From Ancylomarina subtilis (lineage in GTDB: Bacteria; Bacteroidota; Bacteroidia; Bacteroidales; Marinifilaceae): DNA of 64,000 bases. The translations under genes were made by a program, and so were the position numbers. The stretch is taken from assembly GCF_004217115.1 (NCBI RefSeq), contig NZ_SHKN01000001.1:1615781-1679780 (forward strand). The letters run 5' to 3'. A model generated the notes under the pieces. The model was given only the letters and a program-made list of their open reading frames with translations. It did not search any database and was not told the DNA's origin. The stretch's first letter is position 1. The number at the start of each line of letters is the position of its first letter. This document shows, piece by piece, positions 1-64,000 of this stretch.

Positions 1-339
1 CTTGATCCAGAGATAAAATAAACTTCTCGTTCATATTCGTTAGGTATAAAGGGATGGCTTATTAAATATGCTTACTAAACTCTAATGACTTAGGCAATAC
101 AAATCAAATTGCAAATGAAAACGTTTGCATATCAATCAAAAAAAATAGCATTTACATTCAAGTGATCTGTACAGTCCTAAGATAATAAACAAAAGTGTAT
201 CTTTTATTAGAGTTTAAGATGAGTGCACATTTCCTGGCACTCATCTTAAGGAATTAATCATATCAGCTAAATGTTTGTGAATATGAAACAAAGGATTTAG
301 TTTAACACCTAATAATCACAAAACAAAAAGCTTCATCGT
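1..339. other. Non-coding stretch downstream of glpD
   Basis: I see no coding region here. The stretch is AT-rich. Its only clear structure is the long inverted repeat at 214-249, listed separately. Confidence 0.6.
214..249. terminator. 13-bp perfect inverted repeat, candidate terminator or RNA hairpin
   Basis: The arms TTAAGATGAGTGC and GCACTCATCTTAA pair perfectly around a 10-nt loop. The hairpin lies about 90 bp beyond the glpD stop codon. It has no flanking T-tract on either side, so it is not a textbook intrinsic terminator. It could be a transcript 3' end or a protein-binding palindrome. Confidence 0.45.
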
Positions 340-1908
340 TTAGTCTAAAACATATCTCAAAGCTAAGGTTCTGTATTTCTCAACTTGATCAGCTTCCCAG
401 TTGGAATCAAAACCAAGTTCCTTTGCTAAAAGTTGAGCCACCTCCGGTGCAATTCGAGCACTCTCTCTGGCATCCAATAATAAGGCTCTGGTTCTTCGTG
501 ATAAAACATCTTCAACTGAACGAGCCATCTCATGACGAGCAGCCCAAACAACCTGAGCTTTTATTATTCCCAAGTCCTTACTCAGGTACTTAGCTAAATC
601 CTTATTTTCTTTGGCTAAAGCGAGTATCTTTTCAGAATCAGCCCCATAAAAATACAAGGGATCAGTCAAGTCGACATTCTTTTTCCAGCCGTGAATAGGC
701 ATATTCCGTGTAACTGATTTTTTTATTGGATATAAAGACACCTTTGATGCTGCATCAACAACTTCTTCTGCCATCTGACGATAAGTTGTCCACTTACCAC
801 CAGTAATTGTTATCAGACCAGCATCCGAGGTATAAATTTTATGCCCTCGCGAAATCTCTTTAGTCTTTTTACCCTCACCTGTTGGTGCTGCCAAAGGACG
901 TAATCCTGCAAATACCGATTTGACATCAGAACGTTTAGGCTCTTTTGCTAAAAATCGACCAGCTGTTTCCAAAATAAAATCAATCTCTTCTTCAAGTGCT
1001 CTTGGCTCTAATTCTGCTATTTCTTTTTGAACATCGGTGGTCCCAACAACAACCTTATTGTGCCAAGGCACAGCAAATAACACACGTCCATCATCCGTTT
1101 TAGGAATCATGATAGCGTAATCATTGGGAACGAATTCCTTGTCTAAAACAAGGTGCACACCTTGACTAACACAAACGATATCTCTTGACTTAGGTGCATC
1201 CATTTTAATAATATCATCAACAAATACACCTGTCGCATTAATAACAACTTTAGCTTTTATATCAATGCGATTACCTGTTTCACCGTCAATTGCAGCAACA
1301 CCCGATATTTTCCCATTCGCTTTGTTCAAGCCAACCACTTTCATATAATTGATTGCAGTTCCCCCATTCTCAACAAAAGTTTGGCATAGGTTAATCCCGT
1401 AACGTGCATCATCGAATTGCCCATCGTGATAAACAACCCCACCTCTAAGATTCTTTTGCTTTAAAGTTGGTATATACTTAAGTGTTCTTTTTCTTGAATA
1501 TGGCAATGAACGGCCTAATCCCAAACGGCCTGCCATAAAATCATAAACAGTTAATCCTAAAGTATAATAAGGTTTAACCCACCATTTATAACTAGGGATT
1601 ATGAAAGACTGATCTTTAACCAAGTGAGGTGCATTCTGCTTCATCAAACCTCTTTCTCGCAAGGCTTCTAGAACCAAAGAAATGTTTCCTTGTGCTAAAT
1701 ATCTAACACCACCATGTACTAACTTTGTACTTCTACTTGACGTTCCTTTCGTAAAATCATCCTGTTCCAGTAATAAAGTCTTCATTCCACGTGTTACAGC
1801 CTCAAGTGCAGCTCCGAGTCCCGACGCACCTCCTCCTACAATAACAACATCCCATTCCAGATTTGTCTTTTGTATTTCAGAGATCATATTTTCACGTACC
1901 ATTACCAT
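340..1908 (-). CDS. glpD: Glycerol-3-phosphate dehydrogenase, FAD-dependent
   Basis: Oxidises sn-glycerol-3-phosphate to dihydroxyacetone phosphate at the membrane, passing electrons through FAD to quinone. The 522-residue protein is the usual length for the GlpD/GlpA family. An N-terminal FAD dinucleotide-binding motif (VVIVGGGASGLGAALEA, about residues 21-37) is followed by the family stretch TSSRSTKLVHGGVRYL. The C-terminal GlpD domain starts near residue 395. I accept the first ATG because a strong Shine-Dalgarno (GGGAGGAAC) sits 6 nt upstream, which is rare in this phylum. The gene lies 3' of glpK on the same strand but is separated from it by a 356-bp gap with its own promoter and the glpK terminator. 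It would be the second step of glycerol catabolism after GlpK. No glycerol facilitator gene is seen nearby. Confidence 0.95.
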   Translation of the reverse strand: MVMVRENMISEIQKTNLEWDVVIVGGGASGLGAALEAVTRGMKTLLLEQDDFTKGTSSRSTKLVHGGVRYLAQGNISLVLEALRERGLMKQNAPHLVKDQSFIIPSYKWWVKPYYTLGLTVYDFMAGRLGLGRSLPYSRKRTLKYIPTLKQKNLRGGVVYHDGQFDDARYGINLCQTFVENGGTAINYMKVVGLNKANGKISGVAAIDGETGNRIDIKAKVVINATGVFVDDIIKMDAPKSRDIVCVSQGVHLVLDKEFVPNDYAIMIPKTDDGRVLFAVPWHNKVVVGTTDVQKEIAELEPRALEEEIDFILETAGRFLAKEPKRSDVKSVFAGLRPLAAPTGEGKKTKEISRGHKIYTSDAGLITITGGKWTTYRQMAEEVVDAASKVSLYPIKKSVTRNMPIHGWKKNVDLTDPLYFYGADSEKILALAKENKDLAKYLSKDLGIIKAQVVWAARHEMARSVEDVLSRRTRALLLDARESARIAPEVAQLLAKELGFDSNWEADQVEKYRTLALRYVLD

Positions 1909-2092
1909 TCTATTGTTCCTCCCTAATTATTGAGTTAATATCTTTAAGCGTGATTAGATCGTTCTTCAATTTCAGATCTTCAATCAATATTTAATCTTAC
2001 GACTATTACATTGCCTCATACATTGTATTACTATGTATAAATGCAAAATATATAAGCACACTCAGAAATTCTTTTTTAAGTTGCTTACAATA

Positions 2093-2124
2093 CAAACTTA
2101 GAAATAAATACATAGCTATACAAA
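2093..2124 (-). promoter_or_regulatory. Bacteroidota-type promoter for glpD
   Basis: Read on the minus strand, a -7 element TAAGTTTG (consensus TAnnTTTG) is preceded 20 nt upstream by a TTTG -33 element. Its location between glpK and glpD indicates separate transcription of glpD. Confidence 0.55.
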
Positions 2125-2210
2125 GTATGTCGTCATGTCTGTGCAATTTAGAATCAATCTACACCAAATACAAGAACTCAAATACTCATTTGAACAAATC
2201 CCATTCAACA

Positions 2211-2250
2211 AAAAAGGGGTGATAATCTATAAATTACCACCCCTTTTATT
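2211..2250 (-). terminator. Intrinsic terminator of glpK
   Basis: On the minus strand the arms AAAAGGGGTGGTAA and TTATCACCCCTTTT form a hairpin followed by a T-run, immediately 3' of the glpK stop codon. The A-rich flank on the other side could make it act in both directions. Confidence 0.7.
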
Positions 2251-2264
2251 ATCAATAATTGTCT

Positions 2265-3761
2265 CTAATCGTCTGAATCTAACCATTGTCCCGTTCTCCC
2301 AACAGCTCTTTTCCAATACTTTAAAGTTTTATCAACTTTGTCAATCTGCATTTTTGCATCATATACTTCAGTAATTTCCCAATGCGCTTTAATCTCCTCA
2401 ATATCTTTCCAAAACCCAACTGCTAAACCTGCTAAATAAGCAGACCCTAGAGCCGTAATTTCTTTCACATTAGGACGTACAACAGGGATACCAAGAATAT
2501 CCGATTGGAATTGCATAATGGTTTTATTCAGAACCGTACCTCCTGCCCGAAGCTGAGTCAATGCATTTCCCGAATCACGTTCCATAGCTTTTAAAACATC
2601 CCGAGAACGGAAAGCAATCGATTCAAGTGCTGCACGAGCAATATGTCCAGGTGTCGTTCCCATATTCAATCCCCAAAAAGTTCCTCTGGCATATTGATCC
2701 CAATAAGGAGCACCTAAACCCGTAAAAGCAGGCACAATATAAACGCCTCCGTTATCTTTCTCTGAAAGGGCTAATTCTTCAATTTCCTCAATAGAATGAA
2801 TCAGATTCATCTGATCGCGTAACCATTGTATAACGGCTCCTCCGATAAAAACACTTCCCTCAAGGGCATAGGTAACTTTATCTCCTATTTGCCAGGCAAT
2901 TGTTGTAATTAAATTATTATTCGAAGTCACAATCTGGTCACCTGTATTCATCAATATAAAACACCCGGTATTGTATGTGTTCTTCACCATCCCCTTCTCA
3001 AAACACATCTGGGCAAACAGAGCAGCTTGTTGATCACCACAAATACCTGCAATTGGAATCTCTACTCCAAATAATGACTTTGAAGTCATGCCATACACCT
3101 CACTTGAGGTACGTACTTCAGGTAATATATTTTGCGGTATATCTAAGAGTTCTAATAATTCCTTATCCCATTCCAATGATTTGATATTATATATCATAGT
3201 ACGACTGGCATTCGAAACATCAGTTACATGACAAGCCCCTTTAGTCAATTTCCATATAAGCCAGGAATCTACAGTTCCAAAAGCCAGCTTTCCTTCTTCA
3301 GCTTTTTGTCTTGCACCAGGGGTATTATCTAATAACCACTTAATTTTAGTTCCCGAAAAATAGGCATCCAAAATCAGACCAGTTTTATCTTTAATAGTTT
3401 GTGCGTAGCCTTTTTCTTTCAACTCATCGCAATACTGGGAGGTTCTTCTATCCTGCCAAACAATTGCATTACCAATCGGTTTCCCCGTTTCCTTATCCCA
3501 GAGTATTGTTGTTTCTCTCTGATTCGTGATACCAATTGCTTTAATATCTTCAGCCCTAAGGCCTGCCTTTTGGATTGCCTCTTCAGCAACTGAAGCCTGA
3601 GAGTACCATATTTCATTCGCATCCTGCTCAATCCAGCTTAAACGCGGTGAAAACTGTTCAAATTCCTTTTGTGCAATTGAGATGATCTTGCCTGATTTAT
3701 CGAAGATAATGGCTCTGGATATAGATGTTCCCTGATCTAAGGATAGGATATATTTTTGCAT
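2265..3761 (-). CDS. glpK: Glycerol kinase
   Basis: Phosphorylates glycerol to sn-glycerol-3-phosphate with ATP in the cytoplasm. It is an FGGY-family kinase with the N-terminal signature [18 protein letters not shown], the substrate-binding region around [12 protein letters not shown], and the C-terminal ATPase core ([40 protein letters not shown]). The 498 residues are standard for the family. The gene starts 21 bp after the stop codon of a PadR-type regulator on the same strand, so the two are probably co-transcribed. With glpD downstream it forms a glycerol utilisation locus. There is no Shine-Dalgarno, as is usual for this phylum. Confidence 0.96.
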
Positions 3762-3782
3762 AGCTGTCGATATATTAAATGT

Positions 3783-4148
3783 TTATTTCAGAGAGTCTGT
3801 TTTGTTAAGAATCTTTTCTACTGAAGAGTTGAGTGAACCAACATATTCATTCATAGTACCTAAAATGGCTAATCCATCTTCGGTAAGCTTGTAGTATTTA
3901 CGAGGAATACCGGATTCCTGCTCGGCCCATTCTGAAGTTACCAATCCTTCTTTTTTCAGTCTATTCAAAAGAGGATAAATTGTTCCTTCAGCAATTTCTA
4001 GTGAAGTAAATTGGTTCATATCACTAATGAGTTCGTAGCCATAACACGGGCGTGAACGCAATAGCAAAATGATAATATATTCTAGCAATCCCTTTTTGTA
4101 TTGGGATTTCCATTTGGCAATAAAATATTCGTTGTTTTCTGATTCCAT
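3783..4148 (-). CDS. PadR-family transcriptional regulator
   Basis: A winged-helix DNA-binding protein of the PadR family, which usually act as ligand-responsive repressors. The winged helix spans roughly residues 16-90 from the chosen start: KGLLEYIIILLL, YGYELISDM, the recognition region EGTIYPLLNRLKKEGLV, and the wing SGIPRKYYKLTEDG. I chose the ATG at 4148, giving 121 residues, because the open frame upstream of it (to 4196) reads poorly and the usual PadR length is 100-120 residues. It sits 21 bp ahead of glpK, so it may control glycerol use, but that target is inferred from position only. Its effector is unknown. Confidence 0.85.
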   Translation of the reverse strand: MESENNEYFIAKWKSQYKKGLLEYIIILLLRSRPCYGYELISDMNQFTSLEIAEGTIYPLLNRLKKEGLVTSEWAEQESGIPRKYYKLTEDGLAILGTMNEYVGSLNSSVEKILNKTDSLK

Positions 4149-4272
4149 AGTACCAAAAGATTGTTCATCTCTATATTGAGATATCAATAGATGCAAAGAC
4201 TATCTGCAACAAAATAGAGCAGATAAAAACTGTGCTGTCTAATTTAATTTGATCAAATCGACCACTCGTTTA

Positions 4273-4280
4273 CAAATATA
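4273..4280 (-). promoter_or_regulatory. Possible -7 element for padR-glpK
   Basis: On the minus strand this reads TATATTTG, matching TAnnTTTG. A well-spaced -33 element is not obvious. It would leave a leader of about 115 nt before the padR ATG at 4148. Confidence 0.4.
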
Positions 4281-4429
4281 TTATAATAAATTAAACAACA
4301 TTTAAAGAAAGCTAATCTTTTAAAGAGAGAATTAAGATTGCTTCATATCTTTCGATTTTATCCCATTAATTCATGTCTTTCACTTATCAGTTTGCTTATC
4401 TATTAGATTGAAATATTCAGATATTAAAA

Positions 4430-4454
4430 AGGGAGCCACAATTTGTAGCTCCCT
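4430..4454 (-). terminator. Intrinsic terminator of the etf-acyl-CoA dehydrogenase operon
   Basis: AGGGAGC and GCTCCCT form a 7-bp GC-rich stem around an 11-nt loop, with a T-run on the 3' side in the minus-strand reading. It lies 25 bp after the acyl-CoA dehydrogenase stop codon. Confidence 0.7.
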
Positions 4455-4479
4455 CTATATCTAATGAATTAAATAGGGC

Positions 4480-6195
4480 TTATTTTTTGAAAATCCCCAA
4501 ATCCTTCAATTCAGAACTCATGATATAGTCAAGGTGAGCAGCACACTTGGCTTTACCCATCTTAACAAAAGCCTCACATGAAGCTTGATACTTATCGTTA
4601 CGAGTTGTATCCATTAACATTAGGTAACCCATGATAATGTATCCAGCCATTTCAACCAAACGACGAGCATGGAAATCCAAGAAGTCGTTATGATCTGCAG
4701 TCGCATTAATCTCATTAACTCTTGCAACAGCTTTTTCATATCGCTCAGTCATTCCCTTAAGCGTTGTTCTGATGTACTCCAATTGTGGATTTAACTCAGC
4801 CTCTTCGTAGAATTTGATTTGAGCAAGATACTGACCTGTTGTAACACCACGAACAGCAGCTACAACTTGCAATTGAGTTGTACCTTCGTAAATATTTGTA
4901 ATACGGGCATCACGAACCAAACGCTCAATTGGGTAATCTTTCATATAACCCGAACCTGCGTGAATTTGTAATGAATCGTATGCAATCTCGTTACAAAACT
5001 CAGAAGCAAATAATTTCAATAGTGGCGTAAACACATCAGCTAAACGCTGGTATTTCTTCATATCGTTTCTCTCGTCTTTATCCAAAGAACGATCCTGAGA
5101 AATATGGTAATAAGCTTTATATACATCAACCATACGAGATGTTTCATACAATACAGAACGAGAAGCGTTCAGCTTAGCTTCCATATTTGTCAACATTTCA
5201 TATACAGCCGGGAATTCAATAATTGCTTTACCGAACTGACGACGCTCTTTAGCATATGCAAGACCTTCACGGTAAGCAGCTTCAGCAATACCCACTGACT
5301 GAGCACCCACTCCTAAACGAGCACCGTTCATCAATGACATTACGTACTTGATAAGTCCCATTTTACGAGAACCTACCAATTCAGCAGGTGCATTGGTAAA
5401 TACCAACTCACAAGTAGGTGAACCAATGATACCCATTTTGTGCTCGATACGACGAACCTTAACTGCCATATGCTTTTTATCGTAAATAAACATAGACAAA
5501 CCACGACCATCGTTAGTTCCTTCCTCTGAACGAGCCAAAACCAAAGAAACATCACCATCACCATTGGTAATAAAACGCTTCACACCGTTTAGATACCACT
5601 GATCTTCGTCAGCATTGTAAGTCGCTTTCAACTGTACAGCTTGCAAGTCAGATCCTGCATCCGGCTCAGTTAAATCCATAGCTGCAGTCGCACCTTTGGC
5701 AAAACGTGGCAAATAGTTTTCTTTTTGCTCCTTAGATGCAAATTCGTGAATGGTTTCAGCACAGTCCTGAAGCCCCCAGATATTCGCAAAACCACCATCG
5801 GCACGGGATACCAATTCGGCAGCCATTACGTAAGGTACAATTGGGAAGTTCAAACCATCGTACTCACGTGGAAGACTCATCCCGATCAAACCTGCTTTTG
5901 TTAAAGCATCATGATTTTCCTGAGTTCCTCTAGCGTAAATAACACGATCATTTACAACCTGAGGACCTTCCTGATCAACACCTTCGGCATTCGGTCCAAT
6001 AATATCACCACAAATCTCACCTACAATTTCCAGGGTACGATCGTAGCTATCCATAGCATCCTCAAAATCAAGAGGTGCATAGTCATACTTGTCTTTATCT
6101 TCGAAGCCACGCTCTTTAAGCGCAACAATTTTTTTCATTAACGGGTGTTCCAGGTGGAACTTCATGTCCTCGTTATCTGTATAGAAATTAGCCAT
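4480..6195 (-). CDS. Acyl-CoA dehydrogenase family protein
   Basis: A flavoprotein that would introduce the alpha-beta double bond into an acyl-CoA and pass the electrons to ETF. The acyl-CoA dehydrogenase fold is clear: an N-terminal helical domain, the middle-domain FAD motif MDLTEPDAGSDLQAV, the ITNGDGD stretch, and the C-terminal signature RDARITNIYEGTTQLQ. An extra C-terminal region of about 120 residues, typical of the larger Bacteroidota homologues, brings it to 571 residues. I prefer the start MANFYTDNED at 6195, because the residues upstream in the longer frame look non-coding. It is the last gene of the etfB-etfA operon, which fits direct electron transfer to that ETF. Chain-length preference cannot be read from the sequence. 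Confidence 0.93.
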   Translation of the reverse strand: MANFYTDNEDMKFHLEHPLMKKIVALKERGFEDKDKYDYAPLDFEDAMDSYDRTLEIVGEICGDIIGPNAEGVDQEGPQVVNDRVIYARGTQENHDALTKAGLIGMSLPREYDGLNFPIVPYVMAAELVSRADGGFANIWGLQDCAETIHEFASKEQKENYLPRFAKGATAAMDLTEPDAGSDLQAVQLKATYNADEDQWYLNGVKRFITNGDGDVSLVLARSEEGTNDGRGLSMFIYDKKHMAVKVRRIEHKMGIIGSPTCELVFTNAPAELVGSRKMGLIKYVMSLMNGARLGVGAQSVGIAEAAYREGLAYAKERRQFGKAIIEFPAVYEMLTNMEAKLNASRSVLYETSRMVDVYKAYYHISQDRSLDKDERNDMKKYQRLADVFTPLLKLFASEFCNEIAYDSLQIHAGSGYMKDYPIERLVRDARITNIYEGTTQLQVVAAVRGVTTGQYLAQIKFYEEAELNPQLEYIRTTLKGMTERYEKAVARVNEINATADHNDFLDFHARRLVEMAGYIIMGYLMLMDTTRNDKYQASCEAFVKMGKAKCAAHLDYIMSSELKDLGIFKK

Positions 6196-6280
6196 TTCTT
6201 TAGATGTATTTTGTAGTAAACTGACCAAAAGTTGGTTCGACCAACACTCCGCTCAACTTACTCGAGTTTGAACTAAATTA

Positions 6281-7300
6281 TTACTTGGTATTCTCTTTGT
6301 ACTTCTTGATCATCTTAGGTATCACATCAGCAATATCACCTGTAATTACATAGTCAGCAAAGTTGTTGATTGGTGCGTTCTTATCTGTATTGATAGCAAT
6401 CACCATTGATGACTCTTCCATACCGGCAGTATGTTGAATCTGCCCCGAAATACCACAAGCAATATAAAGCTTTGGACGTACAGTTACACCTGTTTGACCA
6501 ATTTGGCGCTCATGAGAAGCATAACCTGCATCAACTGCAGCACGAGAAGCACCAACTTCACCACCAATTACATTGGCCAATTCAGTTAGTTTATCGAAAT
6601 TCTCTTTTGAACCCACACCGTAACCACCTGCTACAATAATACCTGCATTTTTGATGTTTACTTTAGATTTCTCCATGTGACGCTCAATCACTTTCACCAC
6701 AAAGTCTTCTGAATTCAGGTATTTTTCAACCTCGATATTCTTCACTTTTCCTTTGTAAGCTTCTGAACGAATTTCTTTTTTCATTACCCCTTCACGAACT
6801 GTTGCCATTTGTGGACGACAATCCGGGTTGATAATAGTTGCAACAATATTTCCTCCAAATGCAGGACGAATTTGGTACAATAAATCTTTATACTCTTTCT
6901 TATTCTTTTTGTCTTCGTGATCACCAATAATTAAACTGGTACAATCTGCTGTCAGACCTGAATGAAGAGCTGAAGAAACACGAGGTCCTAAATCGCGACC
7001 GATACTCGTAGCACCCATCAAAGCAATTTGAGGTTTTTCTTCCTGGAATAATTTTACAATGATTGAAGTATGAGGTAAAGTTGTGTATGGGTAAAGACGT
7101 TTATCATCTGCCATCCATACAGTATCAACACCATAAGGGATAATTTGTTTTTCAACTCCTTTTAGATCTGCACCAATAACGACAGCTTCAAGATTACACT
7201 TTAAATCATCAGCTAACGATCTACCCTTGGTTAAAAGTTCAAGACTTACATCTGCAATCTGTCCCTCTTCTATTTCGCAATATACAAATACGTTGTTCAC
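6281..7300 (-). CDS. etfA: Electron transfer flavoprotein alpha subunit
   Basis: The alpha subunit of the ETF heterodimer, which carries the FAD that accepts electrons from acyl-CoA dehydrogenases. The C-terminal FAD-binding domain is recognisable from GGYGVGSKENF, the GASRAAVDAGY stretch, QIGQTGVTVRPKLYIACGISG and the terminal NTDKNAPI. The N-terminal domain is the ETF alpha/beta Rossmann-like fold. The protein has 339 residues, slightly longer than the classical ~315. Translation starts at GTG (codon at 7298-7300); the next in-frame ATG would remove too much of the N-terminal domain. It lies between etfB (50-bp gap) and the acyl-CoA dehydrogenase. Confidence 0.95.
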   Translation of the reverse strand: MNNVFVYCEIEEGQIADVSLELLTKGRSLADDLKCNLEAVVIGADLKGVEKQIIPYGVDTVWMADDKRLYPYTTLPHTSIIVKLFQEEKPQIALMGATSIGRDLGPRVSSALHSGLTADCTSLIIGDHEDKKNKKEYKDLLYQIRPAFGGNIVATIINPDCRPQMATVREGVMKKEIRSEAYKGKVKNIEVEKYLNSEDFVVKVIERHMEKSKVNIKNAGIIVAGGYGVGSKENFDKLTELANVIGGEVGASRAAVDAGYASHERQIGQTGVTVRPKLYIACGISGQIQHTAGMEESSMVIAINTDKNAPINNFADYVITGDIADVIPKMIKKYKENTK

Positions 7301-7350
7301 GGTTCTTAATTTTAAAATTCTACATTGAGATGACTGGTAAAACCAATCGA

Positions 7351-8226
7351 TTAACCAATTGTATGGTTAGCAATTAATTCTTTCATTAGCTCATCCATAT
7401 CTGCATCGGTAGGCTCAAGCACTTTTGCTTCTTTAGCCTGAAATACAACATTTTCGATAGCTTTCACCTTTGTTGGAGAACCGGTTAAACCTAACTCTTC
7501 AGCCTTAGTTTCAATATCGTTAACACTCCACTCGCCAATGTTTAAGTAAGGACGATTGTTATGTAATGCAATATAATCTTCATCAGCGTTTTGCATCTCT
7601 GAAACCGCTCTTGCATGCTTGTATTTCATCACAAACTTTGCATTACGAGGACGACAATCAGGAGCAGAAGCATTTACTGTCACAACCATTGGCATAGCAC
7701 CTTCTACAGTTTCAACACCACGCTCTAAACGACGCTTAACAACAATTTTGCCTTTTTCAGCAGAAATAATATCCTCGGCATAAGTAATCTGCGGGAAAGC
7801 TAATTTCTCAGCTACCTGAGGACCTACCTGAGCTGTATCACCATCAATTGCCTGACGACCTGCAATGATAATATCAATATTTTCAATTTTCTTCAAAGCC
7901 TGTGAAATAGCATATGAAGTTGCCAAAGTATCAGAACCGGCAAATGCACGGTCAGATAAAAGGAAACCATTATCAGCTCCTCGGTATAAACCTTCGCGGA
8001 TAATCTCAGCTGCTCGACCTGGCCCCATGGTTAAAAGTGTAATTTCTGTTCCAGGGTATTTATCTTTCAAACGTAAAGCTTGTTCAAGTGCATTCAAATC
8101 TTCAGGGTTGAAGATTGCAGGCAAAACAGCTCTATTCACAGTTCCATCAGCTTTCATAGCATCTTTCCCAACATTACGAGTATCGGGAACCTGCTTAGCA
8201 AGAACAACAATTTTTAATCCTTTCAT
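7351..8226 (-). CDS. etfB: Electron transfer flavoprotein beta subunit
   Basis: The beta subunit of ETF. It starts with the family-typical strand LKIVVLAKQVPDT and contains the signature region GRQAIDGDTAQVGPQVAEKL (about residues 121-140), then VKRRLERGVETVEG. At 291 residues it is somewhat longer than the mitochondrial type. It is the first gene of the operon etfB-etfA-acyl-CoA dehydrogenase and has a good Bacteroidota promoter about 145 bp upstream. Whether this ETF is classical or electron-bifurcating cannot be settled here; nothing adjacent suggests bifurcation. Confidence 0.95.
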   Translation of the reverse strand: MKGLKIVVLAKQVPDTRNVGKDAMKADGTVNRAVLPAIFNPEDLNALEQALRLKDKYPGTEITLLTMGPGRAAEIIREGLYRGADNGFLLSDRAFAGSDTLATSYAISQALKKIENIDIIIAGRQAIDGDTAQVGPQVAEKLAFPQITYAEDIISAEKGKIVVKRRLERGVETVEGAMPMVVTVNASAPDCRPRNAKFVMKYKHARAVSEMQNADEDYIALHNNRPYLNIGEWSVNDIETKAEELGLTGSPTKVKAIENVVFQAKEAKVLEPTDADMDELMKELIANHTIG

Positions 8227-8630
8227 TGTTATATGTTTTATCAGTTTATAATCGAATGCTTCCTACTATATCTCAATTTCATTATTTATGAAAACGAAAC
8301 CATCAGTCTCTTCGATTACAATTTGTTATTATTCGGTTTCAAGCTTTTCTTGAGCCTAAAATCAGGCTTAGCAAATATATGGAATACACTACTTAAAACA
8401 AATTTATATAAGCAACTGAAATGGTGGTGTAGAAATCCTTCTTAATCTTTAAATTTCAAAAGATTACGCAAAGTCAATGAGAATAAATCAACTCCCATTT
8501 TATTAATATAAATCAGACGATAAGCTCCCCTATTAAAATCTTCTCTAAAAAAATTTAATTCCATCTGTTTCTCCATTTATTATTAATGGTAACTTTAATA
8601 CCTCTTAATAAACCATAAGTAAATGATCAA
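8227..8630. other. Divergent intergenic region etfB / cstA
   Basis: A 404-bp gene-free stretch between divergent genes. It contains a convincing promoter for etfB (8372-8402). I find no equally clear TAnnTTTG element pointing toward cstA. Confidence 0.6.
8372..8402 (-). promoter_or_regulatory. Bacteroidota-type promoter for etfBA-acd
   Basis: On the minus strand a TTTG -33 element is followed after 19 nt by a -7 element TATATTTG. It points at etfB, leaving a leader of about 140 nt. Confidence 0.6.
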
Positions 8631-10091
8631 ATGATTACATTTTTAATCGCAATACTTGCTCTTATTTTAGGGTATTTTATCTACGGAAAATTTATCGAAC
8701 GTTTTTTTGGGGCTGATGATAGAATTAAAACACCAGCCATTAGACTTAAAGATGATGTTGACTTCATTGTAATGCCAACATGGAAGATGTTCACCATACA
8801 ATTTCTTAATATAGCCGGCTTAGGTCCTATTTTTGGGGCAATACTAGGCGCATTGTATGGTCCTGTTGCTTATATCTGGATTGTATTGGGTTGTATATTT
8901 ATGGGTGCGACTCACGATTATTTCTCAGGCATGCTTTCCATCCGTAATAATGGATCAAGTTTTCCTGAAATTGTGGGGAAATATCTGGGGACAGGCTTTC
9001 AGAATTTCCTCAGAATCTTCACCATTCTCTTACTGATACTTGTAGGGGTTGCCTTTGTTACAGGACCTGCTGGTCTGCTTAAAGATTTATCAGGAGGTGG
9101 TTTCTACTTTTGGCTTTATGGTATTTTTGCCTACTACTTGATCGCAACCCTTCTCCCTATCAACAAAATAATTGGTAAAATCTATCCTTTATTTGGAGCG
9201 GCATTATTAATTATGGCTCTGATGATTGCTGGATCTATGATCTTAAAATCATTTGATGGCAGCCTGCATCTGACTGAGATAAGCCTCTCACAATTAAAAA
9301 ACTTTCATTCAAACCCTGGGGAAAATATCTTATACCCAATGATGTTCATCGTTATCTCATGTGGTGCTATTTCTGGTTTTCATTCAACTCAATCTCCCAT
9401 GATGGCCCGATGTATGAAAAAAGAAAGCTACGGACGTCCCGTATTTTTTGGTGCCATGATTGCTGAAGGGATTGTTACAATTATCTGGGCAACCGCTGCA
9501 ATGAATTATTTTGGTGACACACATGCACTCAACAGCACAATGCTTTCCGGTCATAACCCTGCTTGGGTCGTGAATGAGATATGCAGTTCATGGCTTGGTA
9601 AAGTAGGTGCAATTTTCGCTATTATTGGTGTCATTGCCTGTCCAATAACAACAGGGGATACGGCCTTTAGAAGTGCGCGTTTAACTATAGCCGATATGCT
9701 ACATCTTAAGCAAAGCTCAATAAAAAGCCGACTACTTGTCAGTTTACCCTTATTTGCAATAGGTTTCTTACTGTCCCAATTGGAATTTTCAACTATCTGG
9801 AAATATTTGGGACTTGCCAATCAAATTCTTTCAATGATCATGCTTTGGACAGGAGCAATGTATCTGGCTTTAAATGATAAAAAGCATTATATTCTGAGTC
9901 TCCCGGCAAGTTTCATGACAGCTATTTGCTTCACCTACCTTTTAGTCGCTCCAATAAAAAATGGCGGCTTAAATATGAATACTGATTATGGAATCAGTTT
10001 GGGCTTACTAATTGCAATAACAGCTTTCAGTCTATTCAGACTTAGTGTCCGGAAAAAACTAAAAACACAAGAATTAAAAGTTAAATATTAA
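8631..10091 (+). CDS. cstA: Carbon starvation protein CstA-type transporter
   Basis: An inner-membrane transporter of the CstA family, whose characterised members import peptides or pyruvate during carbon limitation. The 486 residues are shorter than E. coli CstA (~700), matching the compact form common in Bacteroidota and Firmicutes. It is almost entirely hydrophobic, with about 12 or more membrane segments. Family features are the N-terminal YFIYGKFIERFFG, the loop GATHDYFSGMLSIRNNG, ISGFHSTQSPMMARC, and the ITTGDTAFRSARL segment. It is transcribed alone, convergent with the DUF3467 gene, with which it shares a bidirectional terminator. The substrate cannot be told from the sequence. Confidence 0.92.
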   Translation: MITFLIAILALILGYFIYGKFIERFFGADDRIKTPAIRLKDDVDFIVMPTWKMFTIQFLNIAGLGPIFGAILGALYGPVAYIWIVLGCIFMGATHDYFSGMLSIRNNGSSFPEIVGKYLGTGFQNFLRIFTILLLILVGVAFVTGPAGLLKDLSGGGFYFWLYGIFAYYLIATLLPINKIIGKIYPLFGAALLIMALMIAGSMILKSFDGSLHLTEISLSQLKNFHSNPGENILYPMMFIVISCGAISGFHSTQSPMMARCMKKESYGRPVFFGAMIAEGIVTIIWATAAMNYFGDTHALNSTMLSGHNPAWVVNEICSSWLGKVGAIFAIIGVIACPITTGDTAFRSARLTIADMLHLKQSSIKSRLLVSLPLFAIGFLLSQLEFSTIWKYLGLANQILSMIMLWTGAMYLALNDKKHYILSLPASFMTAICFTYLLVAPIKNGGLNMNTDYGISLGLLIAITAFSLFRLSVRKKLKTQELKVKY

Positions 10092-10104
10092 TACGCAAAC
10101 AAAA

Positions 10105-10130
10105 AGCGGAGACTTTACAAAATCTCCGCT
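10105..10130. terminator. Bidirectional intrinsic terminator (cstA / DUF3467 gene)
   Basis: A perfect 8-bp stem, AGCGGAGA and TCTCCGCT, surrounds a 10-nt loop. It lies between the two convergent genes. The preceding A-run favours termination of the minus-strand gene. Confidence 0.75.
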
Positions 10131-10151
10131 CTTCTATATATATTTCATTAT

Positions 10152-10478
10152 CTAAGCTTGTCCGGTCGGTCCGAATCCCATTGGAATAATGGGACCTTGT
10201 GATCCTTGTCCTCCATCAACATTCTTAATAGGGCCGTTAACAGACTCAAATTTGCTGATATTGTCTTGTAAAGCCAACATCAAACGTTTTGCATGCTCTG
10301 GGGTTAAAATCACTCTGGATTTGACATCAGCTTTGGGCACACCTGGCATAATACGCACAAAATCAACAACAAACTCTGAGCTTGAATGCGTAATTACAGC
10401 CAAATTAGAATAGGTTCCTTGTGCCACTTCTTCGCTAAGTTGAATGTCTATTTGATTGCTTTTTTTATTGTCTTCCAT
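10152..10478 (-). CDS. DUF3467 domain protein
   Basis: A 108-residue protein of the DUF3467 family, small cytoplasmic proteins of unknown function. Recognisable stretches are the start IDIQLSEEVAQGTYSNLA, the central FVVDFVRIMPGVP, and VILTPEHAKRLMLALQDNI. The Gly/Pro-rich tail after residue 90 looks disordered. In Bacteroidota this family often follows rpoC, as it does here, but an rpoC terminator lies between them (10578-10608), so it may be transcribed separately. No function should be assumed. Confidence 0.85.
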   Translation of the reverse strand: MEDNKKSNQIDIQLSEEVAQGTYSNLAVITHSSSEFVVDFVRIMPGVPKADVKSRVILTPEHAKRLMLALQDNISKFESVNGPIKNVDGGQGSQGPIIPMGFGPTGQA

Positions 10479-10577
10479 AATTATATTTTTAGTTCTGTAT
10501 CAGACGTTCATTTCCTGTCTAATCTTGAAATTGAATTTAGCTAAAATAAGAAAATATATCCGCATTAAAACATAAAA

Positions 10578-10608
10578 AAAGGCTGTTTCAATAAATGAAA
10601 CAGCCTTT
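10578..10608 (-). terminator. Intrinsic terminator of the rpoBC operon
   Basis: A perfect 12-bp stem, AAAGGCTGTTTC and GAAACAGCCTTT, with a 7-nt loop and a long T-run in the minus-strand direction. It lies 20 bp past the rpoC stop codon. Confidence 0.85.
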
Positions 10609-10627
10609 ATATTTATTAAGTGTTTGC

Positions 10628-13600
10628 TTATTCGTCTTTAGACGTATTAGCAAGAAGTTTCTCGTAATCTTCTTTAGCTCCAACTACAATGTCTTTGTAA
10701 TCGCGAAGACCAGTACCAGCAGGAATCAAGTGACCGCAAATAACGTTCTCTTTCAATCCTTCAAGATGATCAACCTTACCACGAATTGCAGCCTCGTTCA
10801 ATACTTTAGTTGTCTCCTGGAAAGAAGCAGCTGAAATAAATGATCGAGTTTGAAGTGATGCACGGGTAATCCCTTGTAGAATCTGAGTAGAAGTAGCCGC
10901 AATAACATCACGAGCAACAACCAATTTCATATCCTTACGCTTCAATACTGAATTAACGTCACGTAATTGTCTGGCAGTTACAATCTGTCCAGAAACCAGT
11001 TCGTTTGAGTCACCAGCATCAAGAACAACTTTCTTACCGAAAATCTCATCATTCTCAAGCATAAACGCTTGCTTGTCGACAATTTGTTTTTCAAGGAATG
11101 TTGTATCTCCCGGATCAGCAATCACAACCTTACGCATCATCTGACGTACGATAATCTCAAAGTGCTTATCGTTAATCTTCACACCCTGCATACGGTAAAC
11201 GTCCTGCACTTCGTTCACGATATACTCCTGAACCTTAGTTGGACCTTTAATTGCAAGAATATCAGCAGGAGTTGTAGCTCCGTCAGAAAGTGGAGTACCA
11301 GCTCTGATATAGTCATTTTCCTGAACAAGCATTTGCTTAGATAGAGGTACAAGGTACTTCTTCTCTTGACCTGTTCTGGAAGTAACAATAACTTCGCGGT
11401 TACCACGCTTAATCTTACCAAAAGTAATTTCACCATCAATCTCAGAAACAACAGCTGGATTAGATGGGTTACGAGCCTCAAACAACTCAGTAACACGAGG
11501 AAGACCCCCGGTGATATCACCTGTTTTACCAACGTTTCTAGGAATCTTAACAACGGATTGTCCAATTGTAATCATATCCCCTTCACTTACTGAAACGTGA
11601 GCACCTACCGGTAAGTTGTAAGACTTAAGAATTTCACCGTTAGAACCTAAAATTCTAACACTTGCATTCTTAGCTTTATCCTTAGATTCGATAATTACTT
11701 TTTCAGCAAAACCAGTTGCTTCATCAGACTCCTCAGTGAAAGTTACTCCTTCGATCAAATGATCAAATGAAATCTTTCCAGAGAATTCTGAAATAATCAT
11801 TGCATTATAAGGATCCCACTCACAAATCAACTGGTCTTTAGTAACATCAGCTCCATCCTTAACATACAGTTTAGAACCATATGGGATTGTATGAGTTGAT
11901 ACAGCAATATTGGTGTTCTTATCGATAATACGTAATTCAGCCAAACGACCAATTACAACATCATATTTTTTACCATCTTCAGTTGTATGCTCAACAGTTC
12001 TTAATTCATCAAACTCAGCAAAACCATCGTATTTAGAAACAACCGAGTTTTCTGCAGAAACGTTACCCGCTGTACCCCCTACGTGGAAAGTACGAAGTGT
12101 CAACTGTGTACCTGGCTCACCGATTGACTGTGCAGCAATAACACCTACAGCCTCACCTTTCTGAACAAGTTCACCACTAGCAAGGTTACGTCCGTAACAT
12201 TTCGCACAAACACCCTGACGAGCTTCACAAGTTAATACTGAACGAATCTCTACTGTTTCAACTGGAGAAGCTTCAATAGCCTCTGCAATTTCTTCAGTAA
12301 TTTCCATACCTGAAGCGACTAAAAGTTCTCCTGTTAACGGATGATAAACATCATGAACTGTTGTACGACCTAAAATTCTTTCGTATAATGAGGCAACAAC
12401 ATCTTCTTGATTCTTAATAGCTGATGCAGAAAGACCTCTTAACGTTCCACAATCTGACTCGTGGATAATTACGTCTTGTGCAACATCAACCAAACGACGA
12501 GTTAGATAACCCGCATCGGCCGTTTTAAGGGCCGTATCCGCAAGACCTTTACGAGCACCGTGAGTCGAAATAAAGTACTCAAGTACAGAAAGACCTTCCT
12601 TAAAGTTTGAAAGAATTGGATTCTCAATAATCTGACCACCTTTAGCTCCAGATTTCTGAGGCTTGGCCATCAGACCACGCATACCACCCAACTGACGAAT
12701 CTGCTCTCGCGATCCACGAGCACCAGAATCAAGCATCATATATACAGAGTTGAAACCTTCATTATCCGTTTCCAACTGAGTCATCAATGTTTGAGTCAGA
12801 TTAGCATTTACATGCGTCCAAATATCAATAATCTGGTTGTAACGCTCGTTGTTCGTAATGAAACCCATATTATAGTTATTCAATACTTCTTCAACTTGCG
12901 CGTAACCATCAGCTACCATTGCTTCCTTCTCAGCAGGAACTTTAACATCAGAAAGGTTAAAGGATAACCCACCTTCGAATGCTTTTCGGTAACCTAAGTT
13001 TTTAATATCATCAAGGAACTTAGCAGTAGCGTGAACACCACACTTCTTATACACGTATCCAATGATATCGCGAAGCGCTCTCTTAGTAATCAACTGATTT
13101 AAGAAACCTGCTTTTTCAGGAGTGCACTCATTTACAATGATACGACCAATAGTTGTCTCAATAATAGTATCAACTAATTCGTCATTCTCATTTAAATCTT
13201 TCACTTTCACTTTAATAATCGCATGAAGATCAACCGCTTTCTCGTTAAAAGCAATCATAGCCTCTTCTGCTGAATAGAAAGTGATGCCTTCTCCTTTACA
13301 ACCTTTTCTTGACTTAGTAATATAGTATAAACCAAGTACCATATCCTGAGAAGGAACTGTAATTGGCGTACCATTCGCTGGATTCAAAATATTGTGAGAA
13401 CACAACATTAGCATCTGAGCTTCAAGAACAGCTTCATTACCTAAAGGCAAGTGAACCGCCATCTGGTCACCATCAAAGTCGGCATTGAAACCGGTACATG
13501 CAAGAGGGTGTAGACGAATCGCTTTTCCTTCAATCAATTTTGGTTGGAAAGACTGAATACCCAAACGGTGAAGAGTTGGGGCACGGTTAAGCAGCACTGG

Positions 13601-14893
13601 ATGTCCTTTCAATACATTCTCAAGAATATCCCAAACCACTGGATCTTTACGATCAACGATTTTCTTTGCTGATTTTACAGTCTTAACAATTCCACGCTCA
13701 ATAAGCTTACGAATAACGAAAGGCTTATAAAGTTCAGCTGCCATATCCTTAGGAATACCACATTCGTGCATTTCCAAATCCGGACCTACAACAATTACCG
13801 AACGAGCTGAATAGTCAACACGCTTACCCAATAGATTCTGACGGAAACGACCTTGCTTACCTTTCAATGAATCAGAAAGAGATTTCAAAGGACGGTTATT
13901 TTCTGTCTTAACCGCATTAGATTTACGTGAGTTATCAAATAGTGAATCAACAGCCTCCTGAAGCATACGTTTTTCGTTACGTAGGATTACTTCTGGCGCT
14001 TTGATTTCAATTAGTCTTTTAAGACGGTTGTTACGGATGATTACACGACGATAAAGGTCATTTAAATCCGATGTTGCAAAACGTCCACCATCCAATGGTA
14101 CCAAAGGACGTAATTCCGGTGGAATTACAGGAACAACTTTTACAACCATCCATTCAGGATTATTTACTTCCTTAGAATCACGGAAAGCACCAACAACCTG
14201 AAGACGCTTCAAAGCTTCGTTTTTACGTTGCTGTGAGGTTTCAGTACTAGCCTTATGACGTAATTCATATGACAATGCATCAAGATCTAAACGAGAAAGT
14301 AGACTGCAAAGTGCTTCTGCACCCATCTTAGCAATAAACTTGTTTGGATCTTCATCATCAAGTAATTGATTTTCCATTGGAAGTTCATCCAGAATATCCA
14401 GATATTCTTCTTCAGTTAGGAAATCAAGATAATTGATACCATCAGCGGCTTTTACACCTGGATTAATTACGACATAACGCTCGTAATAAATGATCGTATC
14501 TAATTTTTTAGTTGGTAAACCTAAAAGGTAACCAATTTTATTTGGCAACGATTTAAAATACCAAATATGCGCTACAGGCACAACCAATTGGATGTGTCCC
14601 ATACGCTCACGGCGTACTTTTTTCTCGGTTACCTCAACACCACATCGGTCACAAACAATACCACGGTAACGGATACGTTTGTATTTTCCACAGTGACACT
14701 CATAATCCTTTACAGGACCAAAAATTCTTTCACAGAATAATCCGTCGCGCTCTGGTTTATAAGTACGATAGTTGATGGTTTCAGGCTTTAAAACTTCCCC
14801 ACTCGATCTTTCTAAAATCTCTTCAGGAGAAGCAAGACTGATAGAGATTTTTGTAAAATTACTCTTTACTTTGTTATCTCTTCTGAATGCCAT
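10628..14893 (-). CDS. rpoC: DNA-directed RNA polymerase subunit beta'
   Basis: The largest RNA polymerase subunit, at 1421 residues, typical for Bacteroidota. The N-terminal zinc-binding site is visible as [20 protein letters not shown] (about residues 66-85). The catalytic Mg-binding motif NADFDGDQM lies near residue 470. The second zinc site is [16 protein letters not shown], followed by the trigger-loop/bridge region with [13 protein letters not shown]. It is the last gene of the rplKAJL-rpoBC cluster. An 81-bp spacer with a hairpin separates it from rpoB. Confidence 0.98.
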
Positions 14894-14930
14894 ATATTGA
14901 AAATTAGGATATTAACAAATTGATTCAAGA

Positions 14931-14963
14931 AAAGTGAATGTCGGTAAAACCAACACTCACTTT
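14931..14963 (-). promoter_or_regulatory. Hairpin in the rpoB-rpoC spacer
   Basis: An imperfect stem (AAAGTGA pairing with TCACTTT, then TGT/ACA and GG/CC, with two mismatches) is closed by a TAAAA loop. It could be an mRNA processing or attenuation site that sets the rpoB to rpoC ratio. That role is inferred from position only. Confidence 0.4.
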
Positions 14964-14974
14964 CTATATAAGGC

Positions 14975-17900
14975 TTATACTAATTTAACGCTCAAGCCAA
15001 GACCTCTAAGTTCGTGTAATAACACATTTAGAGATTCAGGGATACCAGGAGCTGGCATAGGTTCACCTTTAACGATAGCTTCATAAGCTTTCGCTCTACC
15101 CATTACATCATCCGACTTAATAGTCAAGATTTCCTGTAGGATATGGGCAGCACCAAAGGCCTCAAGAGCCCAAACCTCCATCTCTCCAAAACGCTGACCA
15201 CCAAACTGAGCTTTACCACCAAGTGGTTGCTGAGTAATCAGAGAATAAGGACCGATAGAACGCGCGTGCATCTTATCATCAACCATATGACCTAGTTTCA
15301 GCATGTAAATAACACCAACCGTAGCAGGCTGATCAAATCTTACACCCGTACCTCCATCGTGAAGGTAAGCTTTACCGAAAGCAGGTACACCAGCTTTGTC
15401 AGTATATGCAGTAATTTCGTCTAGACTTGCACCATCGAAAATCGGTGTCGCAAACTTCAACCCTAACTCAATACCTGCCCATCCAAGCACAGTTTCAAAT
15501 ACCTGTCCAAGGTTCATACGAGAAGGTACCCCAAGTGGGTTCAAGCAAATGTCAACAGTCGTTCCATCCTCAAGGAATGGCATATCTTCCTGACGAACAA
15601 CACGTGAAACAATACCCTTATTACCGTGACGACCCGCCATTTTATCACCAATCTGTAGTTTACGTTTCTTAGCAACATAAACTTTAGCCATCTGGATGAT
15701 ACCTACTGGCATTTCGTCTCCGATAGTAACATTGTATTTCTTACGCTTACTTGCACTATCAAGTTCTTTGTACTTGATAATATAGTTATGTAGTAAGGTC
15801 TTAATGGTTTCATTCTTATCCTTGTCAGTTGTCCACTTATTAGGATCAACTTGCAAATAATTAATCTCCATTAATAACTTCTGAGTAAACTTAACACCTT
15901 TAGGAATCAAATCAACACTCAAATAATCCTTAACACCTTGTGACGTTTTACCATTACAAATCGTAAACAATTTATCAACAAGAAGGTTGTTTAAGTTTGC
16001 AATTGTTTTTTCAAACTCTTCGTCAAGTTTCTGCAAAAGTGGCTTATCACTTTGCTTCGACTTACGATCACGAACGGCACGAGAGAATAATTTTTTCTCA
16101 ATCACAACACCACGAAGTGAAGGTGAAGCTTTAAGAGATGCATCTTTAACATCACCTGCTTTATCACCGAAAATTGCACGAAGCAATTTCTCTTCTGGAG
16201 AAGGATCCGACTCTCCTTTAGGAGTAATCTTACCGATAAGGATATCGCCTGGTTCTACATTCGCACCAATACGAATCAAACCATTTTCATCAAGGTTACG
16301 AGTTGCTTCTTCACTAACGTTTGGAATATCTGAAGTCAATTCTTCCATTCCACGCTTAGTATCACGTACTTCAAGTGTGTATTCATCAACGTGAATTGAA
16401 GTAAATACATCATCTTTAACAATACGTTCTGAGATAACAATCGCATCCTCATAGTTATAACCTTTCCAAGGCATAAATGCCACCTTCAGGTTACGACCAA
16501 GTGCTAACTCACCAGTTTGGGTACCATAACCATCGGTTAAGATTTGACCCGCAACAACTTTATCCCCTTTAGATACGATAGGCTTAAGGTCAATCGTTGT
16601 TCCCTGGTTTGTTTTCTGATATTTTGGTAAATTGTAAGTAACAACATTTGATTCAAAACTCACAAATGCCTCATCTTCGCTTCTTTCGTAAGCGATTACA
16701 ATTTTAGTTGCATCAACAAATTCAACAACACCATTTCTTTGAGCTACAATCTGAGTACGTGAATCCTTAGCCACATTTGCTTCAAGACCTGTACCTACAA
16801 CTGGAGATTCCGGCTTGATAACAGGAACAGCCTGACGCATCATATTCGATCCCATCAAAGCACGGTTGGCATCATCATGCTCAAGGAACGGAATCAAAGA
16901 CGCCGCGATTGAAGCAATCTGATTAGGCGCAACGTCCATCAAATCAAGATTCTCAATCTCTTCAAATGGGAAGTCACCATCTTTACGTGATTTTGCCTTC
17001 GCATTTACAAATGAACCATCTTCGTTCAATGGCGCATTAGCTTGAGCAATAATCAATCCTTCTTCTTCCTCAGCTGAAAGGTAGTTTACACCTTCATGAC
17101 TTAAATCAACTTTTCCATTTGTAACCTTACGGTATGGTGTTTCAATAAACCCTAAATCGTTAATCTTAGCGAATACACATAAAGACGAAATCAAACCAAT
17201 ATTTGGTCCCTCTGGTGTTTCAATAGGACATAAACGACCATAGTGAGTATAGTGAACATCTCGAACCTCGAAACCTGCTCTCTCACGAGACAGACCACCT
17301 GGTCCAAGAGCTGACATTCTTCTCTTATGAGTTACCTCGGCAAGTGGATTGGTTTGATCCATAAACTGAGATAAAGCATTCGTTCCAAAGAATGAGTTTA
17401 TAACCGAAGATAAAGTCTTCGAGTTAATCAAATCAATTGGAGTAAACACCTCATTGTCACGAACATTCATTCTTTCACGAATGGTACGTGCCATACGAGC
17501 TAAACCAACTCCAAATTGACTATATAATTGTTCCCCTACAGTACGAACACGACGGTTACTCAAGTGGTCAATATCATCCACATCAGTACGCGCGTTTAGC
17601 AACTTAATAAGGTACTTGATAATCTCAATAATATCTTCCTTAGTTAACACCTTAACATCGCTGTCGGTATTCAAACCAAGTTTCTTGTTGATTCTATAAC
17701 GACCCACATCACCTAAATCGTAACGTTTGTCTGAGAAAAACAACTTGTCAATTACATCACGAGCTGTAGCCTCATCAGGTGGCTCAGAGTTTCTTAATTG
17801 ACGATAGATATGAAGAACAGCTTCTTTTTCAGAGTTACAAGGGTCTTTCTGCAAAGTATTGTAAATAATTGCATAATCAGCAAGATTTTGCTGCTCCTTG

Positions 17901-18787
17901 TGCAACAAGATAGTCTTTGCACCTGATTCAAGAATTTCTTCTATGTGTTCTGGTTCAACAATAGTTTCTCTATCGATGATAACCTCATTACGCTCGATAG
18001 AAACAACCTCTCCTGTATCTTCATCTACGAAGTCTTCAATCCAAGATTTAAGAACACGAGCGGCAAGTTTACGACCGACTACTTTTTTAAGTCCGGTTTT
18101 TGAAACTTTAATTTCATCAGCGAGATCAAAGATCTCAAGAATTTCTTTATCGCTTTCGAAACCAATCGATCTTAATAGAGTGGTAACAGGAAGCTTTTTC
18201 TTACGGTCGATATATGCATACATGACATTATTGATGTCAGTAGCAAATTCGATCCATGATCCTTTGAAAGGAATAATACGTGCGGAATATAACTTAGTTC
18301 CGTTGGTATGTAAACTTTGTCCGAAGAATACACCAGGAGAACGGTGAAGTTGAGATACAACAACACGCTCAGCACCATTGATAACGAAAGTACCCTTTTC
18401 TGTCATGTAAGGTACAGTTCCAAGATATACATCCTGAATTACTGTATCGAAATCCTCATGTTCAGGGTCGGTACAATATAGCTTTAGTTTTGCCTTTAGG
18501 GGCACACTGTAACTAAGGCCTCGTTCAATACACTCTTCGATGGAGTAACGTGGTGGATCAACAAAATAGTCAAGAAATTCCAATACGAAATTGTTACGTG
18601 TATCCGTAATTGGGAAATTCTCACTAAATACCTTAAATAATCCTTCGCTCTTTCTTTTTTCAGAAATTGTTTCCAACTGAAAAAAGTCTTGAAAAGATTT
18701 TAATTGTACTTCCAAAAAGTCAGGATATAAAAACTGATCCTTATTCGAAGCAAAACTAATTCTTTGACTAATAGTATTTGAAGACAT
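14975..18787 (-). CDS. rpoB: DNA-directed RNA polymerase subunit beta
   Basis: The second-largest RNA polymerase subunit, 1270 residues. Recognisable parts are the rifampicin region ([24 protein letters not shown]), the following [16 protein letters not shown], the [10 protein letters not shown] motif and the C-terminal [13 protein letters not shown]. At the position of the rifampicin cluster the sequence [22 protein letters not shown] looks wild type. It lies between rplL and rpoC, and each spacer contains a hairpin. Confidence 0.98.
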
Positions 18788-18834
18788 TTACTTAAAATTA
18801 ATTGAACCTAAACAATAATAAACAACAAAAAGGC

Positions 18835-18862
18835 TTAGAGTTCCAAATTAATGAAACTCTAA
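18835..18862 (-). promoter_or_regulatory. Hairpin in the rplL-rpoB spacer, possible attenuator
   Basis: TTAGAGTT and AACTCTAA pair over 8 bp around a 12-nt loop. A short A/T-rich run follows on the minus strand. In many bacteria partial termination between rplL and rpoB lowers RNA polymerase synthesis relative to L7/L12, and this hairpin is placed for that. Confidence 0.45.
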
Positions 18863-18896
18863 ACCATAATAACCTTATTTCAAGGTCTTAGCGCTT

Positions 18897-19265
18897 CTAT
18901 TTAAGTTCAACTTCAGCTCCAGCTTCTTCTAATTGTGCTTTTAATGCTTCAGCTTCTTCTTTAGAAACTTTTTCTTTCAATGGAGCTGGTGCAGCGTCAA
19001 CTGCAGCCTTAGCGTCCTTAAGTCCAAGACCAGTTAATTCCTTAACTAATTTTACAACAGCTAGTTTAGAACCACCTGCTGATTTAAGAATTACGTCAAA
19101 TTCAGTTTGCTCAGCAGCACCACCTTCAGCAGCTCCACCTGCAACAACTACAGCAGCAGCAGCTGGCTCAATTCCGTACTCATCTTTTAAGATTTGAGCT
19201 AATTCACTTACTTCCTTAACAGTCAAATTAACTAATTCTTCTGCAAACTTTTTTAAATCTGCCAT
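18897..19265 (-). CDS. rplL: 50S ribosomal protein L7/L12
   Basis: The ribosomal stalk protein that recruits translation GTPases, at 122 residues. An N-terminal dimerisation helix ([19 protein letters not shown]) is joined through an Ala/Gly-rich hinge (about residues 35-52) to the C-terminal domain with [20 protein letters not shown] and [13 protein letters not shown]. It follows rplJ directly, as in almost all bacteria. Confidence 0.97.
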
Positions 19266-19308
19266 TTTGGTTTATTTTTAAAATTTAAATACTCTAAATA
19301 TATTACTC

Positions 19309-19815
19309 TTACTCTGATACTACTTCTTCAGTATCTTCACCCTTACCGTTTTCTAAAGCAGAAACAACTTTCTGAATTGGAGATTGCAATGCTGCAATAA
19401 TATCACCAATAAGTTCTTCCTTAGACTTAATAGACGCAAGCGTGTCTAACTCACCAGCTCCAATATAAACAGCTCCCTCTACGAAAGCTCCTTTTAGTAC
19501 TGGTTTATCATTACTTTTATTGAATTCTTTGATTAGCTTAGCAGGAGCATTTCCCACATCTGAAAGCATAAGAGATGTTGATCCCTTAAGGGTTTCAGTC
19601 AAATCATCACACTCTACTTCGACTTTGCCTAAAGCATTACGAAGCAATGTGTTTTTTACAACAATCATTTTGATCTGCTTCTCAAAACAAGCTCTACGTA
19701 AAGCAGAAGTTGTTTCAGCATCCATCCCTGAGGTGTCAGCTAGATAAAAATGATTTGATGCGTTGATTTGTTCTGTCAAGCTATCAATAATCTGAATTTT
19801 GTCTTCCTTTTTCAT
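19309..19815 (-). CDS. rplJ: 50S ribosomal protein L10
   Basis: Forms the base of the L7/L12 stalk on the large subunit. The start at the ATG of MKKEDKIQIIDSL (19815) is preferred over an upstream TTG in the same frame. That gives 168 residues, normal for the family. The N-terminal rRNA-binding domain contains FYLADTSGMDAETTSALRR and IKMIVVKNTLLRNAL. The C-terminal helix that binds L7/L12 follows residue 130. In E. coli the L10-L12 complex represses its own mRNA; the 33-bp rplA-rplJ gap leaves little room for such a leader here. Confidence 0.96.
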   Translation of the reverse strand: MKKEDKIQIIDSLTEQINASNHFYLADTSGMDAETTSALRRACFEKQIKMIVVKNTLLRNALGKVEVECDDLTETLKGSTSLMLSDVGNAPAKLIKEFNKSNDKPVLKGAFVEGAVYIGAGELDTLASIKSKEELIGDIIAALQSPIQKVVSALENGKGEDTEEVVSE

Positions 19816-19848
19816 GATTACCAAGGTCTCGATTAAAAATTAATTTGA

Positions 19849-20544
19849 TTAGTCAAGAAGTGACTTGGGGTCAATTTGAATCCCAATACTCATTGTACTT
19901 GACAGGTACACACTCTTAATGTAAGTCCCTTTTGCTGCAGATGGCTTCAATTTGTTGATAATACCAACGAATTCTTTAGCATTATCTTTGATTTTGTCTA
20001 CTTCAAAAGATGCCTTACCAACTGAAGAGTGAATAATACCATATTTATCGACCTTGAAATCTATCTTCCCAGCCTTAACTTCATTTACAGCTTTAGCGAT
20101 GTCCATAGTTACAGTACCGCTCTTAGGATTTGGCATTAAACCACGAGGTCCTAATACACGTCCTAGTGCACCTACTTTAGCCATAACAGTTGGCATAGTA
20201 ATGATAACATCTATATCAGTCCAACCACCTTTGATCTTAGCAATAAATTCGTCAAGTCCAACATAGTCAGCACCTGCAGCTTTAGCTTCTTCTTCCTTAT
20301 CAGGAGTACAAAGAACCAAAACACGAACATTCTTACCAGTACCGTGAGGTAGAGTCACCACACCACGAACCATTTGATTCGCTTTTCTAGGGTCAACTCC
20401 TAAGCGGACATCCATATCCACTGAAGCGTCAAATTTAGTAGTGGTAATCTCCTTAACCAATGCTGCGGCTTCGTCGATAGTGTAGATCTTATCTGCTTCG
20501 ACTTTTTCTAAAGCTAACTTTTTATTTTTTGTTAGTTTACCCAT
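19849..20544 (-). CDS. rplA: 50S ribosomal protein L1
   Basis: Binds 23S rRNA at the mobile L1 stalk near the E site. The 231 residues match the family length. Diagnostic stretches are [20 protein letters not shown] near the N-terminus and the signature [20 protein letters not shown] (about residues 117-136). In E. coli L1 also represses translation of its own operon. It follows rplK by 20 bp. Confidence 0.97.
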
Positions 20545-20564
20545 TTTAAATGCAGTATTAAAAA

Positions 20565-21008
20565 TTATTGATTAAGCGGACTATCACCAGAAATAGTGAC
20601 ACCCATACTTCTTGCTGTTCCAGCAACCATACTCATGGCGCTTTCTACTTCAAAAGCATTCAAATCTTTCATCTTTCCTTCTGCGATTGCTCTTACTTGT
20701 TCCCAAGTAATTGAACCAACCTTTACACGGTTAGGTTCAGCAGAACCCGATTTCAATTTTGCAGCTTCTAAAACCTGAACAGCAACAGGAGGAGTTTTTG
20801 TAATAAATTCAAAAGAGCTATCTTTATAAACCGTGATTACAACTGGAACAACTTTCCCAGCCATATCTTGAGTTCTAGCATTGAATTGCTTACAAAAATC
20901 CATGATATTTACTCCCTTAGCACCTAATGCCGGTCCTACTGGAGGTGAAGGATTTGCAGCACCACCTTTGATCTGCAACTTTATTAATCCTGCTACTTCT
21001 TTAGCCAT
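20565..21008 (-). CDS. rplK: 50S ribosomal protein L11
   Basis: Binds the GTPase-associated centre of 23S rRNA. The 147 residues begin with the canonical [20 protein letters not shown], continue with [15 protein letters not shown], and end in the rRNA-binding C-terminal domain ([25 protein letters not shown]). It sits between nusG and rplA with short gaps, in the universal order. Confidence 0.97.
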
Positions 21009-21032
21009 AGTTTTACTTTTCTAAAGGTTTTT

Positions 21033-21581
21033 TTATTCTTTTTCTACTTGCATGAAACTTAATTCAAGAGGCGTTTTACGTCCGAAGATTTTAACCATTA
21101 CTTTCAGTTTTCTCTTCTCTGCATTGACCTCTTCTATCACACCAGTAAAACCATTAAATGGTCCATCAGTCACATTTACCGACTCGCCAACAAAATAAGG
21201 AACACTAATTTCCTCATCTTTATTAGTAAGTTCGTCAACCTTACCCAAAATGCGATTCACTTCTGATTGTCGCAATGGAGACGGGTCGCCGCCTTTAGTA
21301 TCCCCCAGGAAGCCAATCACATTCGTAACACTACGAAGGATGTGAGGAATTTCGCCTGTTAATGCAGCCTCGATTAAAACATAGCCAGGTAAGAAAATTC
21401 TTTCCTTGCTGATTTTTTTACCGTTGCGCACCACAAACACTTTCTCGGTTGGAATGAGAACCTGTGATACGTAATCCTGAAGTCCAAGATTAGAAATTTC
21501 ACTTAAGATATACTCTTGGACCTTCTTTTCTTTTCCTCCTACAGCCCGTAGAACATACCATTTTTTTTCAATTTCAGCCAT
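21033..21581 (-). CDS. nusG: Transcription termination/antitermination protein NusG
   Basis: A transcription elongation factor that binds RNA polymerase and couples it to Rho or the ribosome. The N-terminal NGN domain ([19 protein letters not shown] through [10 protein letters not shown]) is followed by a C-terminal KOW domain with [18 protein letters not shown]. The 182 residues are normal for a housekeeping NusG. This is not the specialised UpxY/RfaH type, given its place next to secE and rplK. Confidence 0.96.
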
Positions 21582-21597
21582 CTTAAATTTTCAGTGA

Positions 21598-21789
21598 TTA
21601 GTAAAACATACTATATATAGTGTCCATCAAATTCTTGAACCCCAAATCCATCACAAAAATTGCAGCAGCAATAATTGCAGAAGCTACCATTACTACGATA
21701 GCGCTACTTTGAAGTTCTGATCTTGATGGCCAAGATACTTTCTGTGTAAGTTCGGTATAAACTTCTTTTATATAATTTACTAATTTCAT
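21598..21789 (-). CDS. secE: Preprotein translocase subunit SecE
   Basis: The small essential subunit of the SecYEG channel. From the ATG at 21789 it encodes 63 residues. An amphipathic region (VNYIKEVYTELTQKVSWPSRSELQSS) precedes a single membrane helix near residues 32-54. The frame is open further upstream to 21834, but that extension overlaps one arm of a leader hairpin and adds no SecE-like sequence, so the shorter start is preferred. It lies 16 bp from nusG. Confidence 0.92.
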   Translation of the reverse strand: MKLVNYIKEVYTELTQKVSWPSRSELQSSAIVVMVASAIIAAAIFVMDLGFKNLMDTIYSMFY

Positions 21790-21827
21790 GTGCTTATAAT
21801 TAAGTTTTATTAATTCACATGGAAGTT

Positions 21828-21861
21828 GTCTCACAGTCTAAATAAATCCAGTTTGTGAGAC
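21828..21861 (-). promoter_or_regulatory. Leader hairpin between tRNA-Trp and secE
   Basis: GTCTCACA and TGTGAGAC form a perfect 8-bp stem with an 18-nt loop. It lies about 40 nt upstream of the secE ATG and about 30 nt after the 3' end of tRNA-Trp. Possible roles are tRNA/mRNA processing or regulation of secE-nusG. It has no T-run. Confidence 0.4.
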
Positions 21862-21889
21862 TTATTTCATAAGACAAAATATCCTTTTG

Positions 21890-21962
21890 CACGGGTGGAG
21901 AGACTCGAACTCCCGACACCTGGTTTTGGAGACCAGTGCTCTACCAACTGAGCTACACCCGT
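21890..21962 (-). tRNA. tRNA-Trp (CCA), copy 1
   Basis: A full 73-nt cloverleaf with anticodon loop CTCCAAA (anticodon CCA), D-arm TAGCTCAGTTGGTAGAGC and T-loop TTCGAGT. The acceptor stem ACGGGTG pairs with CACCCGT. No CCA is encoded. It is embedded between tuf and secE, as in many Bacteroidota. A second copy at 40959-41031 differs by one compensated acceptor pair. Confidence 0.97.
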
Positions 21963-21971
21963 AAGTATAAG

Positions 21972-21999
21972 AAGATTGATCCGAAAACGGATCAATCTT
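21972..21999 (-). terminator. Hairpin downstream of tuf
   Basis: A perfect 12-bp stem, AAGATTGATCCG and CGGATCAATCTT, with a tetraloop, starts 11 bp after the tuf stop codon. The following T-run in the minus-strand direction is short. It may be a partial terminator or an RNase processing site between tuf and the tRNA-Trp-secE transcript. Confidence 0.6.
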
Positions 22000-22010
22000 T
22001 TATATTATAA

Positions 22011-23198
22011 TTACTCAATAATTTCAGTAATCTGACCAGCACCTACTGTTCTACCACCCTCACGGATAGCGAAACGAAGACCTAGGTCACAAGCAACTGG
22101 AGTAATAAGCTCAACGTTAATAGTAACGTTATCACCTGGCATTACCATTTCAGTTCCTTCTGGAAGAGTAATCTCACCTGTTACATCAAGAGTTCTAATA
22201 TAGAACTGAGGACGATATTTGTTATGGAATGGAGTATGACGTCCACCTTCTTCTTTCTTCAATACATAAACCTCAGCTTTAATCTTAGTATGAGGCTTGA
22301 TAGTATTTGGGTGACAGATAACCATACCACGCTTAATAGCGCTTTTCTCGATACCTCTCAACAAAAGACCAACGTTATCACCAGCTTGACCTTCATCCAA
22401 AATCTTACGGAACATCTCAACACCAGTACAAACAGTTTTCATACCTTCAGCACCAAGACCAATAATTTGCAATTCTTCACCAGTCTTAACAATACCAGTC
22501 TCGATACGACCAGTTGCTACAGTACCACGACCAGTAATAGAGAATACATCCTCAACTGGCATCAAGAAAGCCTTATCTACATCACGTGGAGGAAGTGGAA
22601 TCCAAGTATCAACAGCATCCATAAGCTCCATAATCTTCTCTTCCCACTCTGGCTCACCATTCAGGCCACCAAGAGCAGATCCAGCGATAATAGGAGTATT
22701 GTCACCGTCAAACTCGTAGAAATCCAACAATTCACGAACTTCCATCTCTACCAACTCTAACATCTCCTCGTCATCAACCATGTCAACTTTATTCAAGAAA
22801 ACAACGATTCTAGGAACGTTTACCTGACGAGCTAAAAGGATATGCTCGCGAGTCTGTGGCATAGGACCATCAGTAGCAGCACAAACAAGGATTGCACCGT
22901 CCATCTGAGCAGCACCAGTTACCATGTTTTTCACGTAGTCAGCGTGACCTGGACAGTCAACGTGAGCATAGTGACGATTTGCTGTTTGATATTCTACGTG
23001 AGCAGTATTAATAGTAATACCTCTTTCTTTTTCCTCAGGAGCATTATCGATAGAATCGAAAGACTTCACTTCAGAAAGACCTTTACTAGCCAATACAGTT
23101 GTAATAGCAGCAGTTAAGGTAGTTTTACCGTGGTCAACGTGACCGATAGTACCAATATTTACGTGTGGTTTTGACCTATCAAAATGTTCTTTAGCCAT
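22011..23198 (-). CDS. tuf: Elongation factor Tu
   Basis: The GTPase that delivers aminoacyl-tRNA to the ribosome. The 395 residues include the G1 motif [10 protein letters not shown], the effector region [24 protein letters not shown], the NKVD motif and SAL (G5). Domains 2 and 3 follow with [11 protein letters not shown] and the terminal [11 protein letters not shown]. It lies between a four-tRNA cluster and tRNA-Trp-secE, the same gene order as the E. coli tufB region. Confidence 0.98.
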
Positions 23199-23256
23199 AA
23201 CTCGAAAAGTTAATTAATGATTAGACAACAATTAAAACAATATTTTATATTTTTTG

Positions 23257-23328
23257 AGCCATTGATGAGATTTGAACTCATGACCTCTTCCTTACCAAGG
23301 AAACGCTCTACCCCTGAGCTACAACGGC
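23257..23328 (-). tRNA. tRNA-Thr (GGT)
   Basis: A 72-nt cloverleaf: acceptor GCCGTTG pairing with CAATGGC (one G-U pair), anticodon stem TTTCC/GGAAG with loop TTGGTAA (anticodon GGT), and T-arm ATGAG-TTCAAAT-CTCAT. It is the last tRNA before tuf in the transcript. No CCA is encoded. Confidence 0.95.
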
Positions 23329-23337
23329 AAAACTTTG

Positions 23338-23410
23338 AGCGGGAAACGAGACTCAAACTCGCGACCCTCAGCTTGGAAGGCTGATGCTCTATCAACTGAG
23401 CTATTCCCGC
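23338..23410 (-). tRNA. tRNA-Gly (TCC)
   Basis: A 73-nt cloverleaf with acceptor GCGGGAA/TTCCCGC and anticodon arm TCAGC-CTTCCAA-GCTGA (anticodon TCC). It lies 9 bp from tRNA-Thr(GGT) in the tuf-linked cluster. Confidence 0.95.
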
Positions 23411-23451
23411 ATTTCACAAACACAACAACATTGTATCGTGAAGATTTACTG

Positions 23452-23533
23452 TGGGGAGAGCAGGATTCGAACCTACGAAGACGAAGTCAGCGGAGTTACA
23501 GTCCGCCCCAGTTGGCCACTTTGGTATCTCCCC
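23452..23533 (-). tRNA. tRNA-Tyr (GTA)
   Basis: An 82-nt type II tRNA with a long variable arm. Acceptor GGGGAGA/TCTCCCC; anticodon arm GCGGA-CTGTAAC-TCCGC (anticodon GTA); T-loop TTCGAAT. It is the second tRNA of the cluster. Confidence 0.95.
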
Positions 23534-23556
23534 AAATAAAATATAAATCAAAAAAG

Positions 23557-23630
23557 AGCCGGTGGCCGGAGTCGAACCGACGACCTGCTGATTACAAATC
23601 AGCTGCTCTGACCAACTGAGCTACACTGGC
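23557..23630 (-). tRNA. tRNA-Thr (TGT)
   Basis: A 74-nt cloverleaf with anticodon arm GCTGA-TTTGTAA-TCAGC (anticodon TGT) and T-arm GTCGG-TTCGACT-CCGGC. It is the first tRNA of the Thr-Tyr-Gly-Thr-tuf transcript and has a promoter about 60 bp upstream. Confidence 0.95.
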
Positions 23631-23681
23631 AATTAACAGACCATTCGCATCAGGACGTACAATTCCCTCACAAATGGTCTG

Positions 23682-23713
23682 CAAATGTAAAAACATTTTA
23701 CCTATATAACAAA
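23682..23713 (-). promoter_or_regulatory. Promoter of the tRNA-tuf operon
   Basis: On the minus strand a TTTG -33 element is followed after 20 nt by the -7 element TACATTTG. The predicted start site is about 45 nt before the first tRNA. Confidence 0.65.
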
Positions 23714-23734
23714 ACTATCAAATAATTTTTCCAA

Positions 23735-24034
23735 TTATTTTCCTCGAAGTTTTTCTTTGCGCTTTGTGATTTGACGCTTCAACGCATCTACTGCCAAATC
23801 AACTGCTTCTTCGAATGTTTTGCTTTGCTTTTGTGCAAATATATCACCTCCCGGGATATTAAATTTTATCTCTACTTCTTTATTTTCTACAACTGATGGT
23901 TTTTCAGCTCTCAAAAAGACCTCAACATTTGTAACATCGTCGTCAAGCTTAAGTAATTTATTTACTCTATTATTGACAAAATCTTCCAACCGAACATCAG
24001 CATTAAAACCGACTGCCTGAATGTTTACTTTCAT
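23735..24034 (-). CDS. hpf: Short ribosome hibernation-promoting factor (HPF/RaiA family), copy 1
   Basis: A 99-residue HPF/YfiA-type protein that binds the 30S subunit at the mRNA/tRNA channel and stabilises inactive ribosomes. The beta-alpha-beta-beta-beta-alpha fold is seen as VNIQAVGFNADVRLEDFVNN, then the KEVEIKFNIPGGDIFA strand pair and the basic helix VDALKRQITKRKEKLRG. It is the short form without a dimerisation tail. A strong Shine-Dalgarno (GGAGGA) 6 nt upstream sets the start and is unusual here. It lies 17 bp after xerC in the rpsU-xerC-hpf order. A second short paralogue is at 39920. Confidence 0.93.
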   Translation of the reverse strand: MKVNIQAVGFNADVRLEDFVNNRVNKLLKLDDDVTNVEVFLRAEKPSVVENKEVEIKFNIPGGDIFAQKQSKTFEEAVDLAVDALKRQITKRKEKLRGK

Positions 24035-24051
24035 ACTCTATCCTCCAAGTT

Positions 24052-24936
24052 TTAAGCTCTGGGGTGAGCCTGTTTATAAATATCGTTTAACCTCTCAAAG
24101 CCTGTATGAGTGTATATCTGAGTTGCAGACAAATTTGAATGTCCCAACAACTCTTTTATAGCATTCAATTCAGCTCCATTATTAAGCAAATGTGTCGCAA
24201 ATGTATGCCGCAACACATGAGGACTCTTTTTAGAAAGGGTTGTAATCTTAGACAAATGCTTTGTCACAATCCTATACAACAACTTTTCGTAAGCAGGTTT
24301 AGCTTGATTTGTTAAAATCAAAAAACCATCCTCATCAGAACAAAGCATAAACCTTTGCTCCAGATACTCATCAAGAAGTGTTTCGAGATTATTACTAACA
24401 GGAATAATCCTCTCCCTATTTCTCTTACCCAAAACTCGAACAACTGAGGCTGATCGATCAAAACTGGACACTTTCAAATTCATCAATTCAGATAAACGCA
24501 TGCCAGTATGATAAAACATTTCAACTACCAGTCTGTCTCGAATCCCTTCAAAACCTTCCCCAAAATCTATCTCTTGTAGCAATCGCATGCTGTCTTCAGC
24601 AATAAAATTTGGAAGCTTCTTCCCTTGCCTCGGACCTACAACTCTATCCATAGGATTTTGTTGTATCATCGATTCTCTCAACAAATATTTAAAAAAGGAT
24701 TTCAAAGAAGATAATTTCCTATTTACAGTTCGGGCTGAGCAGCCGTCATTCATTAAAAAAACGATCCACTTTCTAACATCTTTGAAATTCAATTCAACAA
24801 TTTCACTCTCTTCAATCCCGTAGGATGACAAAAAAGAAAAAAATTGACTTAAATCACAATCATATGATACCAAAGTATGTTTAGAGTATCGTTTCTCGTA
24901 CCGTAAATAAGACAGAAAAGATTCCTTATATCTCAT
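24052..24936 (-). CDS. xerC: Tyrosine recombinase XerC/XerD family
   Basis: A site-specific recombinase, probably acting at the chromosome dif site to resolve dimers. The 294 residues are standard. The N-terminal SAM-like DNA-binding domain spans residues 5-85. The catalytic domain shows Arg in HTGMRLSELMNLK, the HVLRHTFATHLL box (His and second Arg), LGHSNLSATQIYTH, and the nucleophilic Tyr in QIYTH. The chromosomal context between rpsU and hpf, with no phage genes, argues for a housekeeping Xer rather than an integrase. XerC versus XerD cannot be separated with confidence from sequence alone. Confidence 0.92.
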   Translation of the reverse strand: MRYKESFLSYLRYEKRYSKHTLVSYDCDLSQFFSFLSSYGIEESEIVELNFKDVRKWIVFLMNDGCSARTVNRKLSSLKSFFKYLLRESMIQQNPMDRVVGPRQGKKLPNFIAEDSMRLLQEIDFGEGFEGIRDRLVVEMFYHTGMRLSELMNLKVSSFDRSASVVRVLGKRNRERIIPVSNNLETLLDEYLEQRFMLCSDEDGFLILTNQAKPAYEKLLYRIVTKHLSKITTLSKKSPHVLRHTFATHLLNNGAELNAIKELLGHSNLSATQIYTHTGFERLNDIYKQAHPRA

Positions 24937-25009
24937 ACACTTTTAATTCGTAGTCTAGATAAACTAAATTACAAAAAAAATAAGATATCGAAACCTTTTT
25001 CAAAAGAAA

Positions 25010-25201
25010 TTAATCTTCGTTCAATTGCATTTGCTGAACGTAAACTGCATGAATCTTCTCTTTTCTTTTTCTAACAGAAGGCTTCACGTAAACTTGTCTT
25101 CCACGTAATTCTTTAATTACACCAGTTTTTTCGAATTTTCTTTTGAATTTTTTTAAGGCTCTTTCAATGTTTTCGCCTTCCTTCATAGGAATAATAATCA
25201 T
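25010..25201 (-). CDS. rpsU: 30S ribosomal protein S21
   Basis: The 63-residue small-subunit protein located near the anti-Shine-Dalgarno end of 16S rRNA. It has the typical start IIIPMKEGENIERALKKFKRKF, KTGVIKELRGRQ and a basic C-terminus. It is first in the run rpsU-xerC-hpf and has its own promoter. In Bacteroidota, bS21 takes part in hiding the anti-Shine-Dalgarno sequence. The segment before its ATG here (AAAAGAAGAAACT) has only a weak purine stretch, not an AGGAGG. Confidence 0.95.
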   Translation of the reverse strand: MIIIPMKEGENIERALKKFKRKFEKTGVIKELRGRQVYVKPSVRKRKEKIHAVYVQQMQLNED

Positions 25202-25238
25202 AGTTTCTTCTTTTATTTAATTATTTCTAAATGAGCCG

Positions 25239-25270
25239 CAAACTTATTAATTCATTCACGATATTTCAAA
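25239..25270 (-). promoter_or_regulatory. Promoter of rpsU (-xerC-hpf)
   Basis: On the minus strand a TTTG -33 element is followed after 20 nt by TAAGTTTG, a match to TAnnTTTG. The predicted start site is about 30 nt upstream of the rpsU ATG. Confidence 0.65.
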
Positions 25271-25377
25271 CAAATTTATAAAAATCTGACCAATTACTTT
25301 CATTTTAATTGAATCTAATGCAAAACTCAGGTAATTAGGCTATTCTTAAAGTCGAAAACTTGTCTTTTTACCTCCTT

Positions 25378-26667
25378 TTACTCTAAAATTAAATAAGGTT
25401 TTACCCTTTTATAAGCAGACTCACGCAAGATTTTCTTCTTAAGAAGGATTTCCAAGTCTAAAATGACGCCTTTTCGTTTTCTGAAACGAATGATATCAGA
25501 AGCTTCCCGATAACTAATATAAGGATGCTTACTTAATTCTTCCACCGTCGCTTTATTAATATTTATAGAGCGCTGAATTTCCAAATCAACTACTAAGAAA
25601 AAACTTAAACTATCCACTCTACTTTTTCTCAAACCATAAATATCGGCTAACTGATTAATATTATAAAAACCACCAAGTTTAGATCGATAATCAATTATTT
25701 TCTTTGCAAAATACAGTCCGATTCCTGGTAAAGTAATAAGTTGATTTGTATCAGCTCTATTTAAATCCAGCTTCACTATCTGAGGTTTCATTTTCGTTTT
25801 AATCCTTATAAAAGGCAACAACTCTTCAAGTTTTAAGGAATCAAACCCATAAATTCTCAAAAGATCAATGGGACTCTTAAAACATCCCCCCTTTGCTAAA
25901 TATTTATTAATGCGTTCTGCAATATAAGAATGCACTCCTAAGCTATCCCAACCTGATTTAGAAACAGTATTGGGATCGAAAGGGAAAAGCTTATACTCCT
26001 GTTTTAAAATTGGATTAATTTGAATAAACTTCTCCAGCCTTGTGTAATCAATCGAATCAATGCCAGGTACATTCAGCAAATCATTCTTTTGCTTAAAAAC
26101 TCCTGACTTCTTCCTGTAATTCAATATATTTTGGGACTTAATCCTTGTTAAGCCTAAACTTAAAAGATCCTCATAACGCACAGTATTGGGATCAAACAAT
26201 ACGGGCTTGACCCTTTGTGTCGCCGACTTAGGCTTTTCCTCCCTTTTTATTCTGACATAAGGTTTAAGCCTCATATAAAGTTCTTCAGTCATACCATATA
26301 TTTTCATCAGATCATCCCCTCTCCTTATTACACCTCCTTTGTTTCGATAACGAATTAGATTCCTGATCTGAAATTTTGTAAAACCCAGAAATGCCAAGTC
26401 CAGGCTATCTGTGAAATTGGGATCAAAGAAAAATAATTTTTGAGTTTGCAACACCTCCCGCTTAAGCGTTGACTTATTTTCCAAAAGAACCAACAGGCTA
26501 TCAATTCTTTTTTGTTTTTCCGGACTTTGATTCCAGACATCAATTGGGTCAGGTGTGAAAACAGGATACAGAAATAAAGATAGAAGTATAATAAGGAGAA
26601 CTATTAAACTTTTCCTTTCAGAAGAAGAATATGAGAAAAAAGTTTTGAGATGCTTTTTAAAAGACAT
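25378..26667 (-). CDS. Five-repeat helix-hairpin-helix (ComEA-like) protein
   Basis: A 429-residue protein with one N-terminal membrane anchor (about residues 17-36, LIVLLIILLSLFLYPVF), followed by five tandem repeats of roughly 60-70 residues. Each opens with a strand such as FDPNTV, LDLNRA or ININKA, continues with a helix-hairpin-helix (for example LGFTKFQIRNLIRYRNKGG, LPGIGLYFAKKIIDYR) and a second HhH half. The best-conserved unit, LDLNRADTNQLITLPGIG, is a classical ComEA-type domain. This suggests binding of double-stranded DNA outside the inner membrane, perhaps in DNA uptake, but with five units it is much longer than ComEA. No competence genes adjoin it. Confidence 0.85.
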   Translation of the reverse strand: MSFKKHLKTFFSYSSSERKSLIVLLIILLSLFLYPVFTPDPIDVWNQSPEKQKRIDSLLVLLENKSTLKREVLQTQKLFFFDPNFTDSLDLAFLGFTKFQIRNLIRYRNKGGVIRRGDDLMKIYGMTEELYMRLKPYVRIKREEKPKSATQRVKPVLFDPNTVRYEDLLSLGLTRIKSQNILNYRKKSGVFKQKNDLLNVPGIDSIDYTRLEKFIQINPILKQEYKLFPFDPNTVSKSGWDSLGVHSYIAERINKYLAKGGCFKSPIDLLRIYGFDSLKLEELLPFIRIKTKMKPQIVKLDLNRADTNQLITLPGIGLYFAKKIIDYRSKLGGFYNINQLADIYGLRKSRVDSLSFFLVVDLEIQRSININKATVEELSKHPYISYREASDIIRFRKRKGVILDLEILLKKKILRESAYKRVKPYLILE

Positions 26668-26788
26668 GACAACTTAATGAAGTGAAAACTGCAAATCCCA
26701 ACACAAACCACCATCCTATATTATCATATTAAATTTATGCTATTTTCAACAAAATACAAAGTCCCCTCATTTTAACGCAAACAAAAAA

Positions 26789-26815
26789 AACGCCTCCGGA
26801 AATTCCGAAGACGTT
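26789..26815 (-). terminator. Terminator of the hydrogenase operon
   Basis: An interrupted stem (AACG, CT and CGG pairing with CCG, AG and CGTT, with two mismatches) is followed by a T-run in the minus-strand direction. It lies 25 bp after the last hydrogenase subunit gene. Confidence 0.65.
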
Positions 26816-26839
26816 TAGTATAAGACAACAACTCAGTCT

Positions 26840-27319
26840 TTAATTTTGGTATTCTTTTAGAATATCTGCAACGTCACCAGCAGCAACACGTCCATATGTC
26901 CGTTCGCCAATTGTTACCACAGGAGCCAAACCACAAGCACCTACACAACGCAGACAAGAGATTGAAAACTTACCATCTTCAGTTGTCTCCCCGATAGGAA
27001 CCTTAAGTTGTTTTTTAAATTCTTCAAGAACCTTCTCTGCACCTCGTACATAACAAGCTGTACCCATACAGATTGAAATAGGAAATTCACCCTTAGGTAC
27101 CATCGTAAAGAATGAATAGAAAGTAACAACACCATATACGTGTGCAACTGAAACCTCAAGTTCACGAGCGATAACTTCCTGTACTTCAGCTGGAAGATAA
27201 CCAAAGGTCTCCTGAGCTTTATGAAGCACATTAATCAGCTCACTGCCTTCATTATTAAATGATTTGCAAATTTCGACAAGCTTCTCAACCTTGTCTTTTG
27301 CTAATTTTATTTTTGCCAT
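26840..27319 (-). CDS. hydC: NuoE-like [2Fe-2S] subunit of NAD(P)-linked [FeFe] hydrogenase (HydC/HndA)
   Basis: A 159-residue thioredoxin-like [2Fe-2S] protein homologous to the 24-kDa subunit of complex I. An N-terminal helical bundle contains NVLHKAQETFGYLP and HVYGVVTFYSFF. The four cluster ligands lie in CMGTACYVRG and CLRCVGACGLAP, and all four are present. It is the last gene of the operon, 90 bp after hydA. With HydA and HydB it would form the electron-input/output unit that exchanges electrons with NAD(P)H. It corresponds to HndA of the Desulfovibrio HndABCD enzyme and HydC of the Thermotoga-type bifurcating enzyme. Confidence 0.92.
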   Translation of the reverse strand: MAKIKLAKDKVEKLVEICKSFNNEGSELINVLHKAQETFGYLPAEVQEVIARELEVSVAHVYGVVTFYSFFTMVPKGEFPISICMGTACYVRGAEKVLEEFKKQLKVPIGETTEDGKFSISCLRCVGACGLAPVVTIGERTYGRVAAGDVADILKEYQN

Positions 27320-27409
27320 AATATTTATATTTAAGATATGAGATAATGGATATGAACCACATGTAATATTCTAATAAATCACATCCCGACTCTCAAATCT
27401 ACTGTAATA

Positions 27410-29182
27410 CTATTCAACCTCTATTTCATTTTGCTTGTCGAAGTAATGTGTGTGAAGCAACTTATGTGACAACTCGCCACAAGGCTTACCTAAGAATTCT
27501 TCGTACAATTTAATGATATATGGATTCTCATGAGATTTACGGATTGCTTTCCCCTCATCTTCGCGATAAAGAGCTGCAGCACGTTTCTTCAAAATAGACG
27601 AATCTCCATGATGCAACGGCTGACCGCCACCACCAATACATCCACCAGGACAAGCCATGATTTCAATTGCATGATATTCAGATTTACCATCACGAACCTC
27701 TTCAAGTAACTTACGAGCATTACCCAAACCGTGAGCAATACCTATGTTAAGTTCTAAGCCATCGAAATCGACTTTAGCACTACGAATACCTTCCATACCA
27801 CGAAGCGCTTCGAAATCGACTTTCTCAAGAGTTTTTCCTGTATAAACCTCATAAGCTGTACGAGCAGCAGCCTCGATCACACCTCCTGTAGCACCAAAAA
27901 TAACACTAGCACCAGTCGACTCACCCAAAGGATTATCAAAATCTTCCTCAGGTAAAGTTTTGAAATCCATATTGGCCTGCTTGATCAAATTAGCCAACTC
28001 TCGAGTTGAGATAGAATAATTCACATCAGGATCACCATCTACCTTAAATTCATCACGCTGACATTCGTATTTCTTAGCCAAACAAGGCATTATAGAAACC
28101 ACAATCATATCTTCACGCTTAATTCCCATCTGCTTAGCCAAATAGTTTTTAGCGATAGGACCAAACATTTGTTGTGGAGAACGTGCAGTAGAAGGAATCT
28201 CTTTCATCTCTGGGAAATGATGCTCAAAGAAATTCACCCACCCCGGACAACATGAAGTTAAGATAGGTAATTTCACATCCTTATCACCAGCCAAATGGGC
28301 ACTTAAACGACCTAATAGCTCAGTACCTTCCTCCATAATAGTCAGGTCGGCAGCAAAATCAGTATCGTAAACATTATCAAAACCCAGGTTACGAAGGGCT
28401 GAAACCATCTTACCAGTCACCAAAGTACCAGCTTCCATACCAAACTCTTCGCCTAGAGCAGCACGAACAGCAGGAGCCGTTTGTACAACTACAGTCTTCT
28501 TAGGATCAGCAAGATCTCTGATCAACTGGTTTGTGTGATCTTTTTCTGTAAGAGCTCCTGTAGGACATACAGCAACACACTGTCCACAATAGGTACAAGT
28601 CGATTTTTGAAGATCCATTTCAAAAGCCGGAGCAACGACTGACTCGAATCCACGATTTACAGCAGAAAGTGCACCTACAGTCTGTACATCATTACACATC
28701 GTTTCACAACGACGACACATGATACACTTATCCATATCGCGAATGATAGATGGCGAATAGTCAACTTTATATTTTGACTGCTCACCTTTATAGTGAATCT
28801 CACGAACACCTAAGTTCTGTGCAATAGTCTGCAAATCACAGTTTCCTGATTTCGCACACACTAAACAGTCGAATGGGTGATCAGAAAGCATCAACTCCAT
28901 TACAGTTTTACGAGCATTCAAAACTCTCATTGAATGAGTTTTGATATTCATTCCTGCTTCACATTTCGAATTACATGAAGGAGCTAAATTTCGTCTTCCT
29001 TCAACTTCGACAACACAAATACGACATCCACCTGGCTTATGCTCGATATTCATATCGTTAAGGTGCATGTAACAAAGTGTTGGTATATCGATACCAATCT
29101 CCTTTGCCGCTTGAAGAATAGTGGTGCCTTTAGCAACCTCTACTTCTTTATTATCAATGGTTAATTTTATCATTTGTTCCAT
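27410..29182 (-). CDS. hydA: Catalytic [FeFe] hydrogenase subunit (HydA/HndD)
   Basis: The 590-residue catalytic subunit, which reversibly reduces protons to H2. Domains in order: an N-terminal plant-type [2Fe-2S] domain (LCYMHLNDM, GGCRICVVEVEG); a His-Cys3 [4Fe-4S] site (HPFDCLVCAKSGNCDLQ); two [4Fe-4S] clusters (CIMCRRCETMC, CTYCGQCVAVCP); the H-cluster domain with L1 TSCCPGWVNFFE, L2 MPCLAKKYECQ and L3 MACPGGCIGGGGQP; and a small-subunit domain at the C-terminus (LYEEFLGKPCGELSHKLLHTHY). All H-cluster ligands and the proton-relay Cys of TSCCP are present, so it should be active. A strong Shine-Dalgarno (AAGGAGGA), overlapping the hydB stop, precedes the ATG. No hydE, hydF or hydG maturase genes are in the window. 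Confidence 0.96.
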   Translation of the reverse strand: MEQMIKLTIDNKEVEVAKGTTILQAAKEIGIDIPTLCYMHLNDMNIEHKPGGCRICVVEVEGRRNLAPSCNSKCEAGMNIKTHSMRVLNARKTVMELMLSDHPFDCLVCAKSGNCDLQTIAQNLGVREIHYKGEQSKYKVDYSPSIIRDMDKCIMCRRCETMCNDVQTVGALSAVNRGFESVVAPAFEMDLQKSTCTYCGQCVAVCPTGALTEKDHTNQLIRDLADPKKTVVVQTAPAVRAALGEEFGMEAGTLVTGKMVSALRNLGFDNVYDTDFAADLTIMEEGTELLGRLSAHLAGDKDVKLPILTSCCPGWVNFFEHHFPEMKEIPSTARSPQQMFGPIAKNYLAKQMGIKREDMIVVSIMPCLAKKYECQRDEFKVDGDPDVNYSISTRELANLIKQANMDFKTLPEEDFDNPLGESTGASVIFGATGGVIEAAARTAYEVYTGKTLEKVDFEALRGMEGIRSAKVDFDGLELNIGIAHGLGNARKLLEEVRDGKSEYHAIEIMACPGGCIGGGGQPLHHGDSSILKKRAAALYREDEGKAIRKSHENPYIIKLYEEFLGKPCGELSHKLLHTHYFDKQNEIEVE

Positions 29183-29194
29183 TTTTAATCCTCC

Positions 29195-30985
29195 TTATTG
29201 TATGCTAATGGCATTAAATTTACACTTATCCATACAAGCACCACACTTAATACATTTATCAACGTCGATAATATGAGCTTCCTTACGTTCACCAGAAATA
29301 CAATCAACCGGACAATTACGAGCACAAAGTGTACAACCCACACAAAGCTCAGGATCAACCACATATTGCATCAATGCTTTACACTGACCTGCAACACACT
29401 TATGATCTTCAACATGAGCCATATACTCATCATAGAAGTTCTCAATAGTAGACAATACCGGATTAGGCGACGTTTGACCTAAACCACATAGTGAAGTATC
29501 TTTAATTACAGCACTCAGATTACGTAATAAATCCAAATCCTCTTTAGTTCCCTTACCTTCTGTGATTTTATCTAACAGTTCATAAAGACGCTTATTACCT
29601 ACACGACAAGGCGTACATTTTCCACAAGACTCTTCAACAGTAAAATCAAGATAGAATTTTGCCATAGACACCATACAGTCGTCTTCATCCATCACAATCA
29701 TTCCGCCCGATCCCATCATCGAACCAACAGCAAGCAAGTTATCAAAGTCGATAGGTGTATCCAGATGTTTCTCTGTCAAACAACCTCCGGAAGGACCACC
29801 CGTCTGAACCGCTTTAAATTTCTTGCCATCCTTAATACCACCACCAATTTCGTAAATTACTTCGCGAAGTGTGGTACCCATTGGCACCTCGATCAAACCA
29901 ACATTGTTGATCTTACCAGCCAATGCAAACACTTTTGTACCTTTTGATTTATCGGTACCAATAGCGCTAAACCAGTCAGCACCTTTGTTGATAATAACAG
30001 GAACATTAGCAAATGTCTCAACATTATTTACGTTGGTTGGTTTGCCATTATAACCTGATTCTGCAGGGAATGGAGGCTTAACAGTTGGCTCACCACGAAG
30101 ACCTTCCATCGAGTGAATCAAAGCCGTTTCTTCACCACATACAAAAGCTCCGGCTCCATAACGCATTTCAACATCAAAATTGAAACCAGAACCTAAAATA
30201 TCTTTTCCTAATAAACCATACTCACGAGCTTGTCCGATTGCAACTTTCAAACGCTCAATCGCAAGTGGGTATTCGGCACGTATATAAATCACACCTTTAT
30301 CAGCACCCATTGTATAACCACAAATGGCCATTGCCTCAAGTACTGAATGTGGGTCTCCTTCTAATATAGAACGGTCCATAAATGCACCTGGGTCACCCTC
30401 ATCTGCATTACAAACCACATATTTTTGATCCGCTTCATTCTTAGATGCAAATTCCCACTTTAATCCTGTTGGGAACCCTCCTCCTCCTCGTCCGCGCAGA
30501 CCAGATTTCTTAATGATATCAATCACATCCTGTGGTGTCATTTCGAAACACTTACCTAATGCACCATATCCATCACGAGAAATATATTCCTCAATGTTCT
30601 CAGGATTGATAAATCCACAGTTTCTAAGAGCAATACGAATTTGTTTCTTATAGAAACCCATATTTTTCGCATCACTAACAGTTTCTTTCTTATCAGGATC
30701 GGTGTAAAGCAAACGCATTACCTGACGTCCTTTTACAATATGCTCTTCAACAATCTCAACAGCATCCTCAGGCTTCACCTCAATATAGAATGTGTTGTCC
30801 GGAAGAATCTTTACAATGGGTCCTTTTTCACAAAAACCAAAACAACCTGTTGTTACGACCTGCACTTCATCCTCAAGCCCCTTGGCTTTAAGTGCATCCT
30901 CTAAATTTGTTTGAATAAGCTCACTCTTAGATGCGCGACATCCTGTCCCTCCGCAAATAAGAATATGCATTTTATACTTTTCCAT
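29195..30985 (-). CDS. hydB: NuoF-like flavin subunit of NAD(P)-linked [FeFe] hydrogenase (HydB/HndC)
   Basis: A 596-residue diaphorase subunit that binds FMN and NAD(P). Domains: an N-terminal thioredoxin-like [2Fe-2S] domain (CGGTGCRASK, TTGCFGFCEKG); the NADH/FMN-binding core with GLRGRGGGGFPTGLKWEF and CNADEGDPGAFMDRS; an SLBB domain; the [4Fe-4S] motif SCGKCTPCRVG; and a C-terminal two-cluster ferredoxin (CVGCTLCARNCPVDC, CIKCGACMDKCK). This layout matches HydB of trimeric electron-bifurcating enzymes. I use the ATG at 30985, because the frame upstream begins only at a TTG that overlaps the previous gene. Whether it bifurcates (NADH plus reduced ferredoxin) or uses only NAD(P)H cannot be decided here. 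Confidence 0.94.
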   Translation of the reverse strand: MEKYKMHILICGGTGCRASKSELIQTNLEDALKAKGLEDEVQVVTTGCFGFCEKGPIVKILPDNTFYIEVKPEDAVEIVEEHIVKGRQVMRLLYTDPDKKETVSDAKNMGFYKKQIRIALRNCGFINPENIEEYISRDGYGALGKCFEMTPQDVIDIIKKSGLRGRGGGGFPTGLKWEFASKNEADQKYVVCNADEGDPGAFMDRSILEGDPHSVLEAMAICGYTMGADKGVIYIRAEYPLAIERLKVAIGQAREYGLLGKDILGSGFNFDVEMRYGAGAFVCGEETALIHSMEGLRGEPTVKPPFPAESGYNGKPTNVNNVETFANVPVIINKGADWFSAIGTDKSKGTKVFALAGKINNVGLIEVPMGTTLREVIYEIGGGIKDGKKFKAVQTGGPSGGCLTEKHLDTPIDFDNLLAVGSMMGSGGMIVMDEDDCMVSMAKFYLDFTVEESCGKCTPCRVGNKRLYELLDKITEGKGTKEDLDLLRNLSAVIKDTSLCGLGQTSPNPVLSTIENFYDEYMAHVEDHKCVAGQCKALMQYVVDPELCVGCTLCARNCPVDCISGERKEAHIIDVDKCIKCGACMDKCKFNAISIQ

Positions 30986-31004
30986 AATAGTGTTTGGGTT
31001 AGGT

Positions 31005-31397
31005 TTAGTCAATCGTATTATAGTTTACAGGAATAATTCCATCAACCAACTCACCATGCTTAACGTATTTCTCAATAATCTCATCGGCTTTTTTCACATC
31101 AACATCGCCAAAAACGATTGGGTCTTTACCCGGCATTTTGACTTCGATAGTTGGTTCTGCATAGCAATAGCCCATGCATCCGGTTTGGGTAACAACAGCT
31201 GCAATTCCTCTCTTTGCACTTTCTTCAATAAAGAAGTTCATTACCTCTTTTGCTCCGGAAGCGATACCACAAGTAGCCATACCTACTTTTATTTGTACCA
31301 TACTATCCGGGGCGTTACTCTTTTCTCTAAGATCCATTTTTGACTGAAGATCTTCTTTCATTCTCTTCAGATCTGCAAGAGATTTTACTTTTGCCAT
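31005..31397 (-). CDS. hndB: Thioredoxin-like (2Fe-2S) ferredoxin, HndB-like hydrogenase subunit
   Basis: A 130-residue protein with a predicted N-terminal helix (SLADLKRMKEDLQSKMDL) and a thioredoxin-like ferredoxin fold. Cysteines lie at residue 43 (GMATCGIASG) and at 74 and 78 (QTGCMGYC). The position of the first of the usual four ligands is Val38, so only three canonical Cys ligands are visible. It resembles HndB of the four-subunit NADP-reducing hydrogenase HndABCD of Desulfovibrio fructosivorans. It lies 19 bp ahead of hydB and 37 bp after the HATPase gene. It probably serves as an accessory electron-transfer or assembly subunit. Confidence 0.85.
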   Translation of the reverse strand: MAKVKSLADLKRMKEDLQSKMDLREKSNAPDSMVQIKVGMATCGIASGAKEVMNFFIEESAKRGIAAVVTQTGCMGYCYAEPTIEVKMPGKDPIVFGDVDVKKADEIIEKYVKHGELVDGIIPVNYNTID

Positions 31398-31434
31398 AAT
31401 CTCAAATATTAAAGGTTAATAACTAAAATTCTAT

Positions 31435-31974
31435 TTATATAATCGTCTTGATATTCTCATTTATCATTTCCTTAAGATAAACCAGAATATTGGGGTCATT
31501 TAAAGCAACCCCTTCCAAAACTTCTTTTACTTCTCTGGTATCAAACACATATTCTCCCTTTGGGGTCACATGTTTATATATAAAATCCATCTCTACGTTT
31601 GCGCCAACCAACAACATCATGGTTTCAGCAATATTCCCTAAAACAGGCCTGTCGATATTCGAATGAGAAAAGCTCACCTCGAGCCGGGTCCCTTTTCCCT
31701 CTTCTGACCAAATATCCAGCCCTCCTCCGGTTTGCTCAGCATTTTGTTTTAAAAGCGAAATACCCAAACCTACTTTTCTAGTTGTGCGAGAAGTAAAAAA
31801 TGGGTCACTAACATTTTCCAGAACCTCAGGCGACATACCACATCCATCATCAATGAATACCAGCTTATAAACGTCTTTTTTCACATCTTCAAATATCTCC
31901 AACTCAACAAGTTTTGCTTTTGCTCGTACTGAGTTCTGGATAATATCCATGATATGTTCTGACAAATCCCTCAC
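31435..31974 (-). CDS. Stand-alone HATPase (GHKL) protein, histidine-kinase-like, no DHp domain
   Basis: A 179-residue protein with a GHKL ATP-binding domain: N-box DIIQNSVRAKA (residues 10-20), G1 box IDDGCGMSPEVL, F-box DPFFTSRTT and G2 box KVGLGISLLKQNAEQTGGGL. There is no dimerisation/phosphoacceptor His domain and no membrane segment. The C-terminal 60 residues, after about residue 115, are not recognisable. It may act as an ATP-binding switch or kinase in the sensor module in front of the hydrogenase genes. The spacing (10 bp from the PHP gene) supports co-transcription. Its substrate is unknown. Confidence 0.82.
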   Translation of the reverse strand: MRDLSEHIMDIIQNSVRAKAKLVELEIFEDVKKDVYKLVFIDDGCGMSPEVLENVSDPFFTSRTTRKVGLGISLLKQNAEQTGGGLDIWSEEGKGTRLEVSFSHSNIDRPVLGNIAETMMLLVGANVEMDFIYKHVTPKGEYVFDTREVKEVLEGVALNDPNILVYLKEMINENIKTII

Positions 31975-31984
31975 TTCTTCTTAT

Positions 31985-32722
31985 TTATAAATCTACAAAT
32001 CGCCCACCTTCATTTCTCAAAGCCATTTTCACTTCCTCAAAGCTGGCTTCCATCATCTGAAATTTTGTACAGACTTCACCAACAAGATCGATACAATGAG
32101 CATCGGAGCTTTTTATAAATGTTTTATCTTTCAAATACGCATTCTTTTCCAGGAATGACGTTTTACTAATATGTTTGCTTATCTCAAGTGCATCCACATT
32201 CAGATCAAAAGGCACAAAGCCCAATTGTGAGATAATGCTATTTTGTGCTTTATTTATATGCGCTGGTATAAACAAACCTGACAACTCATGTACTTTTTGT
32301 TCTACCTGATCAATACTTTGGTCTATAGCTGAAATTAACAACCACTCAATCTCATCAATAATTTCATCAGCCTCATTAACCACAACCTGATAACCAAACC
32401 GATCATTATCATTCGGAATATGGGGCAAGTGTGCTTCAAGATAGGATTGAAAAACCGTCAATTTTTCTTCAGTTTCAAAAAAGCAAAGACAATGTACCTC
32501 CTCTTTTGTTGTCACCTCAGCTCCCATCACGACCATTAAACCCTCCCTGGCTGCCATCTTTTTAATTAAGGGAGCATGAAGAGTTGTGTTATGATCGCTT
32601 ATGCCTAAAATATCAATGCCTCGCTCTCCGGCCTTTTTCACAATATTTACCGGACTCATCTCCAAATCTCCACAGGGAGAAAGTACGGTATGTGTGTGTA
32701 AATCGACTCGAAAGGTTCGCAT
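31985..32722 (-). CDS. PHP-domain metal-dependent phosphoesterase-like protein
   Basis: A 245-residue protein of the PHP superfamily. Metal-binding motifs are DLHTHTVLSPCG near the N-terminus, ISDHNTTLHAP (about residue 40), GAEVTTKEEVHCL, PAHINK and the terminal SSDAH. These proteins hydrolyse phosphoesters such as short nucleotides, nucleoside bisphosphates or histidinol phosphate, but this one cannot be assigned a substrate. The ATG at 32722 is preferred over an in-frame GTG that overlaps the previous stop codon. It is embedded in the hydrogenase sensor module, which suggests turnover of a signalling or redox-linked nucleotide. That is inference. Confidence 0.85.
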   Translation of the reverse strand: MRTFRVDLHTHTVLSPCGDLEMSPVNIVKKAGERGIDILGISDHNTTLHAPLIKKMAAREGLMVVMGAEVTTKEEVHCLCFFETEEKLTVFQSYLEAHLPHIPNDNDRFGYQVVVNEADEIIDEIEWLLISAIDQSIDQVEQKVHELSGLFIPAHINKAQNSIISQLGFVPFDLNVDALEISKHISKTSFLEKNAYLKDKTFIKSSDAHCIDLVGEVCTKFQMMEASFEEVKMALRNEGGRFVDL

Positions 32723-32727
32723 AATCA

Positions 32728-33063
32728 CTAGTCACTTATTAATTTGTAAAGTTTTCCGGTCAACTCAAAAGCTTCTTCTTCTGATGACAAAATTGGAATC
32801 CCTTCAAGATTACTTTGTTCTGCCGCATCAGCCTCTGGCTCATAACCTTTAACCAAAACAACAGCAGCCAATTCCTTTAGCGAAGCGATGGCCATTATAT
32901 TCTTATGAGTTTGTAAGGTAATCCAAACCTGATCAGCATCAGCATTTCCCATAACATCGCTCAATAAATCAGAAGTATATCCACCCTCAATTTCTTTATC
33001 AAGACCTTGTTCTCCAGAACATACTTTTAAGCCTAAGGCAATTACAATATCACTTACTTTCAT
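32728..33063 (-). CDS. DRTGG-domain protein, copy 2
   Basis: A 111-residue protein resembling stand-alone DRTGG-domain proteins. The domain also occurs in HprK-type kinases and phosphotransacetylases, and its function is not established. It has the start VSDIVIALGLKV, the core GGYTSDLLSDVMG, DQVWITLQTHKNIMAIASL and the end EEAFELTGKLYKLI. It is distantly paralogous to the 115-residue protein that opens this operon (34858-35205). The gene lies between the hydrogenase-like sensor (7-bp gap) and the PHP gene. Confidence 0.78.
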   Translation of the reverse strand: MKVSDIVIALGLKVCSGEQGLDKEIEGGYTSDLLSDVMGNADADQVWITLQTHKNIMAIASLKELAAVVLVKGYEPEADAAEQSNLEGIPILSSEEEAFELTGKLYKLISD

Positions 33064-33070
33064 ATTTTTA

Positions 33071-34429
33071 TTAGCTGTTAAATTTCTTTTTTTCGAAACG
33101 ACCTTTCCCCCACGTTTCCTCTGATATGTCGAATGATTCCTGAGGACTAATCAGTTCTTCTTTCGTTAACATCTTTTGCAAGAAAACACATTGGGTCATC
33201 TTAGCACGTCCCTGAACAATATCCTCTGCAAGCACTTTACACTTAGGAGCTCCACATGCGCCACAGTCAATCTCTGGCAAAACACGCATGATTCGTTGGA
33301 TCTTTTTCATTTTATCCATGGCGATCATCATATCCGCATCCAAACTTAAAATTGATCTGGGCTCAATTTCCGATATAGCCATATTATTCAGTAAGTAGGG
33401 GCGATAAGTCGAATACATCTCTTCCGTTTCAGCCTGTTTTTTTATCTCTTTCTGAGCACGTTTACTTAAACGCTCTACGGCTAAGAATCTGTTTTCGGTA
33501 CTCAAAACACCACCAGCACAACTTCTATCACAGGCTCTAAGCTCAAGAAAATCAACATCTGTAATCTCGTCATTCTCTAACTTGTCCAGAAAGGCGATCA
33601 CATTATGAATCTCATCTATAGCCAAACAACGTCCTGAATACTGAGAAGCCTCCCCATTGGTTAGGGTCCAGTCTATACTGGTTTTAGATAAATGACGGTA
33701 ATTGGACACAGTCTGTTTTTCCTGACTGGCATGTTTAATACTAAGCATGACTTTATTATAGATAAAATCCATATTAATCACACCATCTATCAACATCTCA
33801 TCCTCACCTACAGGTGATTTCACAGAGGCAATTTTAGCAGCGCAAGGTGTTACATAAAAAATTCCAATCTCCTCACTCTTATAACCTTCATCTATTAATT
33901 TTTTACGATAAAATTGTGATGAGATATCAACAACAGGTTTTAGCCTGACAATATTTTCAACCAGGGATGGGAAACGGACTTGTATTAGACGCACAACAGC
34001 AGGACAAAAACTAGAGATAAATGGGCGCATTTGAGAATGCTTGCGCATATACTCCTTGGTGCCCTCTATTAATAAATCAACCGCTTCATCCACTTCAAAC
34101 ACATGGGTAAAACCCATTTCGCGGATAACATCATAAATCTGTTCTTCGGTAATATCATCGGGAAATTGACCTAATAAAACTGTAGGTAAGATAGCCACTC
34201 GTTGCTTGTAGCTGAATATCTGATTAAAATCGTCTTGCTCAACGATTATTGCGTTAACCGGACAGGCCTTTAAACACTCGCCACAATCAACACAAGCATG
34301 CTTATTTATATCAGCAGTTCCTGATTTCACACGAATTGCCTTTGTAGGACATACATTCATACAATGTGTACAGCCAATACAAACGTTTTCGACAACTTTA
34401 AGTGCGTGATAAAAAGGAAGCTTTTCCAT
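33071..34429 (-). CDS. Divergent [FeFe]-hydrogenase-like Fe-S protein, putative redox/H2 sensor (HydS-like)
   Basis: A 452-residue multi-cluster protein. Two ferredoxin-type [4Fe-4S] motifs lie at Cys17-20-23-27 and Cys46-49-52-56. A shortened hydrogenase large-subunit domain follows (residues 75-320). The four H-cluster ligand positions are kept: C142 in SSFCPAV, C196 in VTPCAAK, and C300 and C304 in RACDRSCAGG. The Cys that relays protons in catalytic enzymes (TSCCP) is Phe141, and the GGGQP end of L3 is missing. A C-terminal 4Fe-4S domain has Cys389, 392, 397 and 414 (CGACGAPKC). Sensory [FeFe]-like proteins have such features, although here there is no PAS domain. Spacing is 5 bp to the RsbW-like gene and 7 bp to the DRTGG gene. 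Confidence 0.85.
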   Translation of the reverse strand: MEKLPFYHALKVVENVCIGCTHCMNVCPTKAIRVKSGTADINKHACVDCGECLKACPVNAIIVEQDDFNQIFSYKQRVAILPTVLLGQFPDDITEEQIYDVIREMGFTHVFEVDEAVDLLIEGTKEYMRKHSQMRPFISSFCPAVVRLIQVRFPSLVENIVRLKPVVDISSQFYRKKLIDEGYKSEEIGIFYVTPCAAKIASVKSPVGEDEMLIDGVINMDFIYNKVMLSIKHASQEKQTVSNYRHLSKTSIDWTLTNGEASQYSGRCLAIDEIHNVIAFLDKLENDEITDVDFLELRACDRSCAGGVLSTENRFLAVERLSKRAQKEIKKQAETEEMYSTYRPYLLNNMAISEIEPRSILSLDADMMIAMDKMKKIQRIMRVLPEIDCGACGAPKCKVLAEDIVQGRAKMTQCVFLQKMLTKEELISPQESFDISEETWGKGRFEKKKFNS

Positions 34430-34434
34430 GTGTA

Positions 34435-34848
34435 CTAATTTAAATAGTTAATTAGTTCAACTTCGGTTCCAACACCAACCTCGGATTTTATATTGAGCTC
34501 ATTGGTATTTTTCTTTATATTAGGAAGGCCCATACCTGCTCCAAATCCCATTTCACGAACTGCTGGAGAGGCGGTAGAATAGCCTTTTTGCATAGCCAAA
34601 TCGATATCAGGGATACCAGGTCCCTTATCGACAATTCGCACCACAATTTTTTCAGGAAAAATAGAAACATTCATTTCTCCCTCGTAAGCATGAGCAACAA
34701 CGTTCACCTCAGCTTCATAAATCGAAACAACAATTCGCTTGATCAGCTTTGGGTCAACATTCAATTTTTTCAGAACTTTCTTTACATCACTTGAAGCTGT
34801 ACCTGCCTTCGAAAAATTGCCTCCTTCTATATCAAATTTAAAATCCAT
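34435..34848 (-). CDS. Anti-sigma-factor-like serine kinase (RsbW/SpoIIAB type HATPase)
   Basis: A 137-residue GHKL ATPase resembling anti-sigma factors of the RsbW family. It shows the N-box SIYEAEVNVVAHAYEG (about residues 43-58), G1 VDKGPGIPD and G2 REMGFGAGMGLPNIKK. Such proteins phosphorylate an antagonist or bind a sigma factor. No anti-anti-sigma (STAS) or sigma-factor gene is visible nearby, so its partner is unknown; the DRTGG proteins are candidates by proximity. It is the second gene of the operon, 9 bp after the first DRTGG gene. Confidence 0.85.
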   Translation of the reverse strand: MDFKFDIEGGNFSKAGTASSDVKKVLKKLNVDPKLIKRIVVSIYEAEVNVVAHAYEGEMNVSIFPEKIVVRIVDKGPGIPDIDLAMQKGYSTASPAVREMGFGAGMGLPNIKKNTNELNIKSEVGVGTEVELINYLN

Positions 34849-34857
34849 AAGTCAGAA

Positions 34858-35205
34858 TTAATAAACCGGCTCTAAACCCATCTTACACAATAACGAACAC
34901 GCTCGAAACATAGAATAACCACATTCAATAAGAGTTATCCCACTTTCTTCAGCTAAACGCTTCATTTCTTCTGAAGCTTTTTTATCACGAACAAATAATA
35001 TGTACGGAATATCAGACATCTCAGATGTTCTAATTGTCTGCAAATTATTCAAACCTGTAACAAGCAAGAGATTATCTGAATCAATCGTCAAAACATCACT
35101 CATCAGGTCCGAAGCAAAACCAAAATTTATATCCTGATTTAAATCTGTATTACCACAAACAAGCTTGGCATTCAATTCATCTAATATCTGAGATACTTTC
35201 ACCAT
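34858..35205 (-). CDS. DRTGG-domain protein, copy 1
   Basis: A 115-residue DRTGG-like protein that opens the ten-gene hydrogenase operon. It shares with copy 2 the pattern KVSQILDELNAKLVCG, FGFASDLMSDVL, a hydrophobic strand (NLLLVTGLNNLQTI) and a C-terminal helix (YSMFRACSLLCKMG). It carries four scattered Cys (residues 17, 95, 103 and 108) but no recognisable cluster motif. No function can be assigned. Its position beside an RsbW-like kinase suggests a regulatory or phospho-acceptor role. Confidence 0.75.
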   Translation of the reverse strand: MVKVSQILDELNAKLVCGNTDLNQDINFGFASDLMSDVLTIDSDNLLLVTGLNNLQTIRTSEMSDIPYILFVRDKKASEEMKRLAEESGITLIECGYSMFRACSLLCKMGLEPVY

Positions 35206-35725
35206 TCCAAACTGATAATTTATGTTTAATTAAAGCTACGAACAATGATGCTAAGATAAGAAATAGAGTAAGATATCTTAACGCTAAGGGGGGGAATAGA
35301 ACGAAAAACAGAAAATACATATTTAGTCTAAATAACTATGCTTCACAGCAGCTTTTATTGAGAACGAATTTGGAAAACTCCTGTAAATTAGACATTAGTA
35401 AAATTCATTTTTTTCAGAACGATAATACGTGCTAAAAAACACAAGGAAGACCTCATTTTTACTGAATTATTTATTTTCTTAGACATCAATTCAAATTGAC
35501 ATAAACTGAACTAAAACTGAATCAAAATTGTAAGACTTTACAAAATTGAATTGCCCTTTCAGTAATTTGAATTATTTTATCAAAATAATCCATAAAATAC
35601 ATTTAAGGATCAATTATGAAGTCAAAGATTCACTCAACACACTTGTTTTATTTCATTAAGTTAATAATTTGGCCTCTCAAAGCCATTTGAACTCGAATTA
35701 ATTTAACTCTTTTTTTCTCTAATTC
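35206..35725. other. Divergent intergenic region upstream of the hydrogenase operon
   Basis: A 520-bp gene-free stretch between the hydrogenase operon (minus) and the UspA-like gene (plus). I find no good TAnnTTTG/TTTG pair for either direction. Visible features are a 12-bp perfect palindrome TAAGATATCTTA at 35269-35280 and a run of seven G at 35288-35294, both 65-90 bp upstream of the first hydrogenase-operon gene. Confidence 0.55.
35269..35280. promoter_or_regulatory. 12-bp palindrome, possible operator of the hydrogenase operon
   Basis: TAAGATATCTTA is a perfect dyad about 65 bp upstream of the first gene of the hydrogenase operon. In AT-rich DNA such a palindrome can occur by chance, so this is only a candidate regulator site. 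Confidence 0.25.
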
Positions 35726-36532
35726 ATGTACAAGAAAAACCAACATATATTAATAATCATTCAAAATCTGAATCCGAATAAAAGCAGCTTACACCATGCT
35801 GTGGCACTCACAAAAATTTTCAAAGCCAAAATTCTGGTAACACCTTCTCCTTTTTCGAAAAATAAAATACAGCAAACTGAAATAGAAGATTACATCTCGG
35901 ATACTCCCGAAGCCCGATTTCTCAAAATCGACCAATCAGATCTTGAACCAAACAAATGCATAGAAAAACTTAATATCATTTTCATGCTTGTACAAGTTGA
36001 TCAAAAAAATGATTTCAAATTTTTCCTCAAAAACAACATCTTTAATTGGGTTCTGACAGCAAAGATTCCCACCATCCTTATCGGAGATAAAACATCAAAC
36101 AAAGCTGATTATTCAAACATTCAAATTCCAATTGATCACAAAAAAGAATCAAAAGAAAAGATGATTTGGGCTAGCTATTTCGGACGATTTAATAAAGCGA
36201 TCATTCATCTTATTCCGGCTAAGGAAAAAGATAGCACCTACATGAAAACCATTAGAAATACACTCCTATTCACAAAAAAAATGTTTACCCAGTTTAATTT
36301 CGATTATAAAATAACAAAGTCGGAAGTTGCTAGCAAACAAATCGATGAAGAAGCATTTTCAAATCCAGCAACTAAAGCATCAGACCTTGTCATTTTGATG
36401 ACAGGAAAAGTGCAGGGAGTCTTCTTTCTAAGATTCAATTCGAAAAAAATAAAACACTTTACAAACACATACCCTAACCCAATTCTACTTATCAATCCTT
36501 TAAAAGATTATTATTTACCCTGCGAAGGTTAA
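35726..36532 (+). CDS. Degenerate UspA-like protein
   Basis: A 268-residue soluble protein with what looks like a two-domain universal-stress-protein (UspA) layout: HILIIIQNLNPNKSSLHHAVAL at the start, a first domain ending near IPTILIGD, and a second ending in the strand PILLIN. The ATP-binding motif of UspA proteins (G-2x-G-9x-G-S/T) is only partly present around LMTGKVQGVFFLRFNSKK, so nucleotide binding is doubtful. It is followed by a glycerophosphodiesterase, an exchanger and an hpf gene on the same strand, a context compatible with stress or starvation. The assignment is moderate. Confidence 0.6.
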   Translation: MYKKNQHILIIIQNLNPNKSSLHHAVALTKIFKAKILVTPSPFSKNKIQQTEIEDYISDTPEARFLKIDQSDLEPNKCIEKLNIIFMLVQVDQKNDFKFFLKNNIFNWVLTAKIPTILIGDKTSNKADYSNIQIPIDHKKESKEKMIWASYFGRFNKAIIHLIPAKEKDSTYMKTIRNTLLFTKKMFTQFNFDYKITKSEVASKQIDEEAFSNPATKASDLVILMTGKVQGVFFLRFNSKKIKHFTNTYPNPILLINPLKDYYLPCEG

Positions 36533-36657
36533 TAAAGGATATCAGTCAAACAAATCATAATACATTGTTAAAATTGACATATAAATCTTAAATTTAAGAG
36601 TAATAGTCTATCGATAAAAAAACTCATCGAGCATCTCATCCTTAAATTTCAAGATAT

Positions 36658-37674
36658 ATGAAACGGTATCTTCTCGCATTACTAATTGTGTTTATTCATG
36701 CATTTCCGACAAAAAGTGAAAACCACAGAGACCCAAAGACAAAAGAGAATCATGAAAACAGAGTTGATTCTCTTCTTAAAATATTACACTCCAATGATGA
36801 TGGATATGTCATGGTGGCCGCACATAGAGCAAACTGGAGTCAGGCTCCTGAGAACACCATACAAGCCATTAAAAATGCGATGGCTGTTGGAGTGGATATT
36901 ATAGAAATTGATGTTAGAATGACCAAAGACCATCAATTTGTTATAATTCATGATAAAACTCTTGACAGAACAACAACCGGAACCGGTAAAGTCTCAAAAT
37001 GGACACTAGATTCATTAAAAACTCTATTCGTTACTGACCGAACAGGGAAAGCGACTTTAGAAAAAATACCAAGTCTTGAAGAAGCTTTGGTTCTTACCAA
37101 AGGTAAAGTTCTACTCAACCTGGATAAGTGCACAAAGCATCTCGAAAAAATAACAGAACTTCTGATAAAAACCCAAACGCTCAACCAGGTCATTATAAAG
37201 ACGAAAACAGATTTTTGGAGAACTCGACTGCATCACAAGTGCTCCCAAAATAAACTCATTTACATCCCAAAAATTGATAAGCATAAACGAAATCTGGAAT
37301 ATCAGGTTGAGAAATTCATTGAAAAACATGAACCGACCGCATTCGATATCCGATTAAGTCCAAAGGATTCTTCAATATTGCCGCTTATTAATAAAATGAA
37401 AAACAAATCATGTCGAATATGGGTAAGCACAACTCCAAACGAGAATATCAACTACAGAGGTGAGACAAAAAAACACATCGATTCAAACAAAAAATGGGAC
37501 TGGGCTTTGAATATGGGAGCTAATATCATCATCTCCGATGAACCCGGTTCACTCATAGACTACTTAAGATGTAAAGGATTTAGAAACAAAAAAGACGTCC
37601 AAAAACCTGGTAATAAGGTAGAGGATTCTAAAACTCTAAGTAGAAAAAACAAGTCGATTACACCCAAAATTTAA
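36658..37674 (+). CDS. Glycerophosphodiester phosphodiesterase family protein, exported
   Basis: A 338-residue GDPD-family (TIM-barrel) enzyme that would hydrolyse glycerophosphodiesters to glycerol-3-phosphate and an alcohol. A signal peptide (YLLALLIVFIHAFPTKS, residues 4-20) suggests periplasmic location. Active-site motifs are AAHRANWSQAPENT (His-Arg and the catalytic Glu), EIDVRMTKD and VIIHDKTLDRTTTGTG. The usual HRG is HRA here. The Lys/Asn-rich C-terminal tail after about residue 310 is not part of the fold. Its product could feed glpD, but the two genes are 35 kb apart. It lies 125 bp after the UspA-like gene. Confidence 0.88.
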   Translation: MKRYLLALLIVFIHAFPTKSENHRDPKTKENHENRVDSLLKILHSNDDGYVMVAAHRANWSQAPENTIQAIKNAMAVGVDIIEIDVRMTKDHQFVIIHDKTLDRTTTGTGKVSKWTLDSLKTLFVTDRTGKATLEKIPSLEEALVLTKGKVLLNLDKCTKHLEKITELLIKTQTLNQVIIKTKTDFWRTRLHHKCSQNKLIYIPKIDKHKRNLEYQVEKFIEKHEPTAFDIRLSPKDSSILPLINKMKNKSCRIWVSTTPNENINYRGETKKHIDSNKKWDWALNMGANIIISDEPGSLIDYLRCKGFRNKKDVQKPGNKVEDSKTLSRKNKSITPKI

Positions 37675-37761
37675 ATATGGACATTCCTGTTTTTAATTCA
37701 AAAAATACCTTTATTTTCGAATCGTAAATACAATTCAACCTACAATCAACTGTAAAAAGAC

Positions 37762-38958
37762 ATGGATTTATACAATTTTGTATTCCATACATGGTATGGT
37801 GGTTTATCTATCATGATCCTCTGCTCCGTTATCATTGCCAAATCGTGCGATGTGTTCGAAACAGCAACTGATTATTTGGGACGAAACATGAGTGAAGGTG
37901 TAAAAGGAGCGTCATTAAATGCAATTGGATCCTCTATTCCAGAACTTTTAACAACTGTATTTTTCCTTGCATTTGCATCGCATGCCAATTTAGCTCGAGA
38001 TTTAGCTGCCAGTATAGGTGGTAATACGGGGTCTGCTATTTTTAATAGTATAGCAATCCCCATGCTGGTTATTGGATCAGTATTGGCAACCGTACCTGGT
38101 GTTGTTGGGTTGAAAATAAGTAAAAAAGTAATACTGAGAGATGGCTTGTTTTTAATTGCAGCCGAGATTCTACTCATTATCTTGCTTTCCAGTCAATACA
38201 TTACACATTGGCATGGATGGGCATTTACCATATTCTACCTCATATATATTGGCTACACAATCCTGTCAATGAAAAAAGGGCAAAAGGCAGAACAACAAAG
38301 CGAATCATCTCAAGAAGAAGGCAAGTATCTAAAATATGTTTTAAAGGCAAAAACGGGCAGAAAAGGCAGAAGCTGGTTGCTACTTATCATGTCAACACTT
38401 GTTATTGCAGCAGCATGTGCAGGTTTGGTCGAAGGTTGCAAAGGCATTTCTGATGCACTTGGCATCAACCCCCTATTTGTTGCACTAATTTTAATTGCTG
38501 CAGCCAGCAGTGTCCCCGATACAATTATCTCCATCAGAGATGCCAAAAAAGGCAACTACGATGATTCTCTGTCAAATATTTTAGGCTCAAATATTTTTGA
38601 TATATCCATTAGCCTAGGCTTACCACTTGCCTTGTTCCTATTAATCACAGGACAAAGAATTGAATTCACAGAAGCAGGTGCAACTTTAGTCGATATTCGG
38701 GTAGTCCTCCTAATCGTCACTTTGATAACAATAGGAATTTTTTACTTCAGTCAAACATTGAAAAAACGTCATGTTTTTATATTAGGAATTCTCTACACTG
38801 TATTTATTCTATATGCGATTGGAGCAGCCGAGTATTATACAGGTAGCAAATCTTACCTTGCAGAAACTGCCGGCTCATTTATTAAATATTTAAGACAACC
38901 TGGAGGTCTGGGCGAATGGTTACAAGAAATTGCCAACTATTTCACATCTAACTGGTAA
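37762..38958 (+). CDS. Sodium/calcium exchanger family (CaCA) protein
   Basis: A 398-residue inner-membrane cation antiporter with about 10-11 membrane segments in two inverted halves. The alpha repeats are visible: first GSSIPELLTTVFFL with GGNTGSAIFNS, second AASSVPDTIISIRDAKKG with NILGSNIFDISISLG. These carry the acidic and polar residues that bind the cations in this family. A cytoplasmic loop (about residues 174-205) separates the halves. It probably exports Ca2+ in exchange for Na+ or H+; the exact ions are not readable. It lies 87 bp after the GDPD gene. Confidence 0.9.
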   Translation: MDLYNFVFHTWYGGLSIMILCSVIIAKSCDVFETATDYLGRNMSEGVKGASLNAIGSSIPELLTTVFFLAFASHANLARDLAASIGGNTGSAIFNSIAIPMLVIGSVLATVPGVVGLKISKKVILRDGLFLIAAEILLIILLSSQYITHWHGWAFTIFYLIYIGYTILSMKKGQKAEQQSESSQEEGKYLKYVLKAKTGRKGRSWLLLIMSTLVIAAACAGLVEGCKGISDALGINPLFVALILIAAASSVPDTIISIRDAKKGNYDDSLSNILGSNIFDISISLGLPLALFLLITGQRIEFTEAGATLVDIRVVLLIVTLITIGIFYFSQTLKKRHVFILGILYTVFILYAIGAAEYYTGSKSYLAETAGSFIKYLRQPGGLGEWLQEIANYFTSNW

Positions 38959-39025
38959 AACATTTTGTATTTTTTGATTATCAATTTAACTTTAAAACAC
39001 ATTAGCCACCATAATTCTTAATATC

Positions 39026-39670
39026 ATGTTCAGCTCTTTCGAGATTATCTACAAATTCTCTTTACAACTCCTTCTGAGTTTTTGGATTCTAATGTGGTCG
39101 ATGTGTTCGTGGTACGGTATAGAATTACTAATGGGAGCAAATATATGGCAGATTCCAGCTTCAATTGTTGGAACACTTATAGCCGTAATATCAGGCATCT
39201 ATTTCTACACCATACTTTCCATCCCATACAAACTTTCCCGAAAATTTGATAAAATAAAAGATAAGGTCGCCCTTGAAGAATACACAAGTTGCGATGATTT
39301 CCAGAAAGAGGTTGCCAATTTTATTATTGATTTCTTTAATTACCCAGGAGCAAATGTCATTGGGGGAAATTTTCATTTCAATAATTGCAAAAGTTATATT
39401 CGGAACTCAGGAGAAGACATAAAAAAATTCAGATCGGATACAATTACAAAATTTAAACTTAAATCCGGGAAAAGTGCTGTTTATGTACCCATAAAAATAG
39501 CAAACCACAATTTGGGTGACATGCTACTTATCATGGAAGGCCAAACTCTTCCCCTTTTTAAGGGTATGATTGCCGACTTCGAAAATTATTTCCTGGACGA
39601 TCAACTCTATCATGTCTTGAATTCTGTATCCAGAAACGGTAATAAGAACAAAAAAAACAAAGGAGCTTAA
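39026..39670 (+). CDS. Unknown two-helix membrane protein
   Basis: A 214-residue protein that I do not recognise. Two membrane helices lie near the N-terminus (about residues 9-30 and 42-66), followed by a soluble domain with DFQKEVANFIIDFFNYPGANVIGG, GKSAVYVPIKIANHNLGD and MIADFENYFLDD. The tail is Asn/Lys-rich. It lies 67 bp after the exchanger on the same strand and may be co-transcribed with it. No function is assigned. Confidence 0.75.
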   Translation: MFSSFEIIYKFSLQLLLSFWILMWSMCSWYGIELLMGANIWQIPASIVGTLIAVISGIYFYTILSIPYKLSRKFDKIKDKVALEEYTSCDDFQKEVANFIIDFFNYPGANVIGGNFHFNNCKSYIRNSGEDIKKFRSDTITKFKLKSGKSAVYVPIKIANHNLGDMLLIMEGQTLPLFKGMIADFENYFLDDQLYHVLNSVSRNGNKNKKNKGA

Positions 39671-39919
39671 AATCTTTTGCCCGAAAAGTCAGCCTTTCAC
39701 AGCTGGAAATTAGTCGCTTAAGTTTAACGCTTGTTTTTTCATCATAATTAATCCCCAGTTTCGCTTTCTTTATTGACTTTTTTTACCTACTTTCAAAGTA
39801 GAAAGATTAATCAAAATGGCTATTACAAGCCAAGTGTACACATTTATCACCGATCGGTTATTATTTAACGAAATATTAACTCATGCTCTTTCGAGCAATA
39901 AAATATAGGAGGAACTGTG

Positions 39920-40207
39920 ATGAATATGAAGATGCAATCCGTAGGTTTTAAAGCAGATAAGAAACTTGAAGCTTTCATCAATCAGAAGTTGAGCAAACTA
40001 AATAAATTTGATAATAACATTTGTGACTATAACGTCATTTTAAATATCGAAAATTCAGATCCTAAAGCCAATAAAGTTGTCGAAGTAAAGGTAAATGTAC
40101 CTGGAAATGAACTTTTCGCAAGAAAACAATCTAATTCTTTTGAGGCGGCAGCAGAGCTTGTTGCTGATGCATTAAGAATTCAGATCTTAAAAAATAAAGA
40201 GAAATAA
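39920..40207 (+). CDS. Short ribosome hibernation-promoting factor (HPF/RaiA family), copy 2
   Basis: A 95-residue HPF/YfiA-type protein paralogous to the copy at 23735. The aligned starts MNMKMQSVGFKAD and MKVNIQAVGFNAD, the central KVVEVKVNVPGNELFARKQS and the final basic helix LRIQILKNKEK show the same fold. A strong Shine-Dalgarno (AGGAGG) lies 7 nt before the ATG at 39920; the GTG just upstream is less well placed. It ends in a strong bidirectional terminator. It stands alone after a 249-bp gap, unlike copy 1 in the translation operon, so the two may answer to different conditions. Confidence 0.92.
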   Translation: MNMKMQSVGFKADKKLEAFINQKLSKLNKFDNNICDYNVILNIENSDPKANKVVEVKVNVPGNELFARKQSNSFEAAAELVADALRIQILKNKEK

Positions 40208-40223
40208 TATCTCTACTTTAAAT

Positions 40224-40260
40224 AAGAAAGCCCTGATACATTTTGTATCAGGGCTTTCTT
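40224..40260. terminator. Strong bidirectional terminator (hpf copy 2 / CDGSH gene)
   Basis: A perfect 17-bp stem, AAGAAAGCCCTGATACA and its complement, with a 3-nt loop and T- and A-runs at the outer ends, lies between two convergent genes. Confidence 0.9.
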
Positions 40261-40261
40261 T

Positions 40262-40699
40262 TTAATCTTCAAAACCAATTTTGTCATGAGTGCCATCACA
40301 AAAAGGTTTGTTGGATGATCCCCCACATCGACAAAAGTATGTGTCTCCCATTTTCACACCTCTTTTCCCATTCACATCAACTAATGTTATGGTGCCTTCA
40401 ACTAACAAAGGGCCTTTACTCAAAACCTGAACTTTTAATCCGGATTCAAGAGCCATAACTTCATCTTTGTTTTCTTCTTTTGGCATATTCACATAAAAAG
40501 ACAATGCTTTGGTTGGACACTTTTGCACTTGTTGCATAATTTCCTCATTGGTTGCCGCATTCATTTTCACCCAAGGCTGAGATCCTGGCTGAAACACTCC
40601 AGGTAAACCTTTTGAACATACTTCAGAGTGAATGCATAAATCAGTACGATAAACCACTGTAATTTCACCATTACTATACTCTTTTTTAGACTCTTTCAT
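40262..40699 (-). CDS. Fused divergent [4Fe-4S] (Fer4_19) and CDGSH iron-sulfur protein
   Basis: A 145-residue protein with two iron-sulfur modules. The N-terminal part resembles the divergent mono-cluster Fer4_19 domain (ITVVYRTDLCIHSEVCSKGLP, QVQKCPTKALSF). The C-terminal part is a CDGSH domain with TYFCRCGGSSNKPFCDGTHDK, holding the three Cys and one His that bind a [2Fe-2S] cluster. The start at 40699 (MKESKKEYSNG) is preferred over an upstream codon in frame. It is probably a small electron-transfer or redox-sensing protein; the partner is unknown. It is monocistronic. Confidence 0.85.
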   Translation of the reverse strand: MKESKKEYSNGEITVVYRTDLCIHSEVCSKGLPGVFQPGSQPWVKMNAATNEEIMQQVQKCPTKALSFYVNMPKEENKDEVMALESGLKVQVLSKGPLLVEGTITLVDVNGKRGVKMGDTYFCRCGGSSNKPFCDGTHDKIGFED

Positions 40700-40894
40700 A
40701 TTCGCAATTTTTAATAACAAATCTGTTTAAATCCTTAAATCATAATTTAACACTTTAAATTGAAAAATGCCACATTCTTTTTTTTCAAAAAAATATCAAA
40801 CCTCTTCTTCAAACTAAAAAGCTCATTCTTAAAACACTAGGAAAATCAATACTTACAGAACGTAAAAAACTTAATCTTTCTTTCTGAAAAGCAC

Positions 40895-40924
40895 TTGCAG
40901 GTACCAAAAATTGTTCTACTTTTG
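40895..40924 (+). promoter_or_regulatory. Promoter of tRNA-Trp copy 2
   Basis: A TTG -33 element is followed after exactly 19 nt by TACTTTTG, a full match to TAnnTTTG. It predicts a start about 28 nt before the tRNA, so this copy is an independent transcription unit. Confidence 0.7.
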
Positions 40925-40958
40925 TCAGCGAACAATGAGGTTAGAGCCTCAATTACAA

Positions 40959-41031
40959 ACGGGCGTAGCTCAGTTGGTAGAGCACTGGTCTCCAAAACCA
41001 GGTGTCGGGAGTTCGAGTCTCTCCGCCCGTG
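40959..41031 (+). tRNA. tRNA-Trp (CCA), copy 2
   Basis: A 73-nt cloverleaf identical to copy 1 (21890-21962) except for one acceptor base pair: position 6/67 is C-G here (ACGGGCG/CGCCCGT) and T-A in copy 1. The anticodon arm CTGGT-CTCCAAA-ACCAG gives CCA. It has its own promoter and a strong terminator, so it is expected to be expressed alone. Confidence 0.97.
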
Positions 41032-41034
41032 CTA

Positions 41035-41071
41035 AAAAAAAAGCTTCCAAATTAATTTGGAAGCTTTTTTT
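41035..41071. terminator. Terminator of tRNA-Trp copy 2 (bidirectional with COG2509 gene)
   Basis: A near-continuous palindrome with stem AAGCTTCCAAATT pairing with AATTTGGAAGCTT, flanked by an A-run on one side and a T-run on the other. It sits between convergent genes. Confidence 0.88.
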
Positions 41072-41096
41072 ATGAACAAAACTAAAACTTGAAAAT

Positions 41097-42659
41097 TTAT
41101 TCAAGCTTCATATTATAAAAGGCTTCAGCACATCGTTCACCATCCATTGCTGCAGACACAATTCCACCTGCATAACCTGCTCCTTCACCACATGGGAATA
41201 AACCCGAAACACGAACATGCTGTAAGGTTTTATTATCACGAGGAATTCTTACCGGAGACGACGTTCTGGACTCTACTCCAAGAATCACGGCATCGTTGGT
41301 TAAAAAGCCTTTTGATTTCTCACCAAACTTCTTAAAACCTTTCTGTAGACGAGATCCTATATGCTTGGGCAACCATTCATGCATTGCTGAGCTTTTCAAT
41401 CCCGGTTGGTAAGATGAAATGGGTAGATCTGAACTGGATACGCCTTTTACAAAATCAAGCATCCTTTGTGCTGGAGCAGTCAGGTCCGATCCGCCTTTTT
41501 CAAAAGCCAATTTCTCTAAATCTTCTTGAAATTTAAGCCCTGCTAAAGCGCCGTACTCTTTAAAATCATCTAAATCTTCCTCCAATATCTCAACCGCCAT
41601 ACCAGAATTAGCAAAAGCCGTATTTCGTCTCGAAGAAGACATCCCATTCACAACCTGTTGTTGATCTCCTGTTGCTGCGGGTACAATTACACCTCCGGGA
41701 CACATGCAAAAAGAATACACCCCTCGTCCATCAACCTGCTGTACAAAACTGTAACTCGCCGCTGGTAAATATTCTCCTCGTCCTTCCGGATTATGGTATT
41801 GAATCTGATCAATCAATTTCTGAGAATGCTCGATACGAACTCCCATTGCAAAAGATTTTGCTTCTACCTCAATCTTTTGAGAATCGAGTAAATAATAGAT
41901 ATCTCTGGCCGAATGCCCGGTTGCCAATATCACAGCCTCAGCATTTATTTCTTCACCAGACTCAATCCGAACACCTGAAATCTTATCATTCTTAACAAGC
42001 AAATGATTGACTTTTGTTGAAAATCGTACTTCACCACCAGAATTGATAATCGTTTCTCTAATTCTAACAATCACCTTCGGTAACACATCCGTCCCGATAT
42101 GGGGATGTGCATCAATCAAAATATCTTCCTGAGCACCATGGAAATGCAACACCTCAAGAATTTTCTTCAAATTTCCACGCTTTTTTGAACGGGTGTAGAG
42201 CTTACCATCAGAGAATGTTCCTGCTCCCCCTTCTCCAAAACTATAGTTTGAGTCGGGATTAATAAGCCTGTTCTTATGAATTGCAGCCAAGTCCTTTTTT
42301 CGGTCTTCAACGCTTTTCCCGCGCTCTAACACAATCGGACAATAACCTAATTCGATCAACCTAAGAGCTGCAAATAAACCAGCAGGTCCTGCTCCCACAA
42401 CAATCACTTTCTTCTTATCTGACACATTCTGATAGGTAAAGTCAGATAGTTTTATATCAGGAAAGGTTTCGTCATATGCGACACGAAAACGCATATTCAT
42501 TTTAATATTTCGCTGACGAGCATCTATTGAACGACGCAATATTTGAATGCCGGTTATCCTGTCGCTGTTAACCTTTAGATATTTAGCTACTAGAGGTTTG
42601 TAATAACGTTCATCAGAAGCATCACGTGGACTTAAAACCAAATTAATTTCGGTAAGCAT
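41097..42659 (-). CDS. Uncharacterised FAD-dependent dehydrogenase (COG2509 type)
   Basis: A 520-residue flavoprotein. After about 90 residues comes a dinucleotide-binding motif VIVVGAGPAGLFAALRLIELG, then the family stretch NPDSNYSFGEGGAGTFSDGKLYTR and a second glycine-rich region (AVILATGHSARDIYYLL). The C-terminal motif LFPCGEGAGYAGGIVSAAMDG closes the FAD site. The N-terminal domain (LVLSPRDASDERYYKPLVAKYL) is typical of this COG. Its substrate is unknown. It lies 24 bp after porT and is probably the third gene of a ubiE-porT operon. Confidence 0.88.
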   Translation of the reverse strand: MLTEINLVLSPRDASDERYYKPLVAKYLKVNSDRITGIQILRRSIDARQRNIKMNMRFRVAYDETFPDIKLSDFTYQNVSDKKKVIVVGAGPAGLFAALRLIELGYCPIVLERGKSVEDRKKDLAAIHKNRLINPDSNYSFGEGGAGTFSDGKLYTRSKKRGNLKKILEVLHFHGAQEDILIDAHPHIGTDVLPKVIVRIRETIINSGGEVRFSTKVNHLLVKNDKISGVRIESGEEINAEAVILATGHSARDIYYLLDSQKIEVEAKSFAMGVRIEHSQKLIDQIQYHNPEGRGEYLPAASYSFVQQVDGRGVYSFCMCPGGVIVPAATGDQQQVVNGMSSSRRNTAFANSGMAVEILEEDLDDFKEYGALAGLKFQEDLEKLAFEKGGSDLTAPAQRMLDFVKGVSSSDLPISSYQPGLKSSAMHEWLPKHIGSRLQKGFKKFGEKSKGFLTNDAVILGVESRTSSPVRIPRDNKTLQHVRVSGLFPCGEGAGYAGGIVSAAMDGERCAEAFYNMKLE

Positions 42660-42683
42660 AATGATATGTAAAAAAGGTAAGAT

Positions 42684-43403
42684 TTATTCAAAATGAAATG
42701 AAAGTGTCACCACCTTCGAACTCATCCTGTTAATAGAATAAGTGTAAAAGTCTGCATCAGGATTTTCTGAATCAAGTTTATGATTGAGAATATCCTGCAA
42801 ACCAAGAGAGAATTTTAATTCAGTCGCAAATTTAAAATATGGCAGATAAAAGTCAATCCCCGCTCCCAATTCCAAACAAAAGAAATTTGGTTTTAAACTA
42901 ACCATAACATTCTTTTCAGGGTCTAGATGACCGGGAGCCTGAACATCCATTTTGTAACTAAAGCCACCAACCAAATAAGGCCGGTAGTTATCCAGACGCT
43001 TTGCTCTATACTTCAATAATAATGGCAGATTTATAACAACGCTTTCCAAAATATTCTCATTAGCTGGCGTTTCCAAATCATCATCATCTGAATATAAAAT
43101 TGTACGTTGTCCAAATTCCAATCCGGGTTGAAAACGTAAAGAAAAATTCTCGTGTAGTTTCAGGTCAGAAATAATTCCCACAGAGAAACCTGGAGAAAAA
43201 GTCACTTGCTCAGCTCTGACATTATCTTTGGCTGAATTCCTAATGGCATAATCCATGGCATTCAGGCCCAAAGTAAAGCCAAAATGTAAACGCTTCTGAT
43301 CGACTCTTTGATTATTTAAAATTCGACCAGGACGATAATTTCCTTGTGAATAGATATAACCAGACGATAATAGGAGCAATAATATAACAAGTACTTTCTT
43401 CAA
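42684..43403 (-). CDS. porT: PorT-like outer membrane beta-barrel protein (type IX secretion)
   Basis: A 239-residue exported beta-barrel protein. A signal peptide (VLVILLLLLSSGYIYSQ, residues 4-20) precedes amphipathic strands such as LHFGFTLGLNAMDYAI, FSPGFSVGIISDLKLHENFSL, SFRYKMDV-like segments and the terminal SSKVVTLSFHFE ending in an aromatic residue. PorT is needed for type IX secretion and gliding in several Bacteroidota and is often next to ubiE, as here. No other type IX genes are in the window, so the call rests on sequence feel and neighbourhood. A generic outer-membrane barrel is the alternative. Confidence 0.75.
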   Translation of the reverse strand: MKKVLVILLLLLSSGYIYSQGNYRPGRILNNQRVDQKRLHFGFTLGLNAMDYAIRNSAKDNVRAEQVTFSPGFSVGIISDLKLHENFSLRFQPGLEFGQRTILYSDDDDLETPANENILESVVINLPLLLKYRAKRLDNYRPYLVGGFSYKMDVQAPGHLDPEKNVMVSLKPNFFCLELGAGIDFYLPYFKFATELKFSLGLQDILNHKLDSENPDADFYTYSINRMSSKVVTLSFHFE

Positions 43404-43454
43404 ACTAAAATATGTTGTTTCAATAAATAACCCAATTATCTTAATATTATTGTT

Positions 43455-44174
43455 CTATTTGGTTCCAATATAAATCGAAGCAATCCCGAAACTTAATCTT
43501 TGCTCTTTAACCGTATCAAACCCACATGATTTGCAAATCTGTAAAAATTTCTCTCCGTCAGGAAAGCTTTCAACTGATTCAGGCAAATAAGTATAGGCAG
43601 ATACATCTTTTGAGACAATTCGTCCCCAGAAAGGCAGAATTTTAAAGAAATAAAAATTATAGATTTGCTTAACAGGGAACTTGCGAGGTTTTGAGAATTC
43701 TAACACGACCAGCTTCCCTCCTTTATCAAGGACACGGTACATTTCACTAATCCCTTTTTCAAGATTCTCGAAATTTCGAACACCAAAAGCGACTGTAATC
43801 GCATCAAATGAATTATCGCCAAATTGTATATTTTCAGAATCACCTTCGAAAAGTGATATTTTATCTTGCAGGCCTTTTTTAATAATTTTCTCACGCCCAA
43901 CAGCCAACATCTCCGTAGAAATATCAATACCTACAACAGAATCCGGATTTAACTTTAAAGCTGCAATAGCAAAATCACCCGTACCGGTTGCAATATCCAG
44001 CATGCGTTTGGGTTGATGCGATCGAAGTAATTTAATGGCTTTTTTACGCCACAATTTATCGATTCCCAGGGAAAGAAAATGATTCAAAAAATCATACTTC
44101 CTTGCAATATTGTTAAACATTAAGGCAACCTGAGCCTTCTTCCCTTTATCTAAATCTTTATATGGATTGACCAC
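43455..44174 (-). CDS. ubiE: Demethylmenaquinone methyltransferase (UbiE/MenG)
   Basis: Methylates demethylmenaquinone to menaquinone using S-adenosylmethionine. Motifs are KYDFLNHFLSLGIDKLWR near the N-terminus, the SAM motif MLDIATGTGDFAIAAL, GIDISTEML, and the signature FGVRNFENLEKGISEMYRVL followed by VLEFSKPRKFPVKQIYNFYF. I start it at the GTG at 44174 (VNPYKDLDKGKK; 239 residues). The frame upstream has only a TTG, and homologues begin near this VNPY stretch. Menaquinone is the expected quinone of this group. It starts the ubiE-porT-COG2509 run. Confidence 0.92.
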   Translation of the reverse strand: MVNPYKDLDKGKKAQVALMFNNIARKYDFLNHFLSLGIDKLWRKKAIKLLRSHQPKRMLDIATGTGDFAIAALKLNPDSVVGIDISTEMLAVGREKIIKKGLQDKISLFEGDSENIQFGDNSFDAITVAFGVRNFENLEKGISEMYRVLDKGGKLVVLEFSKPRKFPVKQIYNFYFFKILPFWGRIVSKDVSAYTYLPESVESFPDGEKFLQICKSCGFDTVKEQRLSFGIASIYIGTK

Positions 44175-44250
44175 TAAAATATATTTTCTGATGATTAATA
44201 AATCTGATAGTTGAGATTCTCTCAACAAACTAAAATTGAGAAACCAGACG

Positions 44251-44258
44251 CAAATATA
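44251..44258 (-). promoter_or_regulatory. Candidate -7 element for ubiE
   Basis: On the minus strand this reads TATATTTG (TAnnTTTG consensus) with a following G-C, about 77 nt before the chosen GTG start. A -33 TTTG at the right spacing is not clear. Confidence 0.45.
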
Positions 44259-44313
44259 TTAATTGTCAAGATAAGCCGATTACAAAACCGACTTTTATTT
44301 ACACGAATCCGAT

Positions 44314-46470
44314 TCAATCAAAAGGAGAACTTAACTTGAAATCAATTTTATAATCATCAATATAACCAAAAGGAATATCATCAATTCGCAATTCTCCTTT
44401 GGTAACATGCCCCAAAGTCGAGAATGATACGCCAAATTCCATCATCGCATCGATAAAATCGTCTTCATTTTCCATAGAAACCGAAACCACAACACGAGAC
44501 TGTGATTCTCCAAACAGAAAAGCATCCTTTCTGACTTCAGCAGGCGAAGTAATATCAAAACCAAAACCTAAAGGCATAGCTGATGAAACCAAATTAAAGA
44601 ATAAACCGCCTTCGTCAACACTATGGGCAGAGACAATCAACTTTTGCTTAATCAACTTTTGTACACATTCATTCACTTTTTTCTCCTCGTAAAGAGAGAA
44701 ATGAGGAATCCCTAGTGGTTCGCCTTTATTTATACATTGCAAATATTGTGAGCCGGCAATATCGTTACGAGACTGTCCTATTAAGAATATCATATCTCCC
44801 TTCTGCCTAAAGATATAAGACGTGTGATCCTGAGGCATTTCCAATACTCCCAGCATTGCAACAACCGGAGTAGGCTGAATTGGAATTCGATGCCCTTGCA
44901 CAGTACTCTCATTATAAAAACTAACATTCCCCCCTAAGACAGGTGTTTCATAAAATTCACAAGCTTCAGCCAAACCTTTAACGGATTCGACTAATTGAGC
45001 GTAAACTTTTTCATCCAACAAACTTCCAAAATTCAAACAATCATTAATGGCAACTGCCTTTCCTCCCGAACAGGTAATCCGTCTAACAGCCATAGCCATA
45101 TTAATCTGTGTTCCTACAAAAGCATTGGAATTGCAATAGTTTGAGTTACCCGAAATCGTAAAACACAATGGATTAATCCCCTTATTATACAGAACAATAG
45201 CATCCGACGGCGAATGATCTTCTTCTATTTGGTCATGTAACTGAATATTTAATTTAACACCTATATTCTTGTCTTTTAACAGATGCCTGATCAATTTCCA
45301 GTAATCATCCGGTTCGGGAATTCTTTCTAAAAAATCTCTATGATTCACTTCAACAGAAGGAACATATACTCGATTTTTTTGAGGGGCAGAATACCCCATG
45401 ACCAAATCTTCAGGAAAGAATTCAGCAACAACATCATTTTCATCAAAGAAAGTCAGCGTCTTATTCTCAACAATAGTTCCTATTTGGGTACAAATAACTT
45501 CAGATCTATTGAAAACATTCATAACATCTTCAATTTTCTTCTGGTCAACAACAAGCATCATTCTCTCTTGAGTTCTTGACAACAAGATTTGCTCAATGGT
45601 CAAATCATCCTTCAATAACGGAATTTGATTCAATTCAATATCAATACCATAATCAATTTTAGCAGCAATCGCTGAAGAGGCGGTAACTATACCAGCCATA
45701 TCCATATTTTCCACATGCAACAAAGCCTTTTGCTTGGTCAATTCTAAAATCGATCTAAGAAGAGCACTTGATAAATCGGGGCTACTTTTGGCCACATCCC
45801 CACTCTCATTATCAGTAGAAAGACCATCATCACTGGTCAATTGACCAACTAAAAAAACAGCATTCCCAACACGAATATCTTTACCTAGAATAAGGTTTTC
45901 TTTAGGAACCAGGCCGGCAACCATAACGTTAACCAAAGGATTACAATCATACGAGGCATTAAAACAAACATCACTGTTGATATTTTTAACGTATTGTAAA
46001 GAAGAATAATCGTAAACTCCTTTTTTAACTTCTCCCATTAACCATTGAGTTCGATCTAAATTTAAATTCCCAAAACGAAAAGAATTCAAAGAAACAATGG
46101 GTTTCGCACCAAGAGAAACAACATCACGAATAACATCTCCAACACAAGTAGCTGCCCCTTCATAAGGATCAATTCCAGAAGGATGATTATGACTACCCAT
46201 TTTAAAAACGCAGCACATGCCATTCCCAATATCAATAGCACCAGAATTTGCGACGCAAGCACCAACGACAACCCGATCATCTTTAGTCGGTAAAGATTTA
46301 ATCCACTGATAAGAACTTTTGTAAGAGATCGTCTCAGCCCACATAGCAGCATAAATTTGTTGCTCCAATTCATTCAGGTCTCGTCCCATCTTTTCGGATA
46401 TTGCAAGTAAAACATCCTTATAGCTTTCTAAATTCTCTGTAATCTTTAGTGTATTCGCTTTGTTTTTCAT
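44314..46470 (-). CDS. purL: Phosphoribosylformylglycinamidine synthase subunit PurL-type
   Basis: A purine-biosynthesis enzyme that converts FGAR to FGAM in the fourth step of IMP synthesis. The 718 residues fit the small PurL form that works with PurQ and PurS. Motifs: AETISYKSSYQWIKSLPT, the metal/ATP site VFKMGSHNHPSGIDPYEGAATCVGD, and RRITCSGGKAVAINDCLNFG with GGNVSFYNE in the second half. It is divergent from the SDR gene and stands alone. No purQ or purS adjoins it. Some Bacteroidota carry both a long PurL and a PurL-like paralogue, so its exact role is not certain. Confidence 0.87.
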   Translation of the reverse strand: MKNKANTLKITENLESYKDVLLAISEKMGRDLNELEQQIYAAMWAETISYKSSYQWIKSLPTKDDRVVVGACVANSGAIDIGNGMCCVFKMGSHNHPSGIDPYEGAATCVGDVIRDVVSLGAKPIVSLNSFRFGNLNLDRTQWLMGEVKKGVYDYSSLQYVKNINSDVCFNASYDCNPLVNVMVAGLVPKENLILGKDIRVGNAVFLVGQLTSDDGLSTDNESGDVAKSSPDLSSALLRSILELTKQKALLHVENMDMAGIVTASSAIAAKIDYGIDIELNQIPLLKDDLTIEQILLSRTQERMMLVVDQKKIEDVMNVFNRSEVICTQIGTIVENKTLTFFDENDVVAEFFPEDLVMGYSAPQKNRVYVPSVEVNHRDFLERIPEPDDYWKLIRHLLKDKNIGVKLNIQLHDQIEEDHSPSDAIVLYNKGINPLCFTISGNSNYCNSNAFVGTQINMAMAVRRITCSGGKAVAINDCLNFGSLLDEKVYAQLVESVKGLAEACEFYETPVLGGNVSFYNESTVQGHRIPIQPTPVVAMLGVLEMPQDHTSYIFRQKGDMIFLIGQSRNDIAGSQYLQCINKGEPLGIPHFSLYEEKKVNECVQKLIKQKLIVSAHSVDEGGLFFNLVSSAMPLGFGFDITSPAEVRKDAFLFGESQSRVVVSVSMENEDDFIDAMMEFGVSFSTLGHVTKGELRIDDIPFGYIDDYKIDFKLSSPFD

Positions 46471-46804
46471 GTGTTTATAATTTTCAGATTAACAGCACAT
46501 GGAAGTCGCCAAATTAACACCTAATTAATCATGGCTCGTTTCATCTGATTACCATTATTTAACATCTATGTTGTAATTTCCTGAATATCTACTTTAAAAG
46601 ATCAAAACATGCTCATAACAAAATGCCTTAAAACAAGACACCTAAGTTTAGAAAGCTTGATGATTAACTAAATTTATAAAAAAATAATGAACCCTAACAT
46701 CAATTAAAGACTTTGTTTCTAAATTTAGGGCTCGAAAACTCTGCTTCTATACTTAACTTTTGCAGAACAAAAGAGATATTCAAAAAAACAACAAAACTCA
46801 CAAT
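46471..46804. other. Divergent intergenic region purL / SDR gene
   Basis: A 334-bp AT-rich stretch with no gene that I can support. A near-match to the -7 box (AACTTTTG, one mismatch from TAnnTTTG, around 46757-46764) precedes the SDR gene. No purine riboswitch fold is evident by eye. Confidence 0.5.
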
Positions 46805-47563
46805 ATGAACAAAATAGCCTTAATAACGGGTGCTTCAGCGGGTATAGGTGAAGCCTGTGCTCTAAAATTAGCCGAAAACGGATTTGACTTAATAATAGCT
46901 GGCAGACGTCAGAAAAATTTAGAGAGTCTGGCAAAATTAATTGAGGAAAAATTCAATAAAGATGTATTAAGTCTATGTCTTGACGTCAGAAACTACGAAG
47001 ACGTTGAACGAACGATAAATGCATTACCTGAAAAATGGAAAAACATCGATGTATTGGTAAACAATGCCGGATTGGCCGTTGGTGTTTCTCCTATTGAGCA
47101 AGGTATAATTGATGATTGGGATCGTATGATTGATACCAATGTAAAAGGTCTTCTTTACGTAACACGATGTGTAAGCCCGTTGATGACTGCCCGAAAAAAA
47201 GGTTTAATTGTCAATATTTCTTCTATTGCAGGCAAGGAAGCTTACCCGGGAGGTAATGTTTATTGTGGCACAAAACATGCTGTTGAAGCGATCACCAAAG
47301 GAATGAGAATTGATCTGTTACCTCACAATATTCGAGTCAGTTCAATTGCTCCGGGTATGGTTGAAACAGAGTTTTCTCTTGTGCGTTTTAAAGGGGATGA
47401 AAACAAAGCGGAACAAGTTTACGAAGGCTTTAGCCCCTTGAAAGCAGAGGATATTGCCGACAGTTTACTTTTTATAGCAACTCGTCCTGAACATGTTTCA
47501 ATCAACGATATTTTGATCATGCCTTCGGCTCAGGCATCTGCCAGAGATGTCAATCGCAAATAA
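46805..47563 (+). CDS. Short-chain dehydrogenase/reductase (YdfG-like)
   Basis: A 252-residue classical SDR that would oxidise or reduce a small hydroxy or keto compound with NAD(P). The cofactor motif TGASAGIGEACALKLAENG opens the Rossmann fold. The NNAG motif (DVLVNNAGLAVG) and the catalytic Ser (NISSIAG) and Tyr-Lys (VYCGTKHAVEA) are present. AGRRQK after strand 2 suggests preference for NADP. The start at 46805 follows from the fold. It heads a plus-strand run with the two following genes (53 and 48 bp gaps). The substrate is unknown; serine/3-hydroxy acid dehydrogenases such as YdfG are the closest in feel. Confidence 0.9.
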   Translation: MNKIALITGASAGIGEACALKLAENGFDLIIAGRRQKNLESLAKLIEEKFNKDVLSLCLDVRNYEDVERTINALPEKWKNIDVLVNNAGLAVGVSPIEQGIIDDWDRMIDTNVKGLLYVTRCVSPLMTARKKGLIVNISSIAGKEAYPGGNVYCGTKHAVEAITKGMRIDLLPHNIRVSSIAPGMVETEFSLVRFKGDENKAEQVYEGFSPLKAEDIADSLLFIATRPEHVSINDILIMPSAQASARDVNRK

Positions 47564-47616
47564 CTAAGAACGATCAACAATTTTTAAGTATCTTTCGTAA
47601 TCAATAAAATTGTATT

Positions 47617-48180
47617 ATGGAAAAATTGAGCACTTGCAATATCAAGCGTAACAAGAAACTCCTTGTTTCTGACATTATTAAATTTTACGAGACAAGAGGC
47701 TATACGCTTATTGATGCGAATGCATACGGAATGACATTGAAAAAGGGATCATGGTGGGGGAATTTGACCTCACTTAATCCCCTTAAATGGCGCACTCTTG
47801 TTCGCCTTGATGTCGTTAAAGTTGAAAAAATGGATTACGATCTATTGGCAAAATATAAGTTCAGTTCAGCAGGTCAATTTTCGTCTTCAAAAACAAAGCT
47901 CTTTTTCACAAAAGAAGCCGAAGCTTTTAACGAAGCCATGCTTAACTTCAAAGTCGACATTGATGAAATTGAACAGATCGGAAACGAAGCCCGTTTAGAA
48001 AACAGAAAAAAACTGCTCGCGTCATTTTTCATGGGTATTCTAATTGCCATTCTTTTAATTTTTGCATTAAAAATATATTTACCTGCAATTCTGCCCATAT
48101 GGGTTAATTCAGGCATTACTCTGTTGAGTATCGTTTTCTGTAATTATATACTGAACCAACCTAATAAAACCGATAACTAA
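47617..48180 (+). CDS. Unknown protein with C-terminal membrane helices
   Basis: A 187-residue protein that I do not recognise. The N-terminal 130 residues are soluble and mixed charged (LVSDIIKFYETRGYTLIDANAYG, GSWWGNLTSLNPLKWR). Two membrane helices follow at about residues 137-156 (FMGILIAILLIFALKIYL) and 158-178. It is the middle gene of the SDR-unknown-C45 run. No function is assigned. Confidence 0.7.
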   Translation: MEKLSTCNIKRNKKLLVSDIIKFYETRGYTLIDANAYGMTLKKGSWWGNLTSLNPLKWRTLVRLDVVKVEKMDYDLLAKYKFSSAGQFSSSKTKLFFTKEAEAFNEAMLNFKVDIDEIEQIGNEARLENRKKLLASFFMGILIAILLIFALKIYLPAILPIWVNSGITLLSIVFCNYILNQPNKTDN

Positions 48181-48228
48181 CACAATCGAAAATTCGACCA
48201 AAGTTTTCGACGACCAACTCACACTAGA

Positions 48229-49452
48229 ATGAAATTGATTAAACACATTACACTTTTAAGCTTCCTTTTAGGTCTGGCTTATGGATCTTCTATGGCCTGT
48301 ACCACAGCAGTTATTTCAGGAAAATCGACCAAAGATGGTCGTCCTATTTTGTGGAAACATCGCGACTCAGAAAGCTATCAAAATAAATTACGCCTTTTCA
48401 ATGATGGAATATTCACCTACGTTGGCCTAATCAATTCTAACGATACTAATGGTGAACAAATCTGGGGTGGCAACAACGAAGTCGGCTTTGCAATCATGAA
48501 CTCTGCTTCTTTTAATCTGAGATCCGATAAAGATGCCAGCTTTAAAGATCAGGAAGGTATTATCATGAAAAAAGCCCTGCAAACCTGTAAGACACTTGAA
48601 GATTTTGAAAATCTGCTTTCAAACCTTCCAAAACCAATGGGTTTGGAAGCCAATTTTGGTGTTATAGATGCAAAAGGTGGTGCAGCATATTTTGAGACCA
48701 ATGATGAAGGCTTTGTGAAATTTGATGCTAACGATAAAAAAGTAGCCCCAAACGGATATATCATCAGAGCAAATTACTCGTTTACAGGTAGAGAAAACGA
48801 GGGCTATGGCTATATTCGTTATATGAATGCAGAAAAAGAATTCTTTGCAGCAGCAGGAACCAATCAACTTGATCCAACTTTCATTCTTAAAAACCAATGC
48901 CGTTCTCTTGAAAATTTCCTGACCGAAGTCGATGTAAAGTCCTATCAAAATTTATCTGAAAATCAGAATAACTTTATCGTTGTTAAAGACTGTATTAATC
49001 GTTATATCTCAACATCATCCTTTGTTATTCAGGGGGTAAAAGACAAGGAAGACCCCAAGTTAACTACCATGTGGACTTTGCTTGGTTTTCCTTTGGCATC
49101 AGTTGCCGTTCCAACCTGGAGCATAAAAAATGTTGACTTACCAGCAATACTATCTGCAAAACAAGACCAGAATGCTGAATTGTGCAGCAAAACCTTAGAA
49201 CTCAAAAAAAGATTCTTTCCCGTAGCCAGAGGAGCAGGTGAAGATTATATGAATACGACAGCCGCCTACAACAAGGAGGAGACGGGTATTGTGCAAAAAT
49301 TGGAAAAAACGGAGAACAAAATTCTTGAATTAAGTAAACTAAATCTTCAAAATTGGAGAAAAAATGGCCTCAATAAAAAAGAATTGGAAGCTTTCTACCA
49401 AAAAGTAGATGAACTTATCAATACCGATTATAAGACTCTATTTGATTTGTAA
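48229..49452 (+). CDS. C45/choloylglycine-hydrolase-like Ntn hydrolase, exported
   Basis: A 407-residue N-terminal-nucleophile hydrolase. A signal peptide (residues 1-23) ends at MACTTAVISGKSTKDGRPI, so cleavage would expose Cys24 as the new N-terminus and catalytic nucleophile. The next stretches, LWKHRDSES and WGGNNEVGFAIMNSAS, match the acyl-coenzyme A:6-aminopenicillanate acyltransferase / C45 family and related bile-salt hydrolases. The enzyme would cleave an amide bond outside the inner membrane. The substrate is unknown; acylated amino acids or peptide fragments are possible. It is followed by an intrinsic terminator. Confidence 0.82.
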   Translation: MKLIKHITLLSFLLGLAYGSSMACTTAVISGKSTKDGRPILWKHRDSESYQNKLRLFNDGIFTYVGLINSNDTNGEQIWGGNNEVGFAIMNSASFNLRSDKDASFKDQEGIIMKKALQTCKTLEDFENLLSNLPKPMGLEANFGVIDAKGGAAYFETNDEGFVKFDANDKKVAPNGYIIRANYSFTGRENEGYGYIRYMNAEKEFFAAAGTNQLDPTFILKNQCRSLENFLTEVDVKSYQNLSENQNNFIVVKDCINRYISTSSFVIQGVKDKEDPKLTTMWTLLGFPLASVAVPTWSIKNVDLPAILSAKQDQNAELCSKTLELKKRFFPVARGAGEDYMNTTAAYNKEETGIVQKLEKTENKILELSKLNLQNWRKNGLNKKELEAFYQKVDELINTDYKTLFDL

Positions 49453-49486
49453 AAACATTAACTAATCACTAAAAGCCTTAAAACAC

Positions 49487-49515
49487 AAAACACTCACTAT
49501 TTTAGTGGGTGTTTT
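49487..49515 (+). terminator. Terminator of the SDR-unknown-C45 run
   Basis: CACTCACTA and TAGTGGGTG pair (one G-U) around a short loop, with an A-run before and an extended T-run after on the plus strand. Confidence 0.8.
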
Positions 49516-49734
49516 TTTGTAGATATCCATTGGGTTGATATGGCCTTTATATCAAAAACAAAGCCCACCTACCTTAATGTAGTTGCAAATATAAAATAAT
49601 TTCAAACGTTTGCGCTATGTTTAACAACTTATTTTCAATGACTAACAAACTCCAAACTTATCACTAGTTTTGACTGTTGATTTTAAATCAAAGTACTGAT
49701 GAAATCGCGACTAATAATTTGAAGTTTGATGTTT

Positions 49735-49768
49735 AAAATGGCTGTTCATTCACATGTTCAGCCATTTT
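49735..49768 (-). terminator. Terminator of the Omp85-like gene
   Basis: A 10-bp perfect stem, AAAATGGCTG and CAGCCATTTT, with an inner CAT/ATG pairing, lies 19 bp past the stop codon. The A-run on its left gives a T-run in the minus-strand transcript. Confidence 0.75.
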
Positions 49769-49786
49769 TGATTCAAAAAAAAGGGT

Positions 49787-51553
49787 CTAAAACTTTGATA
49801 TAAAACCAAAGTGAATTTTAGCCGATTTAAAGTCAACAGACTGCCCATCCTGCTTACCTAAAGCATAGTTTAAGGAAAACACCCCAGAGCCTGCTGAGAA
49901 ATTAAAACCAAAACCATACCCAATAGGTCGATCAGAAAATATTTCATTCTGGACTTCTCGTTTATACCAAGCGTAATCACAAAAAAGATAAACACTCGTA
50001 TTTCGACTTGGAACAAAACGAATTTCTTGTTTTGCAATTGCATATTTCGAGGCTCTAAAGGCATCTTCATTAAACCCTCTGATACTCTTCAGGCCTCCTA
50101 AACGGAATAAATCATTTTCAAAATAGTTTTTTCTTTCCATCCACGCCCCCATAGCTTGCCAATGATAAACAAATTTTGCCCCCAGAGGAATGTAATTATA
50201 CAAACTCAACGAGGTTTCAAGAATACGTGTATTCAGCTCCATATCTTTATAAAGTTCATCAGAAATATTTCGGTTCTTTCTGATTCGATTTTGCCCACCA
50301 GCAATATCAAAAATCAGTTTCCATCCCCTAAGTGGATTATAGTATCTATCTAACTTCTCATATGTATACTGAAAACCCAGAAAATTTGATTTTGAATCGG
50401 CGAAATCAGGCAAAACAGTCAAACCCACGAATTGTTTAGTCGAGATTAATCTTGAAGCTTTCGACTGATAATATAACTTTAAATGACTGTTGCCCCCCTG
50501 TTGAAAGTTCAGACCCAATCTTAAATTCGTATTCACATAAGAACTATCCTGCTTCAACAATTGAAAAGCAAAATCAGCCCCTAAATTTGAATTAAAAATA
50601 TAAGGATACTCGAAAGCAATTTTCAAATACTGGCTACTCTCCTCCAGTTTTCGCCAATTAAAATGAATGCGTTCCCCTCTATGAAAAGAGTTTACCAAAG
50701 CCAAATTAACCTCACCTGTAAGCTCAAACTTATCCGTCTTTTTGTTGTTCTGAAACCCTGCAATCCCATCGAATCGATTAGCCGATTGTTTCTTCAAATA
50801 ATGATATACCTTAGCCTTTTCATCAAAAAATTCAAGCTCAGCAGGTTTAATTTCTGATACGAATTCAAGTTTGTCTATCAATGAAGAAATTGCTTCGAAT
50901 TTTTCTTCACAATAAACCTCACCAGGCTTCATACCAAGATAATTTTCGATAAATTTTGGATGAATGAGAGCATTTCCCCTGATCAGCACACTATCCCAAA
51001 CAACAACTTGATTAAGGTTTAAATTACAAGTGCCCCTAATTTCGCCATTGCTAATTTTAATTTCGGATAAATTTAAAGCTGCAAAAGGATAGCCATGATT
51101 CAGACAATACTCTAAAATTACTCCCTGCTTATCTACACCAGCATTAAACGAATATTCCTCAAATTGATTCAAACCAAAATTTAATTTACTTGAAGCAAGA
51201 TTCTTATCAGAAACCAACTCTAAATTTTTCCAGACATAGGGTCTTCCCAGATGGAATACCGCAAAAAGTGTATCAGCAACTTTATAGGTACGATCCACAT
51301 TTATCTCAAGATACCCATGCTCAATAAAATAAGACTTTAAGTTTTCAAGTTTTAACTTTAAGCCTGTTTCATCATCAAACCGGTAGCGCGCCAATTGCTT
51401 AGCTTGCTTCCTAAAAATTGAAATTTGACTTCCTGACACGTTGATATAATGGACCTGATTTTGCGAAAAAAGAAAACCAGTCTCCAAGATCAGGAACAAG
51501 ATTAAAAAACTTATTCTTAGGGGATAATACAATTTAATGTTTGATGAGTCCAT
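49787..51553 (-). CDS. Omp85/BamA-superfamily outer membrane protein
   Basis: A 588-residue exported protein. A signal segment (ISFLILFLILETGFLFSQ, about residues 14-31) is followed by about 200 residues with POTRA-like repeats (LKLKLENLKSYFIEHGYLEINV) and a C-terminal 16-strand-type barrel. The Omp85 signature is visible as RLGGLKSIRGFNEDAFRAS (the RGF motif of loop 6), and the last strand ends in Phe (IHFGFISKF). It may be a BamA/TamA-like assembly factor or a paralogue for a specific substrate. Its length is shorter than housekeeping BamA (~800-900), so it is probably not the essential BamA. Confidence 0.82.
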   Translation of the reverse strand: MDSSNIKLYYPLRISFLILFLILETGFLFSQNQVHYINVSGSQISIFRKQAKQLARYRFDDETGLKLKLENLKSYFIEHGYLEINVDRTYKVADTLFAVFHLGRPYVWKNLELVSDKNLASSKLNFGLNQFEEYSFNAGVDKQGVILEYCLNHGYPFAALNLSEIKISNGEIRGTCNLNLNQVVVWDSVLIRGNALIHPKFIENYLGMKPGEVYCEEKFEAISSLIDKLEFVSEIKPAELEFFDEKAKVYHYLKKQSANRFDGIAGFQNNKKTDKFELTGEVNLALVNSFHRGERIHFNWRKLEESSQYLKIAFEYPYIFNSNLGADFAFQLLKQDSSYVNTNLRLGLNFQQGGNSHLKLYYQSKASRLISTKQFVGLTVLPDFADSKSNFLGFQYTYEKLDRYYNPLRGWKLIFDIAGGQNRIRKNRNISDELYKDMELNTRILETSLSLYNYIPLGAKFVYHWQAMGAWMERKNYFENDLFRLGGLKSIRGFNEDAFRASKYAIAKQEIRFVPSRNTSVYLFCDYAWYKREVQNEIFSDRPIGYGFGFNFSAGSGVFSLNYALGKQDGQSVDFKSAKIHFGFISKF

Positions 51554-51689
51554 ATAATATTTAAAGGAAGTAACGAATTCCTATGACCAAAATATAAGTC
51601 AAAAATGATTGATAATTTCTGTAGTTACAAGAATATCATTATCTTTTACGAATTATTGAACAAAATTGCTTTGTTTTTCTTAATAATCC

Positions 51690-51718
51690 TTGAGTCTAAA
51701 CTAGAAATATTAAATTTG
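51690..51718 (+). promoter_or_regulatory. Promoter of the small lipoprotein gene
   Basis: A TTG -33 element is followed after 18 nt by TAAATTTG, a full match to TAnnTTTG. The start site would be about 20 nt before the ATG at 51744. Confidence 0.55.
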
Positions 51719-51743
51719 AGCCTGATTCGAAAAAAATAACATT

Positions 51744-51872
51744 ATGAAAAAATTACTTTATGCACTATGCCTACTTCTTTTGGTAGGAACCGTTTTAAGT
51801 TCTTGTGCAACTGACAAAAAATGTCCTGCATATACTAAAGTAGAAACGCAAAAAACATTAAAAACGGTATAA
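51744..51872 (+). CDS. Small lipoprotein (42 residues)
   Basis: A short reading frame with an N-terminal lipoprotein signal: KKLLYALCLLLLVG, then LSSC as lipobox with Cys21. Only 21 mature residues remain (CATDKKCPAYTKVETQK). It has its own promoter and is closed by a perfect intrinsic terminator directly after the stop codon, which supports a real transcript. It does not resemble any family I can name. Such tiny lipoproteins are easily missed in annotation. Confidence 0.75.
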   Translation: MKKLLYALCLLLLVGTVLSSCATDKKCPAYTKVETQKTLKTV

Positions 51873-51877
51873 AGAAT

Positions 51878-51904
51878 AAAAAATCTCATCAAATGAGATT
51901 TTTT
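51878..51904 (+). terminator. Terminator of the small lipoprotein gene
   Basis: A perfect stem AAAAAATCTCAT / ATGAGATTTTTT with a 3-nt loop is followed by further T, 6 bp after the stop codon. Confidence 0.85.
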
Positions 51905-52041
51905 TTTGCCTTATTTTCACTTAATTGCAATCGTTAGAAATTTCAATAACAACCTGAAAAACAAGACCTAAACATGCCACCATCCTCAAAAAACACATGT
52001 TTTTTTTTCACTTTTTCCTCTCTTTTTCTTATTTATTTCTC

Positions 52042-52049
52042 TACTTTTG
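52042..52049 (+). promoter_or_regulatory. -7 element of gapA
   Basis: TACTTTTG, the same sequence as at the tRNA-Trp2 and tRNA-Ser promoters, lies about 45 bp before the gapA ATG. A TTTG -33 element is not clear; the upstream stretch is a long T/C-rich tract. Confidence 0.55.
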
Positions 52050-52075
52050 CCATTCAAGAAACAAAGGGTTTATAA

Positions 52076-53101
<1,026 letters not shown>

Positions 53102-53121
53102 TCTACTGAAAACAATATTTC

Positions 53122-53157
53122 AAAAAAGACTGTCTATTATAGACAGTCTTTTTTTTG
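53122..53157 (+). terminator. Terminator of gapA
   Basis: AAAAGACTGTCTA and TAGACAGTCTTTT form a perfect stem with a TTA loop, followed by a T-run, 20 bp past the gapA stop codon. Confidence 0.88.
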
Positions 53158-53189
53158 CACTATTAAGAACTAAATCTCAGGAACAAAAA

Positions 53190-53218
53190 AAGCTTGCAGA
53201 AACACATTCTACAAGCTT
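53190..53218 (-). terminator. Terminator of the ABC-F gene
   Basis: AAGCTTG and CAAGCTT pair with an inner AGAA/TTCT stem. An A-run on its left gives a T-run in the minus-strand transcript. It lies 26 bp after the stop codon. Confidence 0.8.
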
Positions 53219-53244
53219 AATATTCTTATCTGAAAGAAAGGCTC

Positions 53245-54879
53245 TTACTTGACTTCTAACTCTGTTAGATTCTCCATTTTCTTAGTCTCAAGAAACTCAG
53301 CAATGCCACACAAGTGTTCTTTCACCTTCTTATTACCAAATTCATATACCTTATCGACTAAACCATTTAGGAAGTCTCTATCGTGGGAAACAAGAATTAA
53401 AGTGCCGTCAAATGCCAACAAGGCATCCTTTAAAATATCCTTGGTTTTCAAGTCTAAATGATTGGTCGGCTCATCGAGAATCAACAAGTTAACTGGTTCC
53501 AATAACAGCTTAATCATTGCAAGACGGGTACGTTCTCCCCCCGAAAGCACTTTTACTTTCTTAGTTGAATTATCACCTCCAAACATAAAAGCGCCCAACA
53601 TGTCTTTTATTTTGGTTCTAATATCACCAACTGCAACATCATCAATCGTCTGGAAAACCGTTAAATTTTCATCAAGTAGTGAGGCCTGATTTTGAGCAAA
53701 ATAACCAATCATGGTATTGTGTCCAAGAGTCAGAGAACCATCATAATCAATCTCATCCATAATGGCCTTAACCAAGGTCGACTTTCCTTCTCCATTCCTT
53801 CCTACAAAAGCAACTTTCTCTCCACGCTCTATCGTAAACTTAGCATCCAAAAAAACGAGATTATCACCATAAGTTTTACCCAAACCATCTGCAATAACAG
53901 GATAATTCCCTGATCGAGGTGAAGGTGGAAATTTCAAACGCAAAGCCGATGTGTCTTCCTCATCAATCTCCACTAAAACCATTTTTTCAAGCATCTTTTC
54001 ACGAGATGATACTTGATTGGTTTTTGAGTAAGTCCCTTTAAATCGATCGATGAAAGCCTGATTGTCAGCAATAATTTTTTGTTGCTCTTCAAAAGCCTTC
54101 TGCTGATGCAAGCGCCTGTCTTTTCTCAATTCCAGATACTCAGAATAATTCACCTTATAATCATAGATACGGCCCATAGTTACCTCAATGGTACGAGTCG
54201 TAATATTATCAACAAAAGCACGGTCGTGAGAAATCACAATCACAGCCTTACCCGAATTCATCAGAAAATTTTCCAACCATTGAATCGATTCAATATCCAG
54301 GTGATTGGTCGGCTCATCCAGAAGAATTAAATCGGGCTGTCGAAGGAGAATTTTAGCCAACTCAATACGCATACGCCATCCGCCACTAAATTCCGAAGTA
54401 GGACGAGCAAAATCTTCGCGCATAAAACCAAGCCCCAGCAATGTCTTCTCGACTTCAGCATCATAATTGATTTCTTCAATTGAATAAAACACCTCACTTA
54501 AAGCTGAAACACGTTCAATTAACTGATAGTATTCTTCAGATTCATAATCGGTACGTGAAGCCATCTCCAGATTCAACTCTTCGATTTCTTTTTCCATTTC
54601 AAAAATTCTGGAAAAAGCTTGTGAAGCTTCCTCAAATACGGTTCTCGTATTATCGGTCATCAAATGCTGAGGTAAATAAGCAATTACCGCATCCTTAGGC
54701 GCACCAATACGTCCTCGTGTAGGTTTGTCAGCACCAGCAATAATCTTCAATAAAGTCGATTTACCAGCTCCATTCTTCCCCATTAGGGCAATCCTATCCT
54801 TCTCATTTATAACAAAGGAAATATCTTTAAATAAGGTAGTGCCACCAAACTCTACCGCCAAACCATCAACTGAAATCAT
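53245..54879 (-). CDS. ABC-F family ATPase (ribosome-associated translation factor)
   Basis: A 544-residue soluble protein with two ABC ATPase domains and no membrane segment. The first Walker A is ALMGKNGAGKSTLLKI and the first signature EFSGGWRMRIELAK; the second Walker A is AFVGRNGEGKSTLVKA and its signature LSGGERTRLAMI. Both have the LLDEPTNHLDI/L Walker B/D loop. The interdomain linker (about residues 245-310) with many charged residues is the P-site-tRNA-interacting motif of ABC-F proteins. It is likely a housekeeping member (EttA/Uup/YbiT-like); an antibiotic-resistance role is less likely given the context. It is monocistronic. Confidence 0.92.
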   Translation of the reverse strand: MISVDGLAVEFGGTTLFKDISFVINEKDRIALMGKNGAGKSTLLKIIAGADKPTRGRIGAPKDAVIAYLPQHLMTDNTRTVFEEASQAFSRIFEMEKEIEELNLEMASRTDYESEEYYQLIERVSALSEVFYSIEEINYDAEVEKTLLGLGFMREDFARPTSEFSGGWRMRIELAKILLRQPDLILLDEPTNHLDIESIQWLENFLMNSGKAVIVISHDRAFVDNITTRTIEVTMGRIYDYKVNYSEYLELRKDRRLHQQKAFEEQQKIIADNQAFIDRFKGTYSKTNQVSSREKMLEKMVLVEIDEEDTSALRLKFPPSPRSGNYPVIADGLGKTYGDNLVFLDAKFTIERGEKVAFVGRNGEGKSTLVKAIMDEIDYDGSLTLGHNTMIGYFAQNQASLLDENLTVFQTIDDVAVGDIRTKIKDMLGAFMFGGDNSTKKVKVLSGGERTRLAMIKLLLEPVNLLILDEPTNHLDLKTKDILKDALLAFDGTLILVSHDRDFLNGLVDKVYEFGNKKVKEHLCGIAEFLETKKMENLTELEVK

Positions 54880-54947
54880 TCTTTTTATTTTTAAACCTGA
54901 TCTTCATTTTTAAACACGATCAGTAAGCCATATTTATTTTCAAGCTG

Positions 54948-54955
54948 CAAAGATA
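54948..54955 (-). promoter_or_regulatory. Candidate -7 element for the ABC-F gene
   Basis: The minus-strand reading TATCTTTG (TAnnTTTG) is followed by GC, about 68 bp before the ATG. The -33 element is weak. Confidence 0.45.
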
Positions 54956-55116
54956 TAAGAGATCGTCAGAATCCAATTATCTCTTGAAAGATATTCAATG
55001 CTTTATGCAACTCTCTAATCAAAACTTATGACAAAAGTTGATAAAATTTCAGTCCCCGATAAGGAATTAGTCTGCATTTAAATCCATATTCCACCAGATT
55101 TCTCTTCATTGCTATT

Positions 55117-55145
55117 TTGTAGTGCCAATTTTTCTTTTACTTTTG
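55117..55145 (+). promoter_or_regulatory. Promoter of tRNA-Ser
   Basis: A TTTTG -33 element is followed after 18 nt by the -7 box TACTTTTG. It lies about 13 bp before the 5' end of the tRNA. Confidence 0.6.
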
Positions 55146-55157
55146 TTCTCACAAAAT

Positions 55158-55245
55158 GGAGAGGTGACAGAGTGGTCGATTGTGCGCGCCTGGAAAGCTC
55201 GTGTACCGCAAGGTACCGGGGGTTCGAATCCCTTCCTCTCCGCCA
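55158..55245 (+). tRNA. tRNA-Ser (GGA)
   Basis: An 88-nt type II tRNA with encoded CCA. Acceptor GGAGAGG pairs with CCTCTCC; the loop CTGGAAA gives anticodon GGA; the long variable arm TGTACCGCAAGGTACCG is present. The anticodon stem CGCGC/GCTCG has a central C-U mismatch. The T-stem has two G-U pairs. It is flanked by its own promoter and a strong terminator. Confidence 0.93.
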
Positions 55246-55249
55246 GTAA

Positions 55250-55285
55250 AAAAAGCATCAAGGTTCTAAAACCTTGATGCTTTTT
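55250..55285 (+). terminator. Terminator of tRNA-Ser
   Basis: A 16-bp perfect stem, AAAAAGCATCAAGGTT and its complement, with a 4-nt loop is followed by a T-run. It starts 5 bp after the tRNA. Confidence 0.9.
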
Positions 55286-55353
55286 TTTTATCAGCTTCCG
55301 AATAGTTAATCTTATTAGATTCCTATTCTTTACTAGAATATATATTTAATCCC

Positions 55354-56763
55354 TTACATATCACAACCATAACCATCGATAGGCTCTGAATTTAAAGGAA
55401 TCAAAACAGATTCGCCATTCAGTGTATTTCCACTTGCAGATCCGGCAACACCTTTAAATATCATAGCTCTACACTTATCAGGATGTGTTACTACATTATT
55501 TTGAAGTGTCAGATTAGTCATATTTTTGAATATTAAATGACCATCTGTTAATGTGTTATCACGAATTTCCAAGTCAGCACCATCATACATATAAAAACCG
55601 CAATTAAAACATGTATTCTCGTATATCTGAGTAACATCATGATTCGTTTTAGGCTCACCATTCGAATACATAATAATACCATTATCCTTGTTTACAGCAT
55701 CGGTAGCAACATGTATAATCTTATTAAAACGGATGATTTGTTCGGTATTATTGTAATAAACAATTCCAGGGCCTACATACGAATTGCCTTCGCCTTCTTC
55801 TAAAACATTGTCTTCAATAAGCAATTTCCTTGCATCAAAATTGACAATATCTCCGCCTTTATTATGATGAAAATAATTAGACAAAATTTTGATGTCTTCG
55901 CTAAAATAAATTTCACTTTCCACATCAATACCATATTGTGGCGCAACTCCATTGATATGGTGAATCTCGTTTTCTTCAATCAATACGTTTACACCACCTA
56001 CGATAGAGACGCCTTGTCTTCTATTTTCAAAAATATTGTTTTTTCTAATTACAATATTCTTAACAAAAGAGCCTTCACCTTCATATCCTTGAAGAAGAAT
56101 ACCATCTCCTGTAGCCTTGCTTAACTCGACATTCTCAACCGTTACATTCTCACTTTCATTAATGATTGCAATCAAATGACCACCATCATGATAAACACTT
56201 CCATTTTTATTCGGTGTATATGTATGTTTATCTCTATCGCCTATTATTGTTCCACCAGAAATTACAACATTGGATTGTTTCTTAATTTCGATAACATAGT
56301 AATTCCATTTGTCATTCGGAGCCATTTCAATAATAGCATCTTTATCCAATAGGAATGCCATATTGCTTTTCAAATTAATCCCTCTTTGGAAAACTGCATT
56401 ACCTAACTTCCCAATTAAATAATGTCCTGCTGGCAAATGAATCTTTCCATAACCTTCGGCAGAAGCCCAGTCAATGGCAGCTTGCAAGTTATCTGTCGTT
56501 TTTACAGGATCTGTACCATCATTAGGAATATCCCAACGCTCTAAATCAATAATATAATCTTTATCGGGAATTTGACTGTATGGCATCACAGTAATAGGGT
56601 CCTTTTCTCCAACCTCGGTACCCGTTTCAGTTTCGTTTTCATCCGGATCCGGAATCACTTCTTCAACTGGTGGTGTTAAAATTTCTTCTTCAATGCTAAT
56701 AGCCTGATCACAGGCTGCAAATAAAATAGCGGAAATAAAATACAGATAAACTAGATTCTTCAT
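55354..56763 (-). CDS. Right-handed beta-helix lipoprotein (pectate-lyase-like fold)
   Basis: A 469-residue lipoprotein with signal MKNLVYLYFISAILFAAC (lipid-bearing Cys18). An acidic, Pro/Glu/Thr-rich linker (residues 26-60) tethers a domain that begins with the pectate-lyase_3-like stretch TTDNLQAAIDWASAEGYGKIHLP, followed by many short coils of parallel beta-helix (VVISGGTIIGD, VTVENVELSKATGDGILLQG, FENRRQGVSIVGGVNVLIEENEI). It may bind or cleave a polysaccharide, but no catalytic residues can be named. The start at 56763 is chosen because the longer frame begins at a TTG. It appears monocistronic. Confidence 0.83.
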   Translation of the reverse strand: MKNLVYLYFISAILFAACDQAISIEEEILTPPVEEVIPDPDENETETGTEVGEKDPITVMPYSQIPDKDYIIDLERWDIPNDGTDPVKTTDNLQAAIDWASAEGYGKIHLPAGHYLIGKLGNAVFQRGINLKSNMAFLLDKDAIIEMAPNDKWNYYVIEIKKQSNVVISGGTIIGDRDKHTYTPNKNGSVYHDGGHLIAIINESENVTVENVELSKATGDGILLQGYEGEGSFVKNIVIRKNNIFENRRQGVSIVGGVNVLIEENEIHHINGVAPQYGIDVESEIYFSEDIKILSNYFHHNKGGDIVNFDARKLLIEDNVLEEGEGNSYVGPGIVYYNNTEQIIRFNKIIHVATDAVNKDNGIIMYSNGEPKTNHDVTQIYENTCFNCGFYMYDGADLEIRDNTLTDGHLIFKNMTNLTLQNNVVTHPDKCRAMIFKGVAGSASGNTLNGESVLIPLNSEPIDGYGCDM

Positions 56764-57470
56764 AATAATCTTAATAAAGTTTTTAAACAATAATTACTGA
56801 CTGATATTCAGCCCTTATCGCATAATGAAATCTTCATTAAAATCAATCTCAAAAAATCTACATCTAAATAAATGCGCAAACACATTTACACATCCATACT
56901 AAGAACACTATTAAAGCAACACTTCCTTCAACTTCACTAAATGCTCCTAATTCTTCTCAAAAAAAATTCAAACTAGTTTAAATTGTAATTCACACTAGTC
57001 ATTAAACAAAAACAATAAATTTTCATCAAAACAACTCAATCCTTACGAATAGTTATTTTTATTACATTAAGACCGAATAATTGTTGATGAATTTAATCCA
57101 TGATTTTCTTAAAAGTTTGAATAAATAGACACTGATTTTAAATTTCATATGCAATATTGATCATCGTCTATTTCAATTTCCATTCCACTTTTTCTGGAAA
57201 TTTACGCCAAATCAAACCAAACCCATAAACTACTAAGAATGAGAATCTTTCTTACACAACATCTAATTACGTCTATTATTAAATCCCAAATCAAAAACAT
57301 TAATTTGGGGAATTAAACCACAAACATTGTAGAATATGACAACATTCATCAACTATTTAAATCGAGCTTATATTCTCAAATTCATGAATTTAAACAAAAC
57401 TTCAGCTCGTTTTAGACACAAAAAAAGAGGCTATAAAAATAGCCTCTTATCCTGTCTACTTAACCTACAG
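56764..57470. other. Long AT-rich gene-free region
   Basis: About 700 bp with no supportable gene. It contains the terminator of the downstream lipoprotein gene (57425-57448) and a small palindrome AAACTAGTTT near 56970. No clear TAnnTTTG promoter for the beta-helix gene is seen. Confidence 0.5.
57425..57448 (-). terminator. Terminator of the lipoprotein gene at 57471
   Basis: AAGAGGCTA and TAGCCTCTT pair over 9 bp around a 6-nt loop. The preceding A-run becomes a T-run in the minus-strand transcript. It lies 23 bp after the stop codon. Confidence 0.8.
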
Positions 57471-58595
57471 TTATGGACAAACTAAAATGGAATAATCTTC
57501 ATTAACTTCTCCATCAACAAATGAATTATTCACTGCATCAATTATTTCATTCAATTCATTCAAGCTAAACCCATAATCCGAAACGCCACCGCCTAAAACT
57601 TTATTGGCATCAGCCAAAATTTCACCTACAGTATAACCTTCAAAACCGGTTCCTTCAGCAAAAACCAAATCTTCCAACAGGGAATCTGATTCTGAAAAAT
57701 CAGGATCATTTTTATCAAATTCAACACTCAATGTTAGTGCAACAACCTGCCCTGCAAAAACATTCTTCAACTCCTTATTGGTAGGATCCTCATAATCCAT
57801 ATCTAAAGCAGCCGGTGTTCCACCTGAAGGTAGGAAATCTTGAACAGCCTGTGATGAATTTAGAAGTAAAGTATAGTCACCTCCTACGGTTAAACCTGAA
57901 GGGAAAGCATCATCAAAATGCATTGAACGATACATGCCAGGATTATTTCCTTTTGGCTTAGATCCCCATCCACCTTGGGTTTGTGTTCGGTAACCATCCG
58001 GCGTACAATCACAATCGTTCCAACAATAATCGAGGTAGAAATCTCTACTGTTTTCCACATTGTCATTGGTTAGCCACCAAAAATGCCATGTTCCATCATC
58101 GTGTCTTAGCAGTAGTTTGATATTCAAAATAAAGCAGTCTCCCCATGCTTCGTCATAAGGAATTTTATAAGTCATAGAACTTGGAAATTCTCCATATGGA
58201 AATGTCATCTGATATGGGAAAGAGGTATAGTCGTGATTTATATCAGGATCCCCAATGGGCCATATATTCATTGAAAAATAACGAATTCCCCAACCCTCTT
58301 CAGCATTAACCTGAACATACATATAGGTGTCGTCATTAAACAAATGCACCATTCCTGCATCAAAGAAAGGCAGAACCATTTCTTCTTTACACATCTCAAT
58401 ATCTCCTGTTCCATCGCTATACCACCACATTGGATTCTCCATTGGCATCCATTCACCAACAAATCCATTTTTTAGTGTCTTCACATTCGATGAGTCGATA
58501 AATTCCGAAAACTCATCTGAATTCTGTTTATCACATCCAGGCAAAACTGCTCCAACTATTAGAAACAGAGCCAGATACTTTAAAATTCTCTTCAT
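57471..58595 (-). CDS. Surface lipoprotein of unknown function with TQTQGGWG motif
   Basis: A 374-residue predicted lipoprotein (signal LKYLALFLIVGAVLPGC, Cys21). The middle holds a Cys-rich stretch CWNDCDCTPDGYRTQTQGGW and GSKPKGNNPGMYRSMHF. The C-terminal half (FPSGLTVGGDYTLLLNSSQA, FLPSGGTPAALDM, VFAGQVVALTLSVEFD, NKVLGGG) resembles a domain I recall from other secreted Bacteroidota proteins, but no function is established to my knowledge. It follows the smaller lipoprotein gene by 68 bp on the same strand. Confidence 0.75.
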   Translation of the reverse strand: MKRILKYLALFLIVGAVLPGCDKQNSDEFSEFIDSSNVKTLKNGFVGEWMPMENPMWWYSDGTGDIEMCKEEMVLPFFDAGMVHLFNDDTYMYVQVNAEEGWGIRYFSMNIWPIGDPDINHDYTSFPYQMTFPYGEFPSSMTYKIPYDEAWGDCFILNIKLLLRHDDGTWHFWWLTNDNVENSRDFYLDYCWNDCDCTPDGYRTQTQGGWGSKPKGNNPGMYRSMHFDDAFPSGLTVGGDYTLLLNSSQAVQDFLPSGGTPAALDMDYEDPTNKELKNVFAGQVVALTLSVEFDKNDPDFSESDSLLEDLVFAEGTGFEGYTVGEILADANKVLGGGVSDYGFSLNELNEIIDAVNNSFVDGEVNEDYSILVCP

Positions 58596-58663
58596 AGCTA
58601 TTATATTTAGTTGGTTAAAAAAATATTCAAAAAATCAACCCCAATAATCTATCGAATAGAAAA

Positions 58664-59413
58664 TCAAGGTGAAACGTCGTTAATTTTGTCTCTTAATGCA
58701 TTGATAAAATCCCAATCTCTATCATTAACGCCATATCCATTGGTTATTCCCCATAGAATATCTTGAATGGCGTTCGTAATTCTGTTGTACTCATCCATTT
58801 CTTCCGGAGAAAACTCACTTACATCAATCATTTTATATTCCAATGCCTCGGTAAGTTTCATTATCCATTCAGACGTTGAAACCCCTCTAACAACATAGGT
58901 CACAACACTGGAGCTGCCTTCCATGCCTTTATTGATACAATACAGGTACAACTTGATTTGTATTTGATCATTACCCAATACATGTATCCGAACATCTTGC
59001 AAAGCGATACCATGCTGATACCCGTCCTCCTGGGCTTCAAAAACACATCCTGCAGGGATAACAACATCTTGATTAACTGAAGTGGCATTTGCGAAAATTA
59101 AGTCGAGTGCCAACCATTGTCCGCCGGAACCCAAAGTAGGAATGTAATCGCTTTTTAACTTTATTACATCCATGCCATATGGACGATTATTTCCTACCCC
59201 CGGATCTTCACTAGATCCTCTAATCTCACCTACTAATGAAATCCCATCCGGCAGAACAAAAGGAGCCACAACTTCTAGCTTGCCTCCCGCATTTCCCATT
59301 CCAGGGATCTTTCCAGGCTCTTCCTTGTTACTTTTAGAATCATCTTTTTGGCATGATACAAGTGCTATTGAAACACATAACAATGCAACAAAAAGAAATT
59401 TAATTTTCTTCAT
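58664..59413 (-). CDS. Lipoprotein of unknown function, paralogue A
   Basis: A 249-residue predicted lipoprotein (signal FLFVALLCVSIALVSC, Cys21). After a charged linker comes PGKIPGMGNAGGKLEVVAPF, then a beta-rich domain with GGQWLALDLIFANATSVNQDV, and a helical C-terminus (IQDILWGITNGYGVNDRDWD). It shares this whole plan with the 226-residue protein at 59743-60423. I do not recognise the family. It lies between its paralogue and the TQTQGGWG lipoprotein, all on the minus strand. Confidence 0.75.
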   Translation of the reverse strand: MKKIKFLFVALLCVSIALVSCQKDDSKSNKEEPGKIPGMGNAGGKLEVVAPFVLPDGISLVGEIRGSSEDPGVGNNRPYGMDVIKLKSDYIPTLGSGGQWLALDLIFANATSVNQDVVIPAGCVFEAQEDGYQHGIALQDVRIHVLGNDQIQIKLYLYCINKGMEGSSSVVTYVVRGVSTSEWIMKLTEALEYKMIDVSEFSPEEMDEYNRITNAIQDILWGITNGYGVNDRDWDFINALRDKINDVSP

Positions 59414-59742
59414 AATTTAAACACATAAAAGGTTGAATAACTAACAGATTATCTCTGAGACTAATCGCTTAAGGTTCAATCAGCATAATCTTAAAAAAAA
59501 CATACCCGGCTTTATGACCTTAAAATGCCATAAGCTTAAACTTAAAAGATGTTTATCTTTCATTAGGGTATCTATCTAAAGAGGTTTGTATCTATATTGT
59601 CAAGGATTTGAAAGTCAAACTCTTTCAAAAGAGAAGTCCAAAACAATAAGAAATACTGGTCAAGGGGGTTTGGTTATATTAATATCCCAACCCTATGTGC
59701 AGGTAAGATTTTATAATAGATTTTAATTTAATTCGAATAAAT
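59414..59742. other. Gene-free spacer between paralogous lipoprotein genes
   Basis: A 329-bp stretch with no supportable gene, no clear promoter motif and no strong hairpin. The two lipoprotein genes could still share a transcript. Confidence 0.5.
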
Positions 59743-60423
59743 TTATTTTTCAATAAGAGGCAATGAATTGATAAATGTCCAATCCTCATCACTCAGACCA
59801 GATCCATTGGTTATAGCCCAAACAATATCCTGAATTGTTTTAGATATTTCCTTAAACTCATTCTTATTGTCAGGAAGATACTCTCTGATATCAATTTTTT
59901 TATCCTCTAAGGCATCAACAAGTCTCATCATGCGATCTGAACTTGAAACACCTTTGATTAAATAGGTAATGTCAGGACTACTACCACTCCGGCCTTTATT
60001 TATACAGTAAACTAACAATTTACAATTCTTCGTTGTTTCAGCTTCGACTAAAATATCAAGCCTTTGTATACAAATTGCGTGTTGATAGTTTTCTTCCTGA
60101 CACTCAATAACACTACCTCCCAACAAATAAAAATTAGCATCTTTATCCGTTTTATTTTCTATTGAGAAATCTAAAATAACCCATTCTCCACCTGAGCCTA
60201 CAGGATTATCTGTTGGTATAACATTAGCTTCGCAGCCGGTAATATCTCCTACAAAAAACGATTCCATTGGGAAAGACAAAGTATCTTCAACCTCTAATTC
60301 TCCTCCGGCATCACCCATTCCAGGAATATTTCCGGGATCATCGTTATTATTTTTATTCTTCTGACAGGATAAAAATGAAGCAACAACAAATAAGAATGTA
60401 AACAATAAAATTATTTTTCTCAT
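59743..60423 (-). CDS. Lipoprotein of unknown function, paralogue B
   Basis: A 226-residue predicted lipoprotein starting at the ATG at 60423 (MRKIILLFTFLFVVASFLSC, Cys20); the frame upstream overlaps the previous gene and is not needed. It matches paralogue A in PGNIPGMGDAGGELEVED, GGEWVILDFSIENKTDKDAN, CINKGRSGSSPDITYLIKGV and IQDIVWAITNGSGLSDEDWT. The function is unknown. It begins 17 bp after the FemAB/GNAT-like gene and is the last member of a run that comes from the polysaccharide locus. Confidence 0.75.
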   Translation of the reverse strand: MRKIILLFTFLFVVASFLSCQKNKNNNDDPGNIPGMGDAGGELEVEDTLSFPMESFFVGDITGCEANVIPTDNPVGSGGEWVILDFSIENKTDKDANFYLLGGSVIECQEENYQHAICIQRLDILVEAETTKNCKLLVYCINKGRSGSSPDITYLIKGVSSSDRMMRLVDALEDKKIDIREYLPDNKNEFKEISKTIQDIVWAITNGSGLSDEDWTFINSLPLIEK

Positions 60424-60440
60424 GATAATAAGATTAAGAC

Positions 60441-61544
60441 CTATAAAACACGCCACTTTAATATTCTAGCAATTAGAAATTTATTTCTAACGATGAGAGA
60501 GTTGAACTTTTTATAAAAGGAGAACTTCAATTTATTTAAAACCCAGTATCTATTTCCTATAAATTCGACATGATTGCCATCGAATCCTTTTTTAAAGCGA
60601 GTGACTCCCTCGCTTCCATTTACAGATATATCATAGAATTCATAGCCTTTTTCTATACTCAATTTAATCATTTCGTTGTGCATAAAATGCCCCAATTTCA
60701 AGTCCTTTTTTTCTCTAATAATACCACCATATACATAGGTTAATCGCTGACCGATGTCAAAAACAATTAAGGCACCTTTAAGAACTCCATTGGAGTAACA
60801 ACAAGGAACAACACACAAATTTTCTTTTATCATTCCCATGATCATACGCTTTGAATCAGCCCATGACCTGAGATCATAACCCTGAATCTTAGCATTCCTT
60901 TCAATCACATTATAAGCTGCTGTTACGTCAACTTCAGAGGTTGCATACCGTAACTCAAGCTTATTTTTAAATGCAGCTTTAATATTTCTTTTCGTATTTG
61001 AATTAAACTTACTGAACACATATTCGTAAGGACTGAGTTCCTCGTTATATTTTATATAAACGGGCCTAAGGCCATTGATACCATAAACATGTATAAATTC
61101 GTTCCCGGCTTTACCGGTAAAAAGAACACTTTCCTTCGGAATATTACTCAGGCAATAAGTTCTAAGGAGTCTGTTATCATCTTTCAGAACAGGCACATTA
61201 ATATGACAATAAAAAACTTTCTTGGCCTTTGCTCTGTCTAAAAACAATTTCAATATCGGCTCAAATAAATCTTCGAATCCCGAGGATATAATGGGGCCAC
61301 TGGGTGCTACTAAAACTCGAAAAAAGGGAATTCCGACGATGACAACTCCGAGCCCGGCGACAATCTTCGAGTTTGAATCTTTCACCAATAATAGCTCAAA
61401 ATCCAGACAGTATATTTTAAATGACGACAACCAATGGCTCACTTGCTGACAGTGCCCTCTGGGATTGTTTCTTAAAAACTCATCCCATTGTTTTAAATCA
61501 GCTTCAGAATTGGTCCAGTCCGTTTTAAAATCACTTATCTTCAT
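60441..61544 (-). CDS. FemAB/GNAT-like acyl- or aminoacyltransferase
   Basis: A 367-residue protein with the double-GNAT layout of FemAB/BioF2-type transferases. The N-terminal part has WDEFLRNNPRGHCQQVSHW, typical of the family start, and the C-terminal part YKNGVLKGALIVFDIG-like core (here SNGVLKGALIVFDIG), YVYGGI and LGHFMHNEMIKLSIEKGYEFYDISVNG. Such enzymes transfer amino acids or acyl groups in peptidoglycan, lipid or exopolysaccharide synthesis. The context beside SGNH and CapD-type genes points to cell-surface polymer modification. The donor and acceptor are unknown. Confidence 0.78.
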   Translation of the reverse strand: MKISDFKTDWTNSEADLKQWDEFLRNNPRGHCQQVSHWLSSFKIYCLDFELLLVKDSNSKIVAGLGVVIVGIPFFRVLVAPSGPIISSGFEDLFEPILKLFLDRAKAKKVFYCHINVPVLKDDNRLLRTYCLSNIPKESVLFTGKAGNEFIHVYGINGLRPVYIKYNEELSPYEYVFSKFNSNTKRNIKAAFKNKLELRYATSEVDVTAAYNVIERNAKIQGYDLRSWADSKRMIMGMIKENLCVVPCCYSNGVLKGALIVFDIGQRLTYVYGGIIREKKDLKLGHFMHNEMIKLSIEKGYEFYDISVNGSEGVTRFKKGFDGNHVEFIGNRYWVLNKLKFSFYKKFNSLIVRNKFLIARILKWRVL

Positions 61545-61546
61545 AT

Positions 61547-62584
61547 TTATTTTAATGATAATTTATTTGAACGAATAATCTCTGCCAAATGCTCAGCTAT
61601 AACATAATGGCCTTTTGTTCCCCAATGATGTCCTTCCGGTGAGCTATAATCAATATTATCTTTGAACCAATCTTCCGTTTCATAATAAGTCAAATACCCT
61701 AAGGAATCCAATTGGGTTACCTCTTTTTTAATTCCCGGGAAAAGATCAATTTCCCTATTAGGCGCTATCATTAACAAAGGAATTCCTTTAGCTTTTAAAT
61801 CTTTGGAGAAAAGATCCAGCAATTCAGCATAAAATTTTTCTCTCTTATTTTTAATACTTTGCCTATCCGCTTTGGTCGTTTCCCCCATAGCATTATTAAG
61901 CATTTTTTTATTCAAAAATGAACCGCTAAATAAAGATCGTCCCAAACTATAAAGACAGCTATATTGAATAAATGAATTCGACAGCATTCTTTTCAATTTG
62001 TTTGCCGAACTATTTGAATTATGAAATACAAATCGACCATCCTCAATGTCGGTGACTTTAAAATACAAATTCCCCCAAGGATCGTTTTCACAAAATTGAA
62101 GAATCACCAGTTTGGGATTATACAACTGTCCAAATTCGTAGTATCGCCTTATTTGTTGAGTCAGCGCCCAACCCGACACACTCAAATTAATTACATTATA
62201 TCGATCATTCAACTTTTGATCCAACACAGTAGGATATTCCTCATTATCATTAACACCTTGCCCAAATGAATAGGAATCACCTAAAACAACGATATTATCT
62301 TTGTCATATACATTCGAAACACTCAAAGCTTTTCCGCGCGAGTGTTCCTCATTGGTTGTATAGGTAAATTTCCACCTACCCGGCATTTCATTCGTTATCA
62401 CCTCATTTTTGGGCCAAATGATGCCATATTTCTCAGAATATTTTACTCTGGGCCCCATTATCACTTGAGGATAAAAATTGCGAACCAAAACTTCACCTAA
62501 TACAGAAATTATAACGACTGTAAAAACACCTGTTAACAGTATAAATAAAACTCTTCTTCTTAAGCTTAATTCTTTTTTAACCAT
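61547..62584 (-). CDS. Membrane-anchored SGNH/GDSL-type hydrolase
   Basis: A 345-residue protein with one N-terminal membrane helix (about residues 10-32, VLFILLTGVFTVVIISVLGE) and an SGNH-hydrolase domain. The catalytic Ser lies in IVVLGDSYSFGQGVNDNEEYP (block I), VINLSVSGWALTQQ fits block II, FCENDPWGN block III, and SPEGHHWGTKGHYVIAEHL supplies the Asp/Glu-x-x-His of block V. It probably removes or transfers acyl groups on surface carbohydrates. It is 2 bp upstream of the FemAB-like gene and 11 bp downstream of the CapD-type gene, so it belongs to the same operon. Confidence 0.85.
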   Translation of the reverse strand: MVKKELSLRRRVLFILLTGVFTVVIISVLGEVLVRNFYPQVIMGPRVKYSEKYGIIWPKNEVITNEMPGRWKFTYTTNEEHSRGKALSVSNVYDKDNIVVLGDSYSFGQGVNDNEEYPTVLDQKLNDRYNVINLSVSGWALTQQIRRYYEFGQLYNPKLVILQFCENDPWGNLYFKVTDIEDGRFVFHNSNSSANKLKRMLSNSFIQYSCLYSLGRSLFSGSFLNKKMLNNAMGETTKADRQSIKNKREKFYAELLDLFSKDLKAKGIPLLMIAPNREIDLFPGIKKEVTQLDSLGYLTYYETEDWFKDNIDYSSPEGHHWGTKGHYVIAEHLAEIIRSNKLSLK

Positions 62585-62595
62585 TTTCTTGTATT

Positions 62596-64000
62596 TTAAC
62601 GATTTCTTAAGTCGTGATTATTTAATAAACTAGGATCTATCAGTTTTTCTTTTCTAAGTTTCACAATGCTAGTCCTATTCACTTCAACAGGCGTTTCTTT
62701 TTTAGTTAGCCCATTCATATTGGATCGTCTCCTATTCAAAGTATCTGAATTTAAAGCTTGAGTTCCCTTTTCTTTGGATTCTATTTTCGGATTTGAAAAA
62801 AGTAATAATTCATCTTCGGTTTTGTGATTGGTCGCATCTAACAATTCGTAAACAGAATTCTTCGATATGAACTCAGGGATCAATTCCTTCATTCTGGCTA
62901 CGATCATCTCATTGTTTTCAACATTCAAATAATACAGAATTTTAGAAATGGCCGTATTCACTTCAGCATATTTATGAGGTCTGACCTGACCAATCATGAT
63001 TTTATCATTGTGCGTAGGCAGCGTATTTTCATTAGTTGCCAGCAACTCTTCATACAATTTCTCACCTGGTCGCAGTCCTGTAAAATGGATCTGAATATCC
63101 ACATTCAGTTTTAAGCCCGCCAAACGAATCATTTTCTTAGCTAAATCGAGGATTTTAACAGGTTCTCCCATATCAAAAACAAAGATCTCTCCTCCACGCC
63201 CCATGCATCCTGCTTCTAAAACTAACTGACAAGCCTCAGGAATAGTCATAAAATAACGGGTGATATCCGGGTGAGTTACCCGTACAGGTCCACCTTGTTC
63301 AATTTGCTTTTTAAACAAAGGAACAACTGACCCATTGGATCCTAAAACATTCCCAAAACGAGTCGTAATAAATGCGGTCTGAATATCACCACGCTGAGCC
63401 AAAGATTGAATATAAATTTCACATATTCGCTTTGAAGCCCCCATCACATTTGTTGGATTTACAGCCTTATCTGTCGAAATCATGACAAATTTCTCAATAC
63501 CAAATTCAACGGATAAATCTGCCAAAATTTTAGTTCCACCCACATTTACGTTCAAAGCCTCATAAGGATTATCTTCCATCAATGGAACATGTTTATATGC
63601 TGCGGCATTAAAGACAATTTCAGGGGTAAAATGTTCAAAAATTCTTCTCATTCGTACCGAATTTGAGATGTCTCCAATCACCAATTCAAATGATGCTTTT
63701 TTGTATTTGGAATTAAGTTCCTGTTCCAAGTCATATAATGCAGATTCAGCCTGATCCAGAAGAACTAATTTGCCAATAGGAAATCGAAGTAACTGTCGCA
63801 CAATTTCAGACCCAATGGAACCTGCCGCCCCTGAAACCAAAATTGTTTTACCAATTAAACTCTGACTAATTCGTTGCAAATTCAATTGAATTTCGTCTCG
63901 TCCTAAAAGGTCTTCAATTTTTACATCTCTAACATTTTTTGCAGGCATCTTACCATCAATCCAGTCATCAAATGCTGGTAATACTTTTACCTCCCAATTA
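62596..64000 (-). CDS. CapD/WbpM-type nucleoside-diphosphate-sugar dehydratase/epimerase, 5' end outside window
   Basis: The C-terminal catalytic part of a polysaccharide biosynthesis protein that converts UDP-GlcNAc-type sugars. The frame continues through 64000 with plausible sequence (VKVLPAFDDWIDGK) upstream of the in-frame ATG at 63948, so that ATG is internal and the gene runs off the window. The Rossmann motif TILVSGAAGSIGSEIVRQL, FNAAAYKHVPLMEDNPYEA, the catalytic STDKAVNPTNVMGASKR and FGNVLGSNGSVVPLF are present. A charged C-terminal tail of about 75 residues extends beyond the fold. The missing N-terminal part would carry membrane helices. It starts the surface-polysaccharide operon seen here. 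Confidence 0.9.
   Translation of the reverse strand, partial: NWEVKVLPAFDDWIDGKMPAKNVRDVKIEDLLGRDEIQLNLQRISQSLIGKTILVSGAAGSIGSEIVRQLLRFPIGKLVLLDQAESALYDLEQELNSKYKKASFELVIGDISNSVRMRRIFEHFTPEIVFNAAAYKHVPLMEDNPYEALNVNVGGTKILADLSVEFGIEKFVMISTDKAVNPTNVMGASKRICEIYIQSLAQRGDIQTAFITTRFGNVLGSNGSVVPLFKKQIEQGGPVRVTHPDITRYFMTIPEACQLVLEAGCMGRGGEIFVFDMGEPVKILDLAKKMIRLAGLKLNVDIQIHFTGLRPGEKLYEELLATNENTLPTHNDKIMIGQVRPHKYAEVNTAISKILYYLNVENNEMIVARMKELIPEFISKNSVYELLDATNHKTEDELLLFSNPKIESKEKGTQALNSDTLNRRRSNMNGLTKKETPVEVNRTSIVKLRKEKLIDPSLLNNHDLRNR

Follow-up and report, generated by a model that had tools for sequence, protein, structure and literature searches.

A predicted phospho-signalling cassette around a sensory-type [FeFe] protein in a hydrogenase operon of Ancylomarina subtilis

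The first detailed characterisation of a sensory [FeFe] hydrogenase of group D (M2e) dates from 2020 (PMC8163306); a 2026 paper describes the interaction partners of HydS as unidentified and finding them as critical (PMC13104023). The proximity of HydS to bifurcating hydrogenases and kinases is already in print (PMC3561251, PMC8163306). TamHydS of Thermoanaerobacter mathranii (group D/M2e; PMC8163306, PMC13104023) is located upstream of a trimeric bifurcating hydrogenase with a histidine-kinase-like ATPase adjacent, and the neighbours named in the accessible text are this ATPase and an AraC regulator, with no DRTGG or PHP protein. The M2e loci of Carere et al. 2012 (PMC3561251, PMC3990059), including Cthe_0335 with Cthe_0340-0342, likewise place a sensory hydrogenase near a bifurcating one with a kinase nearby; the accessible portions mention the kinase alone, not DRTGG or PHP genes. 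Linkage of a sensory-type [FeFe] protein to hydrogenase genes is also seen for the group C (M2f) HydS of T. maritima and for HfsB/HydS, with the Hfs type additionally linked to a phospho-signalling protein, a serine phosphatase (PMC10055695, PMC11837493).

The window analysed in the present study, a stretch of 64,000 nucleotides from A. subtilis, contains ten genes, all on the minus strand, that read as one operon (Table 1), in agreement with the original prediction, which had also correctly placed no transcription factor among them. Its HydABC enzyme is of the group A6 NADH-dependent type, as indicated by a HydA above the curated cut-off together with a NuoF-type HydB and a NuoE-type HydC, and is an NAD-linked, probably bifurcating [FeFe] hydrogenase. 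We estimate a probability of roughly 0.6 that the operon joins this hydrogenase to a phospho-signalling cassette that is controlled by H2 or redox state and serves NAD-linked redox enzymes. Support for this reading comes from which genes are present, their order and conservation, the fusion of D1 with K1, the division of the operon into separable blocks of 3+3+4 genes, and the exchange of the enzyme for [NiFe] or Mo types. The TTTAG-N-CTAAA pattern, a candidate operator upstream of D1, was found twice in the window against 0.13 expected.

Table 1 Features of the ten-gene operon (26840..35205) and its flanks; positions are those of the window
Feature	Position	Strand	Remarks
D1, DRTGG-fold protein, 115 aa	34858..35205	-	First gene
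K1, SpoIIAB/RsbW-like GHKL kinase, 137 aa	34435..34848	-	HATPase_c_2 44.3 bits; spIIAB 56.7 bits
HydS, group D (M2e) sensory-type [FeFe] hydrogenase, 452 aa	33071..34429	-	Cys motifs, without PAS match
D2, second DRTGG-type protein, 111 aa	32728..33063	-	Pfam DRTGG 22.2 bits, sub-cut-off
PHP-domain phosphoesterase, 247 aa	31985..32728	-	PF02811 34.1 bits, above the cut-off of 26.4
K2, stand-alone GHKL ATPase, 179 aa, C-terminal part of ~75 residues	31435..31974	-	PF02518 54.8 bits, residues 4-102
HndB-like thioredoxin-fold protein (Fd), 130 aa, three conserved Cys	31005..31397	-	Weak ferredoxin-type matches
HydB, NADH/FMN-binding subunit	29195..30985	-	PF01512 158 bits
HydA, catalytic [FeFe] hydrogenase, group A6	27410..29182	-	NF040763 906.7 bits versus cut-off of 765
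HydC, NuoE-like [2Fe-2S] subunit	26840..27319	-	PF01257 165 bits
Terminator-like hairpin directly past hydC	26788..26816	-	13 pairs then T run; pattern scan only
TTTAG-N-CTAAA inverted repeat upstream of D1, candidate operator	35322..35332	.	Conserved block in upstream alignment of 9 rows

Judged by its cysteine motifs, the third gene encodes a group D (M2e) "sensory" [FeFe] hydrogenase, HydS, with an intact H-cluster site, which bears out the divergent [FeFe]-like sensor originally proposed. Eight cysteines form two N-terminal [4Fe-4S] motifs (C17, C20, C23, C27 and C46, C49, C52, C56), all four H-cluster cysteines are kept (C142, C196, C300 and C304), the C-terminus carries a Cx2Cx4Cx16C motif, and no PAS domain was present among the Pfam matches. 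With residues matched by motif to CpI numbering, the positions of C299 and M353 are occupied by F141 and T194, respectively, a replacement in keeping with group D. According to the accessible descriptions, TamHydS has the same domain plan, the same replaced positions and the same C-terminal motif, also without PAS. In contrast to that account, the window operon lacks an AraC gene, and the whole cassette is defined here, with [NiFe] and Mo versions. At the Carere loci, Cthe_0339, called a histidine kinase, occupies the place expected for K2, and the gene count suggests that Cthe_0336-0337 may be D2 and PHP. The group C/Hfs systems differ in that, as described in the text available, they have PAS or a SpoIIE-type phosphatase in place of the DRTGG protein, K1 and PHP of the window. 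Two genes that we assign to the group C type are also present in this genome, far from the operon, each beside a SpoIIE gene above the Pfam cut-off and one with a sub-cut-off PAS match. No description of the full cassette was found in the accessible literature (subscription papers may hold one), and among papers naming the DRTGG domain none had hydrogenase in its title.

A gene-neighbourhood search, set beforehand as the test of the original prediction, showed the same linkage in Clostridia and in further Bacteroidota, and on this test the prediction was not refuted. At least 592 HydS stretches were found, 80 of which were viewed; the linkage sample comprised 120 loci, three of them cut by contig ends. 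D1 and K1 were located upstream of HydS in all 117 testable loci from Bacteroidota and Clostridia (109/109 after dropping eight loci fetched through their D1 match), indicating that GHKL and DRTGG proteins are regular HydS partners, as had been proposed. The expectation of similar genes near clostridial hydrogenases was also right, with M2e proteins reported, in the text available, beside bifurcating hydrogenases and with kinases nearby (PMC3561251). K1 is not always directly adjacent to HydS, the gap being ≤200 bp in 109 loci and 233-2898 bp in eight Clostridia loci, and D1 and K1 are fused into one protein in four genomes. D2, PHP and K2 usually come after HydS. The top neighbour clusters of the 105 loci clustered were antisense artefacts, and serC-, serA-, ABC- and response-regulator-like clusters reached 9-10 of the 105.

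The operon, originally regarded as a single hydrogenase-plus-sensor unit, is instead composed of separable units of three, three and four genes, namely D1-K1-HydS, D2-PHP-K2 and the enzyme, which are found apart in other genomes. Two genomes (G572 and G606) have D1-K1-HydS and D2-PHP-K2 at separate places, two others (G458 and G570) keep D1-K1-D2-PHP-K2 with HydS absent at that place, suggesting that the rest of the cassette may work without HydS, and D2-K2 occurs alone in G504 and G695. Based on gene order, natural fusion and co-splitting, we nominate D1 and K1 as direct HydS partners and D2-PHP-K2 as a second arm.

Nor is the module tied to an [FeFe] hydrogenase, as had been supposed. Elsewhere in the phylum it accompanies Hdr/[NiFe] hydrogenase operons (visible at five loci, with two more cut short) and NAD-linked molybdopterin oxidoreductases (four loci), with the [NiFe]-linked and Mo-linked HydS proteins each forming one clade of the HydS tree. 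This swap shows that it is NAD-linked redox enzymes, rather than the [FeFe] active site, that the module accompanies. The cluster of the Mo-linked form contains neither PHP nor K2, and PHP is therefore not essential to every version.

The H-cluster maturases HydE, HydF and HydG were above cut-off in none of nine module genomes belonging to classes other than that of the window. This absence is an indication and not proof because the controls were imperfect: G036 has a canonical HydA yet was negative for all three, G441 has a canonical HydA yet was negative for HydG and HydE, the two tested, and G445 has HydE with no HydG above cut-off. A strong PF02906 match besides HydS was present in four of the nine maturase-negative genomes (G237, G404, G353 and G388). 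The remaining five, and likewise G034, had HydS as their sole PF02906 protein. G034, which has all three maturases, seemed to decide the matter, but its HydS contig ends ~1 kb past HydS, so that hydA may be missing from the assembly. A group C phosphatase as the general partner of K1 was dropped on the basis of these sole occurrences. Of the H-cluster sensing originally proposed, the intact site in the window HydS stands, and such sensing is doubtful in the [NiFe]- and Mo-linked lineages, in which maturases were not found. We tentatively consider a more general system, comprising HydS, two DRTGG-GHKL pairs and PHP, that may sense electron pressure and control [FeFe], [NiFe] and Mo NAD-linked enzymes, with H2 sensing at an H-cluster being one version; where HydEFG are missing, HydS would be an Fe-S redox sensor lacking the catalytic diiron site.

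Under our preferred reading of a phospho-signalling cassette, the H-cluster and Fe-S clusters of HydS would respond to H2 itself or to the redox state that H2 and ferredoxin establish, and the state of HydS would control the adjacent SpoIIAB-like kinase K1, which would work on or with D1. A report that the C-terminal cluster of HydS is not reduced by H2 (PMC13104023) counts against this explanation, as do the sub-cut-off SpoIIAB score of K1, the lack of a widely conserved STAS, sigma or regulator gene among the largest neighbour clusters, the Mo-linked clusters without PHP or K2, and the genomes in which HydS is absent from the cassette or D2-K2 stands alone. K1 may phosphorylate D1, possibly at the nearly invariant S36 inside the nearly invariant motif SDxMSDVL, a loop that is the least confident block of the D1 model (residues 31-40, mean pLDDT 54). 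The D1 and D2 profiles match each other's members, and a search of 10 Clostridia genomes with the D1 profile found only cassette DRTGG proteins and, in four of them, a 550-564-aa protein that is probably a DRTGG pyrophosphatase. The GHKL motifs and the invariant ligand-type residues of PHP also favour this reading, and the predicted structure of K2 (pLDDT 90.8) has clear structural matches for its GHKL part only. By the same logic, the second arm would pair D2 with K2, with PHP as a putative reversing enzyme, and would pass the signal on so that the NAD-linked redox enzyme is adjusted in quantity or activity; we infer both the kinase substrate and the output on the enzyme or its expression.

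It is unlikely, though likelier than the other alternatives, that a small phosphorylated nucleotide serves as messenger, much as originally proposed, bound by the DRTGG proteins, destroyed by PHP and answered by the GHKL proteins. Ten PHP residues that we take to be metal ligands (D9, H11, H13, D45, H46, E71, H79, H157, D209 and H211) are invariant in 96 rows, the sub-cut-off NCBIfam matches of PHP include 3',5'-nucleoside bisphosphate phosphatase, and D1 is related in fold to, among others, the DRTGG part of a regulated pyrophosphatase; the cassette, however, contains no synthase, and PHP is absent from the vicinity in the Mo-linked version. There is a smaller chance that the cassette genes serve in assembling or quality-checking the NADH module (HydB/HydC), the GHKL proteins being chaperone-like ATPases, and have no signalling role. 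HydB and HydC are indeed the subunits that all three kinds of enzyme ([FeFe], [NiFe] and Mo) share, and at many Clostridia loci K2 is flanked by HydC and Fd, but the cassette, whole or partial, occurs without HydB nearby in 4/17 Bacteroidales-type loci and 4/45 Clostridia loci with wide flanks (a Parabacteroides locus among them), K1 resembles SpoIIAB, and the active site of HydS shows sensory-type changes.

We consider it improbable that K1 acts as the anti-sigma factor of a partner switch, with D1/D2 as STAS antagonist and transcription controlled from elsewhere. Although the operon lacks a regulator and the best NCBIfam match of K1 is SpoIIAB, a family of partner-switching kinases with which, as with RsbW, it shares the GHKL fold and motifs, its scores are far under the SpoIIAB equivalog cut-off (56.7 versus 135) and both RsbW cut-offs (28.4 versus 145 and 25.2 versus 155.05). 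No STAS antagonist or sigma factor is located beside K1 within the window operon, its partner D1 having a DRTGG fold instead, and inspection by eye of the 40 largest neighbour clusters of the 105 loci revealed no cross-lineage conservation of a transcription factor, STAS or sigma gene. That HydS is a slow catalytic hydrogenase among unrelated passengers is very improbable given the 117/117 linkage, the D1-K1 fusion, the co-splitting and the replaced C299 and M353 positions, even though a group D enzyme turns over H2 in vitro (PMC8163306).

The preferred reading of a phospho-signalling cassette names candidate partners for HydS, and the same gene set recurs in distant bacteria beside different enzymes. 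The nominated partners make binding and phosphorylation directly testable, and the naturally occurring [NiFe] and Mo versions offer a way to tell H2 sensing apart from redox sensing.

Ten minus-strand ORFs with small gaps between them, found by ORF analysis of the window, comprise a six-gene cassette (D1-K1-HydS-D2-PHP-K2) and four enzyme genes (Fd-HydB-HydA-HydC). The operon has a terminator-like hairpin 3' of HydC and a 520-bp upstream region between D1 and a divergent ORF. A longer version of the inverted-repeat pattern upstream of D1, GTTATTTAGNCTAAATA, has matches in 12 of 295 loci, all 12 being overlapping stretches from six closely related genomes, and a second copy of TTTAGNCTAAA lies elsewhere in the window. 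Fd keeps only three cysteines, C43, C74 and C78 (84-85 of 85 rows), one fewer than the four that we take to be usual for the [2Fe-2S] fold of HndB-like proteins.

Features of the operon and related elements (window coordinates; genes in transcription order, assigned by family matches)
Feature	Position	Strand	Description
Operon	26840-35205	minus	ten genes, D1 to HydC
D1		minus	DRTGG protein
K1		minus	SpoIIAB/RsbW-like GHKL kinase
HydS		minus	sensory-type [FeFe] hydrogenase
D2		minus	DRTGG protein
PHP		minus	PHP-domain phosphoesterase
K2		minus	stand-alone GHKL ATPase
Fd	31005-31397	minus	HndB-like protein
HydB		minus	hydrogenase subunit
HydA		minus	hydrogenase subunit
HydC		minus	hydrogenase subunit
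Inverted repeat	35322-35332		TTTAG-N-CTAAA, within conserved upstream block
Divergent ORF	35726		upstream of D1
Second TTTAGNCTAAA copy	339-349		

A conservation search gave matches at <1e-100 in 36 of 58 genomes, including the window genome, and neighbourhoods were fetched for 20 of the 35 others. All ten genes stand in the window order in 14 of these 20 (in L050 with HydA in two ORFs); the contig ends inside the locus in four (L051, L052, L054, L056), only D1 to PHP is visible in L048, and L055 has the six cassette genes without enzyme. On a plasmid-labelled record of Parabacteroides distasonis the six-gene set stands alone, with Fd and HydABC absent within 10 kb; since the record also carries gyrA, it is probably chromosomal. 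Its HydS groups among rows of the window's order in the HydS tree, a position from which we infer that this order would be Bacteroidales. A mixed HydS alignment searched against genome contigs of 84,980 species gave at least 592 confirmed stretches, and the titles of the best 80 assign almost all of them to Clostridia or other Bacillota, with one labelled Planctomycetia.

We compared 120 HydS loci, comprising 27 from Bacteroidales, 82 from Clostridia (including L063 and L064), and seven Hdr-type and four Mo-type loci, in which the cassette lies beside Hdr/[NiFe] or molybdopterin enzymes, respectively. D1 and K1 are upstream of HydS on the same strand in all 117 loci where the contig is long enough, with a K1-HydS gap of ≤200 bp in 109 and of 233 to 2898 bp in eight Clostridia loci. 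A D1 match was the reason for fetching eight of these loci (six from Bacteroidales and two of the Mo type); with these removed, the arrangement holds in 109/109. D2 lies downstream of HydS in 18/23 Bacteroidales, 68/70 Clostridia, 4/5 Hdr-type and 0/4 Mo-type loci, and PHP, in the same order, in 18/23, 69/70, 5/5 and 0/4; among wide-flank loci, K2 is present in 15/17, 41/45, 5/5 and 0/4, and HydB in 13/17, 41/45, 5/5 and 4/4. Two of the five Bacteroidales loci lacking a downstream D2 (L287, L288) carry D2-PHP-K2 upstream instead, and the other three (L281, L289, L292) have D2 elsewhere in the genome; D2 is upstream in 4/4 Mo loci. L064 (MT835800.1), from human faeces and deposited as 'Bacteriophage sp.', holds the whole cassette plus HydC-K2-Fd-HydB-HydA and is probably a mislabelled bacterial contig.

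The enzyme beside the cassette varies. A HydS search in the class of genome G229 matched 9 of 149 genomes at 1e-40, seven of them with Hdr-type genes upstream of the cassette (G229, G237, G356, G387, G404, G420, G439). Where the contig is long enough (L065, L066, L161, L162, L165), the next genes after HydC-Fd-HydB encode a NuoG-N/HdrA-type protein that lacks the H-domain (PF02906 absence tested in L065 and L066) and then a [NiFe] hydrogenase, whose large subunit exceeds the PF00374 cut-off in 5/5; HdrA likeness was tested for L065, the remaining assignments being by resemblance. MvhD-type genes are visible in four of the five (two scanned, both over PF02662), and at this position in L065 an antisense ORF was picked. 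The contigs of G356 and G387 end ahead of the [NiFe] genes, and a second G356 contig (L167) holds PHP-K2-HydC-Fd-HydB together with the first part of the NuoG-N/HdrA-type protein. G353 and G388 from the same search, together with G494 and G569 from the window's order, have HydC, HydB (626-630 aa) and a protein of NuoG-N/molybdopterin type, which exceeds the PF00384 cut-off in 4/4; from its domain plan, our guess is that this enzyme may be a formate dehydrogenase. A tree built from 46 selected HydS rows groups the [NiFe]-linked rows in one clade (97/88) and the Mo-linked rows in another (100/99), and the two are sisters (100/98). Elsewhere in the window organism's own genome, C1:1133000-1149000 carries a second HydC-HydB-HydA set in a stretch without K2, Fd or cassette, and C1:892000-907000, far from the window operon, encodes two group C-type sensory hydrogenases, each next to a gene for a SpoIIE phosphatase that scores above the Pfam cut-off.

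The genes also separate into smaller units. In Clostridia, HydC-K2-Fd-HydB-HydA is usually a companion unit, co-directional or divergent; a few loci have HydC detached from it and placed upstream of D1. In the window's order, D1-type matches occurred in 94 of 295 genomes; we viewed 19 stretches from 16 of the 94, picked for an unusual match pattern, so that counts are not frequencies. D1-K1-HydS and D2-PHP-K2 occupy different genome sites in G572 and G606, G034 carries D1-K1-HydS on the same contig as a PHP-D2-K2 set, at a distance of about 25 kb, and G640 has D1-K1-HydS on one contig and D2-K2 close to the end of another. D2-PHP-K2 adjoins Fd-HydB-HydA-HydC in G556, with D1 on another contig, and D2-K2 alone is visible in G504 and G695. 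G458 (L276) and G570 (L277) keep D1-K1-D2-PHP-K2 with HydS absent between K1 and D2 at that site; their congener G663 (L278) has HydS in the cassette. D1 and K1 are fused in four genomes (G353, G388, G494, G569), where a single ORF of 265-279 aa has both DRTGG and HATPase domains; the DRTGG match exceeds its cut-off in one of these ORFs. Of all the observations, this fusion is the strongest indication that the two proteins work together.

M2e hydrogenases have already been placed near bifurcating ones, with kinases, in PMC3561251, and PMC13104023 gives the interaction partners of HydS as still to be identified; our literature search found no published description of the DRTGG/PHP cassette. In alignments, the GHKL motifs of K1 are kept in 105 rows, and D1 has a nearly invariant SDxMSDVL stretch, with D33 and D37 in all 105 rows and S36 in 99% of them. 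S35 of D2 is invariant in 99 rows, as are ten ligand-type residues of PHP in 96. The modelled fold of D1 is DRTGG, the SDxMSDVL loop being the least certain part of the model. What these data show is anatomy alone, from which we propose that a signal would pass from HydS to K1-D1, on to D2-PHP-K2 and then to the enzyme through reversible phosphorylation. Because the neighbour survey of 105 loci saw no regulator gene as a widely conserved cassette neighbour, the output may be exerted on the enzyme directly or may act in trans.

The window HydS carries two [4Fe-4S] motifs in its N-terminal part, the full set of four H-cluster cysteines, the lysine equivalent to K358 and a C-terminal Cx2Cx4Cx16C motif; by motif correspondence, C299 and M353 are replaced by Phe and Thr, respectively, and a Pfam scan gave no PAS match. 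The same features are given for group D (M2e) hydrogenases in PMC8163306 and, judged by these shared features, the window HydS is a member of that group. HydE, HydF and HydG were all found in the window genome, and none was over the cut-off in the nine module genomes of other classes (0/9), related to the window genome at phylum level only. The control is imperfect, since two genomes with a canonical HydA, G036 and G441, were also negative and four of the nine have another strong PF02906 protein; HydS is the sole one in the other five. The four H-cluster cysteines are kept in 7/7 Hdr-type HydS, but C20, in the first ferredoxin motif, has been lost from five of the seven. Of the four Mo-clade HydS, two carry His in place of C300 (C499), another shows Leu at K199 (K358), and the remaining one (L280) retains both residues. 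Given the maturase results and these cysteine and lysine changes, it is likely that the window organism senses H2 through a complete H-cluster, but doubtful that the Hdr- and Mo-type lineages do.
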